This document shows, one piece after another, positions 1-51,114 of a DNA stretch of 51,114 nt. Below the pieces are notes generated by a model. It saw only the letters and a program-made list of their open reading frames with translations, was not told where the DNA came from and made no database searches. The position numbers and the translations under genes are program-made. Location of the stretch: NCBI GenBank assembly GCA_030654805.1, contig JAURWR010000056.1, forward strand, positions 1 to 51,114. The letters run 5' to 3'. Origin of the DNA: Burkholderiaceae bacterium (GTDB lineage: Bacteria; Pseudomonadota; Gammaproteobacteria; Burkholderiales; Burkholderiaceae_C). Numbering within the stretch: position 1 is the stretch's first letter; each line of letters starts with the position of its first letter.

Positions 1-2128
<2,128 letters not shown>

Positions 2129-2136
<8 letters not shown>

Positions 2137-3400
2137 GATCGTGGTGGCCGCGCCGCACGGCCGAGATGCCGTCAGCGTGCTGCGCGACCCGGCGACCATC
2201 CGCCGCCGCTGCGCCGCGATCACGCGGGCGGTCAGCGAAGGCCGGTCGGCCAACTTCAAGCTCGACCGCAGTCGGCTCGACGAGGTCGCCGCGCGGATCG
2301 AGCGGGTGACGCGCGCCGCCTACCCCGATTTGCAGATTCCGTTTCACAGCCGCTGGCGGCATTTCGAATCGGGCGGCGTCGATCGCAAGGCGTCGATGGA
2401 TGCGCAGCTGGCCGACCGCAGCGTCGAAGAGCAGGCGCGCGCGCGCTTCGACCTGACGGTGGTCAGCGTGCTGCTCGACGCCGGCGCCGGCCCGGACTGG
2501 CGCTACGTCGAAGCCGACAGCGGACAGACGTACAGCCGCTCGGAAGGGCTGGGCGTGGCGAGCTGGCATGCGTTCCAGCAAGGATTGTTCTCGGGCACGC
2601 CGGGCGATCCGTTGCGGGCCGATGCGGCCGCGTTGCAGCGGCTCGACGTGGACGCGCTGCGCCACAGCTTCCAGGTGACGGCGAGCAACCCGCTGGTCGG
2701 TCTCGAAGGCCGCGTCGCGCTGCTCAATCGACTGGGTTCGGCGCTGGCTGCCGACCACGGCGTGGCGGGCCGGCCCGGCACCTTGTTCGATCGACTGACA
2801 CGCCCCGACCGGGAAGAGGTCGCCCGCCGCGAGGTCGGCGCGGGCCAGGTGCTGCGTGCCGTGCTCGACGCGTTCTCGTCGATCTGGCTCACCGGCGGCA
2901 TGCTCCAAGGCATTCCGCTGGGCGATGTGTGGCACCACCGCTGGGCCGGCGGCGAATCGAAGTCGGACGGCGGCCACGGCACGACCGACGACTGGGTGCC
3001 GTTCCACAAGCTCAGCCAGTGGCTCAGCTATTCGCTGCTGGAGCCGCTGATGTGGGCGGGTGTGCGCGTGACCGGCCTGGATGCGCTGACCGGCCTGCCC
3101 GAGTACCGCAACGGCGGGCTGCTGATCGACGGCGGCGTGATCGTGCCGCGCGATCCTCGCAACATGGAAAGACGCTGGAAGCCGGGCGACGAGTTCATCG
3201 TCGAATGGCGCGCGCTGACGGTGTCGCTGATCGACGAGCTGGCGCCGCTGGTGCGCGCGCGCCTTGGCAAATCGATCGACGAGATGCCGCTGGCCTGCAT
3301 CCTCGAAGGCGGCACCTGGGCAGCGGGCCGGGAGATTGCTAGAGAACTGCGCGACGGCTCGCCGCCGCTGTTGATCGACAGCGACGGCACGGTTTTCTGA
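2129..3400 (+). CDS. DUF1688 family protein (URC4-like)
   Basis: This 423-residue protein belongs to DUF1688, the URC4/urg3 family found with URC1 and uracil phosphoribosyltransferase in fungi and bacteria. Recognisable segments include [34 protein letters not shown] and [14 protein letters not shown] place the start at TTG 2129, which overlaps the upstream stop by 8 nt and has AAGGGG at a normal distance; the in-frame codon at 2081 would add a low-complexity stretch that is only the upstream gene read out of frame. The family is required for uracil degradation in the yeast pathway, but its reaction is not established from sequence. It is the second gene of the operon and probably translationally coupled. 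Confidence 0.85.
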
Positions 3401-3420
3401 TTCACAGTAAAGGGGTTTCA

Positions 3421-4053
3421 ATGGCTGCACCTGTCCACCACGTCACCCACCCGCTGATCCAGCACAAGCTCACGCTGATGCGGCAGAAGGATTGCAGCAC
3501 CAACAGCTTCCGGCGGCTGATGAGCGAGATCAGCATGCTGATGGCGTACGAGGTCACGCGCGACATGCCGACGCAGCTGATCGACATCGAAACGCCGCTG
3601 GAGACGATGAAGTCGCCGGTGATCGACGGCAAGAAGACCGTGTTCGTCAGCATCATGCGGGCCGGCGCCGGCTTCCTGGACGGCATGCTGACAGTGGTGC
3701 CGGGCGCGCGCATCGGCCACATCGGCCTGTACCGCGACCCGAAGACGCTGGTCGCGGTCGAGTACTACTTCAAGATGCCGTCGGACATGCACGAGCGCGA
3801 CGCGATCGTGCTAGACCCGATGCTGGCCACCGGCAATTCGGCGGTGGCCGCAGTCGACCGGCTGAAGGAAACGAAGCCGCGATCGATCCGCTTCGTCTGC
3901 CTGCTGGCCGCGCCGGAGGGCTTGAAGGCGCTGCAGGCTGCGCACCCGGACGTGCCGATCTACACCGCCGCCATCGACCGCGAGCTGAACGACCACGGCT
4001 ACATCCTGCCGGGGCTGGGCGACGCGGGCGACCGGCTGTTCGGGACCAAGTAG
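3421..4053 (+). CDS. upp: Uracil phosphoribosyltransferase
   Basis: Converts uracil and PRPP to UMP and pyrophosphate in the cytoplasm. The 210-residue length is standard for bacterial UPRT. Family marks are [11 protein letters not shown], the PRPP-binding loop [12 protein letters not shown] (about residues 129-140) and the C-terminal uracil-binding [14 protein letters not shown] strong AAAGGGG Shine-Dalgarno lies just upstream. In the URC pathway a UPRT (URC6) supplies the phosphoribosylated substrate, so here it may serve catabolism as well as salvage. It sits 20 bp after the DUF1688 gene and 3 bp before the cytosine deaminase, so all four genes are almost certainly one transcript. Confidence 0.95.
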
Positions 4054-4056
4054 CCC

Positions 4057-5328
4057 ATGCTGATCCGCAACGCCACGCTGCCCGACGGCCGCAGCGGCAT
4101 CGACGTGCTGGTGCGCGACGGGCGCATCGCGGCGATCGATCACGGCATCGCGGCGGCCGAGAGCACCCGCGAGGTGGATGCGCGCGGCCAGTTGCTGGCG
4201 CCGTCGTTCGTCGACGCGCACTTCCACCTGGATTCGACGCTCAGCTACGGCCTGCCACGCGTCAACGCCAGCGGCACGCTGCTCGAAGGGATCGCCGTGT
4301 GGGGCGAACTCAAGCCGCAGTTGACGCAAGACGCGCTGGTCGCACGGGCACTTCAGTACTGCGACTGGGCGGTGGCGAAAGGCCTGCTCGCGATCCGCTC
4401 GCATGTCGATGTGTGCGACGACCGGCTGCTGGCGGTCGAGGCACTGCTGCAGGTCAAGCGACAGGTTGCGCCCTACCTCGACCTGCAGCTGGTCGCGTTT
4501 CCGCAGGACGGGTTGCTGCGCTCGCCGAACGCGCTGGCCAACCTGAAGCGAGCGCTCGACCTCGGTGTCGACGTGGTCGGCGGCATCCCGCACTTCGAGC
4601 GCACGATGGCCGACGGTGCCGAGAGCATCCGCCTGCTGTGCGAGCTGGCCGCCGAGCGCGGGCTGCGCGTCGACATGCATTGCGACGAAAGCGACGATCC
4701 GCTGTCGCGCCACATCGAGACGCTGGCCTTCCACACGCAGCGACTCGGCCTGCACGGCCGCGTCACCGGCTCGCACCTGACATCGATGCATTCGATGGAC
4801 AACTACTACGTGTCGAAGCTGATCGCGCTGATGGCCGAAGCGCAGGTGCACGTCGTCGCCAACCCGCTGATCAACATCACGCTGCAGGGCCGCCACGACA
4901 CCTACCCGAAGCGCCGCGGCATGACGCGCGTGCCCGAGCTGATGGCGGCCGGCCTGAACGTCGCGTTCGGCCACGACTGCGTGATGGACCCGTGGTACCC
5001 GCTGGGCTCGGCCGACATGCTGGAAGTCGCTCACATGGGTCTGCACGTCGCGCAGATGACCGCGCCCCGGCAGATGACGGCCTGCTTCGATGCGGTGACC
5101 GTCAACAGCGCCCGGGTGCTGGGTCTCGATCACCACGGCATCGAAGTCGGCTGCGATGCCGACCTGGTGCTGCTGCAGGCGCGCTCGGTGATTGAGGCCA
5201 TGCGCTTGCGGCCGAACCGGCTGCTGGTGCTGCGCAAGGGAAAGATGGTGGCGTGCAGCGCGCCCGCCATGTCGCAACTCGACCTGCCGGGACGCCCGGC
5301 CAGCGTCGACTGGACGCTGCAGCGCTGA
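4057..5328 (+). CDS. codA: Cytosine deaminase (amidohydrolase family)
   Basis: Hydrolytic deamination of cytosine to uracil, which feeds the adjacent UPRT and URC enzymes. At 423 residues it has the CodA length and layout: metal-binding DAHFHLDS near residue 53, HCDESDD with H208, and GHDCVMDPWYPLGSADML with H306-D307, the last being characteristic of cytosine deaminase rather than other amidohydrolases. The start ATG at 4057 follows the upp stop by 3 nt and lacks a strong Shine-Dalgarno, suggesting coupled translation. Some relatives act on isoguanine or creatinine, so substrate is inferred from the operon. No transport gene such as codB is present. Confidence 0.88.
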   Translation: MLIRNATLPDGRSGIDVLVRDGRIAAIDHGIAAAESTREVDARGQLLAPSFVDAHFHLDSTLSYGLPRVNASGTLLEGIAVWGELKPQLTQDALVARALQYCDWAVAKGLLAIRSHVDVCDDRLLAVEALLQVKRQVAPYLDLQLVAFPQDGLLRSPNALANLKRALDLGVDVVGGIPHFERTMADGAESIRLLCELAAERGLRVDMHCDESDDPLSRHIETLAFHTQRLGLHGRVTGSHLTSMHSMDNYYVSKLIALMAEAQVHVVANPLINITLQGRHDTYPKRRGMTRVPELMAAGLNVAFGHDCVMDPWYPLGSADMLEVAHMGLHVAQMTAPRQMTACFDAVTVNSARVLGLDHHGIEVGCDADLVLLQARSVIEAMRLRPNRLLVLRKGKMVACSAPAMSQLDLPGRPASVDWTLQR

Positions 5329-5381
5329 GGCCCCGAAGCCTGGTCCGATCGATCCGAACCGGCCCATTCGAGAGCCCTGAA

Positions 5382-5429
5382 GCGACATGTCGCGTCGTTA
5401 GAATGAAATTTGCATCTGTCTGTACAGAC
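5382..5429 (+). promoter_or_regulatory. Two perfect palindromes around a -10-like box
   Basis: GCGACATGTCGC (5382-5393) and GTCTGTACAGAC (5418-5429) are both perfect 12-bp palindromes. TAGAAT at 5399-5404 between them could be a -10 box for the downstream glutathione transferase, putting the second palindrome just after the start of transcription. The sites may be operators, but the regulator is unknown and no convincing -35 box is visible. Confidence 0.3.
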
Positions 5430-5467
5430 CCACTCTCACTGCGGCGATCCCCTCGGCGCCCCTCGAC

Positions 5468-6088
5468 ATGAAACTCATCGGCTCACTGACCAGCCCCTAC
5501 GTGCGCAAGGTTCGCATCGTGCTGGCCGAAAAGAAGCTGGACTACCACCTCGAAGTCGAGGATGTCTGGGGCAACGACCGCATCCTCGCGTCGAACCCGC
5601 TGGGCAAGGTGCCCTGCCTGGTGATGGAAGGCGGCGAAGCGGTGTTCGATTCACGCGTCATCGTCGAATACGTCGACACGCTGTCGCCGGTGGGGCGGTT
5701 GATCCCGGAGCGCGGACGCGAACGCGCCGAAGTGCGGACCTGGGAGGCGCTGGCCGATGGCGTGCTCGACGCGGCGATCTTGGCCCGGCTGGAGCAGACC
5801 TGGACAGGCCGTGCGGAAACCGAACGCAGCGCGGACTGGATCGACCGGCAAATGGGCAAGGTGCACACCTCGGTCGCGGCGATGAGCAAGGGCCTGGCCG
5901 ATAAGCCCTGGTGCTGCAACGGCAACCATTTGACGCTGGCCGACATCGCGGTGGGTTGTGCCTTGTCCTACATCGACTTCCGCTTCCCGCAGATCGACTG
6001 GCGCAGCCCGCACGCCAACCTGGTGCGTTTGTCCGAAAAGCTGGTCAACCGCCCGAGCTTCATCGACACCCAACCGCCAGCGGCTTGA
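5468..6088 (+). CDS. Glutathione S-transferase family protein
   Basis: A 206-residue cytoplasmic GST-fold protein. Residues 1-80 form the thioredoxin-like domain, with MKLIGSLTSPYVRKVRIVL at the N-terminus (the TSPYVRK serine is the usual catalytic/GSH-contact position in YibF-like GSTs) and NPLGKVPCLV followed by FDSRVIVEYVD, the GSH-binding loop. The helical C-terminal domain contains NHLTLADIAVGCALSYIDFR with the N-capping motif of GSTs. It most resembles the E. coli YibF group, whose physiological substrate is unclear. It is transcribed alone and faces the following minus-strand gene convergently. Confidence 0.88.
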   Translation: MKLIGSLTSPYVRKVRIVLAEKKLDYHLEVEDVWGNDRILASNPLGKVPCLVMEGGEAVFDSRVIVEYVDTLSPVGRLIPERGRERAEVRTWEALADGVLDAAILARLEQTWTGRAETERSADWIDRQMGKVHTSVAAMSKGLADKPWCCNGNHLTLADIAVGCALSYIDFRFPQIDWRSPHANLVRLSEKLVNRPSFIDTQPPAA

Positions 6089-6121
6089 ACCGGCTGCGCC
6101 GCCTCGGCGCAAAACGCATCG

Positions 6122-7825
6122 TCACATCGCGACGGCGAAGCTTTCCGCCTGCGCCATCGGCCAGTAGAGTCGATAGACGCTGTGCGACAGGTCGCCGGCC
6201 AGCAACGCGCCGGGTTTCACGAACGGCAGCAGGTTGCTCAGCAGCTTGACCTCGTGGTCATTGGTGCGCCGCACGATGTGGGCCGCAGTGATCGCACCGG
6301 GGTGGTCCAGCCCGGCGGCCTGCACCAGTTCCTTCAGCGCCTTCAGCGTGCTCTGGTGGAAATTGAAGACGCGGTCGGCCTTGGTCGGCACCACCAATGC
6401 GTTCTGGCGATGTGGATCCTGCGTGCTGACGCCGGTCGGGCACTCTCCGGTGTGGCATGACTGCGACTGGATGCAGCCGAGCGCGAACATGAAGCCGCGC
6501 GCGGAATTGCACCAGTCGGCGCCCAGCGCCATGTTGCGCGCGATGTCGAAGGCGCTGACCACCTTGCCCGCGCAGCCGATCTTGACCCGGTGCCGCAGGT
6601 TCAGGCCGACCAGCGTGTTGTGAACCAGCAGCAGCCCTTCCTGCAGCGGTGCGCCGACATGGTCCGTGAACTCGAGCGGCGCCGCCCCGGTGCCACCCTC
6701 GCCGCCATCGACAACGATGAAATCGGGCGTGATGCCGGTTGCGAGCATGGCCTTGCAGATCGCAAACCACTCCCAGGGGTGGCCGATGCACAGCTTGAAG
6801 CCCACCGGCTTGCCGCCGGACAGCGCGCGCAGGCGGTCGATGAACTGCATCATCTCGATCGGCGTCGAGAAGGCGCTGTGGCTGGCCGGGCTGACGCAAT
6901 CGACCCACGGCGGCACACCGCGCGCCTCGGCGATCTCCAGCGTCACCTTCGGACCCGGCAGCACGCCGCCATGTCCGGGCTTGGCACCCTGGCTGAGCTT
7001 GATCTCGATCATCTTGACCTGCTCCAGCCGCGCGTTGGTCGCGAACAGCTCGGGGTTGAAGCTGCCGTCGGGGTGACGGCAACCGAAGTAGCCGGAACCG
7101 ATCTCCCAGATCAGGTCGCCGCCGCCATCGGGATCGGGGCCGCGGTGGTGGCGGCTGATCGAGCCCTCGCCGGTGTCGTGCGCGAAGCCGCCGCGCTTGG
7201 CGCCGGCGTTCAGTGCCAGGATCGCGTTGGCCGACAGCGCGCCGAAGCTCATCGCCGAGATGTTGAAGACGCTGGCGGCGTAGGGCTGCGTGCAGGGCGT
7301 TCCATGGGTGCCCTGGCTGTGCGCCGCGTCGCCCGCTGGCGCCTGAGACGCGCCGCCGATGACGACCCGGAAATCATGCGTCGGCAGTTGGGTCGGGTGC
7401 ATCGAATGGTTGATCCACTCATAACCCTGGGCGTTGACGTCCTTCTGCGTGCCGAAGGGCCGCTTGTCCGGGGCGCCCTTGGCACGCTGGTAGACCAGCG
7501 AGCGCTGCTGGCGCGAGAACGGTGCCGATTCGTTGTCGCCCTCGATGAAGTACTGGCGGATCTCGGGCCGGATGAACTCGAACAGGTAGCGCATGTGCCC
7601 GATGACCGGGTAGTTGCGCAGGACAGAGTGCGTGCCCTGGCGCGTATCGCGCACCCCGAGCAGCACCAATGCCGCGAAGATCGACGGCAGCACCCAGGCC
7701 CAACCGGTGGGCATCCGCATCAGCAACGACAGAGACAAGCTGACGACCAGACCCACCGCACAAAGGAACCACGCCGAATAGCGCAGCGGGAAGTGGTGGT
7801 TGAGCTTTTCGAGCCAGGTGTGCAT
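6122..7825 (-). CDS. FMN-binding glutamate synthase family protein
   Basis: This 567-residue protein is built on the FMN/Fe-S synthase domain of glutamate synthase (GltB central region) without the amidotransferase domain. The N-terminus has one or two membrane-spanning stretches (about residues 12-50), then the barrel with KLSQGAKPGHGGVLPGPKV, FIVVDGGEGGTGAAPLEF and a cysteine cluster CIQSQSCHTGECPTG that binds a 3Fe-4S centre in the family. I chose ATG 7825 because GAGGA lies just upstream; the frame runs on to 7993 but that extension looks non-coding. Without a glutaminase domain, ammonia-dependent glutamate formation or another amino-acid oxidoreduction is possible; the true substrate is unknown. 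Confidence 0.85.
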   Translation of the reverse strand: MHTWLEKLNHHFPLRYSAWFLCAVGLVVSLSLSLLMRMPTGWAWVLPSIFAALVLLGVRDTRQGTHSVLRNYPVIGHMRYLFEFIRPEIRQYFIEGDNESAPFSRQQRSLVYQRAKGAPDKRPFGTQKDVNAQGYEWINHSMHPTQLPTHDFRVVIGGASQAPAGDAAHSQGTHGTPCTQPYAASVFNISAMSFGALSANAILALNAGAKRGGFAHDTGEGSISRHHRGPDPDGGGDLIWEIGSGYFGCRHPDGSFNPELFATNARLEQVKMIEIKLSQGAKPGHGGVLPGPKVTLEIAEARGVPPWVDCVSPASHSAFSTPIEMMQFIDRLRALSGGKPVGFKLCIGHPWEWFAICKAMLATGITPDFIVVDGGEGGTGAAPLEFTDHVGAPLQEGLLLVHNTLVGLNLRHRVKIGCAGKVVSAFDIARNMALGADWCNSARGFMFALGCIQSQSCHTGECPTGVSTQDPHRQNALVVPTKADRVFNFHQSTLKALKELVQAAGLDHPGAITAAHIVRRTNDHEVKLLSNLLPFVKPGALLAGDLSHSVYRLYWPMAQAESFAVAM

Positions 7826-8001
7826 CGCGCGTCCTCGGAGCGAGCCGCAGGCGCGGCGCGCCCATCGTCGGGGAGTCATCGTAGCGGCCGGCAAAGTCGC
7901 TCGATGCGATGAAAAGACCCGGTTCGTCGCACCGTATGCAGGGACCTGACTGCGGGTGTTCCCCACCGAAGCGCGACGAGGCGGCGCCAGCAAGCGCTCG
8001 C

Positions 8002-8007
8002 TATACT
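8002..8007 (+). promoter_or_regulatory. -10 box of the metX leader promoter
   Basis: TATACT is a near-consensus sigma-70 -10 box. The expected transcription start falls around 8013-8015, exactly at the 5' edge of the riboswitch-like fold. The -35 region is poor, consistent with a promoter that is weak or activated. Confidence 0.55.
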
Positions 8008-8013
8008 GCCGCC

Positions 8014-8070
8014 CAGCGCTGATTTGCTCCGGCTTGCGGGCGCTCTACAAACCCAGCTAAATACAGGACC
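8014..8070 (+). promoter_or_regulatory. SAM-II type riboswitch aptamer upstream of metX
   Basis: SAM-II riboswitches bind S-adenosylmethionine through an H-type pseudoknot and turn off methionine genes. The sequence keeps the consensus order: stem AGCGC (8015-8019) then TGATTT, a loop with TTGC, the closing stem GCGCT (8040-8044), an A-rich loop, then AGCTAAA (8055-8061) and GG (8066-8067). The pseudoknot can form by TCC (8028-8030) with GGA (8066-8068) and GC (8036-8037) with GC (8056-8057). Position, directly after a -10 box and 80 nt ahead of metX, fits. The family is best known from Alphaproteobacteria, which makes this occurrence notable. Recognised by eye against the known consensus; no covariance model was run. 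Confidence 0.8.
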
Positions 8071-8151
8071 GACGGGCCCGTCCCGTCACACCACCACGAT
8101 GCTTCACCCCACCACGCCGACGGCCTGTGCGGCCTGCCGACGCATTCATCG

Positions 8152-9324
8152 ATGAGTGCGCTGGGGCCCGTGAGGCCGCAATCGATGGCGTTCGCAGCGC
8201 CGTTGCCACTGCGCTGCGGCGCGGTGCTGCGCGACTACACGCTGGTCTACGAAACCTATGGCACGCTGAACGCCGATCGCAGCAATGCGGTGCTGGTGTG
8301 CCACGCGCTGAACGCCAGCCACCACGTCGCCGGCATCTACGAAGGCGACGCGAAAAGTGTCGGCTGGTGGGACAACCTGATCGGCCCGGGCCAACCGCTG
8401 GACACCGACCGCTTCTTCGTCATCGGCGTCAACAACCCCGGTTCGTGTTTCGGCTCGACCGGCCCGACGCACATCAACCCGGCGACACAACAGCCCTGGG
8501 GGGCCGACTTTCCGGTGGTCACGGTCGAGGACTGGGTCGATGCGCAGGCGCGGCTGTGCGACGCGCTCGGCATCGCGCAGCTCGCGGCGGTGATCGGCGG
8601 CAGCCTGGGCGGCATGCAGGCGCTGTGCTGGGCCACGCGCTATCCGCAGCGGCTGCGGCACTGCATCGCGATCGCCACCGCACCGAACCTGTCGGCGCAG
8701 AACATCGCCTTCAACGAGGTCGCCCGGCGCGCCATCGTCACCGACCCCGATTTCCACGACGGCCACTACCTGGCCTGCGGCACGGTGCCGAAGCGCGGGC
8801 TGCGGGTGGCGCGGATGATCGGCCACATCACCTACCTCAGCGACGACACGATGGACGCGAAGTTCGGCCGCAACCTGCGCGCCGCGATCGGCGCTGCGGC
8901 GTCCCTGCCGTCCGATGCGCCGCGCTACACGACGCTGGACATCGAGTTCGAGATCGAGAGCTACCTGCGCCACCAGGGCGACAAGTTCAGCGAGTACTTC
9001 GACGCCAACAGCTACCTGCTGATCACCCGCGTGCTGGACTACTTCGACCCGGCGCGCGAGCACGGCGGCGACCTGTCGGCGGCGTTCGCGGCGGCGTCGG
9101 CGAAGTTCCAGCTGATCAGCTTCACGACTGACTGGCGCTTCTCGCCGGCGCGCTCGCGCGAGATCGTCAAGGCGCTGCTCGACAACCGGCTCGATGTCAG
9201 CTACGCCGAGATCGCCGCGCCGCACGGGCACGACGCGTTCCTGCTCGACGACGCGCGTTACCACGGCGTGCTGCGCGCGCGCTTCGAGCGCATCGCGCGC
9301 GAGATGGGTGGGCCAGGCGCATGA
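8152..9324 (+). CDS. metX: Homoserine O-acyltransferase
   Basis: Activates homoserine by acyl transfer (acetyl- or succinyl-CoA) for methionine synthesis in the cytoplasm. The 390-residue alpha/beta hydrolase has the nucleophile elbow GGSLGGMQ (S151), the acid D327 in FTTDWRFSP and the base H360 in GHDAFLLD. The N-terminal segment [16 protein letters not shown] resembles the conserved start of betaproteobacterial MetX proteins, supporting ATG 8152 although no clear Shine-Dalgarno precedes it. Many proteobacterial MetX enzymes use succinyl-CoA, so donor choice is open. It is controlled by the SAM-II element upstream and is followed by metW after an unusual 139-bp gap. Confidence 0.93.
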
Positions 9325-9351
9325 AGGTGTTCGTGCCCCAGCCACTTGGGT

Positions 9352-9453
9352 GCCCTCGCCCCTTTGGGGAGAGGGCGGGGGTGAGGGGCTGCCTGTCAAC
9401 GGGGTGCCCGTTCGCCGCACTCACCCCCGACCCTCTCCCAGCGGGAGAGGGAG
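9352..9453 (+). repeat. Inverted pair of GC-rich intergenic repeats
   Basis: A GGGGAGAGGGCGGGGGTGAG-type sequence (9352-9388) reappears inverted at 9418-9452 as CACCCCCGACCCTCTCCC. Each copy also has its own small CCCTC/GAGGG hairpin. This CCCTCTCCC...GGGGTGAGGG motif is a widespread REP-like intergenic repeat in proteobacteria. The pair can fold into one long stem between metX and metW and may affect message stability. Confidence 0.7.
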
Positions 9454-9463
9454 CGACGTCAGC

Positions 9464-10048
9464 ATGAGCGATCGCCAAAGCCTCGAACTGATCGCCGGAC
9501 TGGTGCCCACCGGCTCGCGCGTGCTCGACCTCGGCTGCGGCTCGGGCGAGACGCTGGCCTACCTGCGCGACCGCCGCCAGTGCAGCGGCTACGGCATCGA
9601 GATCGCCGATGCCAACGTGCTGGCCTGCGAGCAGCGTGGCGTCAACGTGATCCAGCTCAACCTCGAGGAAGGCCTCGCGATCTTCGAAGACCAGAGCTTC
9701 GACGTCGTGCTGCAAATCGACACGCTGCAGCACCTGCGCAACACCGAACGCATGCTGATGGAAACCGCACGCGTCGGACGCATCGGCATCGTCAGCTTCC
9801 CGAACTTCGCGCACTGGCCGAACCGGCTCAGCGTGGTCAGCGGCCGCATGCCGGTGACCAAGGCGCTGCCCTACGAGTGGTACGACACGCCGAACATCCG
9901 CGTCAGCACCTACGCCGATTTCGAGGTGCTGGCGCGCCGCTGCGGGCTGCGCATCCTCGATGCGTTCGGCATTCAGCGCGGTGCGCCCGTGCGGCGCTGC
10001 CCGAACCTGATGGCCAGCGTCGCGGTGTTCAAGTTCGAGCGCGCGTAG
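9464..10048 (+). CDS. metW: Methionine biosynthesis protein MetW
   Basis: MetW is a class I SAM-dependent methyltransferase-fold protein that accompanies MetX and in several bacteria boosts or is required for homoserine acyltransferase activity. The 194-residue product starts MSDRQSLELIAGLVPTGSRV with motif I VLDLGCGSGETLAYL, then the acidic motif II GYGIEIADANV and the MetW block FPNFAHWPNRLSVVSGRMPV. Start ATG 9464 was chosen because the upstream extension only reads through the repeat pair. Its 3' end overlaps the convergent tetR gene by 20 bp. Confidence 0.93.
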   Translation: MSDRQSLELIAGLVPTGSRVLDLGCGSGETLAYLRDRRQCSGYGIEIADANVLACEQRGVNVIQLNLEEGLAIFEDQSFDVVLQIDTLQHLRNTERMLMETARVGRIGIVSFPNFAHWPNRLSVVSGRMPVTKALPYEWYDTPNIRVSTYADFEVLARRCGLRILDAFGIQRGAPVRRCPNLMASVAVFKFERA

Positions 10049-10688
10049 TCGCTGGGGCGGGAGACCCTGGCTTGGGCAGCGCGAGCCCGGCCAGGTAGGC
10101 GTCGAGCGCCTGCTCGCCGACCTTCACCAGATCGAAGGCGCTCGGGTCGAGCAGCCAGTTCTCGATCAGCCCCGAGGTCAGCGCATGCAGGCCGATCGCG
10201 GTGGCGCGCGCCGGCACGCGGCGGTCGAGCCGGCCCTCGGCCATCGCGCGCTTCAGGCCGACCGCCACCTGATCGATCAGGCCGACGCGGGTGTTGACGC
10301 GACGATCGCGCACCGCCAGCAACTCGTCGACGTACTCGACCTTCTGCATCTTGATCACGAACACCCGCTGCACCTGCGGGCAGGCCACCGTCTTGCGCAA
10401 CGCGTTCAGCAGGCTGTTGCGCACCTCCAGCACCGGATCGAGGGCGTTCGGATCGGCCGATCGGTTGATCACCTCCTCCAGCGGCAGCGTCACCCGCTCG
10501 AACATCGCGTTGACCAGATCGGCCTTGTTCTCGAAGTGCCAGTAGATGGCGCCGCGCGTCACGCCGGCGGCCTGCGCGATCTCGTGCAGCGAGCAGCGCG
10601 ACACGCCGCGCTGCTCGAAAACGACTTCCGCCGCATCCAGGATGCGATCCCGGGTGACCAGCGCGTCGTCCTTGGTTCTGCGTGCCAT
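10029..10688 (-). CDS. TetR-family repressor of the RND efflux operon
   Basis: A 219-residue AcrR/TtgR-type regulator. Residues about 10-57 form the TetR DNA-binding domain, with the helix-turn-helix SLHEIAQAAGVTRGAIYWHF typical of multidrug-efflux repressors; the rest is the ligand-binding and dimerisation region. The start at 10688 (MARRTKDDAL) fits AcrR-like N-termini better than the in-frame GTG/ATG codons ten residues earlier, which lie in the operator. It is transcribed divergently from the adaptor-pump-channel operon, and a perfect 10-bp inverted repeat fills the promoter region, so it probably represses both itself and the pump until a substrate binds. Confidence 0.9.
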   Translation of the reverse strand: MARRTKDDALVTRDRILDAAEVVFEQRGVSRCSLHEIAQAAGVTRGAIYWHFENKADLVNAMFERVTLPLEEVINRSADPNALDPVLEVRNSLLNALRKTVACPQVQRVFVIKMQKVEYVDELLAVRDRRVNTRVGLIDQVAVGLKRAMAEGRLDRRVPARATAIGLHALTSGLIENWLLDPSAFDLVKVGEQALDAYLAGLALPKPGSPAPATTRART

Positions 10689-10706
10689 CAAGACTCTCCG
10701 GTGTTC

Positions 10707-10732
10707 ACATACATACAAACACGTATGTATGT
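10707..10732. promoter_or_regulatory. AcrR/TtgR-like operator
   Basis: ACATACATAC (10707-10716) and GTATGTATGT (10723-10732) are a perfect 10-bp inverted repeat with a 6-nt spacer. The half-sites match those known for E. coli AcrR (TACATACATT / AATGTATGTA). It lies between tetR and the RND operon, 18 bp upstream of the repressor start. Confidence 0.85.
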
Positions 10733-10821
10733 AGACTAGCTGCTTTTCGTTCGGACGCGATCCGAATCAACCCGCCCGCTGCCGACTTGTTGCGCAGAAG
10801 GCACTCTCAGGATGACTTCGC

Positions 10822-12063
10822 ATGTGCGCGCAGAAAAGATCCGGCTTCCTCCTCACCCTGCTGATGGCTTCGGTACTCGCAGTTGCTGCGGTGGCCGGTC
10901 TCTCAGGCTGTGGCGCGAAGTCCGGCGAAGCCGCTTCTGCGCCGGCCGGCAATGCACCGCCCCCGCCCTCGGTCGGCGTGATCACGGTGACACCGCAGTC
11001 GGTCGGCCTGGCCAGCGAGTTGCCCGGCCGACTCGAAGCGACGCGCATCGCCCAGGTGCGCGCCCGCGCGGCGGGCATTCTGCAGAAGCGCCTGTTCCGC
11101 GAAGGCAGCGATGTCAAAGCCGGCCAGTTGCTGTTCCAAATCGATGCGGCGCCGTACCGCGCACAACTGCAAAGCGCGCAGGCTGCCCAGGCGCGCGCCG
11201 AAGCCAACCGCGAACAGGCCGGCGCGCAGGCCGAGCGCTACAAGCCGCTGCTCGAAGCCAACGCGATCAGCAAGCAGGACTACGTCAACGCGGTCGCGTC
11301 GTTCAAGCAGGCCGACGCCGATGTGGCCTCGGCCCGGGCGGCAGTGACCACCGCGCAGATCAACCTCGGCTATGCCGCCGTCGTGGCGCCGATCTCGGGA
11401 CGCATCGGCCGCGCGCTGGTCACCGAAGGCGCACTGGTCGGTCAGGGCGAGGCGACCCAGCTCGCGGTGGTGCAGCAGATCGACCCGATGTACGTGAATT
11501 TCACGCAGTCGACCACCGAGGTGCTGCGGCTGCGCAAGGCGATCGACGCGGGCAAGCTGCAGCGCAGCGGTGCGGCTGCCGCGACGACCGTGCAAGTGGT
11601 GCTCGAAGACGGCAGCGTCTACGACGCGCCGGGCAAGCTGCTGTTCTCGGACCTGACGGTGGACGCCACTTCAGGTCAGATCACGCTGCGCGCCGAGGTG
11701 CCGAACCCGGGGGGGCTGCTGCTGCCCGGCACCTACGTGCGTGTGCGGCTGCAACAGGCGCAAGCCAGCAATGCCGTTCTGCTGCCGCAGCAGGCGGTGA
11801 CCCGCTCGCCGCTGGGAGACAGCGTGCTGGTCGTCGCGCCCGACGGCACATTCGGTCCGCGCTCCGTCAAGATCGGCGGAGTGCAGGCCGGCCAGTGGGT
11901 CGTTCTCGACGGGCTGAAGGCCGGTGATCAGGTGATGATCGACGGCTTCCAGAAGCTGCGTGGTCTGACGGTGGTGAAACCCGTGCCATGGCAGCCGGCC
12001 GCATCGGGCGCAGCGAGCCCCCCGCCAGCGCCGGCCGCATCGTCGGCCTCGGCAGCAAACTGA
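10822..12063 (+). CDS. RND efflux periplasmic adaptor (MexA/AcrA type)
   Basis: Membrane fusion protein linking inner-membrane pump and outer-membrane channel. The 413-residue product has a lipoprotein signal: a charged start MCAQKRSG, a hydrophobic run and the lipobox LSGC at residues 26-29, so it should be lipid-anchored in the periplasm. The biotinyl-lipoyl, coiled-coil hairpin (alanine/glutamine-rich, residues ~95-165) and beta-barrel domains follow, with NLGYAAVVAPISGRIGRALV marking the return strand. It ends in an alanine/proline-rich tail. It is separated from the pump gene by 10 bp and is the first gene of the tripartite operon. Confidence 0.93.
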   Translation: MCAQKRSGFLLTLLMASVLAVAAVAGLSGCGAKSGEAASAPAGNAPPPPSVGVITVTPQSVGLASELPGRLEATRIAQVRARAAGILQKRLFREGSDVKAGQLLFQIDAAPYRAQLQSAQAAQARAEANREQAGAQAERYKPLLEANAISKQDYVNAVASFKQADADVASARAAVTTAQINLGYAAVVAPISGRIGRALVTEGALVGQGEATQLAVVQQIDPMYVNFTQSTTEVLRLRKAIDAGKLQRSGAAAATTVQVVLEDGSVYDAPGKLLFSDLTVDATSGQITLRAEVPNPGGLLLPGTYVRVRLQQAQASNAVLLPQQAVTRSPLGDSVLVVAPDGTFGPRSVKIGGVQAGQWVVLDGLKAGDQVMIDGFQKLRGLTVVKPVPWQPAASGAASPPPAPAASSASAAN

Positions 12064-12073
12064 CGGCCGCGCC

Positions 12074-15000
12074 ATGGCCCAGTTCTTCATCAACCGTCCC
12101 ATCTTCGCGTGGGTGATCGCGCTGTTCATTCTGGTCATCGGCGGCGTCGCGGTCACACAACTGCCCGTCGCCCAATACCCGCCGGTGGCGCCACCGTCGA
12201 TCGTCGTCAACGTAACCTACCCCGGCGCGTCCGCGCAAACGCTGGAGGACAGCGTCATCCGCGTCATCGAGCGCGAGATGAACGGCTCGCCGGGCCTGAT
12301 CTACATGGAATCGGTCAGCCAGGCCGACGGCACCGGCGCGATCACGCTGTACTTCGAGCCGGGCACCAGTCCCGATCTGGCCCAAGTCGACGTGCAGAAC
12401 CGCCTCAGCCGTGCCAACCCGCGCCTGCCGCAGGCGGTCACGCAGCAGGGCGTGCGCGTCGACAAGGCGAACCCGAACTTCCTGCTGTTCACCATCCTGT
12501 CGAGCGAAACCGCCGCCTACGACCCGGTGGCGCTGGGCGACTACGCCTCGCGCAACGTGCTGCCCGAGATCCAGCGCGTGCCCGGCGTCGGTCAGGCGCA
12601 ATTGTTCGGCACCGAGCGCGCGATGCGCATCTGGATCGACCCGGCCAAGCTGGTCGGCCTGCGACTGTCGTCAAGCGACGTGACCGCCGCAATCGCCGCG
12701 CAGAACGCGCAGGTCGCCTCGGGGACGATCGGTGACCTGCCGAACACAGCCGGTCAGGCGGTGTTCGCCACCGTGGTCGTCAAAGGCCAGCTGACGTCGC
12801 CCGAGCAGTTCGGCAACATCATCCTTCGAGCCAACGCCGACGGCTCCAGCGTGCGGTTGAAGGACGTGGCGCGCATCGAGCTGGGCGCGCAAAGCTACGG
12901 CACGCGCATCCGGCTGAACGGCGAGCCGTCGACCGGCATCGGCGTGCAACTGTCGCCGACCGCCAATGCGGTCGCCACCGCCACGGCCGTCAAGAAGCGC
13001 ATCGACGAGCTGTCGCGCTACTTCCCGCCAGGCGTGAAGGCGAGCATCCCGTACGACAGCTCGAAGTTCGTCAGCATCTCGATCAGCCAGGTGGTCGAGA
13101 CGCTGGTCGAGGCGGTGATCCTGGTGTTCCTGGTGATGTACCTGTTCCTGCAGAACATCCGCTACACGCTGATCCCGACGCTGGTGGTGCCGATCGCGCT
13201 GATGGGCAGCTTCGCAGCGCTGCTGGCGCTGGGCTTCTCGATCAACGTGCTGACGATGTTCGGCATGGTGCTGGTGATCGGCATCGTGGTCGACGACGCG
13301 ATCGTCGTCGTCGAGAACGTCGAACGCATCATGAGCGAGGAAGGCCTGTCGCCGCTGGAGGCCACCCGCAAGGCGATGGGCCAGATCTCGGGCGCCATCG
13401 TCGGCGTGACGGTGGTGCTGATTTCGGTGTTCGTGCCGCTGGCGTTCTTCAGCGGCGCGGTGGGCAACATCTACCGCCAGTTCTCGGCGGTGATGGTCAG
13501 CGCCATCGCGTTCTCGGCGTTCCTCGCGCTGTCGCTGACGCCTGCCCTGTGCGCCACGTTGCTGAAACCGGTCGAGGCGGGCCATCACCACGCCAAGGGC
13601 GGATTCTTCGGTTGGTTCAACCGCAGCTTCTCGCGAACGGCAAAAGGCTACGAGGGTGTGGTCGCACGCATCCTGAAACGCGCCGCACGCTACCTCGTCA
13701 TCTACGCCGCGATCATCGGCGCGGTCGTGGTGCTGTTCGGGCGCCTGCCGACCTCGTTCATCCCCAATGAAGACCAAGGCAACATCCTCGTCAACGTGCA
13801 ATTGCCGCCGGGTGCCACGCAGAACCGCACGACCGAAGTGATGAAGCAGGTCGAGGCATTCATGCTCAAGCAGCCCGACGTGCAGAGCATGGTCAGCGTG
13901 CTCGGCTTCAGCTTCTCGGGCACCGGTCAGAACGCCGGCCTCGGTTTCGTGACGCTGAAGGACTGGGATCTCCGGAAAGGACCGGAACACACCGCGCAGG
14001 CGCTGGTCGGCAGGGCCTTCGGCGCGCTCGGGCAGATCCGCGATGCGTTCATCTTCCCGGTCAGCCCGCCGGCGATCCGCGAGCTGGGCCGCTCCAACGG
14101 CTTCGCGATGCGACTGCAGGATCGCGGCGGCAACGGCCACGACGCGCTGCTCGCGGCGCGCAACCAGTTGATCGGCATGGCGGCGAAGAGCCCGCTGCTG
14201 GTGTCGGTGCGGCCCGACGGCCTGGAGGACGCGCCGCAGTTGCAGCTCGACGTCGACCGCGACAAGGCCGGTGCGCTGGGGGTGACCTTCAGCGCGATCA
14301 ACACGACGCTGTCGACCGCCCTGGGCTCGTCGTACGTCAACGACTTCCCGAACGCCGGCCGCCTGCAGCGCGTGATCGTGCAGGCCGACGCCCCGGCACG
14401 CATGCAGGCCGAGGACCTGCTGCAGCTCAACGCACTGAACACCGCCGGCCAGCCGGTGCCGCTGGCCGCCTTCGCGACCACGCAGTGGATCAACGCTCCG
14501 ATGCAGACGGTGCGCTACAACGGCTACCCGGCGATGCGCATCCAGGGCGAGCCGGCCAAGGGCGTCAGCAGCGGTGCGGCGATCGCCGAAATGGAGAAAC
14601 TCGCGTCGCAGCTGCCGGCGGGCTTCGCCTACGAATGGTCCGGCCAGGCGCGCGAGGAAAAGCTGTCGGGCTCGACCGCGCTGTTCCTGTTCGGCTTCTC
14701 GCTGCTGGCCGTCTTCCTGTGCCTGGCCGCGCTGTACGAGAGCTGGTCGATCCCGCTGGCGGTGATCCTGGTCGTGCCGTTGGGCGTGCTGGGTGTCGTG
14801 CTCGGCATCGGCTGGCGCGGCATGGAGAACGATGTGTTTTTCAAGGTCGGGCTGATCACCATCATCGGCCTGTCGGCGAAGAACGCGGTGCTGATCATCG
14901 AGTTCGCGAAGGATCTCCACGCTCAGGGCAAGGGCGTCATCGAGTCGGTGCTCGAAGCGGCCCATCTGCGCTTTCGCCCGATCCTGATGACCTCGCTCGC

Positions 15001-15232
15001 CTTCATCCTCGGGGTGATGCCGCTGGTCATCGCCAGCGGTGCCGGCTCGGCCAGCCAGCGCGCCATCGGCACCGGCGTGATGGGCGGGATGATCACCGCG
15101 ACCGCGCTGGCGGTGTTCTTCGTGCCGGTGTTCTACGTCGTCGTGATGCGCGTGTTCGGTCGGCGCACGCCGCCGCCGGCAAGGGTTCCCATCGCAGACG
15201 AAGGCGTGACGGATGCAGGAGACGTGACATGA
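12074..15232 (+). CDS. RND multidrug efflux transporter (AcrB/MexB, HAE1 family)
   Basis: Inner-membrane proton-driven drug pump of 1052 residues, the full HAE1 length. The N-terminus MAQFFINRPIFAWVIALF is typical. Two periplasmic porter domains alternate with two sets of six transmembrane helices. GIVVDDAIVVVENVERIM carries the paired aspartates of TM4 used in proton relay, and GLSAKNAVLIIEFAKD supplies the TM10 lysine. The protein ends with a polar cytoplasmic tail. The stop overlaps the channel gene's ATG (ATGA), indicating translational coupling. Substrate range cannot be inferred from sequence, but HAE1 pumps usually export hydrophobic and amphiphilic drugs. Confidence 0.95.
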   Translation: MAQFFINRPIFAWVIALFILVIGGVAVTQLPVAQYPPVAPPSIVVNVTYPGASAQTLEDSVIRVIEREMNGSPGLIYMESVSQADGTGAITLYFEPGTSPDLAQVDVQNRLSRANPRLPQAVTQQGVRVDKANPNFLLFTILSSETAAYDPVALGDYASRNVLPEIQRVPGVGQAQLFGTERAMRIWIDPAKLVGLRLSSSDVTAAIAAQNAQVASGTIGDLPNTAGQAVFATVVVKGQLTSPEQFGNIILRANADGSSVRLKDVARIELGAQSYGTRIRLNGEPSTGIGVQLSPTANAVATATAVKKRIDELSRYFPPGVKASIPYDSSKFVSISISQVVETLVEAVILVFLVMYLFLQNIRYTLIPTLVVPIALMGSFAALLALGFSINVLTMFGMVLVIGIVVDDAIVVVENVERIMSEEGLSPLEATRKAMGQISGAIVGVTVVLISVFVPLAFFSGAVGNIYRQFSAVMVSAIAFSAFLALSLTPALCATLLKPVEAGHHHAKGGFFGWFNRSFSRTAKGYEGVVARILKRAARYLVIYAAIIGAVVVLFGRLPTSFIPNEDQGNILVNVQLPPGATQNRTTEVMKQVEAFMLKQPDVQSMVSVLGFSFSGTGQNAGLGFVTLKDWDLRKGPEHTAQALVGRAFGALGQIRDAFIFPVSPPAIRELGRSNGFAMRLQDRGGNGHDALLAARNQLIGMAAKSPLLVSVRPDGLEDAPQLQLDVDRDKAGALGVTFSAINTTLSTALGSSYVNDFPNAGRLQRVIVQADAPARMQAEDLLQLNALNTAGQPVPLAAFATTQWINAPMQTVRYNGYPAMRIQGEPAKGVSSGAAIAEMEKLASQLPAGFAYEWSGQAREEKLSGSTALFLFGFSLLAVFLCLAALYESWSIPLAVILVVPLGVLGVVLGIGWRGMENDVFFKVGLITIIGLSAKNAVLIIEFAKDLHAQGKGVIESVLEAAHLRFRPILMTSLAFILGVMPLVIASGAGSASQRAIGTGVMGGMITATALAVFFVPVFYVVVMRVFGRRTPPPARVPIADEGVTDAGDVT

Positions 15233-16746
15233 CGGCCCGACGCCCCTTCCCGTTGGCACTGCGGGCCACCACGCTGGTGCTCGTGGCGGCAGGTGTCACC
15301 GGCTGCGGCACGATGATTCCGGAGTTCATGCGCCCCGCCGCACCGGTGCCGGCGTCGTACCCCGGCACGGCATCGACGGCCGCACCCGACAGCCAGTCCG
15401 CCGCCGACATCGAGTGGCAACGCTATTTCGGCGACCCGCGCCTGCAGCGGCTCATCGAGACCGCGTTGAACAACAACCGCGACCTGCGGGTCGCGGTGCT
15501 GAACATCGAGCAGGCCCGCGCGCAGTACCAGGTGCGGCGCGCCGACGAGTTCCCCACCGTCAACGGTGGCATCACCGGATCGCGCCAGCCGAAGGTCGGC
15601 GACAACGGCTCCGGCAGCAGCATCAGCAGCACCTACACGGCAGGGCTGTCGATCACCTCGTACGAGTTCGATTTCTTCGGCCGCGTGCGCAGCCTGAGCG
15701 CCGCCCAGCTGGCGCAATTCGCGGGCACCGAGGAAGCGCGCAAGACGGTGCAGATCAGCCTGGTCGCGTCGGTCGCCAACGCCTGGCTCGGCCTGCTCGC
15801 CGACGGCGAACTGCTGGCGGTGACCCGCCGCACGCTGACCTCGCGCGAAGAGTCGATGAAGCTGACGCAACTGAAGTTCGACCACGGTGCGTCTTCCGAA
15901 CTCGATGTGCGGCAGGCCGAGTCGCTGCTCGAAGGTGCGCGCGTCGCGCTGGCGCAGCAGACACGTCAGCGGGCACTGGATGAGAACGCGCTGGCGCTGC
16001 TGCTCGGCCAGCCGGTACCGGCCGATGCGCTGCCGCCGGTGACACCGGTGGCCGTACCCGCAGCCGCAACGACAGCGATGTCGAGTTCGACGGTGCCGCT
16101 GCTGTCCGCGCCGTCGGACAGCACCGAGCTCGCCCAGACCGTGCTGGCCGACCTGCCGGCCGGCCTGCCGTCGGAGCTGCTGAACCGCCGACCCGACATC
16201 CGGCAGGCCGAGCAGCAACTGATCGCGGCCAACGCCAACATCGGTGCGGCGCGCGCGGCGTTCTTCCCGCGCATCACGCTGAGCACCAGCGTCGGCATCG
16301 CGAGCACCGAGCTGTCGGACCTGTTCAAGGGCGGCACGCTGGCGTGGAGCTTCGCGCCGCAACTGGTGCTGCCGATCTTCGATGCGGGCCGCAACCAGGC
16401 CAACCTCGACGCGGCGCAGGTCAACCGCGACATCGCCGTCGCGCAGTACGAGAAGGCGGTGCAAAGCGCGTTCCGCGAGGTCGCCGATGCACTGGCCGGC
16501 CGCGCGACGCTGGGCGACCAACTTCGGGCGCAGCAGGCGCAGGCCCGCGCCGAGGAAACACGCACGAAGCTGGCCGATCTGCGCTACCGCAACGGCGCGT
16601 CGAGCTACCTCGACGTGCTCGATGCGCAGCGCTCGCTGTTCACCGCGCAGCAGGCGGTGGTGCAGGCGCAGGCGGCCGAACGGCAGAACCGCGTCACGCT
16701 GTACAAGGTGCTGGGCGGAGGGTGGAAGGACGCTGCGACGCAGTGA
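15229..16746 (+). CDS. Outer-membrane efflux lipoprotein (OprM/NodT family)
   Basis: Outer-membrane channel of the RND system, 505 residues. A lipoprotein signal ends in VTGC (about residues 23-26), followed by GTMIPEFMRPAAPVP, close to OprM-type mature starts. The two TolC-like repeats are recognisable by YFGDPRLQRLIETALNNNRDL in the first half and LLNRRPDIRQAEQQLIAAN in the second, each introducing a long coiled-coil pair. The start ATG overlaps the pump stop. It is the last gene of the operon; a 7-bp GC hairpin about 87 bp downstream, inside the first structured repeat element, could end transcription. Confidence 0.93.
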   Translation: MTARRPFPLALRATTLVLVAAGVTGCGTMIPEFMRPAAPVPASYPGTASTAAPDSQSAADIEWQRYFGDPRLQRLIETALNNNRDLRVAVLNIEQARAQYQVRRADEFPTVNGGITGSRQPKVGDNGSGSSISSTYTAGLSITSYEFDFFGRVRSLSAAQLAQFAGTEEARKTVQISLVASVANAWLGLLADGELLAVTRRTLTSREESMKLTQLKFDHGASSELDVRQAESLLEGARVALAQQTRQRALDENALALLLGQPVPADALPPVTPVAVPAAATTAMSSSTVPLLSAPSDSTELAQTVLADLPAGLPSELLNRRPDIRQAEQQLIAANANIGAARAAFFPRITLSTSVGIASTELSDLFKGGTLAWSFAPQLVLPIFDAGRNQANLDAAQVNRDIAVAQYEKAVQSAFREVADALAGRATLGDQLRAQQAQARAEETRTKLADLRYRNGASSYLDVLDAQRSLFTAQQAVVQAQAAERQNRVTLYKVLGGGWKDAATQ

Positions 16747-16796
16747 TGCCAGGTCGCGCTTGAACGTGTCAACTCATCCGAGTTCGGCGCGTGAGG

Positions 16797-16890
16797 GCTG
16801 CACCGGGGCACTGTGTTGCGTTCATGTCCCCCGGGCCGGAAAAGACCGGCCCTCCCCTCTACTTCACTCCACACAGTGCCCCGGTGCAGC
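16797..16890 (-). repeat. Structured element copy 1 (candidate RNA or mobile hairpin)
   Basis: Read on the minus strand, a perfect 20-bp stem GCTGCACCGGGGCACTGTGT (16890-16871) closes on its exact reverse complement at 16816-16797. Inside lie AGTGAAGTAGAGGGGAGG, a 5-bp hairpin GCCGG-TCTTTT-CCGGC and CCGGGGGACATGAACG. The same internal motifs recur in copy 2 with different but paired stems. On the plus strand the inner hairpin, GGGCCGG-AAAAGA-CCGGCCC, could also act as a terminator for the efflux operon. No match to a named RNA family is recognised. Confidence 0.7.
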
Positions 16891-16950
16891 GCTCCTGCCA
16901 CCACAGAGGCTGTCGGGGATTGAATGCCTTCGCATGCGACAGTAGTACCG

Positions 16951-17060
16951 GCTGCCGATGGCGTCGGGCGACCGGCGCAGTGAAGTAAAGGCGGAGGTGA
17001 CGGCCGCAGGCCGACACCGGGGGACATGAACGAAGCCGCTCACCCGACGCCATCGGCAGC
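16951..17060 (+). repeat. Structured element copy 2 (candidate RNA or mobile hairpin)
   Basis: A perfect 18-bp stem GCTGCCGATGGCGTCGGG (16951-16968) pairs with 17043-17060. The interior repeats the order of copy 1: AGTGAAGTAAAGGCGGAGG (16979-16997), a 5-bp hairpin CGGCC-GCA-GGCCG (17001-17013) and CCGGGGGACATGAACG (17017-17032). Only GCTGC/GCAGC at the stem ends and the internal motifs are shared with copy 1; the remaining stem bases differ yet pair fully. The 60-nt spacer between the copies (16891-16950) holds a CTGTCG/CGACAG hairpin and nothing else recognised. Confidence 0.7.
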
Positions 17061-17133
17061 ACCGCGCGGGAGGTTGCATGAAGACCGTCGTTAAACACGG
17101 TCGAGGTGCAGCGAATTTGGGACAATCCACGCC

Positions 17134-18414
17134 ATGAACGCACCCGACCTGCAAGCCGTGATCGCCCGCATGGGCGCTTCCGCCCGCGCCGCCAGCGCGC
17201 ACATGGCGGCGGCACCAACCGCCGCCAAGAATCGCGCGCTGATCGCGCTCGCCCGGCTGCTGCGCGCCGATGTCGATGCGCTGGTTCGTGCCAATGCGCT
17301 CGACCTGGACGCCGCAACCGCAGCAGGCACCGCCGGACCACTGCTCGATCGCCTGAAGCTGACGCCGAAGATCATCGAGACGGTGGCCGAAGGCTGCGAG
17401 CAGATCGCGGCGATGCCCGATCCGATCGGCGAGATCACGCACCTGCGGCAGCGGCCGAGTGGCATTTCGGTGGGCCAGATGCGGGTGCCGCTGGGCGTCT
17501 TCGGCATGATCTACGAGAGCCGGCCGAACGTGACGATCGAGGCGGCGTCGCTGGCGATCAAGAGCGGCAACGCCTGCATCCTGCGCGGCGGCTCGGAGGC
17601 GATCCATTCAAACTTGGCGCTGTGGAAACTCGTGCAGGCCGCACTGGCTGAAGCAGGTCTGCCGCGCGATGCGGTTCAGCTCGTCGAGACGACCGACCGC
17701 GCCGCGGTGGGTCACCTGATCACCTCGCCCGAATCGGTCGACGTGATCATCCCGCGCGGCGGCAAGGGGCTGATCGAGCGCATCTCGCGCGAATCCAAGG
17801 TGCCGGTCATCAAGCACCTCGACGGCAACTGCCATGTGTATGTCGACGCCAGCGCCGACATCGCATTGGCCCTGAAGGTCACCGACAACGCGAAGACGCA
17901 AAAGTACAGCCCGTGCAATGCGGCCGAGTCACTGCTGGTGCATGCGGCGATCGCCGCTGAATTCTTGCCACGCATCGGCGCGGTGTTCGCCGCCAAGGGC
18001 GTCGAGATGCGCGGCGATGCGGCCAGCCTCGCGCTGTTGTCGCACGTGCCGGGCGCGCGCCGGGTGCCGGCGACCGAGCAGGACTGGTTCGAGGAGTACC
18101 TGGCACCGATCATCAGCATCGCGGTGGTGGCCGACCTCGATGCGGCCATCGCCCACATCAACCGCTACAGCTCGCACCACACCGACGCGATCCTGACCGA
18201 GCACCACCCGAGCGCGATGCGCTTCCTGCGCGAGGTCGATTCGTCGAGCGTGATGGTCAACGCCAGCACGCGCTTCGCCGACGGCTTCGAGTACGGCCTC
18301 GGTGCCGAGATCGGCATCAGCACCGACAAGCTGCACGCGCGCGGGCCGGTGGGGCTGGAAGGTCTGACCTCGCTGAAGTGGATCGTTCTGGGGCAGGGCG
18401 AGGTTCGCACTTGA
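17134..18414 (+). CDS. proA: Gamma-glutamyl phosphate reductase
   Basis: NADPH-dependent reduction of gamma-glutamyl phosphate to glutamate semialdehyde in proline synthesis. The 426-residue aldehyde-dehydrogenase-fold protein has [20 protein letters not shown], the cofactor-site segment [26 protein letters not shown] and the catalytic cysteine in [16 protein letters not shown]. The C-terminus [20 protein letters not shown] and GLTSLKW is characteristic. Length is standard. proB is not adjacent, as is common in betaproteobacteria. A LemA-like gene follows after 34 bp and may be cotranscribed. Confidence 0.96.
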
Positions 18415-18448
18415 TGCGGTGCGCCGTGCACGTTCCCAGGCCTCCTGC

Positions 18449-18994
18449 ATGAACGGCACGCAGATCGCCACGCTGGTGGGCTGCGCGGTGCTGATGTTCT
18501 GGGCGGTCGGCGCCTACAACCGACTGATGGCCTTGCGTGACGGCATCTCCAAGGCGTTCACCCCCGTCGATGCGCAGCTTCAGCACCGTCACGCGCTGCT
18601 GTTGCAGTGGGCCGAGGGCCTGCGCGAATTACTCGACCAGGCACCGGCCCTGCATGACGCCCTGCTCGCCGCCTGCGGCCAGTTGCAGTCCTCGTGCGAC
18701 AGCCTGCGCGCCAAACCCAGCGCGCGCAGCGCCGCAACCAGCCTGCGCCTGGCCGAAGAGACCTTGTCCTCGACACGCGCACGCTTGCAGGCCGAGTTGC
18801 CGGCCCGGCAGGAGCGCCTCAGCGGTCTCGAAATCGAGGTGAACTCCGACCAACTCGCGGCTGCCGACAACACGCTGGCCTTCGCACGGGCACAGTTCAA
18901 TGTGGCCGCGCAGACCTACAACGACGCGATCCGTCAGATCCCGACGCGGCTGGTGGCCAGCGTCTTTGGCTTCCAGGCCGCAGGGACGCTTTGA
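18449..18994 (+). CDS. LemA family protein
   Basis: A 181-residue LemA-like protein. An N-terminal membrane anchor (about residues 6-24) is followed by a helical domain whose opening VGAYNRLMALRDGISKAFTP and ending AQTYNDAIRQIPTRLVASVFGF match LemA; the middle is more divergent and alanine/leucine-rich. LemA proteins are thought to be membrane-anchored with the helical part outside the cytoplasm, and their role is poorly known; they often neighbour M48 metallopeptidases. Start ATG 18449 gives the normal short N-terminal tail. The stop overlaps a TTG start of the next gene, which suggests a functional pair. Confidence 0.8.
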   Translation: MNGTQIATLVGCAVLMFWAVGAYNRLMALRDGISKAFTPVDAQLQHRHALLLQWAEGLRELLDQAPALHDALLAACGQLQSSCDSLRAKPSARSAATSLRLAEETLSSTRARLQAELPARQERLSGLEIEVNSDQLAAADNTLAFARAQFNVAAQTYNDAIRQIPTRLVASVFGFQAAGTL

Positions 18995-19821
18995 CGCCCG
19001 CCCCTTCGGTCGAAGAGCACGACGCGCTCGCGCGGCTGTCGCGCACCCACGGCGCGGCCAGTCTGAGCGTTGCGGTGCTCTCGCTCATTGCGCAATGGCA
19101 GACCGGCTCGCCCACCTTGCCAGCAGTGCGCGCCGTCTGGTCCACGGAAACGAAGGACACGCCCAGCGCCGAGGCGATCGACGCCGATATCGCCCTGCTG
19201 TGCGCTGCGTCGCGCCTGCCTTGTCTCGAAGCGATGCTTCAGCGCGTGCGCGCGGGGTCCAAGGACGACCGCCGGGCGCTGCTGCAGGCCACGCGGCGCG
19301 TGATGGCGGCGCGCTCGCCCATGCCGCCGATCGACCGGCTGCTGTGGCTCGCGATGCGACGTCGGCTCGGCGAGCGCCCGCCAGCGGCCGACTTGCCCGC
19401 AGCAAGCAACGACCTGGCCGGCTTGTCAAAGCCGATGCGCGAGCAGATCGCGAAGGTGACCGCGCACCTGTCCCGCCTGGTCCCAGGCGTCGAGAGTGGG
19501 GCTGACGGCGGCGGATCCGCCTGGTACGCCGTCGTGCTGGGTCGCCTGCTGCCAGAGGCGCCCTCGGCCGGCCCGGTCTGGCCCGACGGCGACGCGCTGG
19601 CGCACGCATTGCTCGTGGTCCAGACCCTGCCGTGGATGCTGCGGCCCGTGCTGGTGCGAGCCTGGGTCGATGCGGCCGGCCAGGTCGGGCCGCGCGTTGG
19701 GCTGTCGCCCACAGCGGCCGACGCGCTGCGACTGGTCGCCGGTCTGCTCGATTCGCCCTTGCCGCCTGAGCTGGCGCGGCGCCATGCCGAACTGAACTGG
19801 GACACACAGCGGTACGCATGA
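18991..19821 (+). CDS. Hypothetical protein, TerB-like helical repeats
   Basis: A 276-residue soluble protein starting at TTG 18991, whose codon overlaps the lemA-like stop; no other in-frame start follows the stop closely. Two regions (about residues 60-125 and 155-265) read like degenerate TerB-type helical repeats, e.g. LPCLEAMLQRVRAGSKDDRR and the closing LVAGLLDSPLPPEL. They resemble the C-terminal cytoplasmic part of large M48 metallopeptidases that accompany LemA, but no HExxH peptidase motif is present. I infer it is the detached regulatory part of such a protein. The family assignment is by pattern only and needs a profile search. Confidence 0.6.
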   Translation: MTPAPSVEEHDALARLSRTHGAASLSVAVLSLIAQWQTGSPTLPAVRAVWSTETKDTPSAEAIDADIALLCAASRLPCLEAMLQRVRAGSKDDRRALLQATRRVMAARSPMPPIDRLLWLAMRRRLGERPPAADLPAASNDLAGLSKPMREQIAKVTAHLSRLVPGVESGADGGGSAWYAVVLGRLLPEAPSAGPVWPDGDALAHALLVVQTLPWMLRPVLVRAWVDAAGQVGPRVGLSPTAADALRLVAGLLDSPLPPELARRHAELNWDTQRYA

Positions 19822-19897
19822 GCACATTCGATTCGGGCCCGATTTGACGCCCGGGGATGCCCTACAGTGCAGCGTCTTCGATGGCTGGAGTGGAGCG

Positions 19898-20218
19898 ATG
19901 TCGAACAGCTGGCAGTGGGTGGGCGGCGGATTGATATCGATGGCTGCAGTCGCTGCGGCCCAGGCGCAGGACTCGCCATCGCTGCGCGCGAGCAGCCTGG
20001 CCGCCACCTGCGCGAATTGCCACGGCACCGGTGGCCACGCGGTCGAGGATGCCTCGGTCCCCGGGCTGGCCGGCATGCCGGCCAGCTACACGGCCGATCA
20101 GATGAAAGCCTTCAAGAGCGGCGCCCGTCCGGCCACGGTGATGCACCAGATCGCGAAAGGCTATTCAGACGCACAGATCGAACAGATCGCGGCCTATTTC
20201 GCCGCGCAGAAGAAGTGA
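19898..20218 (+). CDS. Monoheme cytochrome c (sulfide dehydrogenase subunit)
   Basis: A 106-residue exported class I cytochrome c. A signal peptide (about residues 1-24, ending AQAQD) precedes CANCHG with heme cysteines C38 and C41 and ligand H42; M82 in TVMHQIAKGYS is the likely distal ligand. The C-terminal helix YSDAQIEQIAAYFAAQKK is typical of the c4/c553-like cytochromes that partner flavocytochrome c sulfide dehydrogenase. Start ATG 19898 has GGAG upstream and gives a sensible signal peptide. It is 10 bp ahead of the flavoprotein gene and likely receives electrons from it in the periplasm. Confidence 0.85.
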   Translation: MSNSWQWVGGGLISMAAVAAAQAQDSPSLRASSLAATCANCHGTGGHAVEDASVPGLAGMPASYTADQMKAFKSGARPATVMHQIAKGYSDAQIEQIAAYFAAQKK

Positions 20219-20228
20219 GTGCCGCGTG

Positions 20229-21539
20229 ATGAGCGTGAATCCACACCGCCGCAGTCTTCTGAAGCTGGCCTCTGCCGCCAGCGCGATGGGCTCGCTGGGC
20301 CTGGTCGGCTGCGCGAGCGGCCCGGGAGCGATTCCCGCCAAGACCCGCGTGCTGGTGGTCGGCGGCGGCTACGGCGGTGCGACGGCCGCCAAGTACCTGC
20401 GGCTGTTCTCCGAACAAAAGATCGATGTGGTGCTGATCGAACCCGAAGCGGCGTTCGTGTCGTGCCCACTGTCAAACCTGGTGATCGGCGGCAGCAAGCA
20501 GCTCGGTGACCTCACCGTGTCGTATGCGAACCTGAGCCGGGCGCACGGCATCACCGTCGTTCAGGACACCGTCGCCGGCATCGACGCGAGCCGGAAGATC
20601 GCGGTGCTGAGTTCGGGGTCGAGCATCCGCTACGACAAGCTGGTGCTGTCGCCCGGTATCGAACTGATGTGGGACAGCGTGGCCGGACTGAAAGCTGCGC
20701 ATGCCAGCGGCCGGGTTCTACAGGCCTGGAAGGCCGGGCCGGAAACGACCGCGTTGCGCCGGCAGCTCGAAGCGATGCCCGACGGTGGCGTCTACGCGCT
20801 GACGATCCCCGAGGCACCGTACCGCTGCCCGCCCGGGCCGTACGAGCGCGCCTGCCAGGTCGCCAGCTACTTCCAGGCCGCGAAGCCGAAATCGAAGGTG
20901 CTGGTGCTCGACGCCAACGCCGACGTGACCTCGAAGGCCGCGCTGTTCAAGAAGGTGTGGTCCGAGCAGTACCCGGGCATCGTCGAGTACCGGCCGCAGC
21001 ACAAGGCAGTGGCCGTCGATGCCGGCGCCGCCAGCGACATCCACACCGTCAAGTTCGAGGTGCAGGACGACGTGCAGGCCCATGTGCTCAACGTGCTGCC
21101 GCCGATGCGCGCCGGCGCGATCGCGGTGCAGACCGGCCTCGCCAACAGCAACGCGCGCTGGTGCGGGGTCCACTACCTGAACTTCGAGTCGACGGTTGCG
21201 AAGGACATCCATGTGCTGGGCGATTCGATCCAGCTTGCGCCCCTGATGCCGAAGAGCGCGCACATGGCGAACAGCCACGCCAAGGTAGCAGCAGCGGCGA
21301 TCGTGGCCGAGCTGGCCGGTTGGGAAATCAACCCGGCGCCGATGCTGACCAACACCTGCTACAGCTTCGTCGATGACAAGACGGTGGTGCACGTCGCCAG
21401 CGTGCACGAGTACGTCGCCTCCGAGAAGACCTTCAAGACGGTCGCCGGCTCCGGGGGGCTCTCGGCCGGACCAAACGCACTGGAAGGCCGCTATGCGTGG
21501 AACTGGGCGAGAACGATCTGGGCCGACAGCCTGGGTTGA
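20229..21539 (+). CDS. fccB: Flavocytochrome c sulfide dehydrogenase, FAD subunit
   Basis: Oxidises sulfide to sulfur/polysulfide in the periplasm and passes electrons to the cytochrome subunit. The 436-residue protein has a Tat-type signal with HRRSLLKLAS at residues 6-15. FAD-binding VVGGGYGG lies at 44-50; the FccB blocks SCPLSNLVIGG (C79) and PYRCPPGPYERACQVASYF (C200, C209) follow, and C377 in TNTCYSF is the probable partner of C200 in the redox disulfide. The C-terminal flavocytochrome domain is complete. Start ATG 20229 is preferred over the overlapping GTG. No other sulfur-oxidation genes are present in the window. Confidence 0.9.
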   Translation: MSVNPHRRSLLKLASAASAMGSLGLVGCASGPGAIPAKTRVLVVGGGYGGATAAKYLRLFSEQKIDVVLIEPEAAFVSCPLSNLVIGGSKQLGDLTVSYANLSRAHGITVVQDTVAGIDASRKIAVLSSGSSIRYDKLVLSPGIELMWDSVAGLKAAHASGRVLQAWKAGPETTALRRQLEAMPDGGVYALTIPEAPYRCPPGPYERACQVASYFQAAKPKSKVLVLDANADVTSKAALFKKVWSEQYPGIVEYRPQHKAVAVDAGAASDIHTVKFEVQDDVQAHVLNVLPPMRAGAIAVQTGLANSNARWCGVHYLNFESTVAKDIHVLGDSIQLAPLMPKSAHMANSHAKVAAAAIVAELAGWEINPAPMLTNTCYSFVDDKTVVHVASVHEYVASEKTFKTVAGSGGLSAGPNALEGRYAWNWARTIWADSLG

Positions 21540-21566
21540 GCCCAGCAGGCGAGGGCCCGTTCCCGC

Positions 21567-21992
21567 TCAGCTTTCACAGATGATCGCGGCCGAGGCCACC
21601 AGTTCGTTGAACAGGGCCATCGACATCTTGCCCGACACCGCATACGGGTTGAGCAGCGCAGATTCCGAGTACTTCATCACCAGCGCCGGGTTCAGGCGCG
21701 ACAGGTTGGCTCGGCCCATCGACCAGCCCGCAAAACGGCGCTCATCGACCTCTTCGTAACTGAGCAGCACCACGTCGTGGTGCCGCTTGTCGTTGGCGAT
21801 CCTGTTGTACAGCGCGCTGACCTGCGAGCGACCACCCTCGAGCACCTGCAGGAAGATGCCGGTCGAAAAGCACAGCACACCGGTCACGCCGACTTCGGCG
21901 TTGTTGGCCTTCGACTTCTTCAGGATGGCGACCAGCTCGTTCTGGTTCACCGAGTCGGCAGCGCGGCTGGCGTACATCAATCGCACGAGCAT
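21567..21992 (-). CDS. BLUF-domain blue-light sensor
   Basis: A 141-residue single-domain BLUF protein that would bind FAD and sense blue light. Key residues are present: Y7 in RLMYASR, N31 in NNAEVGVTG, Q49 in FLQVLEGG, W90 and M92 in GWSMG. There is a C-terminal extension of about 40 residues, mostly helical, which in other short BLUF proteins mediates oligomerisation or partner contact. No output enzyme domain is fused. A clear AGGAGA Shine-Dalgarno precedes the ATG. It lies 33 bp downstream of folE on the same strand, so the two are probably cotranscribed; it runs convergently into fccB with only 27 bp between. Confidence 0.92.
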   Translation of the reverse strand: MLVRLMYASRAADSVNQNELVAILKKSKANNAEVGVTGVLCFSTGIFLQVLEGGRSQVSALYNRIANDKRHHDVVLLSYEEVDERRFAGWSMGRANLSRLNPALVMKYSESALLNPYAVSGKMSMALFNELVASAAIICES

Positions 21993-22025
21993 GGGTCTCT
22001 CCTGAGCGGCATGGGGTAGATCATT

Positions 22026-22757
22026 TCAACTGCCCTTCTTGTCGAGGAGAGACAGGAACTCGCGCCGCAGGTTGGCGTCCTTCAGGAACGAACCCCGCAT
22101 CACGCTGTTGATCATCTTGGCGTCGGTGTCCTTGACACCGCGCCAGTGCATGCAGAAGTGATCGGCTTCCATCACGAGGGCCAGGCCATCGGGCTTGACC
22201 CGGTCCTGCAACTCGTTGGCCAGCATCGTCACCGCCTCTTCCTGGATCTGCGGGCGGCTCATGATCCAGTCGCAGATGCGCGCGTACTTCGACAGGCCGA
22301 TCAGGTTGGAATGCTCGTTGGGCAGGATGCCGATCCAGACCCGGCCCATGATCGGACATAAGTGGTGCGAGCACGCGCTGCGTACGGTGATCGGGCCAAC
22401 GATCATCAGCTCGTTGAGGCGTGAAAAATTAGGGAACTCGGTCACCGCCGGCATCGGCGTGTAGCGGCCCGCAAACACCTCGGTCAGGAACATCTTCGCC
22501 ACGCGCTTGGCGGTGTCGTGGGTGTTGTGATCGCTCTCGGTGTCGATCACCAGCGCCTGCAGAACCTCCTGCATCTTGGCCTCCACTTCGACCTGAAGTT
22601 CCTCCATCTCGCCGCCCTCGATGAAGGCCGAGATGTTGTCGTTGGCGTGGTAGCGGCAGTCGGCGCCGACCAGCCGGTAACGGATGCGCTCGGACGCGCT
22701 CAGGCGCGCCAGTTGCTCTTCGCTCTTGAAGATCGCAGGGCTGGATTTGGCAGGCAT
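22026..22757 (-). CDS. folE: GTP cyclohydrolase I
   Basis: First enzyme of tetrahydrofolate/pterin synthesis: GTP to dihydroneopterin triphosphate. The 243-residue product contains zinc ligands C129 (SACSHHLCP), with H131 and H132 next to it, and C202 (HFCMHWRGV), plus VGPITVRSACSHH and the C-terminal NSVMRGSF. The segment TAKRVAKMFLTEVFAGRYTP deviates slightly from the usual TPxRVAKM, and the N-terminal ~60 residues are longer than in E. coli FolE. Start ATG 22757 was chosen because AAGGAA lies at good spacing; an in-frame ATG 7 codons upstream has none. It heads a probable two-gene unit with the BLUF gene. Confidence 0.93.
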   Translation of the reverse strand: MPAKSSPAIFKSEEQLARLSASERIRYRLVGADCRYHANDNISAFIEGGEMEELQVEVEAKMQEVLQALVIDTESDHNTHDTAKRVAKMFLTEVFAGRYTPMPAVTEFPNFSRLNELMIVGPITVRSACSHHLCPIMGRVWIGILPNEHSNLIGLSKYARICDWIMSRPQIQEEAVTMLANELQDRVKPDGLALVMEADHFCMHWRGVKDTDAKMINSVMRGSFLKDANLRREFLSLLDKKGS

Positions 22758-22873
22758 GGTCGGCGTTCCTTGCTTCATGCAATCGAGGGTAACCCAGCTC
22801 GGGCGCCGCGTGAGGCGCGGGATGCGATGCCCGCACGAAACGCAAGCCCGACCAAGCTCGTAGACTCCGCGCG

Positions 22874-24229
22874 GTGAAAAGCCCCGCCCACACCACCGCT
22901 CCAGGCACGACCGCCGACAAGCCGACGCTTGCCCGGCTGCTCGACCACACCGCCGATGCCATCGAGTCTGTGCGCTCGGGCCGGTCGTTGACCGGCGCCC
23001 TGGCGCGCTGTCCGGCCGAGGTACGGCCGGGCGTCCATGCCCTCAGCTGCCACGTGCTGCGACGCCTCGGACAGGCGCTGGCCGCGCGGAATTTCCTGGT
23101 GCCCAAGGCGCCGCCGAAGGGCGTCGATGCGCTGCTGCTGAGCGCACTGGCACTGGCGTGGCCCGATGGCGAAGCCCCGTACGCGGATCACACGCTGGTC
23201 GACCATGCAGTCACCGCCGCACGCCGGCGCCACGCGGCAAGCGCCGCGTTCGTCAACGCCGTGCTTCGACGTTTTCTGCGCGAGCAACCCACCGTGCTCG
23301 AAGCAGCACGGCGCACGGTGTCGGGGCAATACAACCACCCCGACTGGTGGGTGGAACGGCTGCAGGCCGACTGGCCGGAACACTGGCAGGCCTTGCTGTG
23401 CGCGAACGACCGCCACCCGCCGATGACCCTGCGCGTCAACACCCGGCGCGGGAGCGTGTCCACCTACCTGGCTCGGCTGAGCGTCGCAGGCCTGCCAGGC
23501 CGGCCTGTCGGCACCCAGGGCGTGGTTCTCAACACGCCATGCCCGGTGAGTCGCCTCCCGGGCTTCTCCGACGGCGATGTGTCGGTGCAGGATGCGGCGG
23601 CTCAGCTGGCCGCGCGACTGCTGCTGGCCGGAGCCGCGTTGCCGCCGGGTGCCCGCGTGCTCGACGCCTGCGCCGCGCCAGGGGGCAAGACGGCTCACTT
23701 GCTGGAACTGGCCGACCTCGACGTGCTGGCGCTCGACCACGATGCAGAGCGCCTGTCGCGCGTCGGCGAAACGCTGTCCCGCCTGGGGCTGCACGCCCGG
23801 ATGCAGACGGGCGATGCCAGCCAGCCCGAGACTTGGTGGGATGGCCGACCGTTCGACGCGATCTTGCTCGATGCACCGTGCACCGCCTCGGGCATCGTGC
23901 GCCGCCATCCCGACGTGCGCTGGCTGAGGCGACCGAGTGACGTACCGGCGCTGGCGGCCACGCAAGCCCGGCTGCTCGATGCGCTGTGGCCGCTGCTGGT
24001 CCCGGGCGGGCGGCTGCTGTACTGCACCTGTTCGGTCTTCAAGGCCGAGGGGCAGGACCAGATCGATGCTTTTTTGCAACGCCAGGCCGACGCAAGTCGG
24101 GTCGTCGACCCCCCATCTCCGGGCCACCTGCTGCCGCTGCCCGACAATCAATCACCTGCTGAAAACCCCGGGGCTGGCGCCTGGGCCGACGGCTTTTTCT
24201 ACGCCCTGCTGCAAAAAACCCGAATCTGA
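22874..24229 (+). CDS. rsmB: 16S rRNA m5C967 methyltransferase
   Basis: SAM-dependent RNA cytosine-5 methyltransferase of 451 residues starting at GTG. The N-terminal NusB-like RNA-binding domain spans about residues 15-160 (LLLSALALAWPD, AAFVNAVLRRFLREQP). The catalytic domain has motif I VLDACAAPGGKTAHL, motif IV DAPCTASGIVRRHPD with C336 and motif VI LLYCTCSVF with C386, the two cysteines used for release and nucleophilic attack. Conserved betaproteobacterial order follows: DUF4390 protein, NtrY-like kinase, response regulator. It diverges from folE across about 115 bp. Confidence 0.92.
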   Translation: MKSPAHTTAPGTTADKPTLARLLDHTADAIESVRSGRSLTGALARCPAEVRPGVHALSCHVLRRLGQALAARNFLVPKAPPKGVDALLLSALALAWPDGEAPYADHTLVDHAVTAARRRHAASAAFVNAVLRRFLREQPTVLEAARRTVSGQYNHPDWWVERLQADWPEHWQALLCANDRHPPMTLRVNTRRGSVSTYLARLSVAGLPGRPVGTQGVVLNTPCPVSRLPGFSDGDVSVQDAAAQLAARLLLAGAALPPGARVLDACAAPGGKTAHLLELADLDVLALDHDAERLSRVGETLSRLGLHARMQTGDASQPETWWDGRPFDAILLDAPCTASGIVRRHPDVRWLRRPSDVPALAATQARLLDALWPLLVPGGRLLYCTCSVFKAEGQDQIDAFLQRQADASRVVDPPSPGHLLPLPDNQSPAENPGAGAWADGFFYALLQKTRI

Positions 24230-24236
24230 GCCCCCT

Positions 24237-24851
24237 GTGCACCTCTGCGCGACGGATTGCTGCCCCTCGAGGCCCGGTGCGTTGTTCGCCCGGTGGATGT
24301 CGTCGTGGGCGGCGTGCCTGCTGGCCCTGGTACTGAGTGTCGGATCGGTGTCGATACGGGCAGAGACACAGGGACCCGAGCTGACCCAGTTCGCGGTGAC
24401 TCGCAGCGACGATGGCCTGCTGCTCGACTTCGCCGTTCGGTTCGACCTGCCGCACAGCGTGGAAGATGCGTTGCTCAAGGGCGTGCCGCTGTACTTCGTC
24501 GCCGACGCCTCGCTGTTTCGGGAGCGCTGGTACTGGCGCGACCAGCGGGTCAATCGTGTGACCCGAACCTGGCGCCTCGCCTACCAACCGCTGACCCGCG
24601 CCTACCGGGTGAGCTTTGGCGGATTGAATCAAAGTTTCGACAGCGTCGCCGATGCCGTCGCCTCGGTGCGTCGCATGAGCCGCTGGAAACTCGCCGAGCC
24701 AGCCCAGGTCGAGGACGGCGAGCCGTACTACGTGGAGTTCAGCTACAAGCTCGACACCACCTTGTTGCCGCGGCCGATGCAGATCGGCATCGGCGGTCAG
24801 CCCGACTGGACCCTGCAGCTCGAAAAGACCCAGCGTGTCACCGCACCCTAG
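24237..24851 (+). CDS. DUF4390 exported protein
   Basis: A 204-residue exported protein of the DUF4390 family, which in betaproteobacteria sits between rsmB and an NtrY-like kinase. A hydrophobic signal (ARWMSSWAACLLALVLSVGS) precedes a beta-rich domain with VRFDLPHSVEDALLKGVPLY, FRERWYWRD and YVEFSYKLDTTLLPRPMQIG. The start is uncertain: GTG 24237 lies 7 nt after the rsmB stop and gives a positively charged n-region; TTG 24282 or ATG 24297 would shorten the signal. The role is unknown; its fixed position next to a sensor kinase suggests it belongs to that signalling unit. Confidence 0.82.
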   Translation: MHLCATDCCPSRPGALFARWMSSWAACLLALVLSVGSVSIRAETQGPELTQFAVTRSDDGLLLDFAVRFDLPHSVEDALLKGVPLYFVADASLFRERWYWRDQRVNRVTRTWRLAYQPLTRAYRVSFGGLNQSFDSVADAVASVRRMSRWKLAEPAQVEDGEPYYVEFSYKLDTTLLPRPMQIGIGGQPDWTLQLEKTQRVTAP

Positions 24852-24931
24852 GGTGATCGAATGAGCACGTCGAGCTTCGCACTCGCACCCTCTCACCGGA
24901 CGGGACCGCGCACCGAGCCCAGGCGCCTCTG

Positions 24932-27247
24932 ATGACCAAGGCCAACCGCTGGGCGTGGATCGTTTCGCTGGTGGCCGCCACCGGCGCCGGCCTGGTTCTG
25001 ACCTTCCTGTTGTCGATTGCCACCAACAACCGCACGTTCTACGAGCGCCACTACACGTGGTTGTTCTGGGTCAACATGGTGGTCGCCGGCCTGCTGCTGC
25101 TGGTCATCGGCATCGCCGCAGTGCGCTTGTTCGTGCGGGTGCAGCGCGGCAAGTTCGGCAGCCGGCTGCTGCTCAAACTGGCCGCCATCTTTGCGCTGGT
25201 CGGCGTGCTGCCGGGCGTGCTGATCTACACCGTCAGCTACCAGTTCGTGTCACGCGGCATCGAGAGCTGGTTCGACGTCAAGGTCGAGGGCGCCCTCGAC
25301 GCCGGCCTGGCGCTCGGTCGCGGCACCCTTGACGCGCAGGTCAACGAGCTGGCCAACAAGACCCAATTTGCCGCCGAGCGCCTGGGAGAGGAACGCGGCG
25401 GCGAGGTGCAGCCGTTGGCACTGGAACGGCTGCGCGAACAGCTGGCCGCACAAGACGTGGCGATCGTCAACGGCATCGGTCAGGTGCTGCTGGCCGCCAA
25501 TCGATCTGCTGCGTTCCAGATGCCAGATCGACCCTCGTTGTCGCTGCTGCGCAGTGCACACAACGGCCGCGTTGCGGCACAGCTCGAAGGCCTGGACGAT
25601 GACGGCTCGGGCTCCGCCGCCGGTGTGCCGAGCGGCGGGCCGGCACGCATCCGTGCGCTGGCCTTCCTGCCCAGCGTTGACCTCACGCTGGCCTCGCAGG
25701 AGCGCTATCTGTTGGTCACCACGCTGTTGCCGGCAGCGCTGGCCACCAACGCGCTGGCAGTGCAAGCTGCCTACCGCGAGTACCAGCAGCGATCGCTGGC
25801 ACGCGAGGGGCTGCGCAAGATGTACATCGGCACGCTGACCCTGACGCTGATCCTCGCGGTGGTCGGAGCGCTGCTGCTCGCGGTAACGCTGTCGAACCAG
25901 CTGGCGCGGCCGCTGCTGCTGCTTGCCGAAGGCGTGCGGCAGGTGGCCAAGGGCGACCTGGGCGTCAAGCAGGTGTTCGACTCACGCGACGAACTGGGCG
26001 GCCTGACCCGCTCATTCGCCGACATGACCGAACAACTCTCCGAAGCGCGGTCGCTGGTGCAGCGCAGCGTGTCGCAGGTCGAGGGCGCGCGCGCCAACCT
26101 GCAGACCATCCTCGACAACTTGACCGCCGGCGTGATCGTGTTCGACCGCAACGGCCACATCGACACCGTGAACCCGGGCGCCACGCGCATCCTGAAGCTG
26201 CCACTGTCGGCCTACCGGGGCCGCCGACTCGACGAGGTGGCAGGGCTGGAAGGATTTGCCGAGTCGGTATGGCAGCGCTTCGAGCTGCACGCAGACAGCC
26301 TCGAAGCCGGCGAGCGCGGCCACTGGCAAGAGGCCTTCGAACTGCAGACCGGCCCCAACCGCGACTCGCTGACGCTGTTGGTACGCGGCGCAGCGATGCC
26401 GCAGGGTGCGCGCCTGATGGTGTTCGACGACATCACAGAGGTCGTTTCCGCGCAGCGCATCGAGGCCTGGAGCGAGGTCGCGCGACGGTTGGCCCACGAG
26501 ATCAAGAACCCGCTAACGCCGATCCAGCTGTCGGCCGAAAGACTGCAGCACAAGCTGTCGGCCAAGCTCGAAGGAGCCGACCAGGCGATGCTGGTGCGCT
26601 CGGTCGGCACCATCGTGACCCAGGTGCAGGCGATGAAGACGCTGGTCAACGAGTTCCGCGACTACGCTCGGCTTCCAGCAGCACAGCTCAAGCCGCTCGA
26701 CCTCAACGCCCTGGTCAACGAGGTGCTCACGCTGTACGCCACCGCGCAGGAGGCCGGCACACTGGGCTTTGTGCCGGCGGGCGACCTGCCACTGATCATT
26801 GGCGACCCGACCCAGTTGCGACAGGTCATCCACAACCTGGTACAGAACGCCCTCGACGCTGCAACCGATCCGACTAATCCGCACTCGCCGCCCCAGGTAC
26901 GGGTGAAAACCGAAGCCGGGCGCACCGACCAAGGAGCGGTGCGTGTCGTGCGGATGCACGTCATCGACAATGGCGCAGGCTTCCCCGACAAGGTGCTCAA
27001 ACGGGCGTTCGAACCCTACGTCACCACCAAGTCGAAAGGCACCGGCCTTGGCCTGGCCGTCGTCAAGAAAATCGCCGACGAACACGGTGCCCGAGTGCGC
27101 CTCAGCAACCTCGTTTCGAACGACGGAGACGACGCCACGGCTGAGGATGCGATTCACGGGGCCCAAGTTTCGTTATCATTTTCCAAATTCGCGCCGGGAG
27201 ACGCGCACACTGCGGCAGCGGCGATCGATACCGCCCCCGCACACTGA
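24932..27247 (+). CDS. NtrY-like sensor histidine kinase
   Basis: Membrane sensor kinase of 771 residues. Three transmembrane helices lie near residues 8-30, 45-67 and 83-103 and a fourth near 300-322, enclosing a periplasmic domain of about 195 residues. A HAMP domain (about 322-375), a PAS domain (TILDNLTAGVIVFDRNGHID, near 390) and a HisKA domain with H522 in RRLAHEIKNPLTPIQLSAER follow, then the ATPase with DNGAGFP and TKSKGTGLGLAVVKK. This is the NtrY architecture. It is followed after 6 bp by its response regulator. The stimulus cannot be read from sequence. Confidence 0.9.
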   Translation: MTKANRWAWIVSLVAATGAGLVLTFLLSIATNNRTFYERHYTWLFWVNMVVAGLLLLVIGIAAVRLFVRVQRGKFGSRLLLKLAAIFALVGVLPGVLIYTVSYQFVSRGIESWFDVKVEGALDAGLALGRGTLDAQVNELANKTQFAAERLGEERGGEVQPLALERLREQLAAQDVAIVNGIGQVLLAANRSAAFQMPDRPSLSLLRSAHNGRVAAQLEGLDDDGSGSAAGVPSGGPARIRALAFLPSVDLTLASQERYLLVTTLLPAALATNALAVQAAYREYQQRSLAREGLRKMYIGTLTLTLILAVVGALLLAVTLSNQLARPLLLLAEGVRQVAKGDLGVKQVFDSRDELGGLTRSFADMTEQLSEARSLVQRSVSQVEGARANLQTILDNLTAGVIVFDRNGHIDTVNPGATRILKLPLSAYRGRRLDEVAGLEGFAESVWQRFELHADSLEAGERGHWQEAFELQTGPNRDSLTLLVRGAAMPQGARLMVFDDITEVVSAQRIEAWSEVARRLAHEIKNPLTPIQLSAERLQHKLSAKLEGADQAMLVRSVGTIVTQVQAMKTLVNEFRDYARLPAAQLKPLDLNALVNEVLTLYATAQEAGTLGFVPAGDLPLIIGDPTQLRQVIHNLVQNALDAATDPTNPHSPPQVRVKTEAGRTDQGAVRVVRMHVIDNGAGFPDKVLKRAFEPYVTTKSKGTGLGLAVVKKIADEHGARVRLSNLVSNDGDDATAEDAIHGAQVSLSFSKFAPGDAHTAAAAIDTAPAH

Positions 27248-27253
27248 GAGTTC

Positions 27254-27937
27254 ATGGCCACCATTCTTGTTGTTGACGACGAGCTCGGCATCCGGGCGCT
27301 GTTGTCAGAGATATTGACCGACGAAGGTCACTCCATCGAGCTCGCGGAGAACGCCGCGCAAGCACGAGCAGCGCGTGAACGCAATCGACCGGATCTCGTG
27401 CTGCTCGACATCTGGATGCCCGATGTGGATGGCATCACGTTGCTCAAGGAATGGAATTCCAGCGCCCTGTTAACGATGCCGGTCATCATGATGAGCGGTC
27501 ACGGCACGATCGATACCGCCGTCGAAGCGACCAAGAACGGCGCGGTGGCCTTCCTTGAAAAACCAATCACGCTGCAAAAACTGCTGCGCGCAGTCGAGCA
27601 GGGTCTGGCCAAGCCTGCGGCCGCTCGCACATCGATGAATGTGACGGCGTTGCGTGGCGACGCGCATATTTCGGTTACGACCCATTCCGGCCACGTGGCC
27701 ATGACCAGCGTGTCGATGATTGCCGGACCGCAACCGGAGCAGAGCTTCGATCTCGACCGCCCTTTACGCGAGGCACGCGACGCGTTCGAGAAAAGTTATT
27801 TCGAGTTTCACCTGGCTCAGGAGAACGGCAGCATGACCCGCGTGGCCGAAAAGACCGGGCTTGAGCGAACTCACCTGTACCGCAAGCTCAAGCAGCTCGG
27901 CGTCGACCTCTCTCGCAGCAAGCGCGGCGGCATGTGA
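27254..27937 (+). CDS. Response regulator, receiver plus Fis-type HTH
   Basis: A 227-residue regulator. The receiver domain (1-120) has acidic residues D8-D9, the phosphoacceptor D52 in LLDIWMPD and the conserved lysine in FLEKPIT. The C-terminal 45 residues form a Fis-type helix-turn-helix (MTRVAEKTGLERTHLYRKLK). The sigma-54 AAA+ domain of NtrX is missing: the ~60-residue linker has no Walker motifs or GAFTGA. It therefore should act without sigma-54 ATPase activity. Domain order and the paired NtrY-like kinase are conserved in betaproteobacteria, so this is a family trait rather than a recent deletion. Confidence 0.9.
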   Translation: MATILVVDDELGIRALLSEILTDEGHSIELAENAAQARAARERNRPDLVLLDIWMPDVDGITLLKEWNSSALLTMPVIMMSGHGTIDTAVEATKNGAVAFLEKPITLQKLLRAVEQGLAKPAAARTSMNVTALRGDAHISVTTHSGHVAMTSVSMIAGPQPEQSFDLDRPLREARDAFEKSYFEFHLAQENGSMTRVAEKTGLERTHLYRKLKQLGVDLSRSKRGGM

Positions 27938-27959
27938 AGGCAGGCGGTCGCGGCGCTGA

Positions 27960-27965
27960 TATAGT
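27960..27965 (+). promoter_or_regulatory. -10 box of tRNA-Phe
   Basis: TATAGT lies 9 nt before the first base of the tRNA, placing the transcription start a few nucleotides upstream of the mature 5' end. The -35 region is not recognisable. Confidence 0.5.
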
Positions 27966-27974
27966 TATGGGCTT

Positions 27975-28050
27975 GGCCTGGTAGCTCAGTTGGTAGAGCA
28001 GCGGATTGAAAATCCGCGTGTCGGTGGTTCGATTCCGCCCCAGGCCACCA
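27975..28050 (+). tRNA. tRNA-Phe (GAA)
   Basis: A complete 76-nt tRNA with encoded CCA. The acceptor stem GGCCTGG pairs with CCAGGCC; the D arm is GCTC...GAGC; the anticodon stem GGATT/AATCC frames a TTGAAAA loop with anticodon GAA; the T arm carries GGTTCGATTCC. It closely matches proteobacterial tRNA-Phe. Its 3' part from the anticodon loop onward doubles as the left attachment site of the integrative element that follows. Confidence 0.97.
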
Positions 28051-28052
28051 GT
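28006..28052 (+). repeat. Left attachment site (attL) in tRNA-Phe
   Basis: The 47 bp beginning TTGAAAATCCGCGTGTCGGT and ending at CCACCAGT are repeated exactly at 33197-33243. The repeat covers the tRNA from the anticodon loop to the CCA end plus two bases, the usual target of tyrosine integrases. Confidence 0.95.
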
Positions 28053-28060
28053 TAGATCAA

Positions 28061-28092
28061 GGAGTTAGCGATTTATTCGCTAGCTCCTTTTT
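28061..28092 (+). terminator. Rho-independent terminator behind tRNA-Phe
   Basis: GGAG-T-TAGCGA (28061-28071), loop TTTAT, then TCGCTA-G-CTCC (28077-28087) and TTTTT. The stem overlaps the last codons of the integrase. The element therefore supplies a new terminator to the tRNA it split from its own. Confidence 0.85.
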
Positions 28093-29113
28093 CTTTGGGC
28101 GTAGCGGCAACGTAACCAGCTATCGCATCGAGCCGATTGGCGGCCCCCTGGAGCGCTTCGGGTGCCACGTGAGCGTAGCGCTCGACCATGGCACCGGTTT
28201 TCCAGCCTCCGAGCCGTTGAAGCTCATGCGTAGGCGTCCCGGCTTGGCGATGCCAGGTGGCGAAGGTATGGCGCAGGTCGTGCCACTTGAAGTTTTCGAT
28301 TCCTGCTCTTGCCAATGCCGCGTTCCACGCTTTCGTGTTGACGTTGGAAACCGGTTCACCCTTGTAGGTGAACACGTAGAGGGGATGCTTGCCGATCTGC
28401 TTGCGAAGCGCCGTCAGTGCCATCTCGTTGAGCGGCACCGAGTGGGGCTGTCCATTCTTGTGCTGGCTCCCTGGGATCCAGGCGTGGCGCAAGTCAAGGT
28501 CGACGCACTGCCATTGGAGGCCCTTTACGTTGGCCTGGCGCAGCCCTGAAGCTACGGCGAATATCGCCATGTCGGCCAGGTGCTCCGGTAGCTCGGAGAT
28601 GAGTCTTTCGAACTCTGCGCGGGTGAGTGACCGAATGCGCCCTTCGGCCTCCCTGAAGAGTTTGAACTTGGGCACGCGCTCGATCCACTCCCATTCATCG
28701 CACGCCCGCCGAAGGATGGAGCGGATCAAGGCGAGGTAGCGATTCGTTGTGCCCGAACTGGCGATTTTTTCCCGAGCGAACTTGATGTTGTCGATCAGCG
28801 TGCGGTCGATCTCATCGAGGTACTTGCCGCCCAGGTAGCTATCGAGCCAGCGCAGCTTTGCCTTGTCGTCCGCATGGGTTGCCTTGTGCTTTGACTCGAG
28901 GAGCCATCGTAGGACCGCCTCCTCCCACGTGTGGCGAGGCTTCACGCCGAGTCGGTCTTGCTCCCATCTGGAGGCTGCGAGGCGATCATGGACCTGCTGC
29001 GCCTGGCGCTTGTCGGTAGTCCCAGTGCTTTGCTGTAGAGGTCTCGATTCGCCAGCGATGGGCGATAGCTTGATCCACCAGAAGGGCGAATCTTTGCGCC
29101 GGTAGAGGGGCAT
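28073..29113 (-). CDS. Tyrosine recombinase / integrase
   Basis: A 346-residue phage-type integrase adjacent to attL. An N-terminal arm-binding region starts MPLYRRKDSPFWWIKL, a SAM-like core-binding domain covers about 60-145, and the catalytic domain has R192 (ASGLRQANVKGL), H278 and R281 (KWHDLRHTFATW), W304 and the nucleophile Y313 (VERYAHVAPEAL). All catalytic residues are intact, so the element may still be mobile. ATG 29113 was chosen for its GAGGAG Shine-Dalgarno; the frame extends upstream to 29467 but that part overlaps the excisionase and rep genes. A broken relative of this integrase lies near 35100. Confidence 0.94.
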   Translation of the reverse strand: MPLYRRKDSPFWWIKLSPIAGESRPLQQSTGTTDKRQAQQVHDRLAASRWEQDRLGVKPRHTWEEAVLRWLLESKHKATHADDKAKLRWLDSYLGGKYLDEIDRTLIDNIKFAREKIASSGTTNRYLALIRSILRRACDEWEWIERVPKFKLFREAEGRIRSLTRAEFERLISELPEHLADMAIFAVASGLRQANVKGLQWQCVDLDLRHAWIPGSQHKNGQPHSVPLNEMALTALRKQIGKHPLYVFTYKGEPVSNVNTKAWNAALARAGIENFKWHDLRHTFATWHRQAGTPTHELQRLGGWKTGAMVERYAHVAPEALQGAANRLDAIAGYVAATPKEKGASE

Positions 29114-29310
29114 TGGAAATTCTCCTCGCCGCTTAACGCGACGCGAACAGCCGAAAGTTTTGTGAGGTGATCGAGCAGCATCGATTCGACAAAGACCCAG
29201 GCGCGGCCAATCTTGCAAGCCGGTATGCAGCCTGCCCGCGCAAGCCCTTGAAGCGTCTTTGGGTGAACCTTCAGTAGCCGGGCCGCTTCGGTGATGTCTA
29301 GGGTCGGCAC
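28942..29310 (-). CDS. Excisionase-like MerR/AlpA-type HTH protein
   Basis: A 122-residue protein starting at GTG 29310 with AAAGGGG at ideal spacing. Residues 1-50 are a winged-helix excisionase domain: LDITEAARLLKVHPKTLQGL followed by RAGCIPACKIGRAWVF, the typical DNA-binding helix and wing. Such proteins direct excision or regulate the integrase. The remaining 70 residues overlap the start of the integrase gene by 172 bp and are probably less constrained. It overlaps the end of the replication gene by 13 bp, placing it in a rep-xis-int operon. Confidence 0.78.
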   Translation of the reverse strand: MPTLDITEAARLLKVHPKTLQGLARAGCIPACKIGRAWVFVESMLLDHLTKLSAVRVALSGEENFQCPSTGAKIRPSGGSSYRPSLANRDLYSKALGLPTSARRSRSMIASQPPDGSKTDSA

Positions 29311-30596
29311 GGCGATCCCCTTTGATCAACGAGCCCGACGTCGGCAAAGCTGCCCGGCGCATCCGGGTCGAGCAGCTCGGGTGACTTGGCCAGGTGGTAG
29401 CTGTAGGGCTCGATGCGTGCCGGAACGCCATCGCGTCGAAGCCGCTTGATGACCTCGCCCTCGTCACCCCCGTAGACCTGCAGCATCAGGTTCACCAGCT
29501 TGCCTGCCAGCTGCTTGCCGTTCGTCTCGGCGACGTTCAAGGAGATGGTCGCGCTGTTGGCAATCGTCTTGATGCGCACCTGCTCGACGTCAAGGTGTGT
29601 CAGGCAGGGATACGCACCGGCAAGGTACTTCCCGGGCGCTGTGAGCAGCTCGAACGGGATCAGGCGGTCCTTGCCGTGCCACTCGACTTCAACGCGCGTC
29701 CAAGGGCTTGTGGGGTCGCCCAGCTGCTTGCCCTTCTCGTAGATCCGGCAGTACTTGCCGTTGGCCCGGTTGCCGATCCCGAGCGTGCGGCCCTTGTCTG
29801 ATCCCTCACCGGAGAGCCAGTCGCCGAAGACCTGGTGCCGTGGCTTGCGACCACCGGCATTGAAGCCGTCGTTGCGGTACTGCTCGATGGCCCAGGCGAT
29901 GCTGGCGGTCTCGCCCTTGAAGTCGTCATAGGCAACGTCGGCGCGCTTCATCTTGGCCTGGTGCGTACTCAGCCAGGTGGCGAGCGCGGACCAGGCTTGA
30001 ACCAAGGCGCATCCCTTGCCTTGAATGCTGAAGTACACACGCCCGCGCTGACTGGCACCACCCCAGGCGACCAGCCCGGCACCATCCCCGAATCGAATCG
30101 ACTGCTTGAACCCGAAGCAACCGTTGCGCTGTTCGAGGTGATCGATGGGCAGGAACTGCCGCATCTGCTCCATCACCCACCGCACCGACTCGCCAGCAGG
30201 CGGAACGAGGGAGAAGGCAAGGGCATCGATCTGGGCAGCAGTCGGTGAAGCCGAAGCAACAGGGCTGAGCTGGCGCACGATCTGGACGCCACGATTTCCA
30301 AGGCAGATGTCCACCTGCTCGCCGGTATCGCTGTCGATGCCTTTCATCCCGGACCAAGGGATACCGACATCGTCGGCTGTGATCTTTCCCCCCGTAGTTA
30401 CTGTACGGGGGGCTTCTGCGGCGGCGTCCGTGCCGTCGAGGCGCGGCGGCAAAGCCGCTCGCTGCTCGCCGTCGCACACACCGCTGCAATGGATCCTCGG
30501 CGCATCACTGGCCACTGGGACGGCAAGCGCGCCTGGCGTTGTCGGTGGCGACACCAACGCCGCAAAAGAGTCTTGAAGGAAAGAAGGGGATTCCAT
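29298..30596 (-). CDS. Replication initiation protein (Rep_trans / phage RstA-like)
   Basis: A 432-residue protein of the replication initiation factor family found in filamentous phages and small integrative elements (CTX RstA-like). Recognisable segments are FGFKQSIRFGDGAGLVAWGG, KMKRADVAYDDFKGE, GIGNRANGKYCRIYEKGKQL and PWTRVEVEWHGKDRLIPFELL, the last two being the conserved core. The first ~130 residues are low in recognisable features. It should nick and initiate rolling-circle replication of the excised circle. Start ATG 30596 is preferred over a TTG three codons upstream; the start sits on a GTCCCC/GGGGAC inverted repeat that may be its own operator. Confidence 0.85.
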   Translation of the reverse strand: MESPSFLQDSFAALVSPPTTPGALAVPVASDAPRIHCSGVCDGEQRAALPPRLDGTDAAAEAPRTVTTGGKITADDVGIPWSGMKGIDSDTGEQVDICLGNRGVQIVRQLSPVASASPTAAQIDALAFSLVPPAGESVRWVMEQMRQFLPIDHLEQRNGCFGFKQSIRFGDGAGLVAWGGASQRGRVYFSIQGKGCALVQAWSALATWLSTHQAKMKRADVAYDDFKGETASIAWAIEQYRNDGFNAGGRKPRHQVFGDWLSGEGSDKGRTLGIGNRANGKYCRIYEKGKQLGDPTSPWTRVEVEWHGKDRLIPFELLTAPGKYLAGAYPCLTHLDVEQVRIKTIANSATISLNVAETNGKQLAGKLVNLMLQVYGGDEGEVIKRLRRDGVPARIEPYSYHLAKSPELLDPDAPGSFADVGLVDQRGSPCRP

Positions 30597-30617
30597 GTCC
30601 CCCAATATATAGGGGAC
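30597..30617. promoter_or_regulatory. Inverted repeat at the rep start codon
   Basis: GTCCCC (30597-30602) and GGGGAC (30612-30617) flank a 9-nt AT-rich spacer CAATATATA. GGGGATTCC (30586-30594) and GGGGACTCC (30612-30620) are near-identical direct copies. The AT core could include a -10 box for rep, with the arms as operator. Confidence 0.4.
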
Positions 30618-30648
30618 TCCAAAGCCCTGTCAAGGGATTTGAAAGCCC

Positions 30649-31008
30649 CTAGTCGAAAACGCGCTTGTTCTCGATTTTCTCTTCGCCGGACACCGCTTTC
30701 CAGAAATTGGAGAGGTTCTTGGCGAGCTTGTAGCCGATGGACCTGTCGACGTCGGGGCCTTCATCCGGGAACTCGTCGCGGACTTTGATGCCGAGGATCT
30801 CCTCGTACTTGGCGATGGTCTTCTTGCTGTGAATCAGCACCAGAACTCGCCAGCCAACGTGACGACCGATCATGTACATGCCAATCGCCCCCTCAAGCTC
30901 GTCGGCACCGCCGTGGAAGTTGCGAATGGCGTTGTCTACAACGTCGGACATCCGCTTCGCCTCATCCGGTGTGAGGTGCTGAGTCTTAGCTTTTTTTCCT
31001 GAGGGCAT
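30649..31008 (-). CDS. Hypothetical protein of the integrative element
   Basis: A 119-residue charged, soluble protein without a signal or membrane segment. It begins with a lysine-rich MPSGKKAKTQHLTPDEAKRM and contains IGMYMIGRHVGWRVLVLIHS and GYKLAKNLSNFWKAVSGEEK. No family is recognised. It precedes rep on the same strand, separated by about 50 bp, and the strong hairpin lies 50 bp upstream of its start. No Shine-Dalgarno is evident before ATG 31008. Position between the hairpin and rep would suit a replication or copy-control accessory protein, but that is inference only. Confidence 0.65.
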   Translation of the reverse strand: MPSGKKAKTQHLTPDEAKRMSDVVDNAIRNFHGGADELEGAIGMYMIGRHVGWRVLVLIHSKKTIAKYEEILGIKVRDEFPDEGPDVDRSIGYKLAKNLSNFWKAVSGEEKIENKRVFD

Positions 31009-31058
31009 CCGGTCAGGATATCAGGCAAGGGGACTTCATGCACCCGCCTGCACACGCA

Positions 31059-31124
31059 CACATACCCACCGCCCCCCGCCCGCCTGCGTGGCGTGCGCCA
31101 CGGGCGGGGGGCCGTGGATATGTG
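31059..31124. other. Very long hairpin, candidate replication origin
   Basis: Arms 31059-31082 and 31101-31124 pair at 22 of 24 positions, including an unbroken 11-bp CCCCCCGCCCG/CGGGCGGGGGG. The enclosed loop contains a further perfect TGGCG-TG-CGCCA hairpin. There is no T-run on either side, so a simple terminator is unlikely. In an element that encodes a rolling-circle type initiator, this is the best candidate for an origin or single-strand packaging structure. Confidence 0.5.
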
Positions 31125-31163
31125 CGAAACAGCGAGTCAGAAACGCACCCTGGAAAGGTGCGG

Positions 31164-31355
31164 TCAGTCCGTATGAGCAGGGCTTCGCTGAGGACGTTGC
31201 GCAGCGGGAGCGATCTTGGTGGGGCCAGTTCCACTCTTGGGAAACGATGCTGTAGCTACCGCAGCAGATTTACGCATCCATTCAGGCCACTCCTCTACGC
31301 TTCGGCGCGAGGTTTCGAATTGCGAAAGGAACCCAGTTTTTGACTCATTCTTCAT
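31164..31355 (-). CDS. Small protein coupled to the dCTP deaminase (63 aa)
   Basis: Starts at ATG 31355, which overlaps the deaminase stop codon in an ATGA, with AGGAGAC upstream inside the deaminase gene. The first 40 residues (FLSQFETSRRSVEEWPEWM, then RKSAAVATASFP) look like a conserved small-protein motif with a WPEWM core; the last 20 are proline-rich and may be unconstrained. No family name is recognised. The tight coupling suggests it is made together with the deaminase and could be a partner, inhibitor or sensor. Its end lies 40 bp from the long hairpin. Confidence 0.6.
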   Translation of the reverse strand: MKNESKTGFLSQFETSRRSVEEWPEWMRKSAAVATASFPKSGTGPTKIAPAAQRPQRSPAHTD

Positions 31356-32971
31356 TGCGTGTCTCCTACGATGCTGGCCTGCTGGGGAACTCGGACAGTT
31401 TCTTCGACCATCTTCTCTTCAATGTACAAATATGTAAAGACAAGTCTTTTTATGCGCGGCCGTGACGCGATAGCGTCCGCGTCAAGGATCTCCCCTTTCT
31501 TATTCTTTCTCTCTCCGTCCATCGCGAAGAAATCCATATACCTTCGCGGCGCAACACCAACAAACGAACGGAAGTTCGCGCGCTTTGGTGACGGCTCGTG
31601 CGGCTCTACGCTTATAGAGTCTCCAAATAGTTCGTTAGTTCTACTTTTTTCATATGGCTCTATAAAAACAACTTCTGATATTCCACTAGCTACGATGTGT
31701 CTCGCACATATATGGCAAGGGAATGTGGTGCAAAAAAGCCTGGCCTGCTGCAGTGGCACTCCTAGTTTTGCCGCTTGAGTTATCGCCGCCATCTCTGCAT
31801 GAACCGCCCGTCCGAACTCTATTACATCAAAAAGCCGAGAATCTCGAAAGAAATCTTTAGTTCCATACAACGTCATTTTCGCCAAGTCCGCCGCGCTCCG
31901 CGAAGCCAAACCAGGTGAAAGCCATCCATTTTCTCGAAGTCTGTGTACGGCATCCTCGACAAGCTCAGCCTTAATCGTTGCGTTGGAATCTCGTCCCAGT
32001 TCGAAATCTCTTGCTAGATCCTCATCGCCATCCCAGTACAAACCGCCACCAAATTTTGGAACCTCATTGCATCCGGTAGCGAGGATGTCGCCGTCCAAAT
32101 TAATAATTGCCGCACCAACCTGGCGAGATAGATCCAATGAACGTAGCGCCGAAGCTTGAGCAAAGAACATTCCCTGTTCGTCGCGCGATGGAGATATATA
32201 CGGATCTCCGAACGTTAGCCGCACAAGCCGGCGCATTTGAGAATCTAATTGATTTCTTGAGTCGCTGCTAACGAAAAAATCGGCCAGAGGGAACGTTCTT
32301 CCCATTTTCTGGCCAAGCTCACCGTCCTCTTCATAATCTCTAGTTATGAGCCGAACGGCCAGCTCTTCCGGGTTCTTCGTGTCCCCAGTCTCACACCCTT
32401 GAAACAATTTCGTAAGATGACTCTGTCTCGCCTGCCGCGGAGAATATACAGATATTAGAGTGAAAGCCTTACCGTAGGTGTCCCTGTACAACGACACCTC
32501 TTCAGGACGCTTAAATGATCTGACGATGTACGCTACACGCTTGGTTGCACGCGCTTTTTCATCTCCAAACAACTTCTTTCTAATATCCCTAATCTCAGCG
32601 AGGCCCAATCTTCCGACTATGTCGGCCTGATTTGTAGCGCGCCTTAGAGCGGTTCCCTCCGTCATCAACCGCTCGATTCTTTCGTATTCATTTTTGGCGG
32701 TTAGCTGCCTGCCAATATATGGCCCGATTAATTCACTCAGCCTGACAATTTTTGTCTCGTAGTTAACCGCTTTTAATTGAGACTGTAGAGATGCGCAAAC
32801 TTTCGTTAAATCCACACCCGTAGGCCCAACAAATCCGAACACCAACTCAATCGGATTTTCCGAGCCATTTTCAGTTGTGCTGGTATTTGCGGATTCAACA
32901 GGTTCAGCGGACTGCAATTGCTCGGCAGGTTTGGCTTTTCTTGATCGCGGTGTTTTCTTTCCCGTTGCCAT
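31352..32971 (-). CDS. Anti-phage dCTP deaminase (AvcD-type)
   Basis: A 539-residue two-domain protein. After a lysine-rich tail, residues 42-250 form a P-loop kinase-like domain (VFGFVGPTGVDLTKVC). The C-terminal deaminase domain has zinc ligand H391 and catalytic E393 in HAEMAAI, and C419 and C422 in TTFPCHICARHIVASGI. This architecture is that of the defence deaminases (V. cholerae AvcD, E. coli dCTP deaminase) that deplete dCTP/dCMP during phage infection; housekeeping dCMP deaminases are about 150-190 residues and lack the N-terminal domain. Codon use is AT-rich compared with all neighbours. It overlaps small ORFs at both ends, and in the Vibrio system an upstream RNA, AvcI, keeps the enzyme off. 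Confidence 0.88.
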   Translation of the reverse strand: MATGKKTPRSRKAKPAEQLQSAEPVESANTSTTENGSENPIELVFGFVGPTGVDLTKVCASLQSQLKAVNYETKIVRLSELIGPYIGRQLTAKNEYERIERLMTEGTALRRATNQADIVGRLGLAEIRDIRKKLFGDEKARATKRVAYIVRSFKRPEEVSLYRDTYGKAFTLISVYSPRQARQSHLTKLFQGCETGDTKNPEELAVRLITRDYEEDGELGQKMGRTFPLADFFVSSDSRNQLDSQMRRLVRLTFGDPYISPSRDEQGMFFAQASALRSLDLSRQVGAAIINLDGDILATGCNEVPKFGGGLYWDGDEDLARDFELGRDSNATIKAELVEDAVHRLRENGWLSPGLASRSAADLAKMTLYGTKDFFRDSRLFDVIEFGRAVHAEMAAITQAAKLGVPLQQARLFCTTFPCHICARHIVASGISEVVFIEPYEKSRTNELFGDSISVEPHEPSPKRANFRSFVGVAPRRYMDFFAMDGERKNKKGEILDADAIASRPRIKRLVFTYLYIEEKMVEETVRVPQQASIVGDTQ

Positions 32972-33063
32972 CAGAGCCCTTTGAGGATGTGCTTGAACTC
33001 TAATTCCTCCAGCGGATCTGGTGACCCGAGGAAACGCACCTGTTCGGACGGTGGGTTCGTCAT
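32971..33063 (-). CDS. Small upstream ORF of the dCTP deaminase (30 aa)
   Basis: A 30-codon frame from ATG 33063 whose TGA shares one base with the deaminase ATG (TGATG). GAGG lies 10 nt before its start. The peptide ends LEELEFKHILKGL and could form an amphipathic helix. Just upstream on the same transcript AGCTAC-TTC-GTAGCT (33086-33100) makes a hairpin. The region 32972-33196 is also the place where an AvcI-like inhibitory RNA would be expected, so this could be a leader peptide, an antitoxin peptide or part of such an RNA. No homologue is recognised. Confidence 0.45.
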   Translation of the reverse strand: MTNPPSEQVRFLGSPDPLEELEFKHILKGL

Positions 33064-33196
33064 CTTTAAAAGCCTCGCCAGTCGTAGCTACTTCGTAGCT
33101 GAATGCTCGGGGTTAGCTGTTCTGGCTCGACCTCAGGGCTACTCTGCGTCCGCGAGAACATGACCGAAGCCGTACGTCCGGACGCTCCGCAGCCCC

Positions 33197-33243
33197 TTGA
33201 AAATCCGCGTGTCGGTGGTTCGATTCCGCCCCAGGCCACCAGT
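33197..33243 (+). repeat. Right attachment site (attR)
   Basis: Exact 47-bp copy of the 3' half of tRNA-Phe including CCA. It has no 5' half and is not a functional tRNA. It marks the right end of the integrative element. Confidence 0.95.
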
Positions 33244-33254
33244 CATCCCCGTCG

Positions 33255-33280
33255 AAGCCCGTCCATCGTGATGGGCTTTG
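33255..33280 (+). terminator. Displaced original tRNA-Phe terminator
   Basis: AAGCCC (33255-33260) pairs with GGGCTT (33273-33278), with an inner CCAT/ATGG alternative, followed by TGTCGTTT. It lies 12 bp after the duplicated tRNA end and was presumably the native terminator before the element inserted. Confidence 0.55.
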
Positions 33281-33402
33281 TCGTTTCCGGGGTGGGCGCA
33301 TAGGGGCCGCAGGGGGCTTCCAAGGGTCGGCTGAAGTTCGGTGCCGGACCTGCCTGTTGGACTGGCGGCCGCCCGGCCAGTTCCTGACGTAGGCGTCAGG
33401 AA

Positions 33403-33494
33403 GCGCTCACGGACCTCGGGTGAAAACTTGCTCGACTTGTTCATCGCTCCATCCTCTCAAAGATTGGAGCCTCCTCAAAATCCGGGGCGGTTCA
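33403..33494 (-). mobile_element. IS3-family insertion sequence, left-end remnant
   Basis: On the minus strand the segment begins with TGAACCGCCCCGGATTTTGA (terminal repeat typical of IS3-family elements) and continues through an AGGATGGAGC Shine-Dalgarno to ATG 33444, whose product starts MNKSSKFSPEVRER as in IS3 OrfA. The similarity stops abruptly at about 33403, where a perfect TTCCTGACG/CGTCAGGAA hairpin (33381-33402) begins. The rest of the IS is missing. It truncates the neighbouring integrase gene at 33494. Confidence 0.75.
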
Positions 33495-33966
33495 CATCGC
33501 TTACATAGCGGTCGCGGCCTGACTCCTTGAACCCCTTAACCCCTTGGCACGGGTTCGGCGCGTCGGTGTAACCCCACTCCCTCGCCTTGTTGAACAGGTG
33601 GCTCAGCAGAGCCTTTTCTCGGTTCGCTCGCGCCTTTGCTTGCTCGCCGCGCTTGTCGAGATACCCGCGCACGTGGTGCGGCTTGATGTTGCCGATCAGC
33701 ATCTTTCCGAACACGGCGCGCAGTCGGTCCAGCTCGATCAGGTTGTCTTTCTGGGTTCGGGCCGCCTTGCCGGGGATGACATCGCGTTCGTACCTGAGCG
33801 CGATCACATCGAATGTTCGAACGCTGGGGTCCGCTTCGCTGCCTTCGATCCGTGCCCATTCCAAAAGCGCCCGCGCTCGATCCTTGCCAAGCGCGGTCCA
33901 CTTTCGGGGGGCGGTGCTGGTGACGTGGTAATACCGATCGCCCTTCATGTGAAGGCTGCGTGGCAA
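33495..33966 (-). pseudogene. Integrase N-terminal half, truncated by IS3 fragment
   Basis: About 157 residues of a tyrosine recombinase: N-terminal region (GDRYYHVTSTAPRKWTALGK), a core-binding domain (KPHHVRGYLDKRGEQAKARA, REKALLSHLFNKAREWGYTD) and the linker GRDRYVSDV. The frame then enters the IS3 terminal repeat and stops at 33475. The catalytic domain is absent. It is a different integrase family from the intact one at 28073-29113. Confidence 0.85.
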
Positions 33967-33984
33967 GTCTTTGCCTTTGTTGAG

Positions 33985-34175
33985 GGTGCGGCGTCGGCCC
34001 GTGACCGTAGTGTTCGGTCATGTCGCGGTTTTTGTGCCCGAGAAGCCGCTGTGAGTGCCCAAGGTCTCCCGTATCACTCGCCGTCTTGGCGCGAATACGC
34101 GGAACTGAAAGCTCACCCCGGCGGCTTTCCGCGCCTTTGCAACCCGCCCACGTAGGGCAAGCATAGTCAGTGGCC
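33985..34175 (-). pseudogene. Frameshifted integrase C-terminal fragment
   Basis: Two frames together spell a tyrosine recombinase C-terminus: LALRGRVAKARKAAGVSFQF in one frame, then RAKTASDTGDLGHSQRLLGH and KNRDMTEHY after a shift near 34100. These include the second catalytic arginine, the GHKN histidine and the nucleophile tyrosine. The piece lies upstream of the N-terminal half in transcription order, so the two are from different copies or were rearranged. Confidence 0.8.
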
Positions 34176-34195
34176 GAGACCACTCAACAATCCCT

Positions 34196-34498
34196 TCACC
34201 GGCCGAGAAGCTCGCCTCTATTTTTCGGGTCGCAACTCTGGTGGAAGCACGACAGCACTTGCACCTGGTCATCGTCGATCACGTAGAACAGCGAGTACGG
34301 GAAGCGTCGCAAGCTGGCGCGTCGCATGTCTTCATCGATGCGGGGATAGAGCAGGGGGTTGAAGCGGATGAAGCGCTCAATCCGGTCGAGTTCATCGAGG
34401 AACTCGCCGCCCATGCCGATGTCCGGCTGGGAGTACCACGCGAACGCTTCCGCGACTTCCGCTTCGGCCAGCGGCTTGAAGATGAGCGTGAAGCTCAT
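34196..34498 (-). CDS. RelE/ParE-family toxin
   Basis: A 100-residue toxin of the RelE/ParE superfamily. The characteristic blocks are a helical hairpin AEAEVAEAFAWYSQPDIGMG, EFLDELDRIERFIRFNP, the strand segment YPRIDEDMRRASLRRFPYSL and FYVIDDDQVQVLSCFHQSCDP. ParE-like members target gyrase and RelE-like members cut mRNA; sequence alone does not settle which. Its start overlaps the antitoxin stop by 4 bp, the standard toxin-antitoxin layout. It sits among integrase remnants. Confidence 0.88.
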   Translation of the reverse strand: MSFTLIFKPLAEAEVAEAFAWYSQPDIGMGGEFLDELDRIERFIRFNPLLYPRIDEDMRRASLRRFPYSLFYVIDDDQVQVLSCFHQSCDPKNRGELLGR

Positions 34499-34722
34499 GC
34501 AGCCGACGCCAGCAGCTTTGCCTTGAGTTCCTGGAAGGTGACACCGGGTTCGTCCGGATGGGCTCGGTGGTGAGCGAGCCGCGCGCGCAACTCGGCGCGC
34601 TGCGCATCGGTGACGATGGCGGACGACGACTCGGAATCGGCGCTGGCGATCAGGGCTTCGCCCAGCTCGCGCTTCTCAGCCGGGCTCAGGTCGATCAGCT
34701 CTTCAACGATCTGCGCTTTCAT
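34495..34722 (-). CDS. Addiction module antitoxin component
   Basis: A 75-residue antitoxin of the small addiction-module family paired with RelE/ParE toxins. It begins MKAQIVEELIDLSPAEKREL and ends in a helical DEPGVTFQELKAKLLAS, the toxin-binding tail typical of the family. Start ATG 34722 was chosen because it gives the family's normal length; the frame extends 33 codons upstream without a motif. It precedes and overlaps the toxin gene, so both are cotranscribed and probably autoregulated. Confidence 0.85.
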   Translation of the reverse strand: MKAQIVEELIDLSPAEKRELGEALIASADSESSSAIVTDAQRAELRARLAHHRAHPDEPGVTFQELKAKLLASAA

Positions 34723-34783
34723 GCGGGAAAGCGTAGCACGGCCAAGCGAACCCTCACCAGCGATCCATAGTTCTGGAGTCCAC

Positions 34784-35038
34784 TCAGCTTGCTGACTTGT
34801 GCTGACTGACCATTGCGTCAATCAGCGCGTTGACGACCTTCAGAACGTATTCCTTCTGATTGCTCTTGAGCGCTTTTACCTCGCCGGCCGCAGTATTGAG
34901 CTTCACGAAGTGCATCGGTCGCCCCATCCAAAACAGACCGGCGGCAATCAGCAGCAAGAACAAGCCAAACCCGACGCCATCTTTTCCACCTGACCCTTTT
35001 TGCTTCTGACGTAGCTGCAGCGTAGCCGCCGAAAACAT
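34784..35038 (-). pseudogene. Truncated small membrane protein fused to integrase relic
   Basis: An 84-residue frame. Residues 20-84 contain one membrane segment (FGLFLLLIAAGLFWM) and a C-terminal domain FVKLNTAAGEVKALKSNQKE...VVNALIDAMV resembling DUF6232-type proteins. The first ~17 residues are not native: the same DNA, in another frame, encodes the end of a broken integrase. The gene therefore appears to have lost its true 5' end at a recombination junction. Whether the hybrid is expressed is unknown. Confidence 0.55.
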
Positions 35039-35180
35039 CGAGCCGATTCGCCGCCCTGCAATGCCTCTGGGGCCAAATGCGCGCAGAACTCGACCGTCGC
35101 CCCGGTCAGCCAGGCTCTCATCTGGGCACGTGCACGATCTCCTGGGCCGGCTGCGCCTGGGCGCTTGCGGTCGGAGCCAA
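35005..35180 (-). pseudogene. Relic of a second tRNA-Phe-type integrase
   Basis: The DNA around 35036-35110 (CATCGAGCCGATTCGCCGCC... on the plus strand) aligns with 28124-28195 of the intact integrase, and the product AHLAPEALQGG parallels AHVAPEALQGA. About 35145-35170 aligns with the TDKRQAQQVHDR segment of the same integrase. The ~250 residues that should lie between are deleted. It is thus the remains of an older element of the same kind. Confidence 0.7.
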
Positions 35181-35310
35181 CGAGGCAGGCGTCGAATTCC
35201 GAAGGAAAACCGTGATGGTTCCGTGAGGACATGTCAGGGACATGGCCCAAGACTCGTTGATGCGTTGCAGTGGCAACGCAGCCCCATCAATCGTTCAACG
35301 GAGCCTCACC

Positions 35311-36441
35311 ATGAACCAAACCCGACGCAATGCGTTCAAGATTCTCGGCCTGACCCTGGCCCTGAGCGGCCTCAGCCTGCCCGCAATGGCACATGGCCAA
35401 GACGATGACGATGGCTACCGTGCCGGCCGAGTCTTCACCAGCACCAACGCGGTGGCCGGCAACGAATTGCTGGTCTATGCAGCACCTCGTGACGGTGCGC
35501 TCAGCCTGCAGGCCCGACTGGCGACTCAAGGCCAAGGCACAGGCACCGGCCTGGGCAACCAGGGTGCCGTGACGCTCAGTGGCAATGGCCGCTTCCTGTT
35601 CGTTGTCAATTCGCTGAGCAACAGCGTCTCCACTTTCGTTGTCCGTCGCAACGGCCTGGAACTGCGCTCCACCGTGGACTCCGGAGGCCAGCGGCCGATC
35701 AGCGTGACCGAGCATGATGGCGTTGTCTACGTGCTCAATGCCGAGGGCGCAGGCAACGTCACAGGCTTTCGCAATCTCGCCGGCACGCTGAAGCCGCTGG
35801 CGGGCAGCACCCAGCCGCTTTCTGCGGCGGGCGGAACAGGAGCAGCCCAGGTCGGGTTCAGCCCCGATGGCGAGGTACTGCTCGTCACCGAGAAAGCCAC
35901 CAACAAACTCACCAGCTACCGCGTGCGCAACAGTGGCCGCATCGACGCGCCGGTGGTGACGGCATCGGCGGGCGCCACTCCGTTCGGCTTCGCCTTCGAC
36001 CGCCGCGGCCATGCGCTGGTTTCAGAAGCCTTTGGCGGCGCGGCCAATGCCAGCGCGGTGTCGTCTTATGGATTCGAAGATTGGGCGTCTGCCAAGCCCA
36101 TGTTGATCAGCCCCACCGTCGGCACGACACAGACCGCCGCATGCTGGGTGGTGGTGACACCCAGTGGTCGCCATGCCTATGTGACGAACACAGGCAGCGG
36201 CACGATCAGTCGCTACAGCGTGCAAAAGTCCGGCAAGGTCGAGCTGGCGCAAGGGATTGCTGCAACGTCCGGTGCCGGCCCGATCGATGCAGCGATTTCG
36301 GCCGACGGTCGCGGCCTGTTCGTGCTGAATTCGGGCAGCAACAGCATCAGCTCTTTTGCGATCGCCCATGACGGCACGTTGACAGCCGCCAGCAGCGCAC
36401 CCGGCTTGCCTGCAGGCAGCAACGGCCTCGCCGCGAACTGA
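35311..36441 (+). CDS. Exported beta-propeller (lactonase-like) protein
   Basis: A 376-residue exported protein. The N-terminus MNQTRRNAFKILGLTLALSG carries a probable Tat motif (RRNAFK) and a cleavage site near AMAHG. The mature part consists of repeats of about 45-50 residues with patterns such as LSGNGRFLFVVNSLSNSVST, FSPDGEVLLVTEKATNKLTS and ADGRGLFVLNSGSNSISSFA, typical of the YncE / 6-phosphogluconolactonase-like seven-bladed propellers. No catalytic residues can be assigned. Start ATG 35311 has GGAG at good spacing. The gene is transcribed convergently with a two-component system and may or may not be its target. Confidence 0.85.
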   Translation: MNQTRRNAFKILGLTLALSGLSLPAMAHGQDDDDGYRAGRVFTSTNAVAGNELLVYAAPRDGALSLQARLATQGQGTGTGLGNQGAVTLSGNGRFLFVVNSLSNSVSTFVVRRNGLELRSTVDSGGQRPISVTEHDGVVYVLNAEGAGNVTGFRNLAGTLKPLAGSTQPLSAAGGTGAAQVGFSPDGEVLLVTEKATNKLTSYRVRNSGRIDAPVVTASAGATPFGFAFDRRGHALVSEAFGGAANASAVSSYGFEDWASAKPMLISPTVGTTQTAACWVVVTPSGRHAYVTNTGSGTISRYSVQKSGKVELAQGIAATSGAGPIDAAISADGRGLFVLNSGSNSISSFAIAHDGTLTAASSAPGLPAGSNGLAAN

Positions 36442-36448
36442 CCCCTTA

Positions 36449-36502
36449 CTGAGGTGCCGCTCCGACACCCCTGCGCAACGGCAGTGAGGTGTCGGGGCTC
36501 AG
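36449..36502. terminator. Bidirectional terminator-like hairpin
   Basis: CTGAG (36449-36453) with CTCAG (36498-36502) and CCGACACC (36462-36469) with GGTGTCGG (36488-36495) form a long two-part stem between two convergent genes. There is no strong T-run. Confidence 0.55.
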
Positions 36503-36546
36503 CATCGCAGGCAACCAGCGTAGTCGCCCCGCCCCGGTTGTGCGGG

Positions 36547-38073
36547 TCAGTTTGCTTGACGCAGCAGGAACTCGAAGCGCGTGCCACGCCTGAGCTCTGA
36601 ATGAACGCGCACCACCGTGCCGTGCAGATCCAGGATCCGCTTCACGATGGCCAAGCCCAGCCCTGAACTTGTCGATGTGGCCGACTCCACGGCGTCAGTG
36701 GCTCGCCAGTAACGCTCGAAGATGTGCGGCAGGTGGCGCGTCTCGATGCCGCAGCCGGTGTCACTCACGCTGATCTGCATGAACGCGCCGCAGTGCTCTA
36801 TGGCCAGCACCACGGTGCCGCCAGATGCGGTGTATCGCAGCGCGTTGTCGATCAGGTTCTGCAGCACGCGCTCGATCATCGCGATGTCAGCAAGCACCTT
36901 GGCCTGCACGTGGCTGCCGGCCGCCAGGCTGAGCAACACGCCCCGCTGCTGCGCGGCCAGCCGATAGGCTTGAACCACGTCCTGCAGCAGCTCGGCCAGA
37001 CAAAAGACTTCCTGCCTGGGTTCGACCTGGCCGGCATCGAGCTTGGACAATTCGAACAGATCAGCGATGCGCTTGCCCAGCAGCTCGACATGGCGCAGCG
37101 CCGTGCGCAGATGGGTGGCGCGCGTCGGCGCGTCAAGCGCCTCGCCGCGCAGCAGCACCGTCTCGACATAGCCCTGAATGCTGGACAAGGGCGTGCGCAG
37201 GTCGTGCGATATGTTGCTCACCAGTTCCCGGCGCTGGCGGTCGCTGTCCTCGAGCCGCTGGAATTGCTGGGCAATGCGTTGCTGCATCGCGTGCACCGCT
37301 TTGCGCAACACGCCGATTTCGTCGCCAGACTCGCTCTGCGCGGGCACACCGCCATCGTCGCGGAACGACTTCAGCTCGTCCGTGAGCTGGTGCAGCGGGC
37401 GGGTCAGTTGCTGCCACGCGAGCCAAAGCACTGCCGCCGCCAGCAGCGTGGACAGCGTGGCACCGATGGCCATCGCACGCAGTGCACCGGAATTGGCCAG
37501 ACTGGCCGAGACACCCTGAGCCATGCTGCCGTTGAGCACGATGTAGAGGTAGCCCATGCTGCCGCCCGGTGGCGAGATGGCCGACGCCGAAAAGGTGTTG
37601 GCGTGCGCCGGGTCGCGCGGGTCGGTGCCCAGCACCGGCAGGAGGACGGTGGCATCGTTCGAGGAGCTCAAAAGTCGGCGCATCGGCGCCATGTCGACCT
37701 GCGCACCCACCGGGTCCGGCCCCTGCAAACCTTCCAGCGCGTGCGCCAGGACCCGGCCATTGGCGTCAAGCAGATAGACCTCGACGGCCGGGTTGATCAT
37801 CATCACGTGATGCGCGATCTCTTTCATGCGCCCTGGATCCGGCTGACCACCGATGGTCAACAAGCCCGGCGGCTGGTGCTCGACGACGTAGCGCGCCAGC
37901 CCCAGGTTCATGCGCTGATCGGCTTCAAGCGCCGTCTGCGCGCTGTAGCGCTGCAGCAGGAAGTACATCAACAGGCCCAGGCCCAGCAGGAGGGGTCCGG
38001 CCACGAGAGCCGCGCGCACGTGCAGCCGCCGCCAAATTGCAACGCCCCGTGCGTGCTTGAGCGATGGCTTCAC
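36547..38073 (-). CDS. Sensor histidine kinase (two-component)
   Basis: A 508-residue inner-membrane kinase. Two transmembrane helices near residues 20-40 and 190-212 enclose a periplasmic sensor domain of about 150 residues. A HAMP domain (TRPLHQLTDELKSFRDDGGV), a HisKA domain (LVSNISHDLRTPLSSIQGYV) and an ATPase domain (LQNLIDNALRY, DTGCGIETRHLPHIFERYW, SSGLGLAIVKRI) follow. I place the start at GTG 38073, overlapping the regulator stop (GTGA). The frame extends 11 codons upstream inside the regulator gene. The stimulus is unknown. Confidence 0.9.
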   Translation of the reverse strand: MKPSLKHARGVAIWRRLHVRAALVAGPLLLGLGLLMYFLLQRYSAQTALEADQRMNLGLARYVVEHQPPGLLTIGGQPDPGRMKEIAHHVMMINPAVEVYLLDANGRVLAHALEGLQGPDPVGAQVDMAPMRRLLSSSNDATVLLPVLGTDPRDPAHANTFSASAISPPGGSMGYLYIVLNGSMAQGVSASLANSGALRAMAIGATLSTLLAAAVLWLAWQQLTRPLHQLTDELKSFRDDGGVPAQSESGDEIGVLRKAVHAMQQRIAQQFQRLEDSDRQRRELVSNISHDLRTPLSSIQGYVETVLLRGEALDAPTRATHLRTALRHVELLGKRIADLFELSKLDAGQVEPRQEVFCLAELLQDVVQAYRLAAQQRGVLLSLAAGSHVQAKVLADIAMIERVLQNLIDNALRYTASGGTVVLAIEHCGAFMQISVSDTGCGIETRHLPHIFERYWRATDAVESATSTSSGLGLAIVKRILDLHGTVVRVHSELRRGTRFEFLLRQAN

Positions 38074-38843
38074 TTCGCCACCTCGAAGCGGTAGCCGACG
38101 CCCCACACCGTGTGAATGAATGCAGCCTCCGCGCGCTCGTCACCGAGTTTGCTTCGCAGCCGATTGATGTGGCTGTTGACGGTGTGGTCGTACCCGTCAT
38201 GGCCGTGCCCCCAGACATCGGCGAGCAGCTCGGTGCGAGTGAACACCCGGCCGGGGTGCTGTACGAAGTGCCACAGCAGATCGAACTCGCGCGGTGTCAG
38301 CACAACCTCGACGCCGGAAAGCCAGGCACGCCGCTGCACGCGGTCGACCGTCAAGGTGCCTTGCTCGACGAGCGTTGGTTTCTGCGCCATCGCCTCGGTG
38401 GTGCGTGCGGCCGTCACGGCCGAGCGGCGCAGCAAGGCCTTCACTCGTGCCTGCAGTTCCGGCACGCTGAAAGGCTTGGTCAGGTAGTCGTCGGCTCCCA
38501 GCTCGAGCCCCAGCACGCGGTCGAGTTCCCCGCTGCGCGCGGTGAGCATCAGGATCGGCACATGGGAGGTTTGTGCCCGCACCCTGCGGCACAGGTCCAG
38601 TCCGTTCAGACCGGGAAGGCGAATGTCGAGCACGATGGCATCCCACGCCTGCTGCAGCGCAAGTTGCAGGCCGCCCGGGCCGTCATTGGCCAAGGTGACG
38701 TGGGCCGGCAGGTCTGACAGATGCAACGCGATCAGTTCGGCGATGTCGCGCTCGTCCTCGATCACGAGGATGCTGTGCGGGGCATGCCCCACCACGACAG
38801 GCATCGGGCGGGTTGCCGGATCAAGGTAAGTCATGTTGGTCAT
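38070..38843 (-). CDS. OmpR/PhoB-family response regulator
   Basis: A 257-residue regulator. The receiver domain has IEDE near residue 30, phosphoacceptor D73 in VLDIRLPGLNG and the lysine of YLTKPFS. The C-terminal winged-helix domain is typical of OmpR/PhoB (LTPREFDLLWHFVQHPGRVF, RTELLADVWG, TVNSHINRLRSKLGD, VWGVGYRFE). Starts at 38843 (MTNMTYLDP) or 38834 are both possible; neither has a good Shine-Dalgarno. It is cotranscribed with and overlaps the kinase. About 210 bp of unremarkable DNA separates it from the divergent methyltransferase gene. Confidence 0.92.
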   Translation of the reverse strand: MTNMTYLDPATRPMPVVVGHAPHSILVIEDERDIAELIALHLSDLPAHVTLANDGPGGLQLALQQAWDAIVLDIRLPGLNGLDLCRRVRAQTSHVPILMLTARSGELDRVLGLELGADDYLTKPFSVPELQARVKALLRRSAVTAARTTEAMAQKPTLVEQGTLTVDRVQRRAWLSGVEVVLTPREFDLLWHFVQHPGRVFTRTELLADVWGHGHDGYDHTVNSHINRLRSKLGDERAEAAFIHTVWGVGYRFEVAK

Positions 38844-39054
38844 GGAACAGTTGAGAGACTGTGGGACCTGGATGCGCCGGTGAGGCGAGCACGGGTTTGC
38901 ACAAGCACACGAACACCGTCGACGCACGCGCATGAGTCGGCGTGGATGTCGATTCCTTTCACTTCGACGCTCCGAAGCCTCCCGATGGGGAGTCCCGGGA
39001 ATCGAACGCGTGGCCGTCGGCCGACAAGCGCTCCACTTCACTACAGTCAGGGAG

Positions 39055-39714
39055 ATGAATAGCCACCGCTCCAGCCAGCCAAATGTCCGCCTGCACAGCC
39101 CCGCCGCTGAGCGCAACCAGGCGCAGATCCTGGCCGAGTTGCGGCGCGTGCTGCCTCGCAAGGGCCTGGCGCTGGAAATTGCCAGCGGCACCGGACAGCA
39201 CGCAGCGCACTTCGCCGTCGGCCTGCACGGCTGGCACTGGCAACCCACGGACGCAGAGCCGCAGGCCCTGGCCTCGATCGACGCATGGTGCGGCGGATTG
39301 ACCAACGTCCGGCCTGCGCTGCATCTGGACGTGCTGGCCGCAGCGCGGGATGCGTCGCAGGGCAACATGCCCGCGCCGTTCGACGCCATCTACTGCGCCA
39401 ACATGCTGCACATCTCGCCATGGGACACCTGTGCGGCGTTGATGCGACTTGCAGCGCAGCACCTCACGGCAAGCGGCGTGCTGTTGCTCTATGGTCCCTA
39501 CCTGGAAGACACCGTGCCCACCGCGCCGAGCAACCTCGCATTCGATGCCGACCTGCGCGCCCGCGATGCGGCTTGGGGGCTGCGCCGTCTGGCAGATGTG
39601 CTGCAGCAGGCACAGGCCGTCGGGCTGCAAATTCGCGAAAGGGTGCCGATGCCCGCCAACAACCTGCTGCTGGTGCTGGAGCGGGCCGCCCCGTCGGTGG
39701 AGAAGGCCACGTGA
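39055..39714 (+). CDS. DUF938 SAM-dependent methyltransferase
   Basis: A 219-residue Rossmann-fold protein of the DUF938 family. It has the family N-terminus SPAAERNQAQILAELRRVLP, SAM motif I ALEIASGTGQHAAHFA, motif II QPTDAEP and the block FDAIYCANMLHISPW typical of DUF938, then LLLYGPY. The substrate is unknown. The frame continues upstream to 38932, but ATG 39055 with AGGGAG directly before it fits the family's N-terminus. Its stop overlaps the GTG of the next gene, so the pair are coupled. Confidence 0.87.
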   Translation: MNSHRSSQPNVRLHSPAAERNQAQILAELRRVLPRKGLALEIASGTGQHAAHFAVGLHGWHWQPTDAEPQALASIDAWCGGLTNVRPALHLDVLAAARDASQGNMPAPFDAIYCANMLHISPWDTCAALMRLAAQHLTASGVLLLYGPYLEDTVPTAPSNLAFDADLRARDAAWGLRRLADVLQQAQAVGLQIRERVPMPANNLLLVLERAAPSVEKAT

Positions 39715-40214
39715 GTCTGAAGTACCTGGCGGGGTACGCACCCGACGTGCTCGCCCGCGTCAGCGAACTGATCGCGCAGGGCCGCCTGGGCGACAGCGTT
39801 CGGCAGCGCTATCCCGAGGCGCACGCCGTGCGCAGCGACCCGGCGCTGTACGACTACGTGATGGAGCTGAAGTCCCGTTTCATGCGCAGCGCGCCGCCGG
39901 TCGCCAAGGTGGCCTACGACAACCGCCTGCAGTTGCTGCACAACGCGCTGGGCACCCACACCAGCATGTCGCGAGTGCAGGGCAATCGGCTGAAGTCCAA
40001 GCGTGAGATCCGGGTGGCGAGCCTGTTCAAGGAAGCGCCCGGCTCTTTCCTGAAGATGATCGTCGTGCATGAGCTGGCGCACCTGAAGGAGCGCGATCAC
40101 GACAAACCGTTCTATGCGCTGTGCACTTACATGGAACCGGCCTATCACCAGCTCGAGTTCGACCTGCGGCTGTGGCTCACCGCCCGCGAGCTCGAAGCCT
40201 CTGCGGCTGGCTGA
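39711..40214 (+). CDS. YgjP-like metallopeptidase (DUF45 type)
   Basis: A 167-residue cytoplasmic protein with a zinc-peptidase signature HELAH in MIVVHELAHLKERDHDKPFY, where the following D/H and the F are also conserved in YgjP/DUF45 proteins. The upstream strand SMSRVQGNRLKSKREIRVAS fits the family as well. Substrate unknown. Starts at GTG 39711, overlapping the methyltransferase stop in GTGA; there is no Shine-Dalgarno, so it depends on coupled translation. A hypothetical gene converges on it 14 bp downstream. Confidence 0.82.
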   Translation: MSLKYLAGYAPDVLARVSELIAQGRLGDSVRQRYPEAHAVRSDPALYDYVMELKSRFMRSAPPVAKVAYDNRLQLLHNALGTHTSMSRVQGNRLKSKREIRVASLFKEAPGSFLKMIVVHELAHLKERDHDKPFYALCTYMEPAYHQLEFDLRLWLTARELEASAAG

Positions 40215-40228
40215 CGGCCTGTCTCCGG

Positions 40229-40726
40229 TCAGGACGGCTTTCGAAAGCCGTCCTCGATCCATGCCCCCGCGCTGCCTGCCGTCAGGCGGAAGCCAGCCGA
40301 CACACGCACCTGCGCGAGCGACTCGCCAAAGGCATCGACCGCAGCCAGCAGTGCGTGCGGGTCGTCCTCGTCGGGCACGATGTCGAGGGTGACGGTGAGG
40401 CGCCCGGTGGTTGCCTGAACGACGACGCTCTTGTGCAGCTGCGCGTGCAACTGCTGCTCATGCCGGCGCAGCACCTCGGCAGCGGTCTTCACCAGCGTGT
40501 TGAAGGCCGCCGTGTCGAGCGGCTTCGGGTTCTTCTTGTCGCGTCCCATGGTCCAGGGGCCGACCAGCGCGGGTTCGGCCTCGCCCTGCTTGATCATCGC
40601 CACCGCCCAGCCCTCGTCGTCCTCGTTCTTGATGACGCGAGCGGTCCAGCCGTTGTCGCGCCACAGACGCGGCTCGTGCACAGGCGCGTCGTCGGCTTCG
40701 GGCACGATCGTGGAATTCAGAGTCAT
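40229..40726 (-). CDS. Conserved-looking hypothetical protein
   Basis: A 165-residue soluble protein without signal peptide or membrane segment. It starts MTLNSTIVPEADDAPVHEPR and contains EPRLWRDNGWTARVIKNEDD, LVGPWTMGRDKKNPKPLDTA and a C-terminal strand pair with RLTVTLDIVPDEDDPHALLA. Codon use matches the surrounding host genes. I do not recognise a family or function. Its stop faces the YgjP-like gene; its promoter would lie in the 167-bp gap before the secreted-protein gene at 40894, in which I see no clear motif. Confidence 0.7.
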   Translation of the reverse strand: MTLNSTIVPEADDAPVHEPRLWRDNGWTARVIKNEDDEGWAVAMIKQGEAEPALVGPWTMGRDKKNPKPLDTAAFNTLVKTAAEVLRRHEQQLHAQLHKSVVVQATTGRLTVTLDIVPDEDDPHALLAAVDAFGESLAQVRVSAGFRLTAGSAGAWIEDGFRKPS

Positions 40727-40893
40727 GCGGTGTGCCTTGCTGCGGTCGCGTCGAGGGAATGTGGGGATGGCGCACGCAGCTTGACGCGGCGCAAGGTTCG
40801 CGGAAGCTGATCGTGTTACACCTGCTCACCGACCGTCTGGAGCGCTTGCGGCCATTCCGCTGCCATGCCGCCCCGGCCAATGAAGGATACGTG

Positions 40894-41277
40894 ATGAAGC
40901 TTCCTTGCCTGTCTCTGACCGCCGCGCTGGCGCTGGCCTTTTCGGCCCCGGTCGCCACCGCAGAGACACGTGCAGCGGCGCCCGCCGCACGCGCATCGGC
41001 GCCGACTGTGGTCACGCCTGGCCCGCGGCTGATGTCACCGGCCGAAATGAACGAGAACGCATCGCCTCCGGGCGAACTGCGGCCCGAGAACGCAGTGACG
41101 CCGCAGATCGTCATCCCGCTGCGCAAACAGCCATCCGTCCAGCCGAAGCCCGAGAAGCGCAACCTGAAGGGCGTGAAGCCCGCCACGGCTGGCGGGGTCA
41201 ACGATGCCGCAGCGCGTTGCGAGGCGCTTACAGACGCCGCTGCGCGTGCGGCTTGCCGCGAAAGCGCCAAGCGTTGA
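40894..41277 (+). CDS. Small exported protein of unknown function
   Basis: A 127-residue protein with a signal peptide (MKLPCLSLTAALALAFSAPV, cleavage near ATAET) and a low-complexity mature part rich in alanine and proline, ending NDAAARCEALTDAAARAACR with two cysteines. AAGGA lies 7 nt before ATG 40894. No family is recognised. It is 43 bp upstream of ccoI in the same direction and could be the first gene of the cbb3 operon, but nothing in it suggests a role in oxidase assembly. Confidence 0.65.
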   Translation: MKLPCLSLTAALALAFSAPVATAETRAAAPAARASAPTVVTPGPRLMSPAEMNENASPPGELRPENAVTPQIVIPLRKQPSVQPKPEKRNLKGVKPATAGGVNDAAARCEALTDAAARAACRESAKR

Positions 41278-41320
41278 GACAGAGTCAGCCCGCAGCACAG
41301 CGGTTCGAGGTCCTGCGCCC

Positions 41321-43606
41321 ATGAGCACGACATCCTTTCCCGAATCACCTTTTTCCGCACTCGCCACGGTGCCTGCTGCGCGCGTGCTCGACGAGCCGGA
41401 GCAGACCGCGCTGTTCACGCGATGGGCCGTCGATCGCGGCGAGCGACGCATCGGCGTGTCGTCGCTGAGGTTGTCGGGCATCACCTGCGCCGCGTGCGCA
41501 TTGCCCATCGAACAGGCGCTGCGTGAGGTCGAAGGCGTGATCGAGGCCACGGTCAACGCGGCGGCCATGCGCGCCTCGGTGCGCTGGGACCCGGCACGCA
41601 CCCGGCCTTCGGCCCTGGTCGACGCGGTGCAGCGTGCCGGCTACGAGGCCTTGCCCGACACCGCCGCCGCTGCGCGCGAATCGCGTCGCAGCGAATCCCG
41701 CCAGGCGCTGTGGCGGCTGTTCGTCGCGGCGTTCTGCTCCATGCAAGTCATGATGCTGGCAACGCCGGCCTATGTGGCCGGGCCCGGCGGCATCGAACCT
41801 GATCTGCTGCGCCTGCTGAACTGGGGCAGCTGGGTGATGGCGCTGCCGGTGATGGCGTTTTCGGCCCGGCCTTTCTTCGCCGGCGCCTGGAAGGCCCTGC
41901 GCCTGCGCCACATCGGCATGGACGTGCCGGTGTCGATCGGCATCCTGATCACGTTCATCGCGAGCAGCGGCGCCGCATTCGACCCGCACGGGCCGTTCGG
42001 CAGCACCGTCTACTTCGACTCGCTGACGATGTTCGTCGCGCTGCTGCTGGCCGGCCGGTGGCTCGAGGTGCGCGCGCGCCACCGCGCCGCCGAAACTTTC
42101 GAAAACGCGCTCGGCGCGCTGCCGGAAATCGCCACGCGCCTCCTCGCCGACGGCCGCACCGAAACCATCGGCATCGCCCGGCTGTGCGTTGGCGACCGCG
42201 TGCGTGTCGCGGCGGGCGAGGCGTTTCCGGCGGACGGCTGCGTGCTGGAAGGCCGCACCTCCGCCGACGAGGCCCTGCTGAGTGGCGAATCGTCGCCCCA
42301 GGACAAGGCGCCCGGCGCCGAGGTGGTCGCCGGCAGCGTGAACCTCGAATCACCGGTGGTGGTCCAGGTGCTGCGCACCGGCGCCGACACCCGCCACGAG
42401 GCCATCGTCGCGTTGATGCGCGAGGCCCAATCGCAAAGGCCGTCGAGCGCCCGCTGGGCCGATCGCTGGGCAGCCCCCTTCCTGTGGGCGGTGCTGCTGC
42501 TCGCGGGCGGCGCGGCGGCGGTGTGGAGCGTGATCGACCCGAGCCGCGCGCTGTGGGTGGCGGTGTCTGTGCTGATCGTCACCTGCCCGTGCGCCCTGTC
42601 TCTGGCGACGCCGTCGGCGTTGCTGGCTGCGGCGAATGCCCTGGCGCGGCGTGGCGTGCTGCTGCGACGGCTCGAGGCACTGGAAGGCATGGCCGGCTGC
42701 ACGCGGCTGTTCGTCGACAAGACCGGCACGTTGACCGAAGACCGTCCTCGCTACACCGGCTGCGTGCGCCTGCCCGCCGCCGCCCTGATCGATGAGCCGA
42801 CGCTGCTGCAACTGGCGGCATCGCTGGCCGCGTGGTCGCGACACCCGCTGGCTCAGGCGTTGTGCGAATCGCAATCGGCCTCGACCGCAGACACACCCAC
42901 CTGGCACGCACTGCGCGAGCAGCCGGGCGCTGGGGTGGAGGGACAGGATGCGCAAGGACGGCGCTGGCGACTGGGCAGCGCGCACTGGGTCGGGGGGCCC
43001 AGTGCCAGCACCGACGACAGCGCCGGACTCGAAACCTGGTTCGGCCCGATCGGGCAACCGATGGCCCGCCTGCGCTTCGACGAGACGGTGCGCCCCGATG
43101 TGGCGGCAGCCCTGGCAGACCTGCGCGCCGAAGGCCTGCGTGTCACGCTGCTGTCGGGCGACGCGCCAAGCCGGGTCGATCGCATGGCTGCGCTGCTGGG
43201 CCTGGATTCGGCCGTCGGGGGCGCCACCCCGGAAGCCAAGCTGGCTGCGGTTCGCGCGGCTCAGGCGGACGGCGAGACGGTGGCCATGCTGGGCGACGGC
43301 ATCAACGACGCACCGGTATTGGCCCAAGCCGACGTGTCGCTGGCGATGGGCGCAGGCGCGCTGCTCGCGCGCGGCCACGCCGACGCGGTGCTGCTGGCGA
43401 ATCGCATCGGCGACGTCGTCGAACTGCGCCGCATGTCCCAACGCTGCATCCGCGTCATCCGCCAGAACATCGCCTGGGCCGCCACCTACAACGCGGTGTG
43501 CGTTCCGCTCGCGCTGGCCGGCATGCTGCCACCTTGGGCGGCCGGCCTTGGCATGGCGACGAGTTCGCTATTTGTTGTCTGCAACGCGCTGCGGCTGCGG
43601 CACTGA
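41321..43606 (+). CDS. ccoI: Copper P-type ATPase of cbb3 oxidase assembly
   Basis: Cu(I)-exporting P1B ATPase (FixI/CcoI) that supplies copper for CuB of the cbb3 oxidase. The 761-residue protein has an HMA domain with GITCAACALP (C56, C59), about eight transmembrane helices, the ion-site CPC motif (C422-P-C424) in VTCPCALSLATPSALL, the phosphorylated D466 in DKTGTLTE and MLGDGINDAPVLAQADVS in the hinge. The assignment to CcoI rather than CopA rests on the following ccoS and ccoN genes. Start ATG 41321 has only a weak ribosome site. Confidence 0.93.
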   Translation: MSTTSFPESPFSALATVPAARVLDEPEQTALFTRWAVDRGERRIGVSSLRLSGITCAACALPIEQALREVEGVIEATVNAAAMRASVRWDPARTRPSALVDAVQRAGYEALPDTAAAARESRRSESRQALWRLFVAAFCSMQVMMLATPAYVAGPGGIEPDLLRLLNWGSWVMALPVMAFSARPFFAGAWKALRLRHIGMDVPVSIGILITFIASSGAAFDPHGPFGSTVYFDSLTMFVALLLAGRWLEVRARHRAAETFENALGALPEIATRLLADGRTETIGIARLCVGDRVRVAAGEAFPADGCVLEGRTSADEALLSGESSPQDKAPGAEVVAGSVNLESPVVVQVLRTGADTRHEAIVALMREAQSQRPSSARWADRWAAPFLWAVLLLAGGAAAVWSVIDPSRALWVAVSVLIVTCPCALSLATPSALLAAANALARRGVLLRRLEALEGMAGCTRLFVDKTGTLTEDRPRYTGCVRLPAAALIDEPTLLQLAASLAAWSRHPLAQALCESQSASTADTPTWHALREQPGAGVEGQDAQGRRWRLGSAHWVGGPSASTDDSAGLETWFGPIGQPMARLRFDETVRPDVAAALADLRAEGLRVTLLSGDAPSRVDRMAALLGLDSAVGGATPEAKLAAVRAAQADGETVAMLGDGINDAPVLAQADVSLAMGAGALLARGHADAVLLANRIGDVVELRRMSQRCIRVIRQNIAWAATYNAVCVPLALAGMLPPWAAGLGMATSSLFVVCNALRLRH

Positions 43607-43615
43607 GGATCTGAA

Positions 43616-43855
43616 ATGGATGTGCTCTACCTGCTGGTGCCGATGTCCGTGGTCGCGATGCTCGGCATCCTGGCCGTGTTCGCCTGGGCGCTGCACGGCG
43701 GTCAGTTCGAGGAAATCGACGCCGTCGGCGCGCAGATTCTTGAGTCCAGCGACGCCCCGTTGGGCGCCGCACTTGATTCCGATCAACCCGCATCCGGACG
43801 GGCGCTGGAAAAATCGGCCACTGTGAGTATCAATAGCCAGAGGAGTTCCCCATGA
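43616..43855 (+). CDS. ccoS: cbb3 oxidase maturation protein CcoS
   Basis: A 79-residue membrane protein required for cofactor insertion into cbb3 oxidase. It has one N-terminal helix ([20 protein letters not shown], then VFAWAL) and the CcoS hallmark of a short acidic stretch ([15 protein letters not shown]). It is a little longer than many CcoS proteins, with an extra serine-rich tail. It lies 9 bp after ccoI and its stop overlaps the ccoN start (ATGA). Confidence 0.9.
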
Positions 43856-45300
43856 GTGTTGGTCATGCGCTAAATGCGCGAACCGTCGCGGTGTACGACG
43901 ACGATCCCGTACGCTGGTTCTCGCTCGCAGCCGTGCTGTGGGGCGTGGTGGGCATGCTGGTCGGGGTGATCATCGCGGCCCAGCTCGCCTGGCCCGAGCT
44001 CAACTTCGGTCTCCCCTGGATCAGCTTCGGCCGCCTGCGGCCGCTGCACACCAATGCGGTGATCTTTGCCTTCGGTGGTTGCGCGCTGATGGCCACCTCG
44101 TTCCACGTCGTCCAGCGCACGTGCCAGACAACATTGTTTGCACCCGCGTTGGCTCGCTTCGTGTTCTGGGGCTGGCAGGCGGTGATCGTCGCCGCGGCGG
44201 TCTCGCTGCCGCTGGGGTTCACCCAGGGCAAGGAATACGCCGAGCTCGAATGGCCGATCGACATCCTGATCACGCTGGTGTGGGTCGCCTACGCGATCGT
44301 CTTCTTCGGCACCGTCGGGCGGCGCAAGGTGCGCCACATTTACGTGGCGAACTGGTTCTTCGGCGCGTTCATCCTCGCGGTGGCGCTGCTCCACGTGGTC
44401 AACAGCGCGGCGATTCCGGCCGGCACCATGAAGAGCTACTCGGCCTACGCTGGCGTGCAGGACGCGATGGTGCAGTGGTGGTATGGCCACAACGCGGTCG
44501 GCTTCTTCCTGACCGCCGGCTTCCTCGGGATGATGTACTACTACATCCCGAAGCAGGCCGAGCGCCCGGTCTACAGCTACCGGCTGTCGATCGTGCACTT
44601 CTGGGCGCTGATCTTCACCTACATGTGGGCGGGTCCGCACCACCTGCACTACACCGCGCTGCCCGACTGGGCGCAGAGCGTGGGCATGATCTTCTCGCTG
44701 GTGCTGCTGGCTCCCAGCTGGGGCGGCATGATCAACGGCAGCATGACCCTGTCGGGTGCCTGGCACAAGCTGCGTGACGACCCCATCCTGAAGTTCCTGA
44801 TCGTCTCGCTGTCGTTCTACGGCATGAGCACGTTCGAGGGCCCGATGATGTCGATCAAGACCGTCAACGCGCTCAGCCACTACACCGACTGGACCGTCGG
44901 CCACGTGCACTCCGGTGCCCTGGGCTGGGTGGGCCTGATCTCGATGGGCGCGCTGTACCACCTGATCCCGCGCATGTTCGGCCGCGAGAAGATGTACAGC
45001 ACCCGCGCGATCGAGCTGCACTTCTGGATCGCCACCATCGGCATCGTGCTCTACATCGCCGCGATGTGGATCGCCGGGGTGATGCAGGGCCTGATGTGGC
45101 GCGCGGTCAACCCCGACGGCACGCTGGTCTACAGCTTCGTCGAGAGCGTCAAGGCCACCTACCCGTTCTACGTGATCCGTCTCGGCGGCGGCCTGCTCTA
45201 CCTGGCGGGCATGCTGATCATGGGATGGAACACGTTCATGACGGTCAAGAGCGGCAAGGCGGTTGAAGCCCGCATCCCGCTGGTCGCCGCCCACGCCTGA
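43852..45300 (+). CDS. ccoN: cbb3 cytochrome oxidase subunit I
   Basis: Catalytic heme-copper subunit with heme b, heme b3 and CuB in the inner membrane. At 482 residues with about twelve helices it shows [20 protein letters not shown] (heme ligand region), [20 protein letters not shown] (CuB histidine), [19 protein letters not shown] with the paired CuB histidines, and the heme-ligand segment [13 protein letters not shown]. An AGGAG Shine-Dalgarno lies inside ccoS. I found no FNR box immediately upstream. It reduces oxygen with high affinity, supporting microaerobic growth. Confidence 0.97.
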
Positions 45301-45320
45301 CCCGACAAGGAGAAAACGAC

Positions 45321-45941
45321 ATGGCAAACCATGCACCTGCCGCCGGTCACGCAAAGATCGAGACCAGCAACTTCCTGATGATCGTGTTGATCCTGCTGGC
45401 CGTCATCTTCGGCGGCCTGGTCGAGATCGTGCCGCTGTTCTTCCAGCGCAGCACCACGCAGCCGGTCGAGGGCCTGAAGCCCTACACCGCGCTGCAGCTC
45501 GCCGGGCGCGACATCTACATCCGCGAGGGCTGCTACAACTGCCACTCGCAGATGATCCGTCCGTTCCGCGCCGAGACGCTGCGCTACGGCCCGTTCTCCA
45601 CCGCCGGCGAGTTCGTCTACGACCACCCGTTCCAGTGGGGCAGCAAGCGCACCGGCCCCGACCTGCACCGCGTGGGCGGCAAGTACAGCGATGAATGGCA
45701 CCGCCTGCACCTGACCAACCCGCGCGACCTGGTGCCCGAGAGCAACATGCCCGCCTACGACTGGCTCAACAGCGGCATGCTCAACCCGGCCGACATGGCG
45801 CCCAAGATGAAGGGCCTGCGCATGGTGGGCGTGCCCTACACCGACGATCAGATCGCCAAGGCCGGCGACGAGGTCAAGGGCAAGTCCGAGATGGATGCCG
45901 TCATCGCCTACCTGCAGGTGATGGGCACCGCCCGCAAATGA
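45321..45941 (+). CDS. ccoO: cbb3 cytochrome oxidase subunit II (monoheme c)
   Basis: A 206-residue membrane-anchored cytochrome c that passes electrons from CcoP to CcoN. One N-terminal helix ([20 protein letters not shown]) precedes the heme motif CYNCHSQM in [20 protein letters not shown], then [20 protein letters not shown] and a distal methionine in [13 protein letters not shown], all typical of CcoO. AAGGAG precedes the start at normal spacing. It follows ccoN by 20 bp. Confidence 0.97.
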
Positions 45942-45974
45942 CGCCACCGCGGACACCGCCGAGAGGAGACTGTC

Positions 45975-46145
45975 ATGGACGTCAATGATCTTCGCAGCGT
46001 GACCACGCTGTTCATGTTCGTGGCCTTCCTGAGCATCGTGGTCTGGGCCTGGAAGGGCAGCCGGCGCGAGGGCTTCGAGGACGCTGCACAACTGCCATTC
46101 GTGGATGACCTGCCCGCGGCAGGCAGCCAAGGAGAGAAACAATGA
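45975..46145 (+). CDS. ccoQ: cbb3 oxidase small subunit CcoQ
   Basis: A 56-residue protein too short to stand out among longer frames. It starts MDVNDLRSVTTLFMFVAFLS, continues with a single membrane helix to WAWKGSRREGFEDAAQLPF and ends in an acidic tail, as CcoQ/FixQ proteins do. CcoQ stabilises the association of CcoP with the core complex. AGAGGAG lies upstream, and the stop overlaps the ccoP ATG (ATGA). Confidence 0.92.
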   Translation: MDVNDLRSVTTLFMFVAFLSIVVWAWKGSRREGFEDAAQLPFVDDLPAAGSQGEKQ

Positions 46146-47056
46146 GTGACTTCATCAACAGCGGCTGGGCGCTGTACGTCGCCGGCATCACCATCGCCGG
46201 GCTGCTGTTCTGTGTGTTCATCCTGCTGGTGGCCAGCAAGCGCACGGTGATGGCCAACGACAACACCACCGGCCACGTCTGGGACGAGGACCTGCGCGAG
46301 TTGAACAACCCGCTGCCACGCTGGTGGATGTGGCTGTTCGTGATCACCGTGGTGTTCTCGGCGGTCTACCTGGCGCTGTATCCCGGCCTGGGCAGCAACG
46401 CCGGCACCTTGAAGTGGACCAGCACCGGCCAGTGGGAGACCGAGCAGCAGAAGGCCCATGCCACGATGGCGCCGGTGTACGCCAAGTTCACCGCGATGAA
46501 GGCCGAAGACCTGGCCAAGGATGCCCAGGCCATGGGCATCGGCGAGCGCCTGTTCGTCAACAACTGCGCGCAGTGCCACGGCTCGGACGGCCGCGGCAGC
46601 AAGGGCTTTCCGAACCTGACCGACGGCGACTGGCTGGGTGGCACCGGTGCCGAGTACATCGGCAAGACCATCACCGCCGGCCGCACCGGCATGATGCCGC
46701 CGATGGGCGCGGCCGTGGGTGGGCCCGAGGACGTCAAGAACGTGGCCAACTACGTGCTCAGCCTGTCGGGCAGCGCCCACAACAACGTGGCGGCCGAACT
46801 GGGCAAGGCCAAGTACGCGGCCTGCGGTGCCTGCCACGGCCCCGACGGCAAGGGCAACCAGGCCCTGGGCGCGCCCAACCTGACCGACAAGGTCTGGCTG
46901 CATGGCTGGGGCGAGAACGCGATCGTGGCGATGGTCAACGGTGGCAAGACCAACATCATGCCGGCCTTCGAGAAGCGCCTGTCGGCCGAGCAGATCCATG
47001 TGCTCGCCGCCTATGTCTGGAACCTGTCGCAGACCACTGCGGTGGCGGCCAAGTAA
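46142..47056 (+). CDS. ccoP: cbb3 cytochrome oxidase subunit III (diheme c)
   Basis: A 304-residue membrane-bound diheme cytochrome c, the electron entry point. Two N-terminal helices (about residues 8-30 and 61-80) are followed by two cytochrome c domains with NNCAQCHG (C142, C145, H146) and ACGACHG (C228, C231, H232). RELNNPLPRWWMWLF between the helices is characteristic of CcoP. Distal methionines are present in MMPPMGAAVG and NIMPAF. The start overlaps ccoQ. The gene completes the structural set N-O-Q-P. Confidence 0.97.
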   Translation: MSDFINSGWALYVAGITIAGLLFCVFILLVASKRTVMANDNTTGHVWDEDLRELNNPLPRWWMWLFVITVVFSAVYLALYPGLGSNAGTLKWTSTGQWETEQQKAHATMAPVYAKFTAMKAEDLAKDAQAMGIGERLFVNNCAQCHGSDGRGSKGFPNLTDGDWLGGTGAEYIGKTITAGRTGMMPPMGAAVGGPEDVKNVANYVLSLSGSAHNNVAAELGKAKYAACGACHGPDGKGNQALGAPNLTDKVWLHGWGENAIVAMVNGGKTNIMPAFEKRLSAEQIHVLAAYVWNLSQTTAVAAK

Positions 47057-47077
47057 GCAAGGGCGGGCCTGTTTCCC

Positions 47078-48487
47078 ATGCGTGATCCCGCCGCAGCGTC
47101 GGCCGGCGCTGCGGCGCCTCCGTCCGGTCAGCCCGATGCCAAGGGCCTGGTAGGGGACGACGCCGTCGTGGCGGTGGTCTCGCTCTACCAGAAGCAGAAG
47201 AAGATCTACGCCCGCGCCGTCAGCGGCCTGTTCGCCACCTGGCGCTGGTCGCTGGTGTGGTTCACGCAGATCCTGTTCTACGGCCTGCCCTGGCTCGAGT
47301 GGAACCAGCGTCAGCTGGTGCTGTTCGACCTGGGCGCGCGGCGGTTCTACATCGGCCCGCTGGTGCTGTACCCGCAGGACTTCATCTTCCTGACGGGCAT
47401 CCTGATCATCTCGGCCTACGCGCTGTTCCTGTTCACCGCGGTGGCAGGGCGGCTGTGGTGCGGCTACGCCTGTCCGCAGACGGTCTACACCGAGATCTTC
47501 ATGTGGGTCGAGCGCAAAATCGAGGGCGATCGCATCGCGCGCATGCGCCTCGACGACGGCCCGTGGACCCTCAACAAGCTCTGGCGCAAGAGCGCCAAGC
47601 AGGTGGCCTGGATCGTGATGGGCCTGTGGACCGGCCTGACCTTCGTCGGCTACTTCACCCCGATCAAGACGCTGGTGGCGTCGGCGGCATCGTTGGGCCT
47701 GGGGCCGTGGGAGTGGTTCTGGGTGTTGTTCTATGGCATGGCCACCTACGGCAACGCCGGCTTCATGCGCGAGCAGGTGTGCAAGTACATGTGTCCCTAC
47801 GCGCGCTTCCAGAGCGCGATGTTCGACAAGGACACGCTGATCATCAGCTACGACACCGAGCGTGGCGAGCCGCGCGGTTCACGCTCGCGCAAGGCCGATC
47901 CGGGCAAGCTGGGTCTGGGCGCCTGCATCGACGTGTGCGACGGCGTGATGGACAAGATGGGCTACGCCCGTGGCTTGGTGCGCTACGACACCCAGAACGG
48001 CCTGGCCCAGCACCTCACGCCACGCCAGCGGCTGGCGCGCATCTTCCGCCCGCGCGTGCTGGTCTACACCTCGATCCTGGGCATCATCCTGCTGGGCTTC
48101 TTCATCGCGCTGGCGATGCGCCATCCGTTCAAGGTCGACGTGGTGCGTGACCGCGCCTCGCTGGCCCGCCTGGTCGACAATGGCCAGATCGAGAACGTCT
48201 TCCGCCTGCAGATCATGAACGCCACCGAGCAACCACAGCACTACCGCGTGGCCGTGCAGGGCCTGCCCGGCATCACGCTGGAAGCCCTGCCCGAACTGGC
48301 GCTGGCGCCGGCCGAAGCGCGCTGGGTGACGGTCTCGGCGCGCATCCCGGCCGAAGCGGCGCAGCAGGCCGGAGCGGGCGCGCATGCGATTCAGTTTCAG
48401 ATCGGCCTGCTCACCACCGATGCGGCCGGCCAGCCCAAGACCGACTTGGCGCTGAGCGAAAAATCCACCTTTGTCGTGCCACGCTGA
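47078..48487 (+). CDS. ccoG: cbb3 accessory ferredoxin CcoG, with missing Fe-S motif
   Basis: Membrane ferredoxin-like protein (RdxA/FixG) involved in copper reduction for oxidase assembly, 469 residues. Present are the helices, WCGYACPQTVYTEIFMWVERK, CKYMCPYARFQSAMFDKDTL, a C-terminal immunoglobulin-like periplasmic domain and ACIDVCDGVMDKMGYARGLV. In normal CcoG the segment between RGEPRGSR and ACIDVCD contains a first ferredoxin block with the CxxCxxCxxxCP pattern and a further CIGC. Here RGEPRGSRSRKADPGKLGLG runs straight into ACIDVCD near residue 282, so about 30 residues and most Fe-S ligands are absent, in frame. Either a real deletion or an assembly collapse between the near-identical CID repeats. 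Confidence 0.9.
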   Translation: MRDPAAASAGAAAPPSGQPDAKGLVGDDAVVAVVSLYQKQKKIYARAVSGLFATWRWSLVWFTQILFYGLPWLEWNQRQLVLFDLGARRFYIGPLVLYPQDFIFLTGILIISAYALFLFTAVAGRLWCGYACPQTVYTEIFMWVERKIEGDRIARMRLDDGPWTLNKLWRKSAKQVAWIVMGLWTGLTFVGYFTPIKTLVASAASLGLGPWEWFWVLFYGMATYGNAGFMREQVCKYMCPYARFQSAMFDKDTLIISYDTERGEPRGSRSRKADPGKLGLGACIDVCDGVMDKMGYARGLVRYDTQNGLAQHLTPRQRLARIFRPRVLVYTSILGIILLGFFIALAMRHPFKVDVVRDRASLARLVDNGQIENVFRLQIMNATEQPQHYRVAVQGLPGITLEALPELALAPAEARWVTVSARIPAEAAQQAGAGAHAIQFQIGLLTTDAAGQPKTDLALSEKSTFVVPR

Positions 48488-48510
48488 GCGTGCGCCAGGA
48501 GACTGCAGCC

Positions 48511-48777
48511 ATGAACAACGTTCGCGCCCTCAAGACCGCCGCCCAGGACAACGCAGATTCACAGGGGCCCTGGTGGCGCGTGGGCATGGTCTGGCTGGTG
48601 GTGGGTGGCCCGGCGGTGGTGGTGGTGGCCAGCCTGGTCACGGCCGTGGTGGCCTACCGTGGCGCCGACGAGGTGTTGGTCGAGACGCCCTCGGCCCGGC
48701 ATGCCCCGGTCTCGCCCACGGCCAACACGCCGGCGATCACGGCGCGCAACCACGCGGCCACCGCGGCAGGTCGCTGA
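48511..48777 (+). CDS. ccoH: Short FixH/CcoH-like membrane protein
   Basis: An 88-residue protein whose first half, PWWRVGMVWLVVGGPAVVVV followed by AVVAYRGADEVL, matches the N-terminal anchor of FixH/CcoH, an assembly factor of cbb3 oxidase. The usual periplasmic domain (about 80 further residues starting at a YYRxGL motif) is absent and replaced by a short proline/threonine-rich tail. AGGAG lies 9 nt before ATG 48511. Position after ccoG is canonical. The short form may be a lineage trait. Confidence 0.75.
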   Translation: MNNVRALKTAAQDNADSQGPWWRVGMVWLVVGGPAVVVVASLVTAVVAYRGADEVLVETPSARHAPVSPTANTPAITARNHAATAAGR

Positions 48778-48797
48778 GCGCGCACCGGTCGACCACC

Positions 48798-49076
48798 ATG
48801 GCAGTCTTCGGTTTCAAGATGCGGGCGATGACCATCCTGTGGCCCGCCTTCCTGATGGCGGGCGTGCTGGAGATGCTGGTCTTCGCGCTGGTCGATCCGG
48901 GCAGCCTGCACTGGTTCGGCAACGCGCCGGTGCCCCTGTCGTCCACGGGCATCTACACCGTGGCGTTCTTCGTCTTCTGGGGGATCATCGCGGTGGCCGG
49001 CGCCATGACCCGGCTGCTGGAAGGCGAGCCGGAGCACATCAACCGAGAAGGCGCCTCGGGGGCCTTCCGGCACTGA
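48798..49076 (+). CDS. Small membrane protein of the cbb3 cluster
   Basis: A 92-residue protein with two membrane helices (MTILWPAFLMAGVLEMLVFA and IYTVAFFVFWGIIAVAGAMT) and a polar C-terminus LLEGEPEHINREGASGAFRH. It lies 20 bp after the ccoH-like gene in the same direction and resembles small proteins commonly found there in betaproteobacterial cco clusters. Function unknown. It is the last gene before the convergent fnr gene. Confidence 0.75.
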   Translation: MAVFGFKMRAMTILWPAFLMAGVLEMLVFALVDPGSLHWFGNAPVPLSSTGIYTVAFFVFWGIIAVAGAMTRLLEGEPEHINREGASGAFRH

Positions 49077-49127
49077 GCCGCAGAAGGCGGCGCAAGCAGG
49101 TTCCGGCCGCGGGCCGGAACCTCGGCG

Positions 49128-49871
49128 TCAGCAGCTGGCGCCGTTGACCAGGCTCTGCAGCTTGTCCTGGTCGAGGATGCGGATCTGGCGCTGCTTGACT
49201 TCCAGGATTGCGTCGTCCTGGAACTTGCTGAAGGTGCGGCTCACCGTTTCCAGCTTCAGCCCCAGGTAGCTGCCGATCTCCTCGCGCGTCATGCGCAGGA
49301 TCAGCGCCGAGGCCGAGAAGCCCCGTGCCTGCAGCCGCTGCGTCAGGTTCAGCAGGAAGGCCGCCAGCCGCTCCTCGGCGCGCATGCTGCCCAGCAGCAG
49401 CATCACGCCATGGTCGCGCACGATCTCGCGGCTCATGATCTTGTGGAACTGGTGCTGCAGTTCGGTGAACTCGCGCGACAGGCCTTCGAGCTGGCTGTAG
49501 GGGATCACGCAGACCTGCGAATCCTCCAGCGCCACCGCATCGCAGGTGTGGTTGTCGGTGCTGATGCCATCGAGCCCGAGCAGCTCGCCCGCCATCTGGA
49601 AGCCGGTGACCTGGTCGCGGCCGTCTTCCGAGGACAAGCGGGTCTTGAAGAAGCCGGTGCGCACCGCATAGAGCGACTGGAACTCGTCGCCGGCCCGGAA
49701 CAGCGTGTCGCCGCGCGCGACATTGCGCCGCGTGGCCACCAGCGTGTCGAGCCGGTCGAGATTCTCCCGCGTCAGTCCCACGGGCAAGCACAGCTCGCGC
49801 AGGTTGCAACTCGAACAGGCCACCTTGAAGGGCTCAAGGCGCAGTTTGGAGGTGTCGGCGGTGGTGTTCAT
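49128..49871 (-). CDS. fnr: FNR-type oxygen-sensing transcription factor
   Basis: A 247-residue CRP/FNR regulator that senses oxygen through a 4Fe-4S cluster. Cysteines C19, C22, C28 (ACSSCNLRELC) and C110 (NHTCDA) match the four E. coli FNR ligands in spacing. The DNA-binding helix TREEIGSYLGLKLETVSRTF contains the E-x-x-S-R contact residues that read TTGAT half-sites. ATG 49871 gives the FNR length; in-frame ATGs at 49880 and 49889 are alternatives. It should activate hemN, and likely the cco genes, at low oxygen. An FNR box close upstream suggests autoregulation. Confidence 0.95.
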   Translation of the reverse strand: MNTTADTSKLRLEPFKVACSSCNLRELCLPVGLTRENLDRLDTLVATRRNVARGDTLFRAGDEFQSLYAVRTGFFKTRLSSEDGRDQVTGFQMAGELLGLDGISTDNHTCDAVALEDSQVCVIPYSQLEGLSREFTELQHQFHKIMSREIVRDHGVMLLLGSMRAEERLAAFLLNLTQRLQARGFSASALILRMTREEIGSYLGLKLETVSRTFSKFQDDAILEVKQRQIRILDQDKLQSLVNGASC

Positions 49872-49898
49872 GGGGCGCATTATCGGCATGTTTGGCCG

Positions 49899-49912
49899 TT
49901 GACCCACATCAA
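49899..49912. promoter_or_regulatory. FNR box near fnr
   Basis: TTGAC-CCAC-ATCAA differs at one base from the consensus TTGAT-N4-ATCAA. It lies 28 bp from the fnr ATG, too close for class II activation of fnr, so autorepression is more likely. Confidence 0.7.
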
Positions 49913-50002
49913 TTCGTCTGCCTGGAGCCAGGGGTCTTGATGCGCTGTCGCACGGTGAATCGACGCCGAAAAAGTGCTTGCCGCGGTTCGCTTTGCGGCT
50001 CA

Positions 50003-50016
50003 TTGAGTTAAATCAA
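50003..50016. promoter_or_regulatory. FNR box near hemN
   Basis: TTGAG-TTAA-ATCAA has one mismatch to TTGAT-N4-ATCAA. Its centre is about 43 bp before the hemN start codon, suited to activation of hemN only if the message has a very short leader. Confidence 0.72.
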
Positions 50017-50051
50017 GATGCGTGTCGGTCCGTTTGGCACAGTCTGGCCCT

Positions 50052-51114
50052 ATGCAAAAGACCGCCGACGACCAGGTACCCGTGCTGACCGAGGCGATGT
50101 TGCGTCGCCTGGATCGCCCCGGCCCGCGCTACACCTCCTACCCCACCGCCGACCGCTTCGTCGAAGCCTTCGGGCCGTCCGAGTACGCCCAGGCCCTGGC
50201 CCAGCGGGCCTCGGGGGCCAGTGTCGGTGGCAAGCCGCCGCTGTCGCTGTACGTCCACATCCCGTTCTGCGAGTCGGTGTGCTACTACTGCGCCTGCAAC
50301 AAAGTCATCACCAAGCACCACGACAAGGCCACCGAGTACCTGGACGTGCTGGCGCAGGAGGTGGCGCTCAACGTCGCCGTGCTGGGCACGGGGCAGGCGG
50401 TGTCGCAGCTGCACCTGGGCGGCGGCACGCCCACCTTCCTGTCGGACGCCGAGCTCAGCCGCCTGATGGCGATGCTGCACGAGGCCTTCAAGATCGCGCC
50501 GGGGGCCGAGGTCTCCGTCGAGGTCGATCCCCGCACCGCCACGCCCGATCGCCTGCAGCACCTGGCCAACCTGGGCTTCAACCGGCTGAGCTTCGGCGTG
50601 CAGGATTTCGATGCCGAGGTGCAGAAGGCCGTGCACCGCGTGCAGCCCTTCGAATCGGTGCGCGACCTGATGCAGGCCGCACGCCGCATCGGCTTCGAGT
50701 CGATCAATGCCGACCTGATCTACGGCCTGCCCAAGCAGACGCCCGAGTCCTTCGCCCGCACCGTGGGCCAGGTGGCCGAGCTGCGGCCCGACCGCATCGC
50801 GCTGTATGCCTACGCCCACCTGCCGCAGCGCTTCAAGCCACAGCGGCGCATCATCATCGAGCAACTGCCGCCGCCCGACCACCGCGTGCAGATGCTGGGC
50901 GGCGCGCTGGCCGGCTTCATCGGCCACGGCTACACCTACATCGGCATGGACCACTTCGCGCTGCCGGGGGATTCACTGGCCGCGGCCAAGCGCCAGGGCC
51001 GGCTGCACCGCAACTTCCAGGGCTACAGCACCCAGCCCGATTGCGACCTGATCGCACTGGGCGTGTCGGCGATCGGCCGGATGGGTGCCACCTACAGCCA
51101 GAACGCCAAGTCGC
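50052..51114 (+). CDS. hemN: Oxygen-independent coproporphyrinogen III oxidase (cut by window end)
   Basis: Radical SAM enzyme that makes protoporphyrinogen IX for heme when oxygen is absent. The first 354 codons are in the window. LYVHIPFCESVCYYCACNK carries the cluster cysteines C73, C77 and C80, with the HemN-specific C82 right after. RYTSYPTADRF near residue 27, the SAM-site LHLGGGTPTFLS and NRLSFGVQDFD are further HemN marks, and MDHFALPGDSLAAAK distinguishes true HemN from HemW-like proteins. It is divergent from fnr, with an FNR box upstream, and supplies heme for the adjacent oxidase. Confidence 0.96.
   Translation, partial: MQKTADDQVPVLTEAMLRRLDRPGPRYTSYPTADRFVEAFGPSEYAQALAQRASGASVGGKPPLSLYVHIPFCESVCYYCACNKVITKHHDKATEYLDVLAQEVALNVAVLGTGQAVSQLHLGGGTPTFLSDAELSRLMAMLHEAFKIAPGAEVSVEVDPRTATPDRLQHLANLGFNRLSFGVQDFDAEVQKAVHRVQPFESVRDLMQAARRIGFESINADLIYGLPKQTPESFARTVGQVAELRPDRIALYAYAHLPQRFKPQRRIIIEQLPPPDHRVQMLGGALAGFIGHGYTYIGMDHFALPGDSLAAAKRQGRLHRNFQGYSTQPDCDLIALGVSAIGRMGATYSQNAKS

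Follow-up and report, generated by a model that had tools for sequence, protein, structure and literature searches.

The window (the whole 51,114-nucleotide stretch of DNA that was analysed) carries a gene for an AvcD-type anti-phage deaminase and, overlapping its stop codon, a small gene that sequence comparison indicates to be real and conserved as the second member of a pair. The defence system is of a known kind, and what appears to be new is the downstream protein-coding partner. The preferred reading, given a probability of about 0.5, is that this is a two-gene AvcD cassette in which the partner binds AvcD and keeps it inactive until infection. In the parts of the literature consulted, AvcD is restrained by an RNA, and the models in the family libraries cover only the enzyme. 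With a small conserved protein encoded next to AvcD, how the deaminase is silenced and switched on becomes open to direct test. Surveys based on the enzyme alone would miss such a partner, and cloning avcD without it could lead to false negatives or to toxicity.

The deaminase gene (31352..32971, minus strand) is predicted to encode a 539-residue AvcD. It scored 446.9 bits against the anti-phage dCTP deaminase family NF041025 (cut-off 400), with residues 42-489 aligned across all profile positions (1-437 of 437), and 535.7 bits against the PADLOC dCTPase model, in agreement with the original prediction of a dCTP deaminase defence gene. The predicted architecture comprises a low-confidence N-terminal tail, a P-loop-kinase-like domain and a dCMP-deaminase-like domain, the latter with a zinc site formed by HAE (391-393) and PCHIC (418-422). 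The zinc-site residues were invariant across 18 aligned AvcD sequences, as were H391, A392, E393, P418, C419, H420 and C422 individually (alignments A2 and A9). Foldseek searches with the AF2 model (pLDDT 81.4, pTM 0.78) returned dCMP deaminases and AdkA-like kinases, the kinase-like domain of the model resembling the AdkA-like kinases 3h0k and 3lw7 with a TM-score by target of 0.73-0.75; a Walker A lysine was not evident by eye (GPTGVDLTK). The 32 structures matched by sequence were dCMP, tRNA-adenosine and cytosine deaminases, CDADC1 and two AdkA-like kinases, and no solved AvcD structure was found by sequence search at E<=0.01. The gene is thus assigned, on profile scores, zinc site and modelled fold, as an AvcD-type defence deaminase.

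The partner is an ORF of 63 codons (31164..31355, minus strand; here family A) whose start overlaps the avcD stop as ATGA, and a Shine-Dalgarno-like AGGAG (31363..31367, minus strand) lies 7 bases ahead of its ATG, within the avcD frame. This geometry, including the AGGAG and a WPEWM core, had been described in the original prediction and is all present in the sequence. All seven close relatives, whose AvcDs are 56-70% identical to that of the window (L013, L014, L015, L016, L022, L024 and L035; L021, L023 and L034 duplicate the DNA of L013, L014 and L016, and each such pair was counted once), carry at the avcD stop an ORF 56-65 codons long, starting at offset -1 in six and at +6 in L013. When 432 flanking ORFs of at least 45 codons were compared by blastp (E<=1e-4) over up to 4.5 kb per side, or only about 1.5 kb for L022 and L024, the small ORF of the window was recovered in all seven relatives, whereas each flanking ORF besides the partner was common to at most three of the eight loci (its own and at most two others). 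Those other shared ORFs were integrase frames and frames antisense to the small ORF. Across the eight copies, codon positions 1, 2 and 3 differed at 0.478, 0.338 and 0.643 per site (28 pairs, 1119 codon comparisons). The value of dN was below dS in all eight pairs with a defined dS, the ratio ranging from approximately 0.06 (L014-L024, 0.20/3.12) to 0.63 (L024-L016, 0.62/0.98), while dS was undefined in the other 20 of the 28 pairs, as at saturation. The conservation check set out for this ORF in the original prediction therefore came out positive, through retention in 7/7 relatives, dN below dS and enrichment at avcD stops (below), and the ORF is identified as a real gene with its codons under purifying selection.

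In the AF2 model the partner forms two helices (residues 3-21 and 25-36), the turn between them being made by WPEW, and ends in a tail of low confidence; mean pLDDT is 92-95 for residues 11-30 and falls to 55-59 in the tail (pTM 0.41). It had no match at E<=1 in PADLOC or NCBIfam and no known domain in Pfam. In the libraries searched, its matches were to PHROGs of unknown function only, namely phrog_38465 (55 positions, no function given in the library), which matched the window partner at E 4.9e-5 (25.8 bits) and the partners of L040 and L035 at 1e-14 and 1.3e-5, and the weaker phrog_29728, at 0.0029 for the partner of L040. A search with phrog_38465 across 250 genomes of the order returned only the window and one weak match (G125), which the family A profile does not recognise.

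To extend the comparison beyond close relatives, AvcD loci were drawn from genomes, from a selection of matches in plasmids and phages, and from viral contigs, giving 106 distinct AvcD-like frames, 101 of them of at least 480 residues. The profile of the eight partner copies was run on the 7114 small ORFs of these 101 loci, 6609 of which were non-training. The top non-training matches were in L040 (start offset +4, E 1.1e-7), L056 (+4, 0.015) and L172 (-1, 0.052), and those ranked 4 to 10 were individually weak (E 0.41 to 1.7). The striking part is their position: eight of the ten best start within 60 bases of the avcD stop, where 0.11 were expected (P 4.6e-15) given that 70 of the 6609 non-training ORFs lie there. 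These ORFs share a diverged core, ..A...V..WPxWK.., found mostly at avcD stops, and the wide family A alignment is mostly gap-free in the core, with hydrophobic positions, A, V and W-P-x-W-K/M (W-S in some). L040 (MT838710.1, 4954 bases, from human faeces, labelled bacteriophage and unverified) contains both an AvcD and a family A partner, and single partner proteins searched by tblastn against plasmids and phages found nothing convincing besides this source record.

A region-limited count placed family A at 24 of the 101 loci, a circular figure in that 22 of these 24 are inside the profile; the non-circular tests are the eight-copy profile with its training loci excluded and the hold-out L188. 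This locus, whose AvcD is nearest the family A clade, was one of four (L187-L190) fetched after the profiles were made, three of which turned out as the tree predicts. It has RVESWPAWKQ in an ORF overlapping the end of avcD, as its AvcD relatives predict, matching the wide profile at E 3.1e-11 and the eight-copy profile at 0.0035. Across 299 genomes of the family, all seven matches of the wider profile with E<=1.7e-15 lay directly behind avcD, in six genomes including the window, although these seven are profile rows or copies and therefore show specificity only. The four further matches (E 7.7e-4 to 0.007) had no AvcD-like frame within the surrounding 2-3 kb and were set aside as looking like chance. 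In a similarly made draw, AvcD was present in 15 of 299 genomes; the nine AvcD genomes without a strong family A match comprise eight with AvcDs of the other main tree branch and the diverged L025. In these searches the linkage of the partner to avcD is near-exclusive.

In a quick tree of 96 AvcDs, for which support is SH-aLRT only, family A was present in 13/13 rows of the clade of the window (support 91) and in 9/9 rows of another clade, made up of three loci from Planctomycetota and six from the virus collection; L171 and L172 have it too. It was absent at threshold in six nearby rows (L004, L005, L036, L045, L049 and L090). With each AvcD scored as having a partner of family A, of the families B or U described below, or none, these states required 12 changes on the tree, compared with a mean of 43.4 when shuffled. 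Partner types, as recognised by these profiles, follow the AvcD tree.

Other AvcD clades have small ORFs of different kinds beside the enzyme gene, a wider pattern that is arguably the more interesting part of these results. Family B, in 15 of the 101 loci (E<0.1), lies downstream, at the avcD stop (L117, L109, L110, L113, L028, L009, L033, L027, L007 and others), and begins with QLELxF. The variants QLEFPF, QMSLDF and QLSFNF were also seen at this start; QxxLxF is a sliding-clamp-binding pattern. Family U, in 10 of the 101 loci (E<0.05), precedes avcD on the same strand, has W as its last residue in eight of these ten and is annotated as hypothetical proteins in L038 (2772-2957), L039 (705-887) and L042 (2348-2530). 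Further U ORFs are those of L088, L075, L076, L077 and L041, and those of L187 and L189, two of the later-fetched loci that are nearest clade U, in which the upstream ORFs also end in W and match the U profile at E 0.0011 and 0.00033; L190 had no A, B or U partner. The U ORFs, conserved and of approximately 56-78 codons in the enteric/Vibrio AvcD clade, occupy the side of avcD on which the RNA AvcI is reported to lie. A search for variants of an enteric upstream ORF among E. coli genomes matched a single record. A fourth family, D1, is a divergent ORF of 57-59 residues on the minus strand just upstream of avcD in eight loci (L053, L057-L060, L062, L063 and L065), which dN/dS suggests to be coding; ORFs resembling it by eye occur in L037, L047, L048, L067-L069, L073, L079 and L080.

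These assignments carry different weight. Most of the loci labelled by the B and U profiles had also gone into building them, and the D family came from an all-against-all comparison, its profile recognising nothing beyond its members and near copies of these. Wherever dS was defined, dN was below it (4/6 pairs for U, 8/15 for B, 4/5 for D and 2/6 for diverged family A), with many of these pairs too distant for much weight; the better ones gave dN/dS of 0.40/1.38 (L039-L042), 0.09/0.32 (L009-L033) and 0.18/3.24 (L053-L058). Profile comparison detected no homology among A, B and U, the best result being B with U at a probability of 1.8% (E 0.028). The B profile matches two U-type ORFs, in L076 and L077, at E 1.9e-5, and on this basis B and U may be related. 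No A, B, U or D1 partner was assigned in 44 of the 101 loci, some of them cut by contig ends, and four unassigned loci (L032, L085, L101 and L103) have member-like ORFs. A broader reading is tentatively put forward, with the odds somewhat against it: AvcDs as a class might be run by cognate small proteins, A, B, U or D depending on the clade, such that a conserved protein would be encoded at the Vibrio/enteric 'RNA antitoxin' locus as well, with the window as the clearest replacement of RNA control by protein control. Clade-specific partners of a single enzyme would offer a ready-made set for locating the site on AvcD at which control is exerted.

The characterised system with the same enzyme family is AvcID of Vibrio and E. 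coli, in which an RNA, AvcI, is the antitoxin to AvcD, a pairing classed as a type III toxin-antitoxin system. AvcI adjoins avcD according to the portions consulted of a review (PMC12409362), and lies upstream of it in the V. cholerae study (PMC9455884). In V. parahaemolyticus, a stop of host transcription leads to loss of AvcI and active AvcD, as reported in the sections consulted of PMC10511110. The locus in the window resembles AvcID, which in V. cholerae lies on an island, in that a mobile element carries it as defence cargo and in its compactness, with a small regulatory-looking unit beside avcD. It differs in having an overlapping downstream protein-coding gene and in that no conserved upstream RNA was seen in the leader comparisons, fold and Rfam search described below. 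The original prediction that AvcD systems are described with an inhibitory RNA accords with the AvcID papers, which make no mention of a downstream partner in the portions consulted. The partner was not found described in a literature search, the scope of which did not extend to the pair of papers that founded the field (Nat Microbiol 2022).

For a clade in which a small gene overlaps avcD and no leader conservation was seen, a protein doing the job of AvcI is the simplest reading. Under this model, AvcD would deaminate dCTP/dCMP and so starve phage DNA synthesis, and the partner would sit on AvcD as a helical hairpin that silences it in the uninfected cell, playing in this clade the role reported for the RNA AvcI in Vibrio. 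The overlap of the partner start with the avcD stop could couple translation, ribosomes finishing AvcD continuing into the partner. The trigger would be shut-off of host expression by the phage, upon which the short, partly disordered and presumably labile partner would be lost first and AvcD freed. The arrangement recalls type II toxin-antitoxin systems in having two adjacent genes and a conserved coding partner that is short with a low-confidence tail. It differs from them in that the enzyme gene comes first and the window partner has no known domain, and neutralisation would be an inference here.

Several observations count against an inhibitor. The conserved core is short (35 model positions) and fast-diverging, the six AvcDs without a match at threshold sit amid family A carriers, and the partner follows the enzyme gene, unlike many type II antitoxins, the genes of which precede the toxin gene. 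According to the parts consulted of PMC10511110, spectinomycin did not lower avcI, and its authors state that rifampicin, not spectinomycin, activated V. cholerae AvcD. The inhibitor reported in Vibrio is thus an RNA, and the spectinomycin result argues against protein-based inhibition in the systems characterised so far, although it has no direct bearing on clade A.

The main rival to an inhibitor is that the partner is a required subunit, sensor or activator that detects phage or brings AvcD to its site of work, which is judged a possible but rather unlikely alternative. Strict pairing and overlapping genes fit it equally well, and the variation of partner families by AvcD clade is what would be expected of sensors for different phages. 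A general need for an activator is argued against by the V. cholerae results in the parts consulted of PMC9455884, in which AvcD over-produced without AvcI caused filamentation and AvcD and its homologues were toxic in E. coli; however, those toxic AvcDs belong to another clade, so the objection is indirect.

It is more doubtful that AvcD is instead controlled by an AvcI-like RNA from the leader, with the small ORF an accessory of other function. The leader between the element-end repeat and avcD (32972..33196, minus strand) is the only site for an upstream RNA of this kind within the element, and its 225 bases provide room for one. It folds slightly better than shuffled sequences, with a z of only -1.30, equalled by 18 of 200 shuffles, and Rfam gave no match in it at E<=5. 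Over the 220 bases upstream of avcD, all 16 close-relative pairs compared lacked similarity (z -1.5 to 1.2), whereas the DNA of the small ORF was similar in 8 of 16 (z 4.7 to 24.8; up to 1.3 in the other eight); the avcD starts used for L014 and L016 were the analyst's choice. By eye, the leaders of the relatives contain other frames, tRNA-like or terminator-like sequence. A conserved upstream RNA was therefore not seen in the relatives' leaders, the fold or Rfam, though structure could persist without sequence similarity and AvcI itself was outside the comparison.

The leader also contains a 30-codon ORF (32971..33063, minus strand) that, as originally predicted (33063..32971), is present and ends in TGATG on the avcD ATG. 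As a gene it was rejected, since it has no counterpart in relatives and TGATG-ended ORFs are frequent by chance: of 129 TGATG sites across the window, 21 terminate an ORF at least 30 codons long. When its peptide was compared by tblastn with the 700 bases ahead of avcD in 99 further loci, no match was better than E 0.24, none of the ten listed matches came from a close relative, and in the seven relatives no ORF of at least 20 codons overlaps the avcD start. With a counterpart in 0/7 relatives, the upstream ORF fails the conservation check proposed for it in the original prediction, and the three-frame cassette is not supported, in contrast to the downstream ORF, conserved in 7/7. In L014, a 30-codon frame precedes the AvcD core, but it is in frame with the core, ends in TGA and is unrelated in sequence. 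This in-frame TGA lies between an N-tail-like stretch and the core (L014:4869-4961; L023 is the same DNA), and the core has no ATG, GTG or TTG before 5085; an assembly error in this metagenome-assembled genome, a broken gene or an odd start are possible explanations.

The avcD pair lies within a mobile element. A 47-base exact repeat has its left copy at 28006..28052 (plus strand), equal to the 3' part of a tRNA-Phe gene (27975-28050), and its right copy at 33197..33243 (plus strand), at the opposite end of the integrated element. Along the minus strand, the leader is followed by avcD (32971..31352), the small ORF (31355..31164), a GC-rich palindrome (31128..31055), a 119-residue ORF (30649..31008), a Rep_trans replication initiator (29298..30605; PF02486, E 1.4e-21) and a phage-type integrase (28073..29467; PF00589, E 4.3e-28), and then by the tRNA-Phe on the opposite strand. 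The two copies of the tRNA-Phe end make it most likely that the avcD cassette is cargo of an integrated element of 5.2 kb (28006-33243) comprising the integrase, initiator, 119-residue ORF and avcD pair. The G+C content of avcD is 48.6%, compared with 66.0% for the whole window. This setting raises the alternative of the small ORF being a passenger, such as an excisionase or maintenance gene, that adjoins avcD by chance, which is considered very improbable. Frames like the integrase of the element also occur near avcD in L035 and, weakly, in L014, as a passenger would allow. Against this, the small ORF stays while the other flanking ORFs differ between loci, and in the 299 genomes no strong match to it was seen other than behind avcD.

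Programmed frameshifting at the ATGA overlap to give an extended AvcD is scarcely credible, since, while the frames meet at the overlap in 11 of 24 loci, where the first possible partner start is at -1 (ATGA or GTGA), this start is at -44 to +46 elsewhere, up to 46 bases past the stop, and the partner has its own AGGAG; these offsets refer to the first possible start codon, which is perhaps not the true start. No fusion of AvcD and partner was found with a single motif pattern applied to the C-terminal 170 and N-terminal 40 residues in the 106 AvcD frames.

The 119-residue ORF of the element matched nothing in PADLOC or NCBIfam and no Pfam family above cut-off. The palindrome between it and the small ORF (31055-31128, 75.7% G+C) gave Rfam matches to hairpin families at chance level, and could possibly be a terminator or the replication origin of the element. 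Directly outside the right repeat, a 163-residue frame (33475-33966) has weak integrase N-terminal and core-binding matches, below cut-off, and may be what is left of an older element once inserted there.
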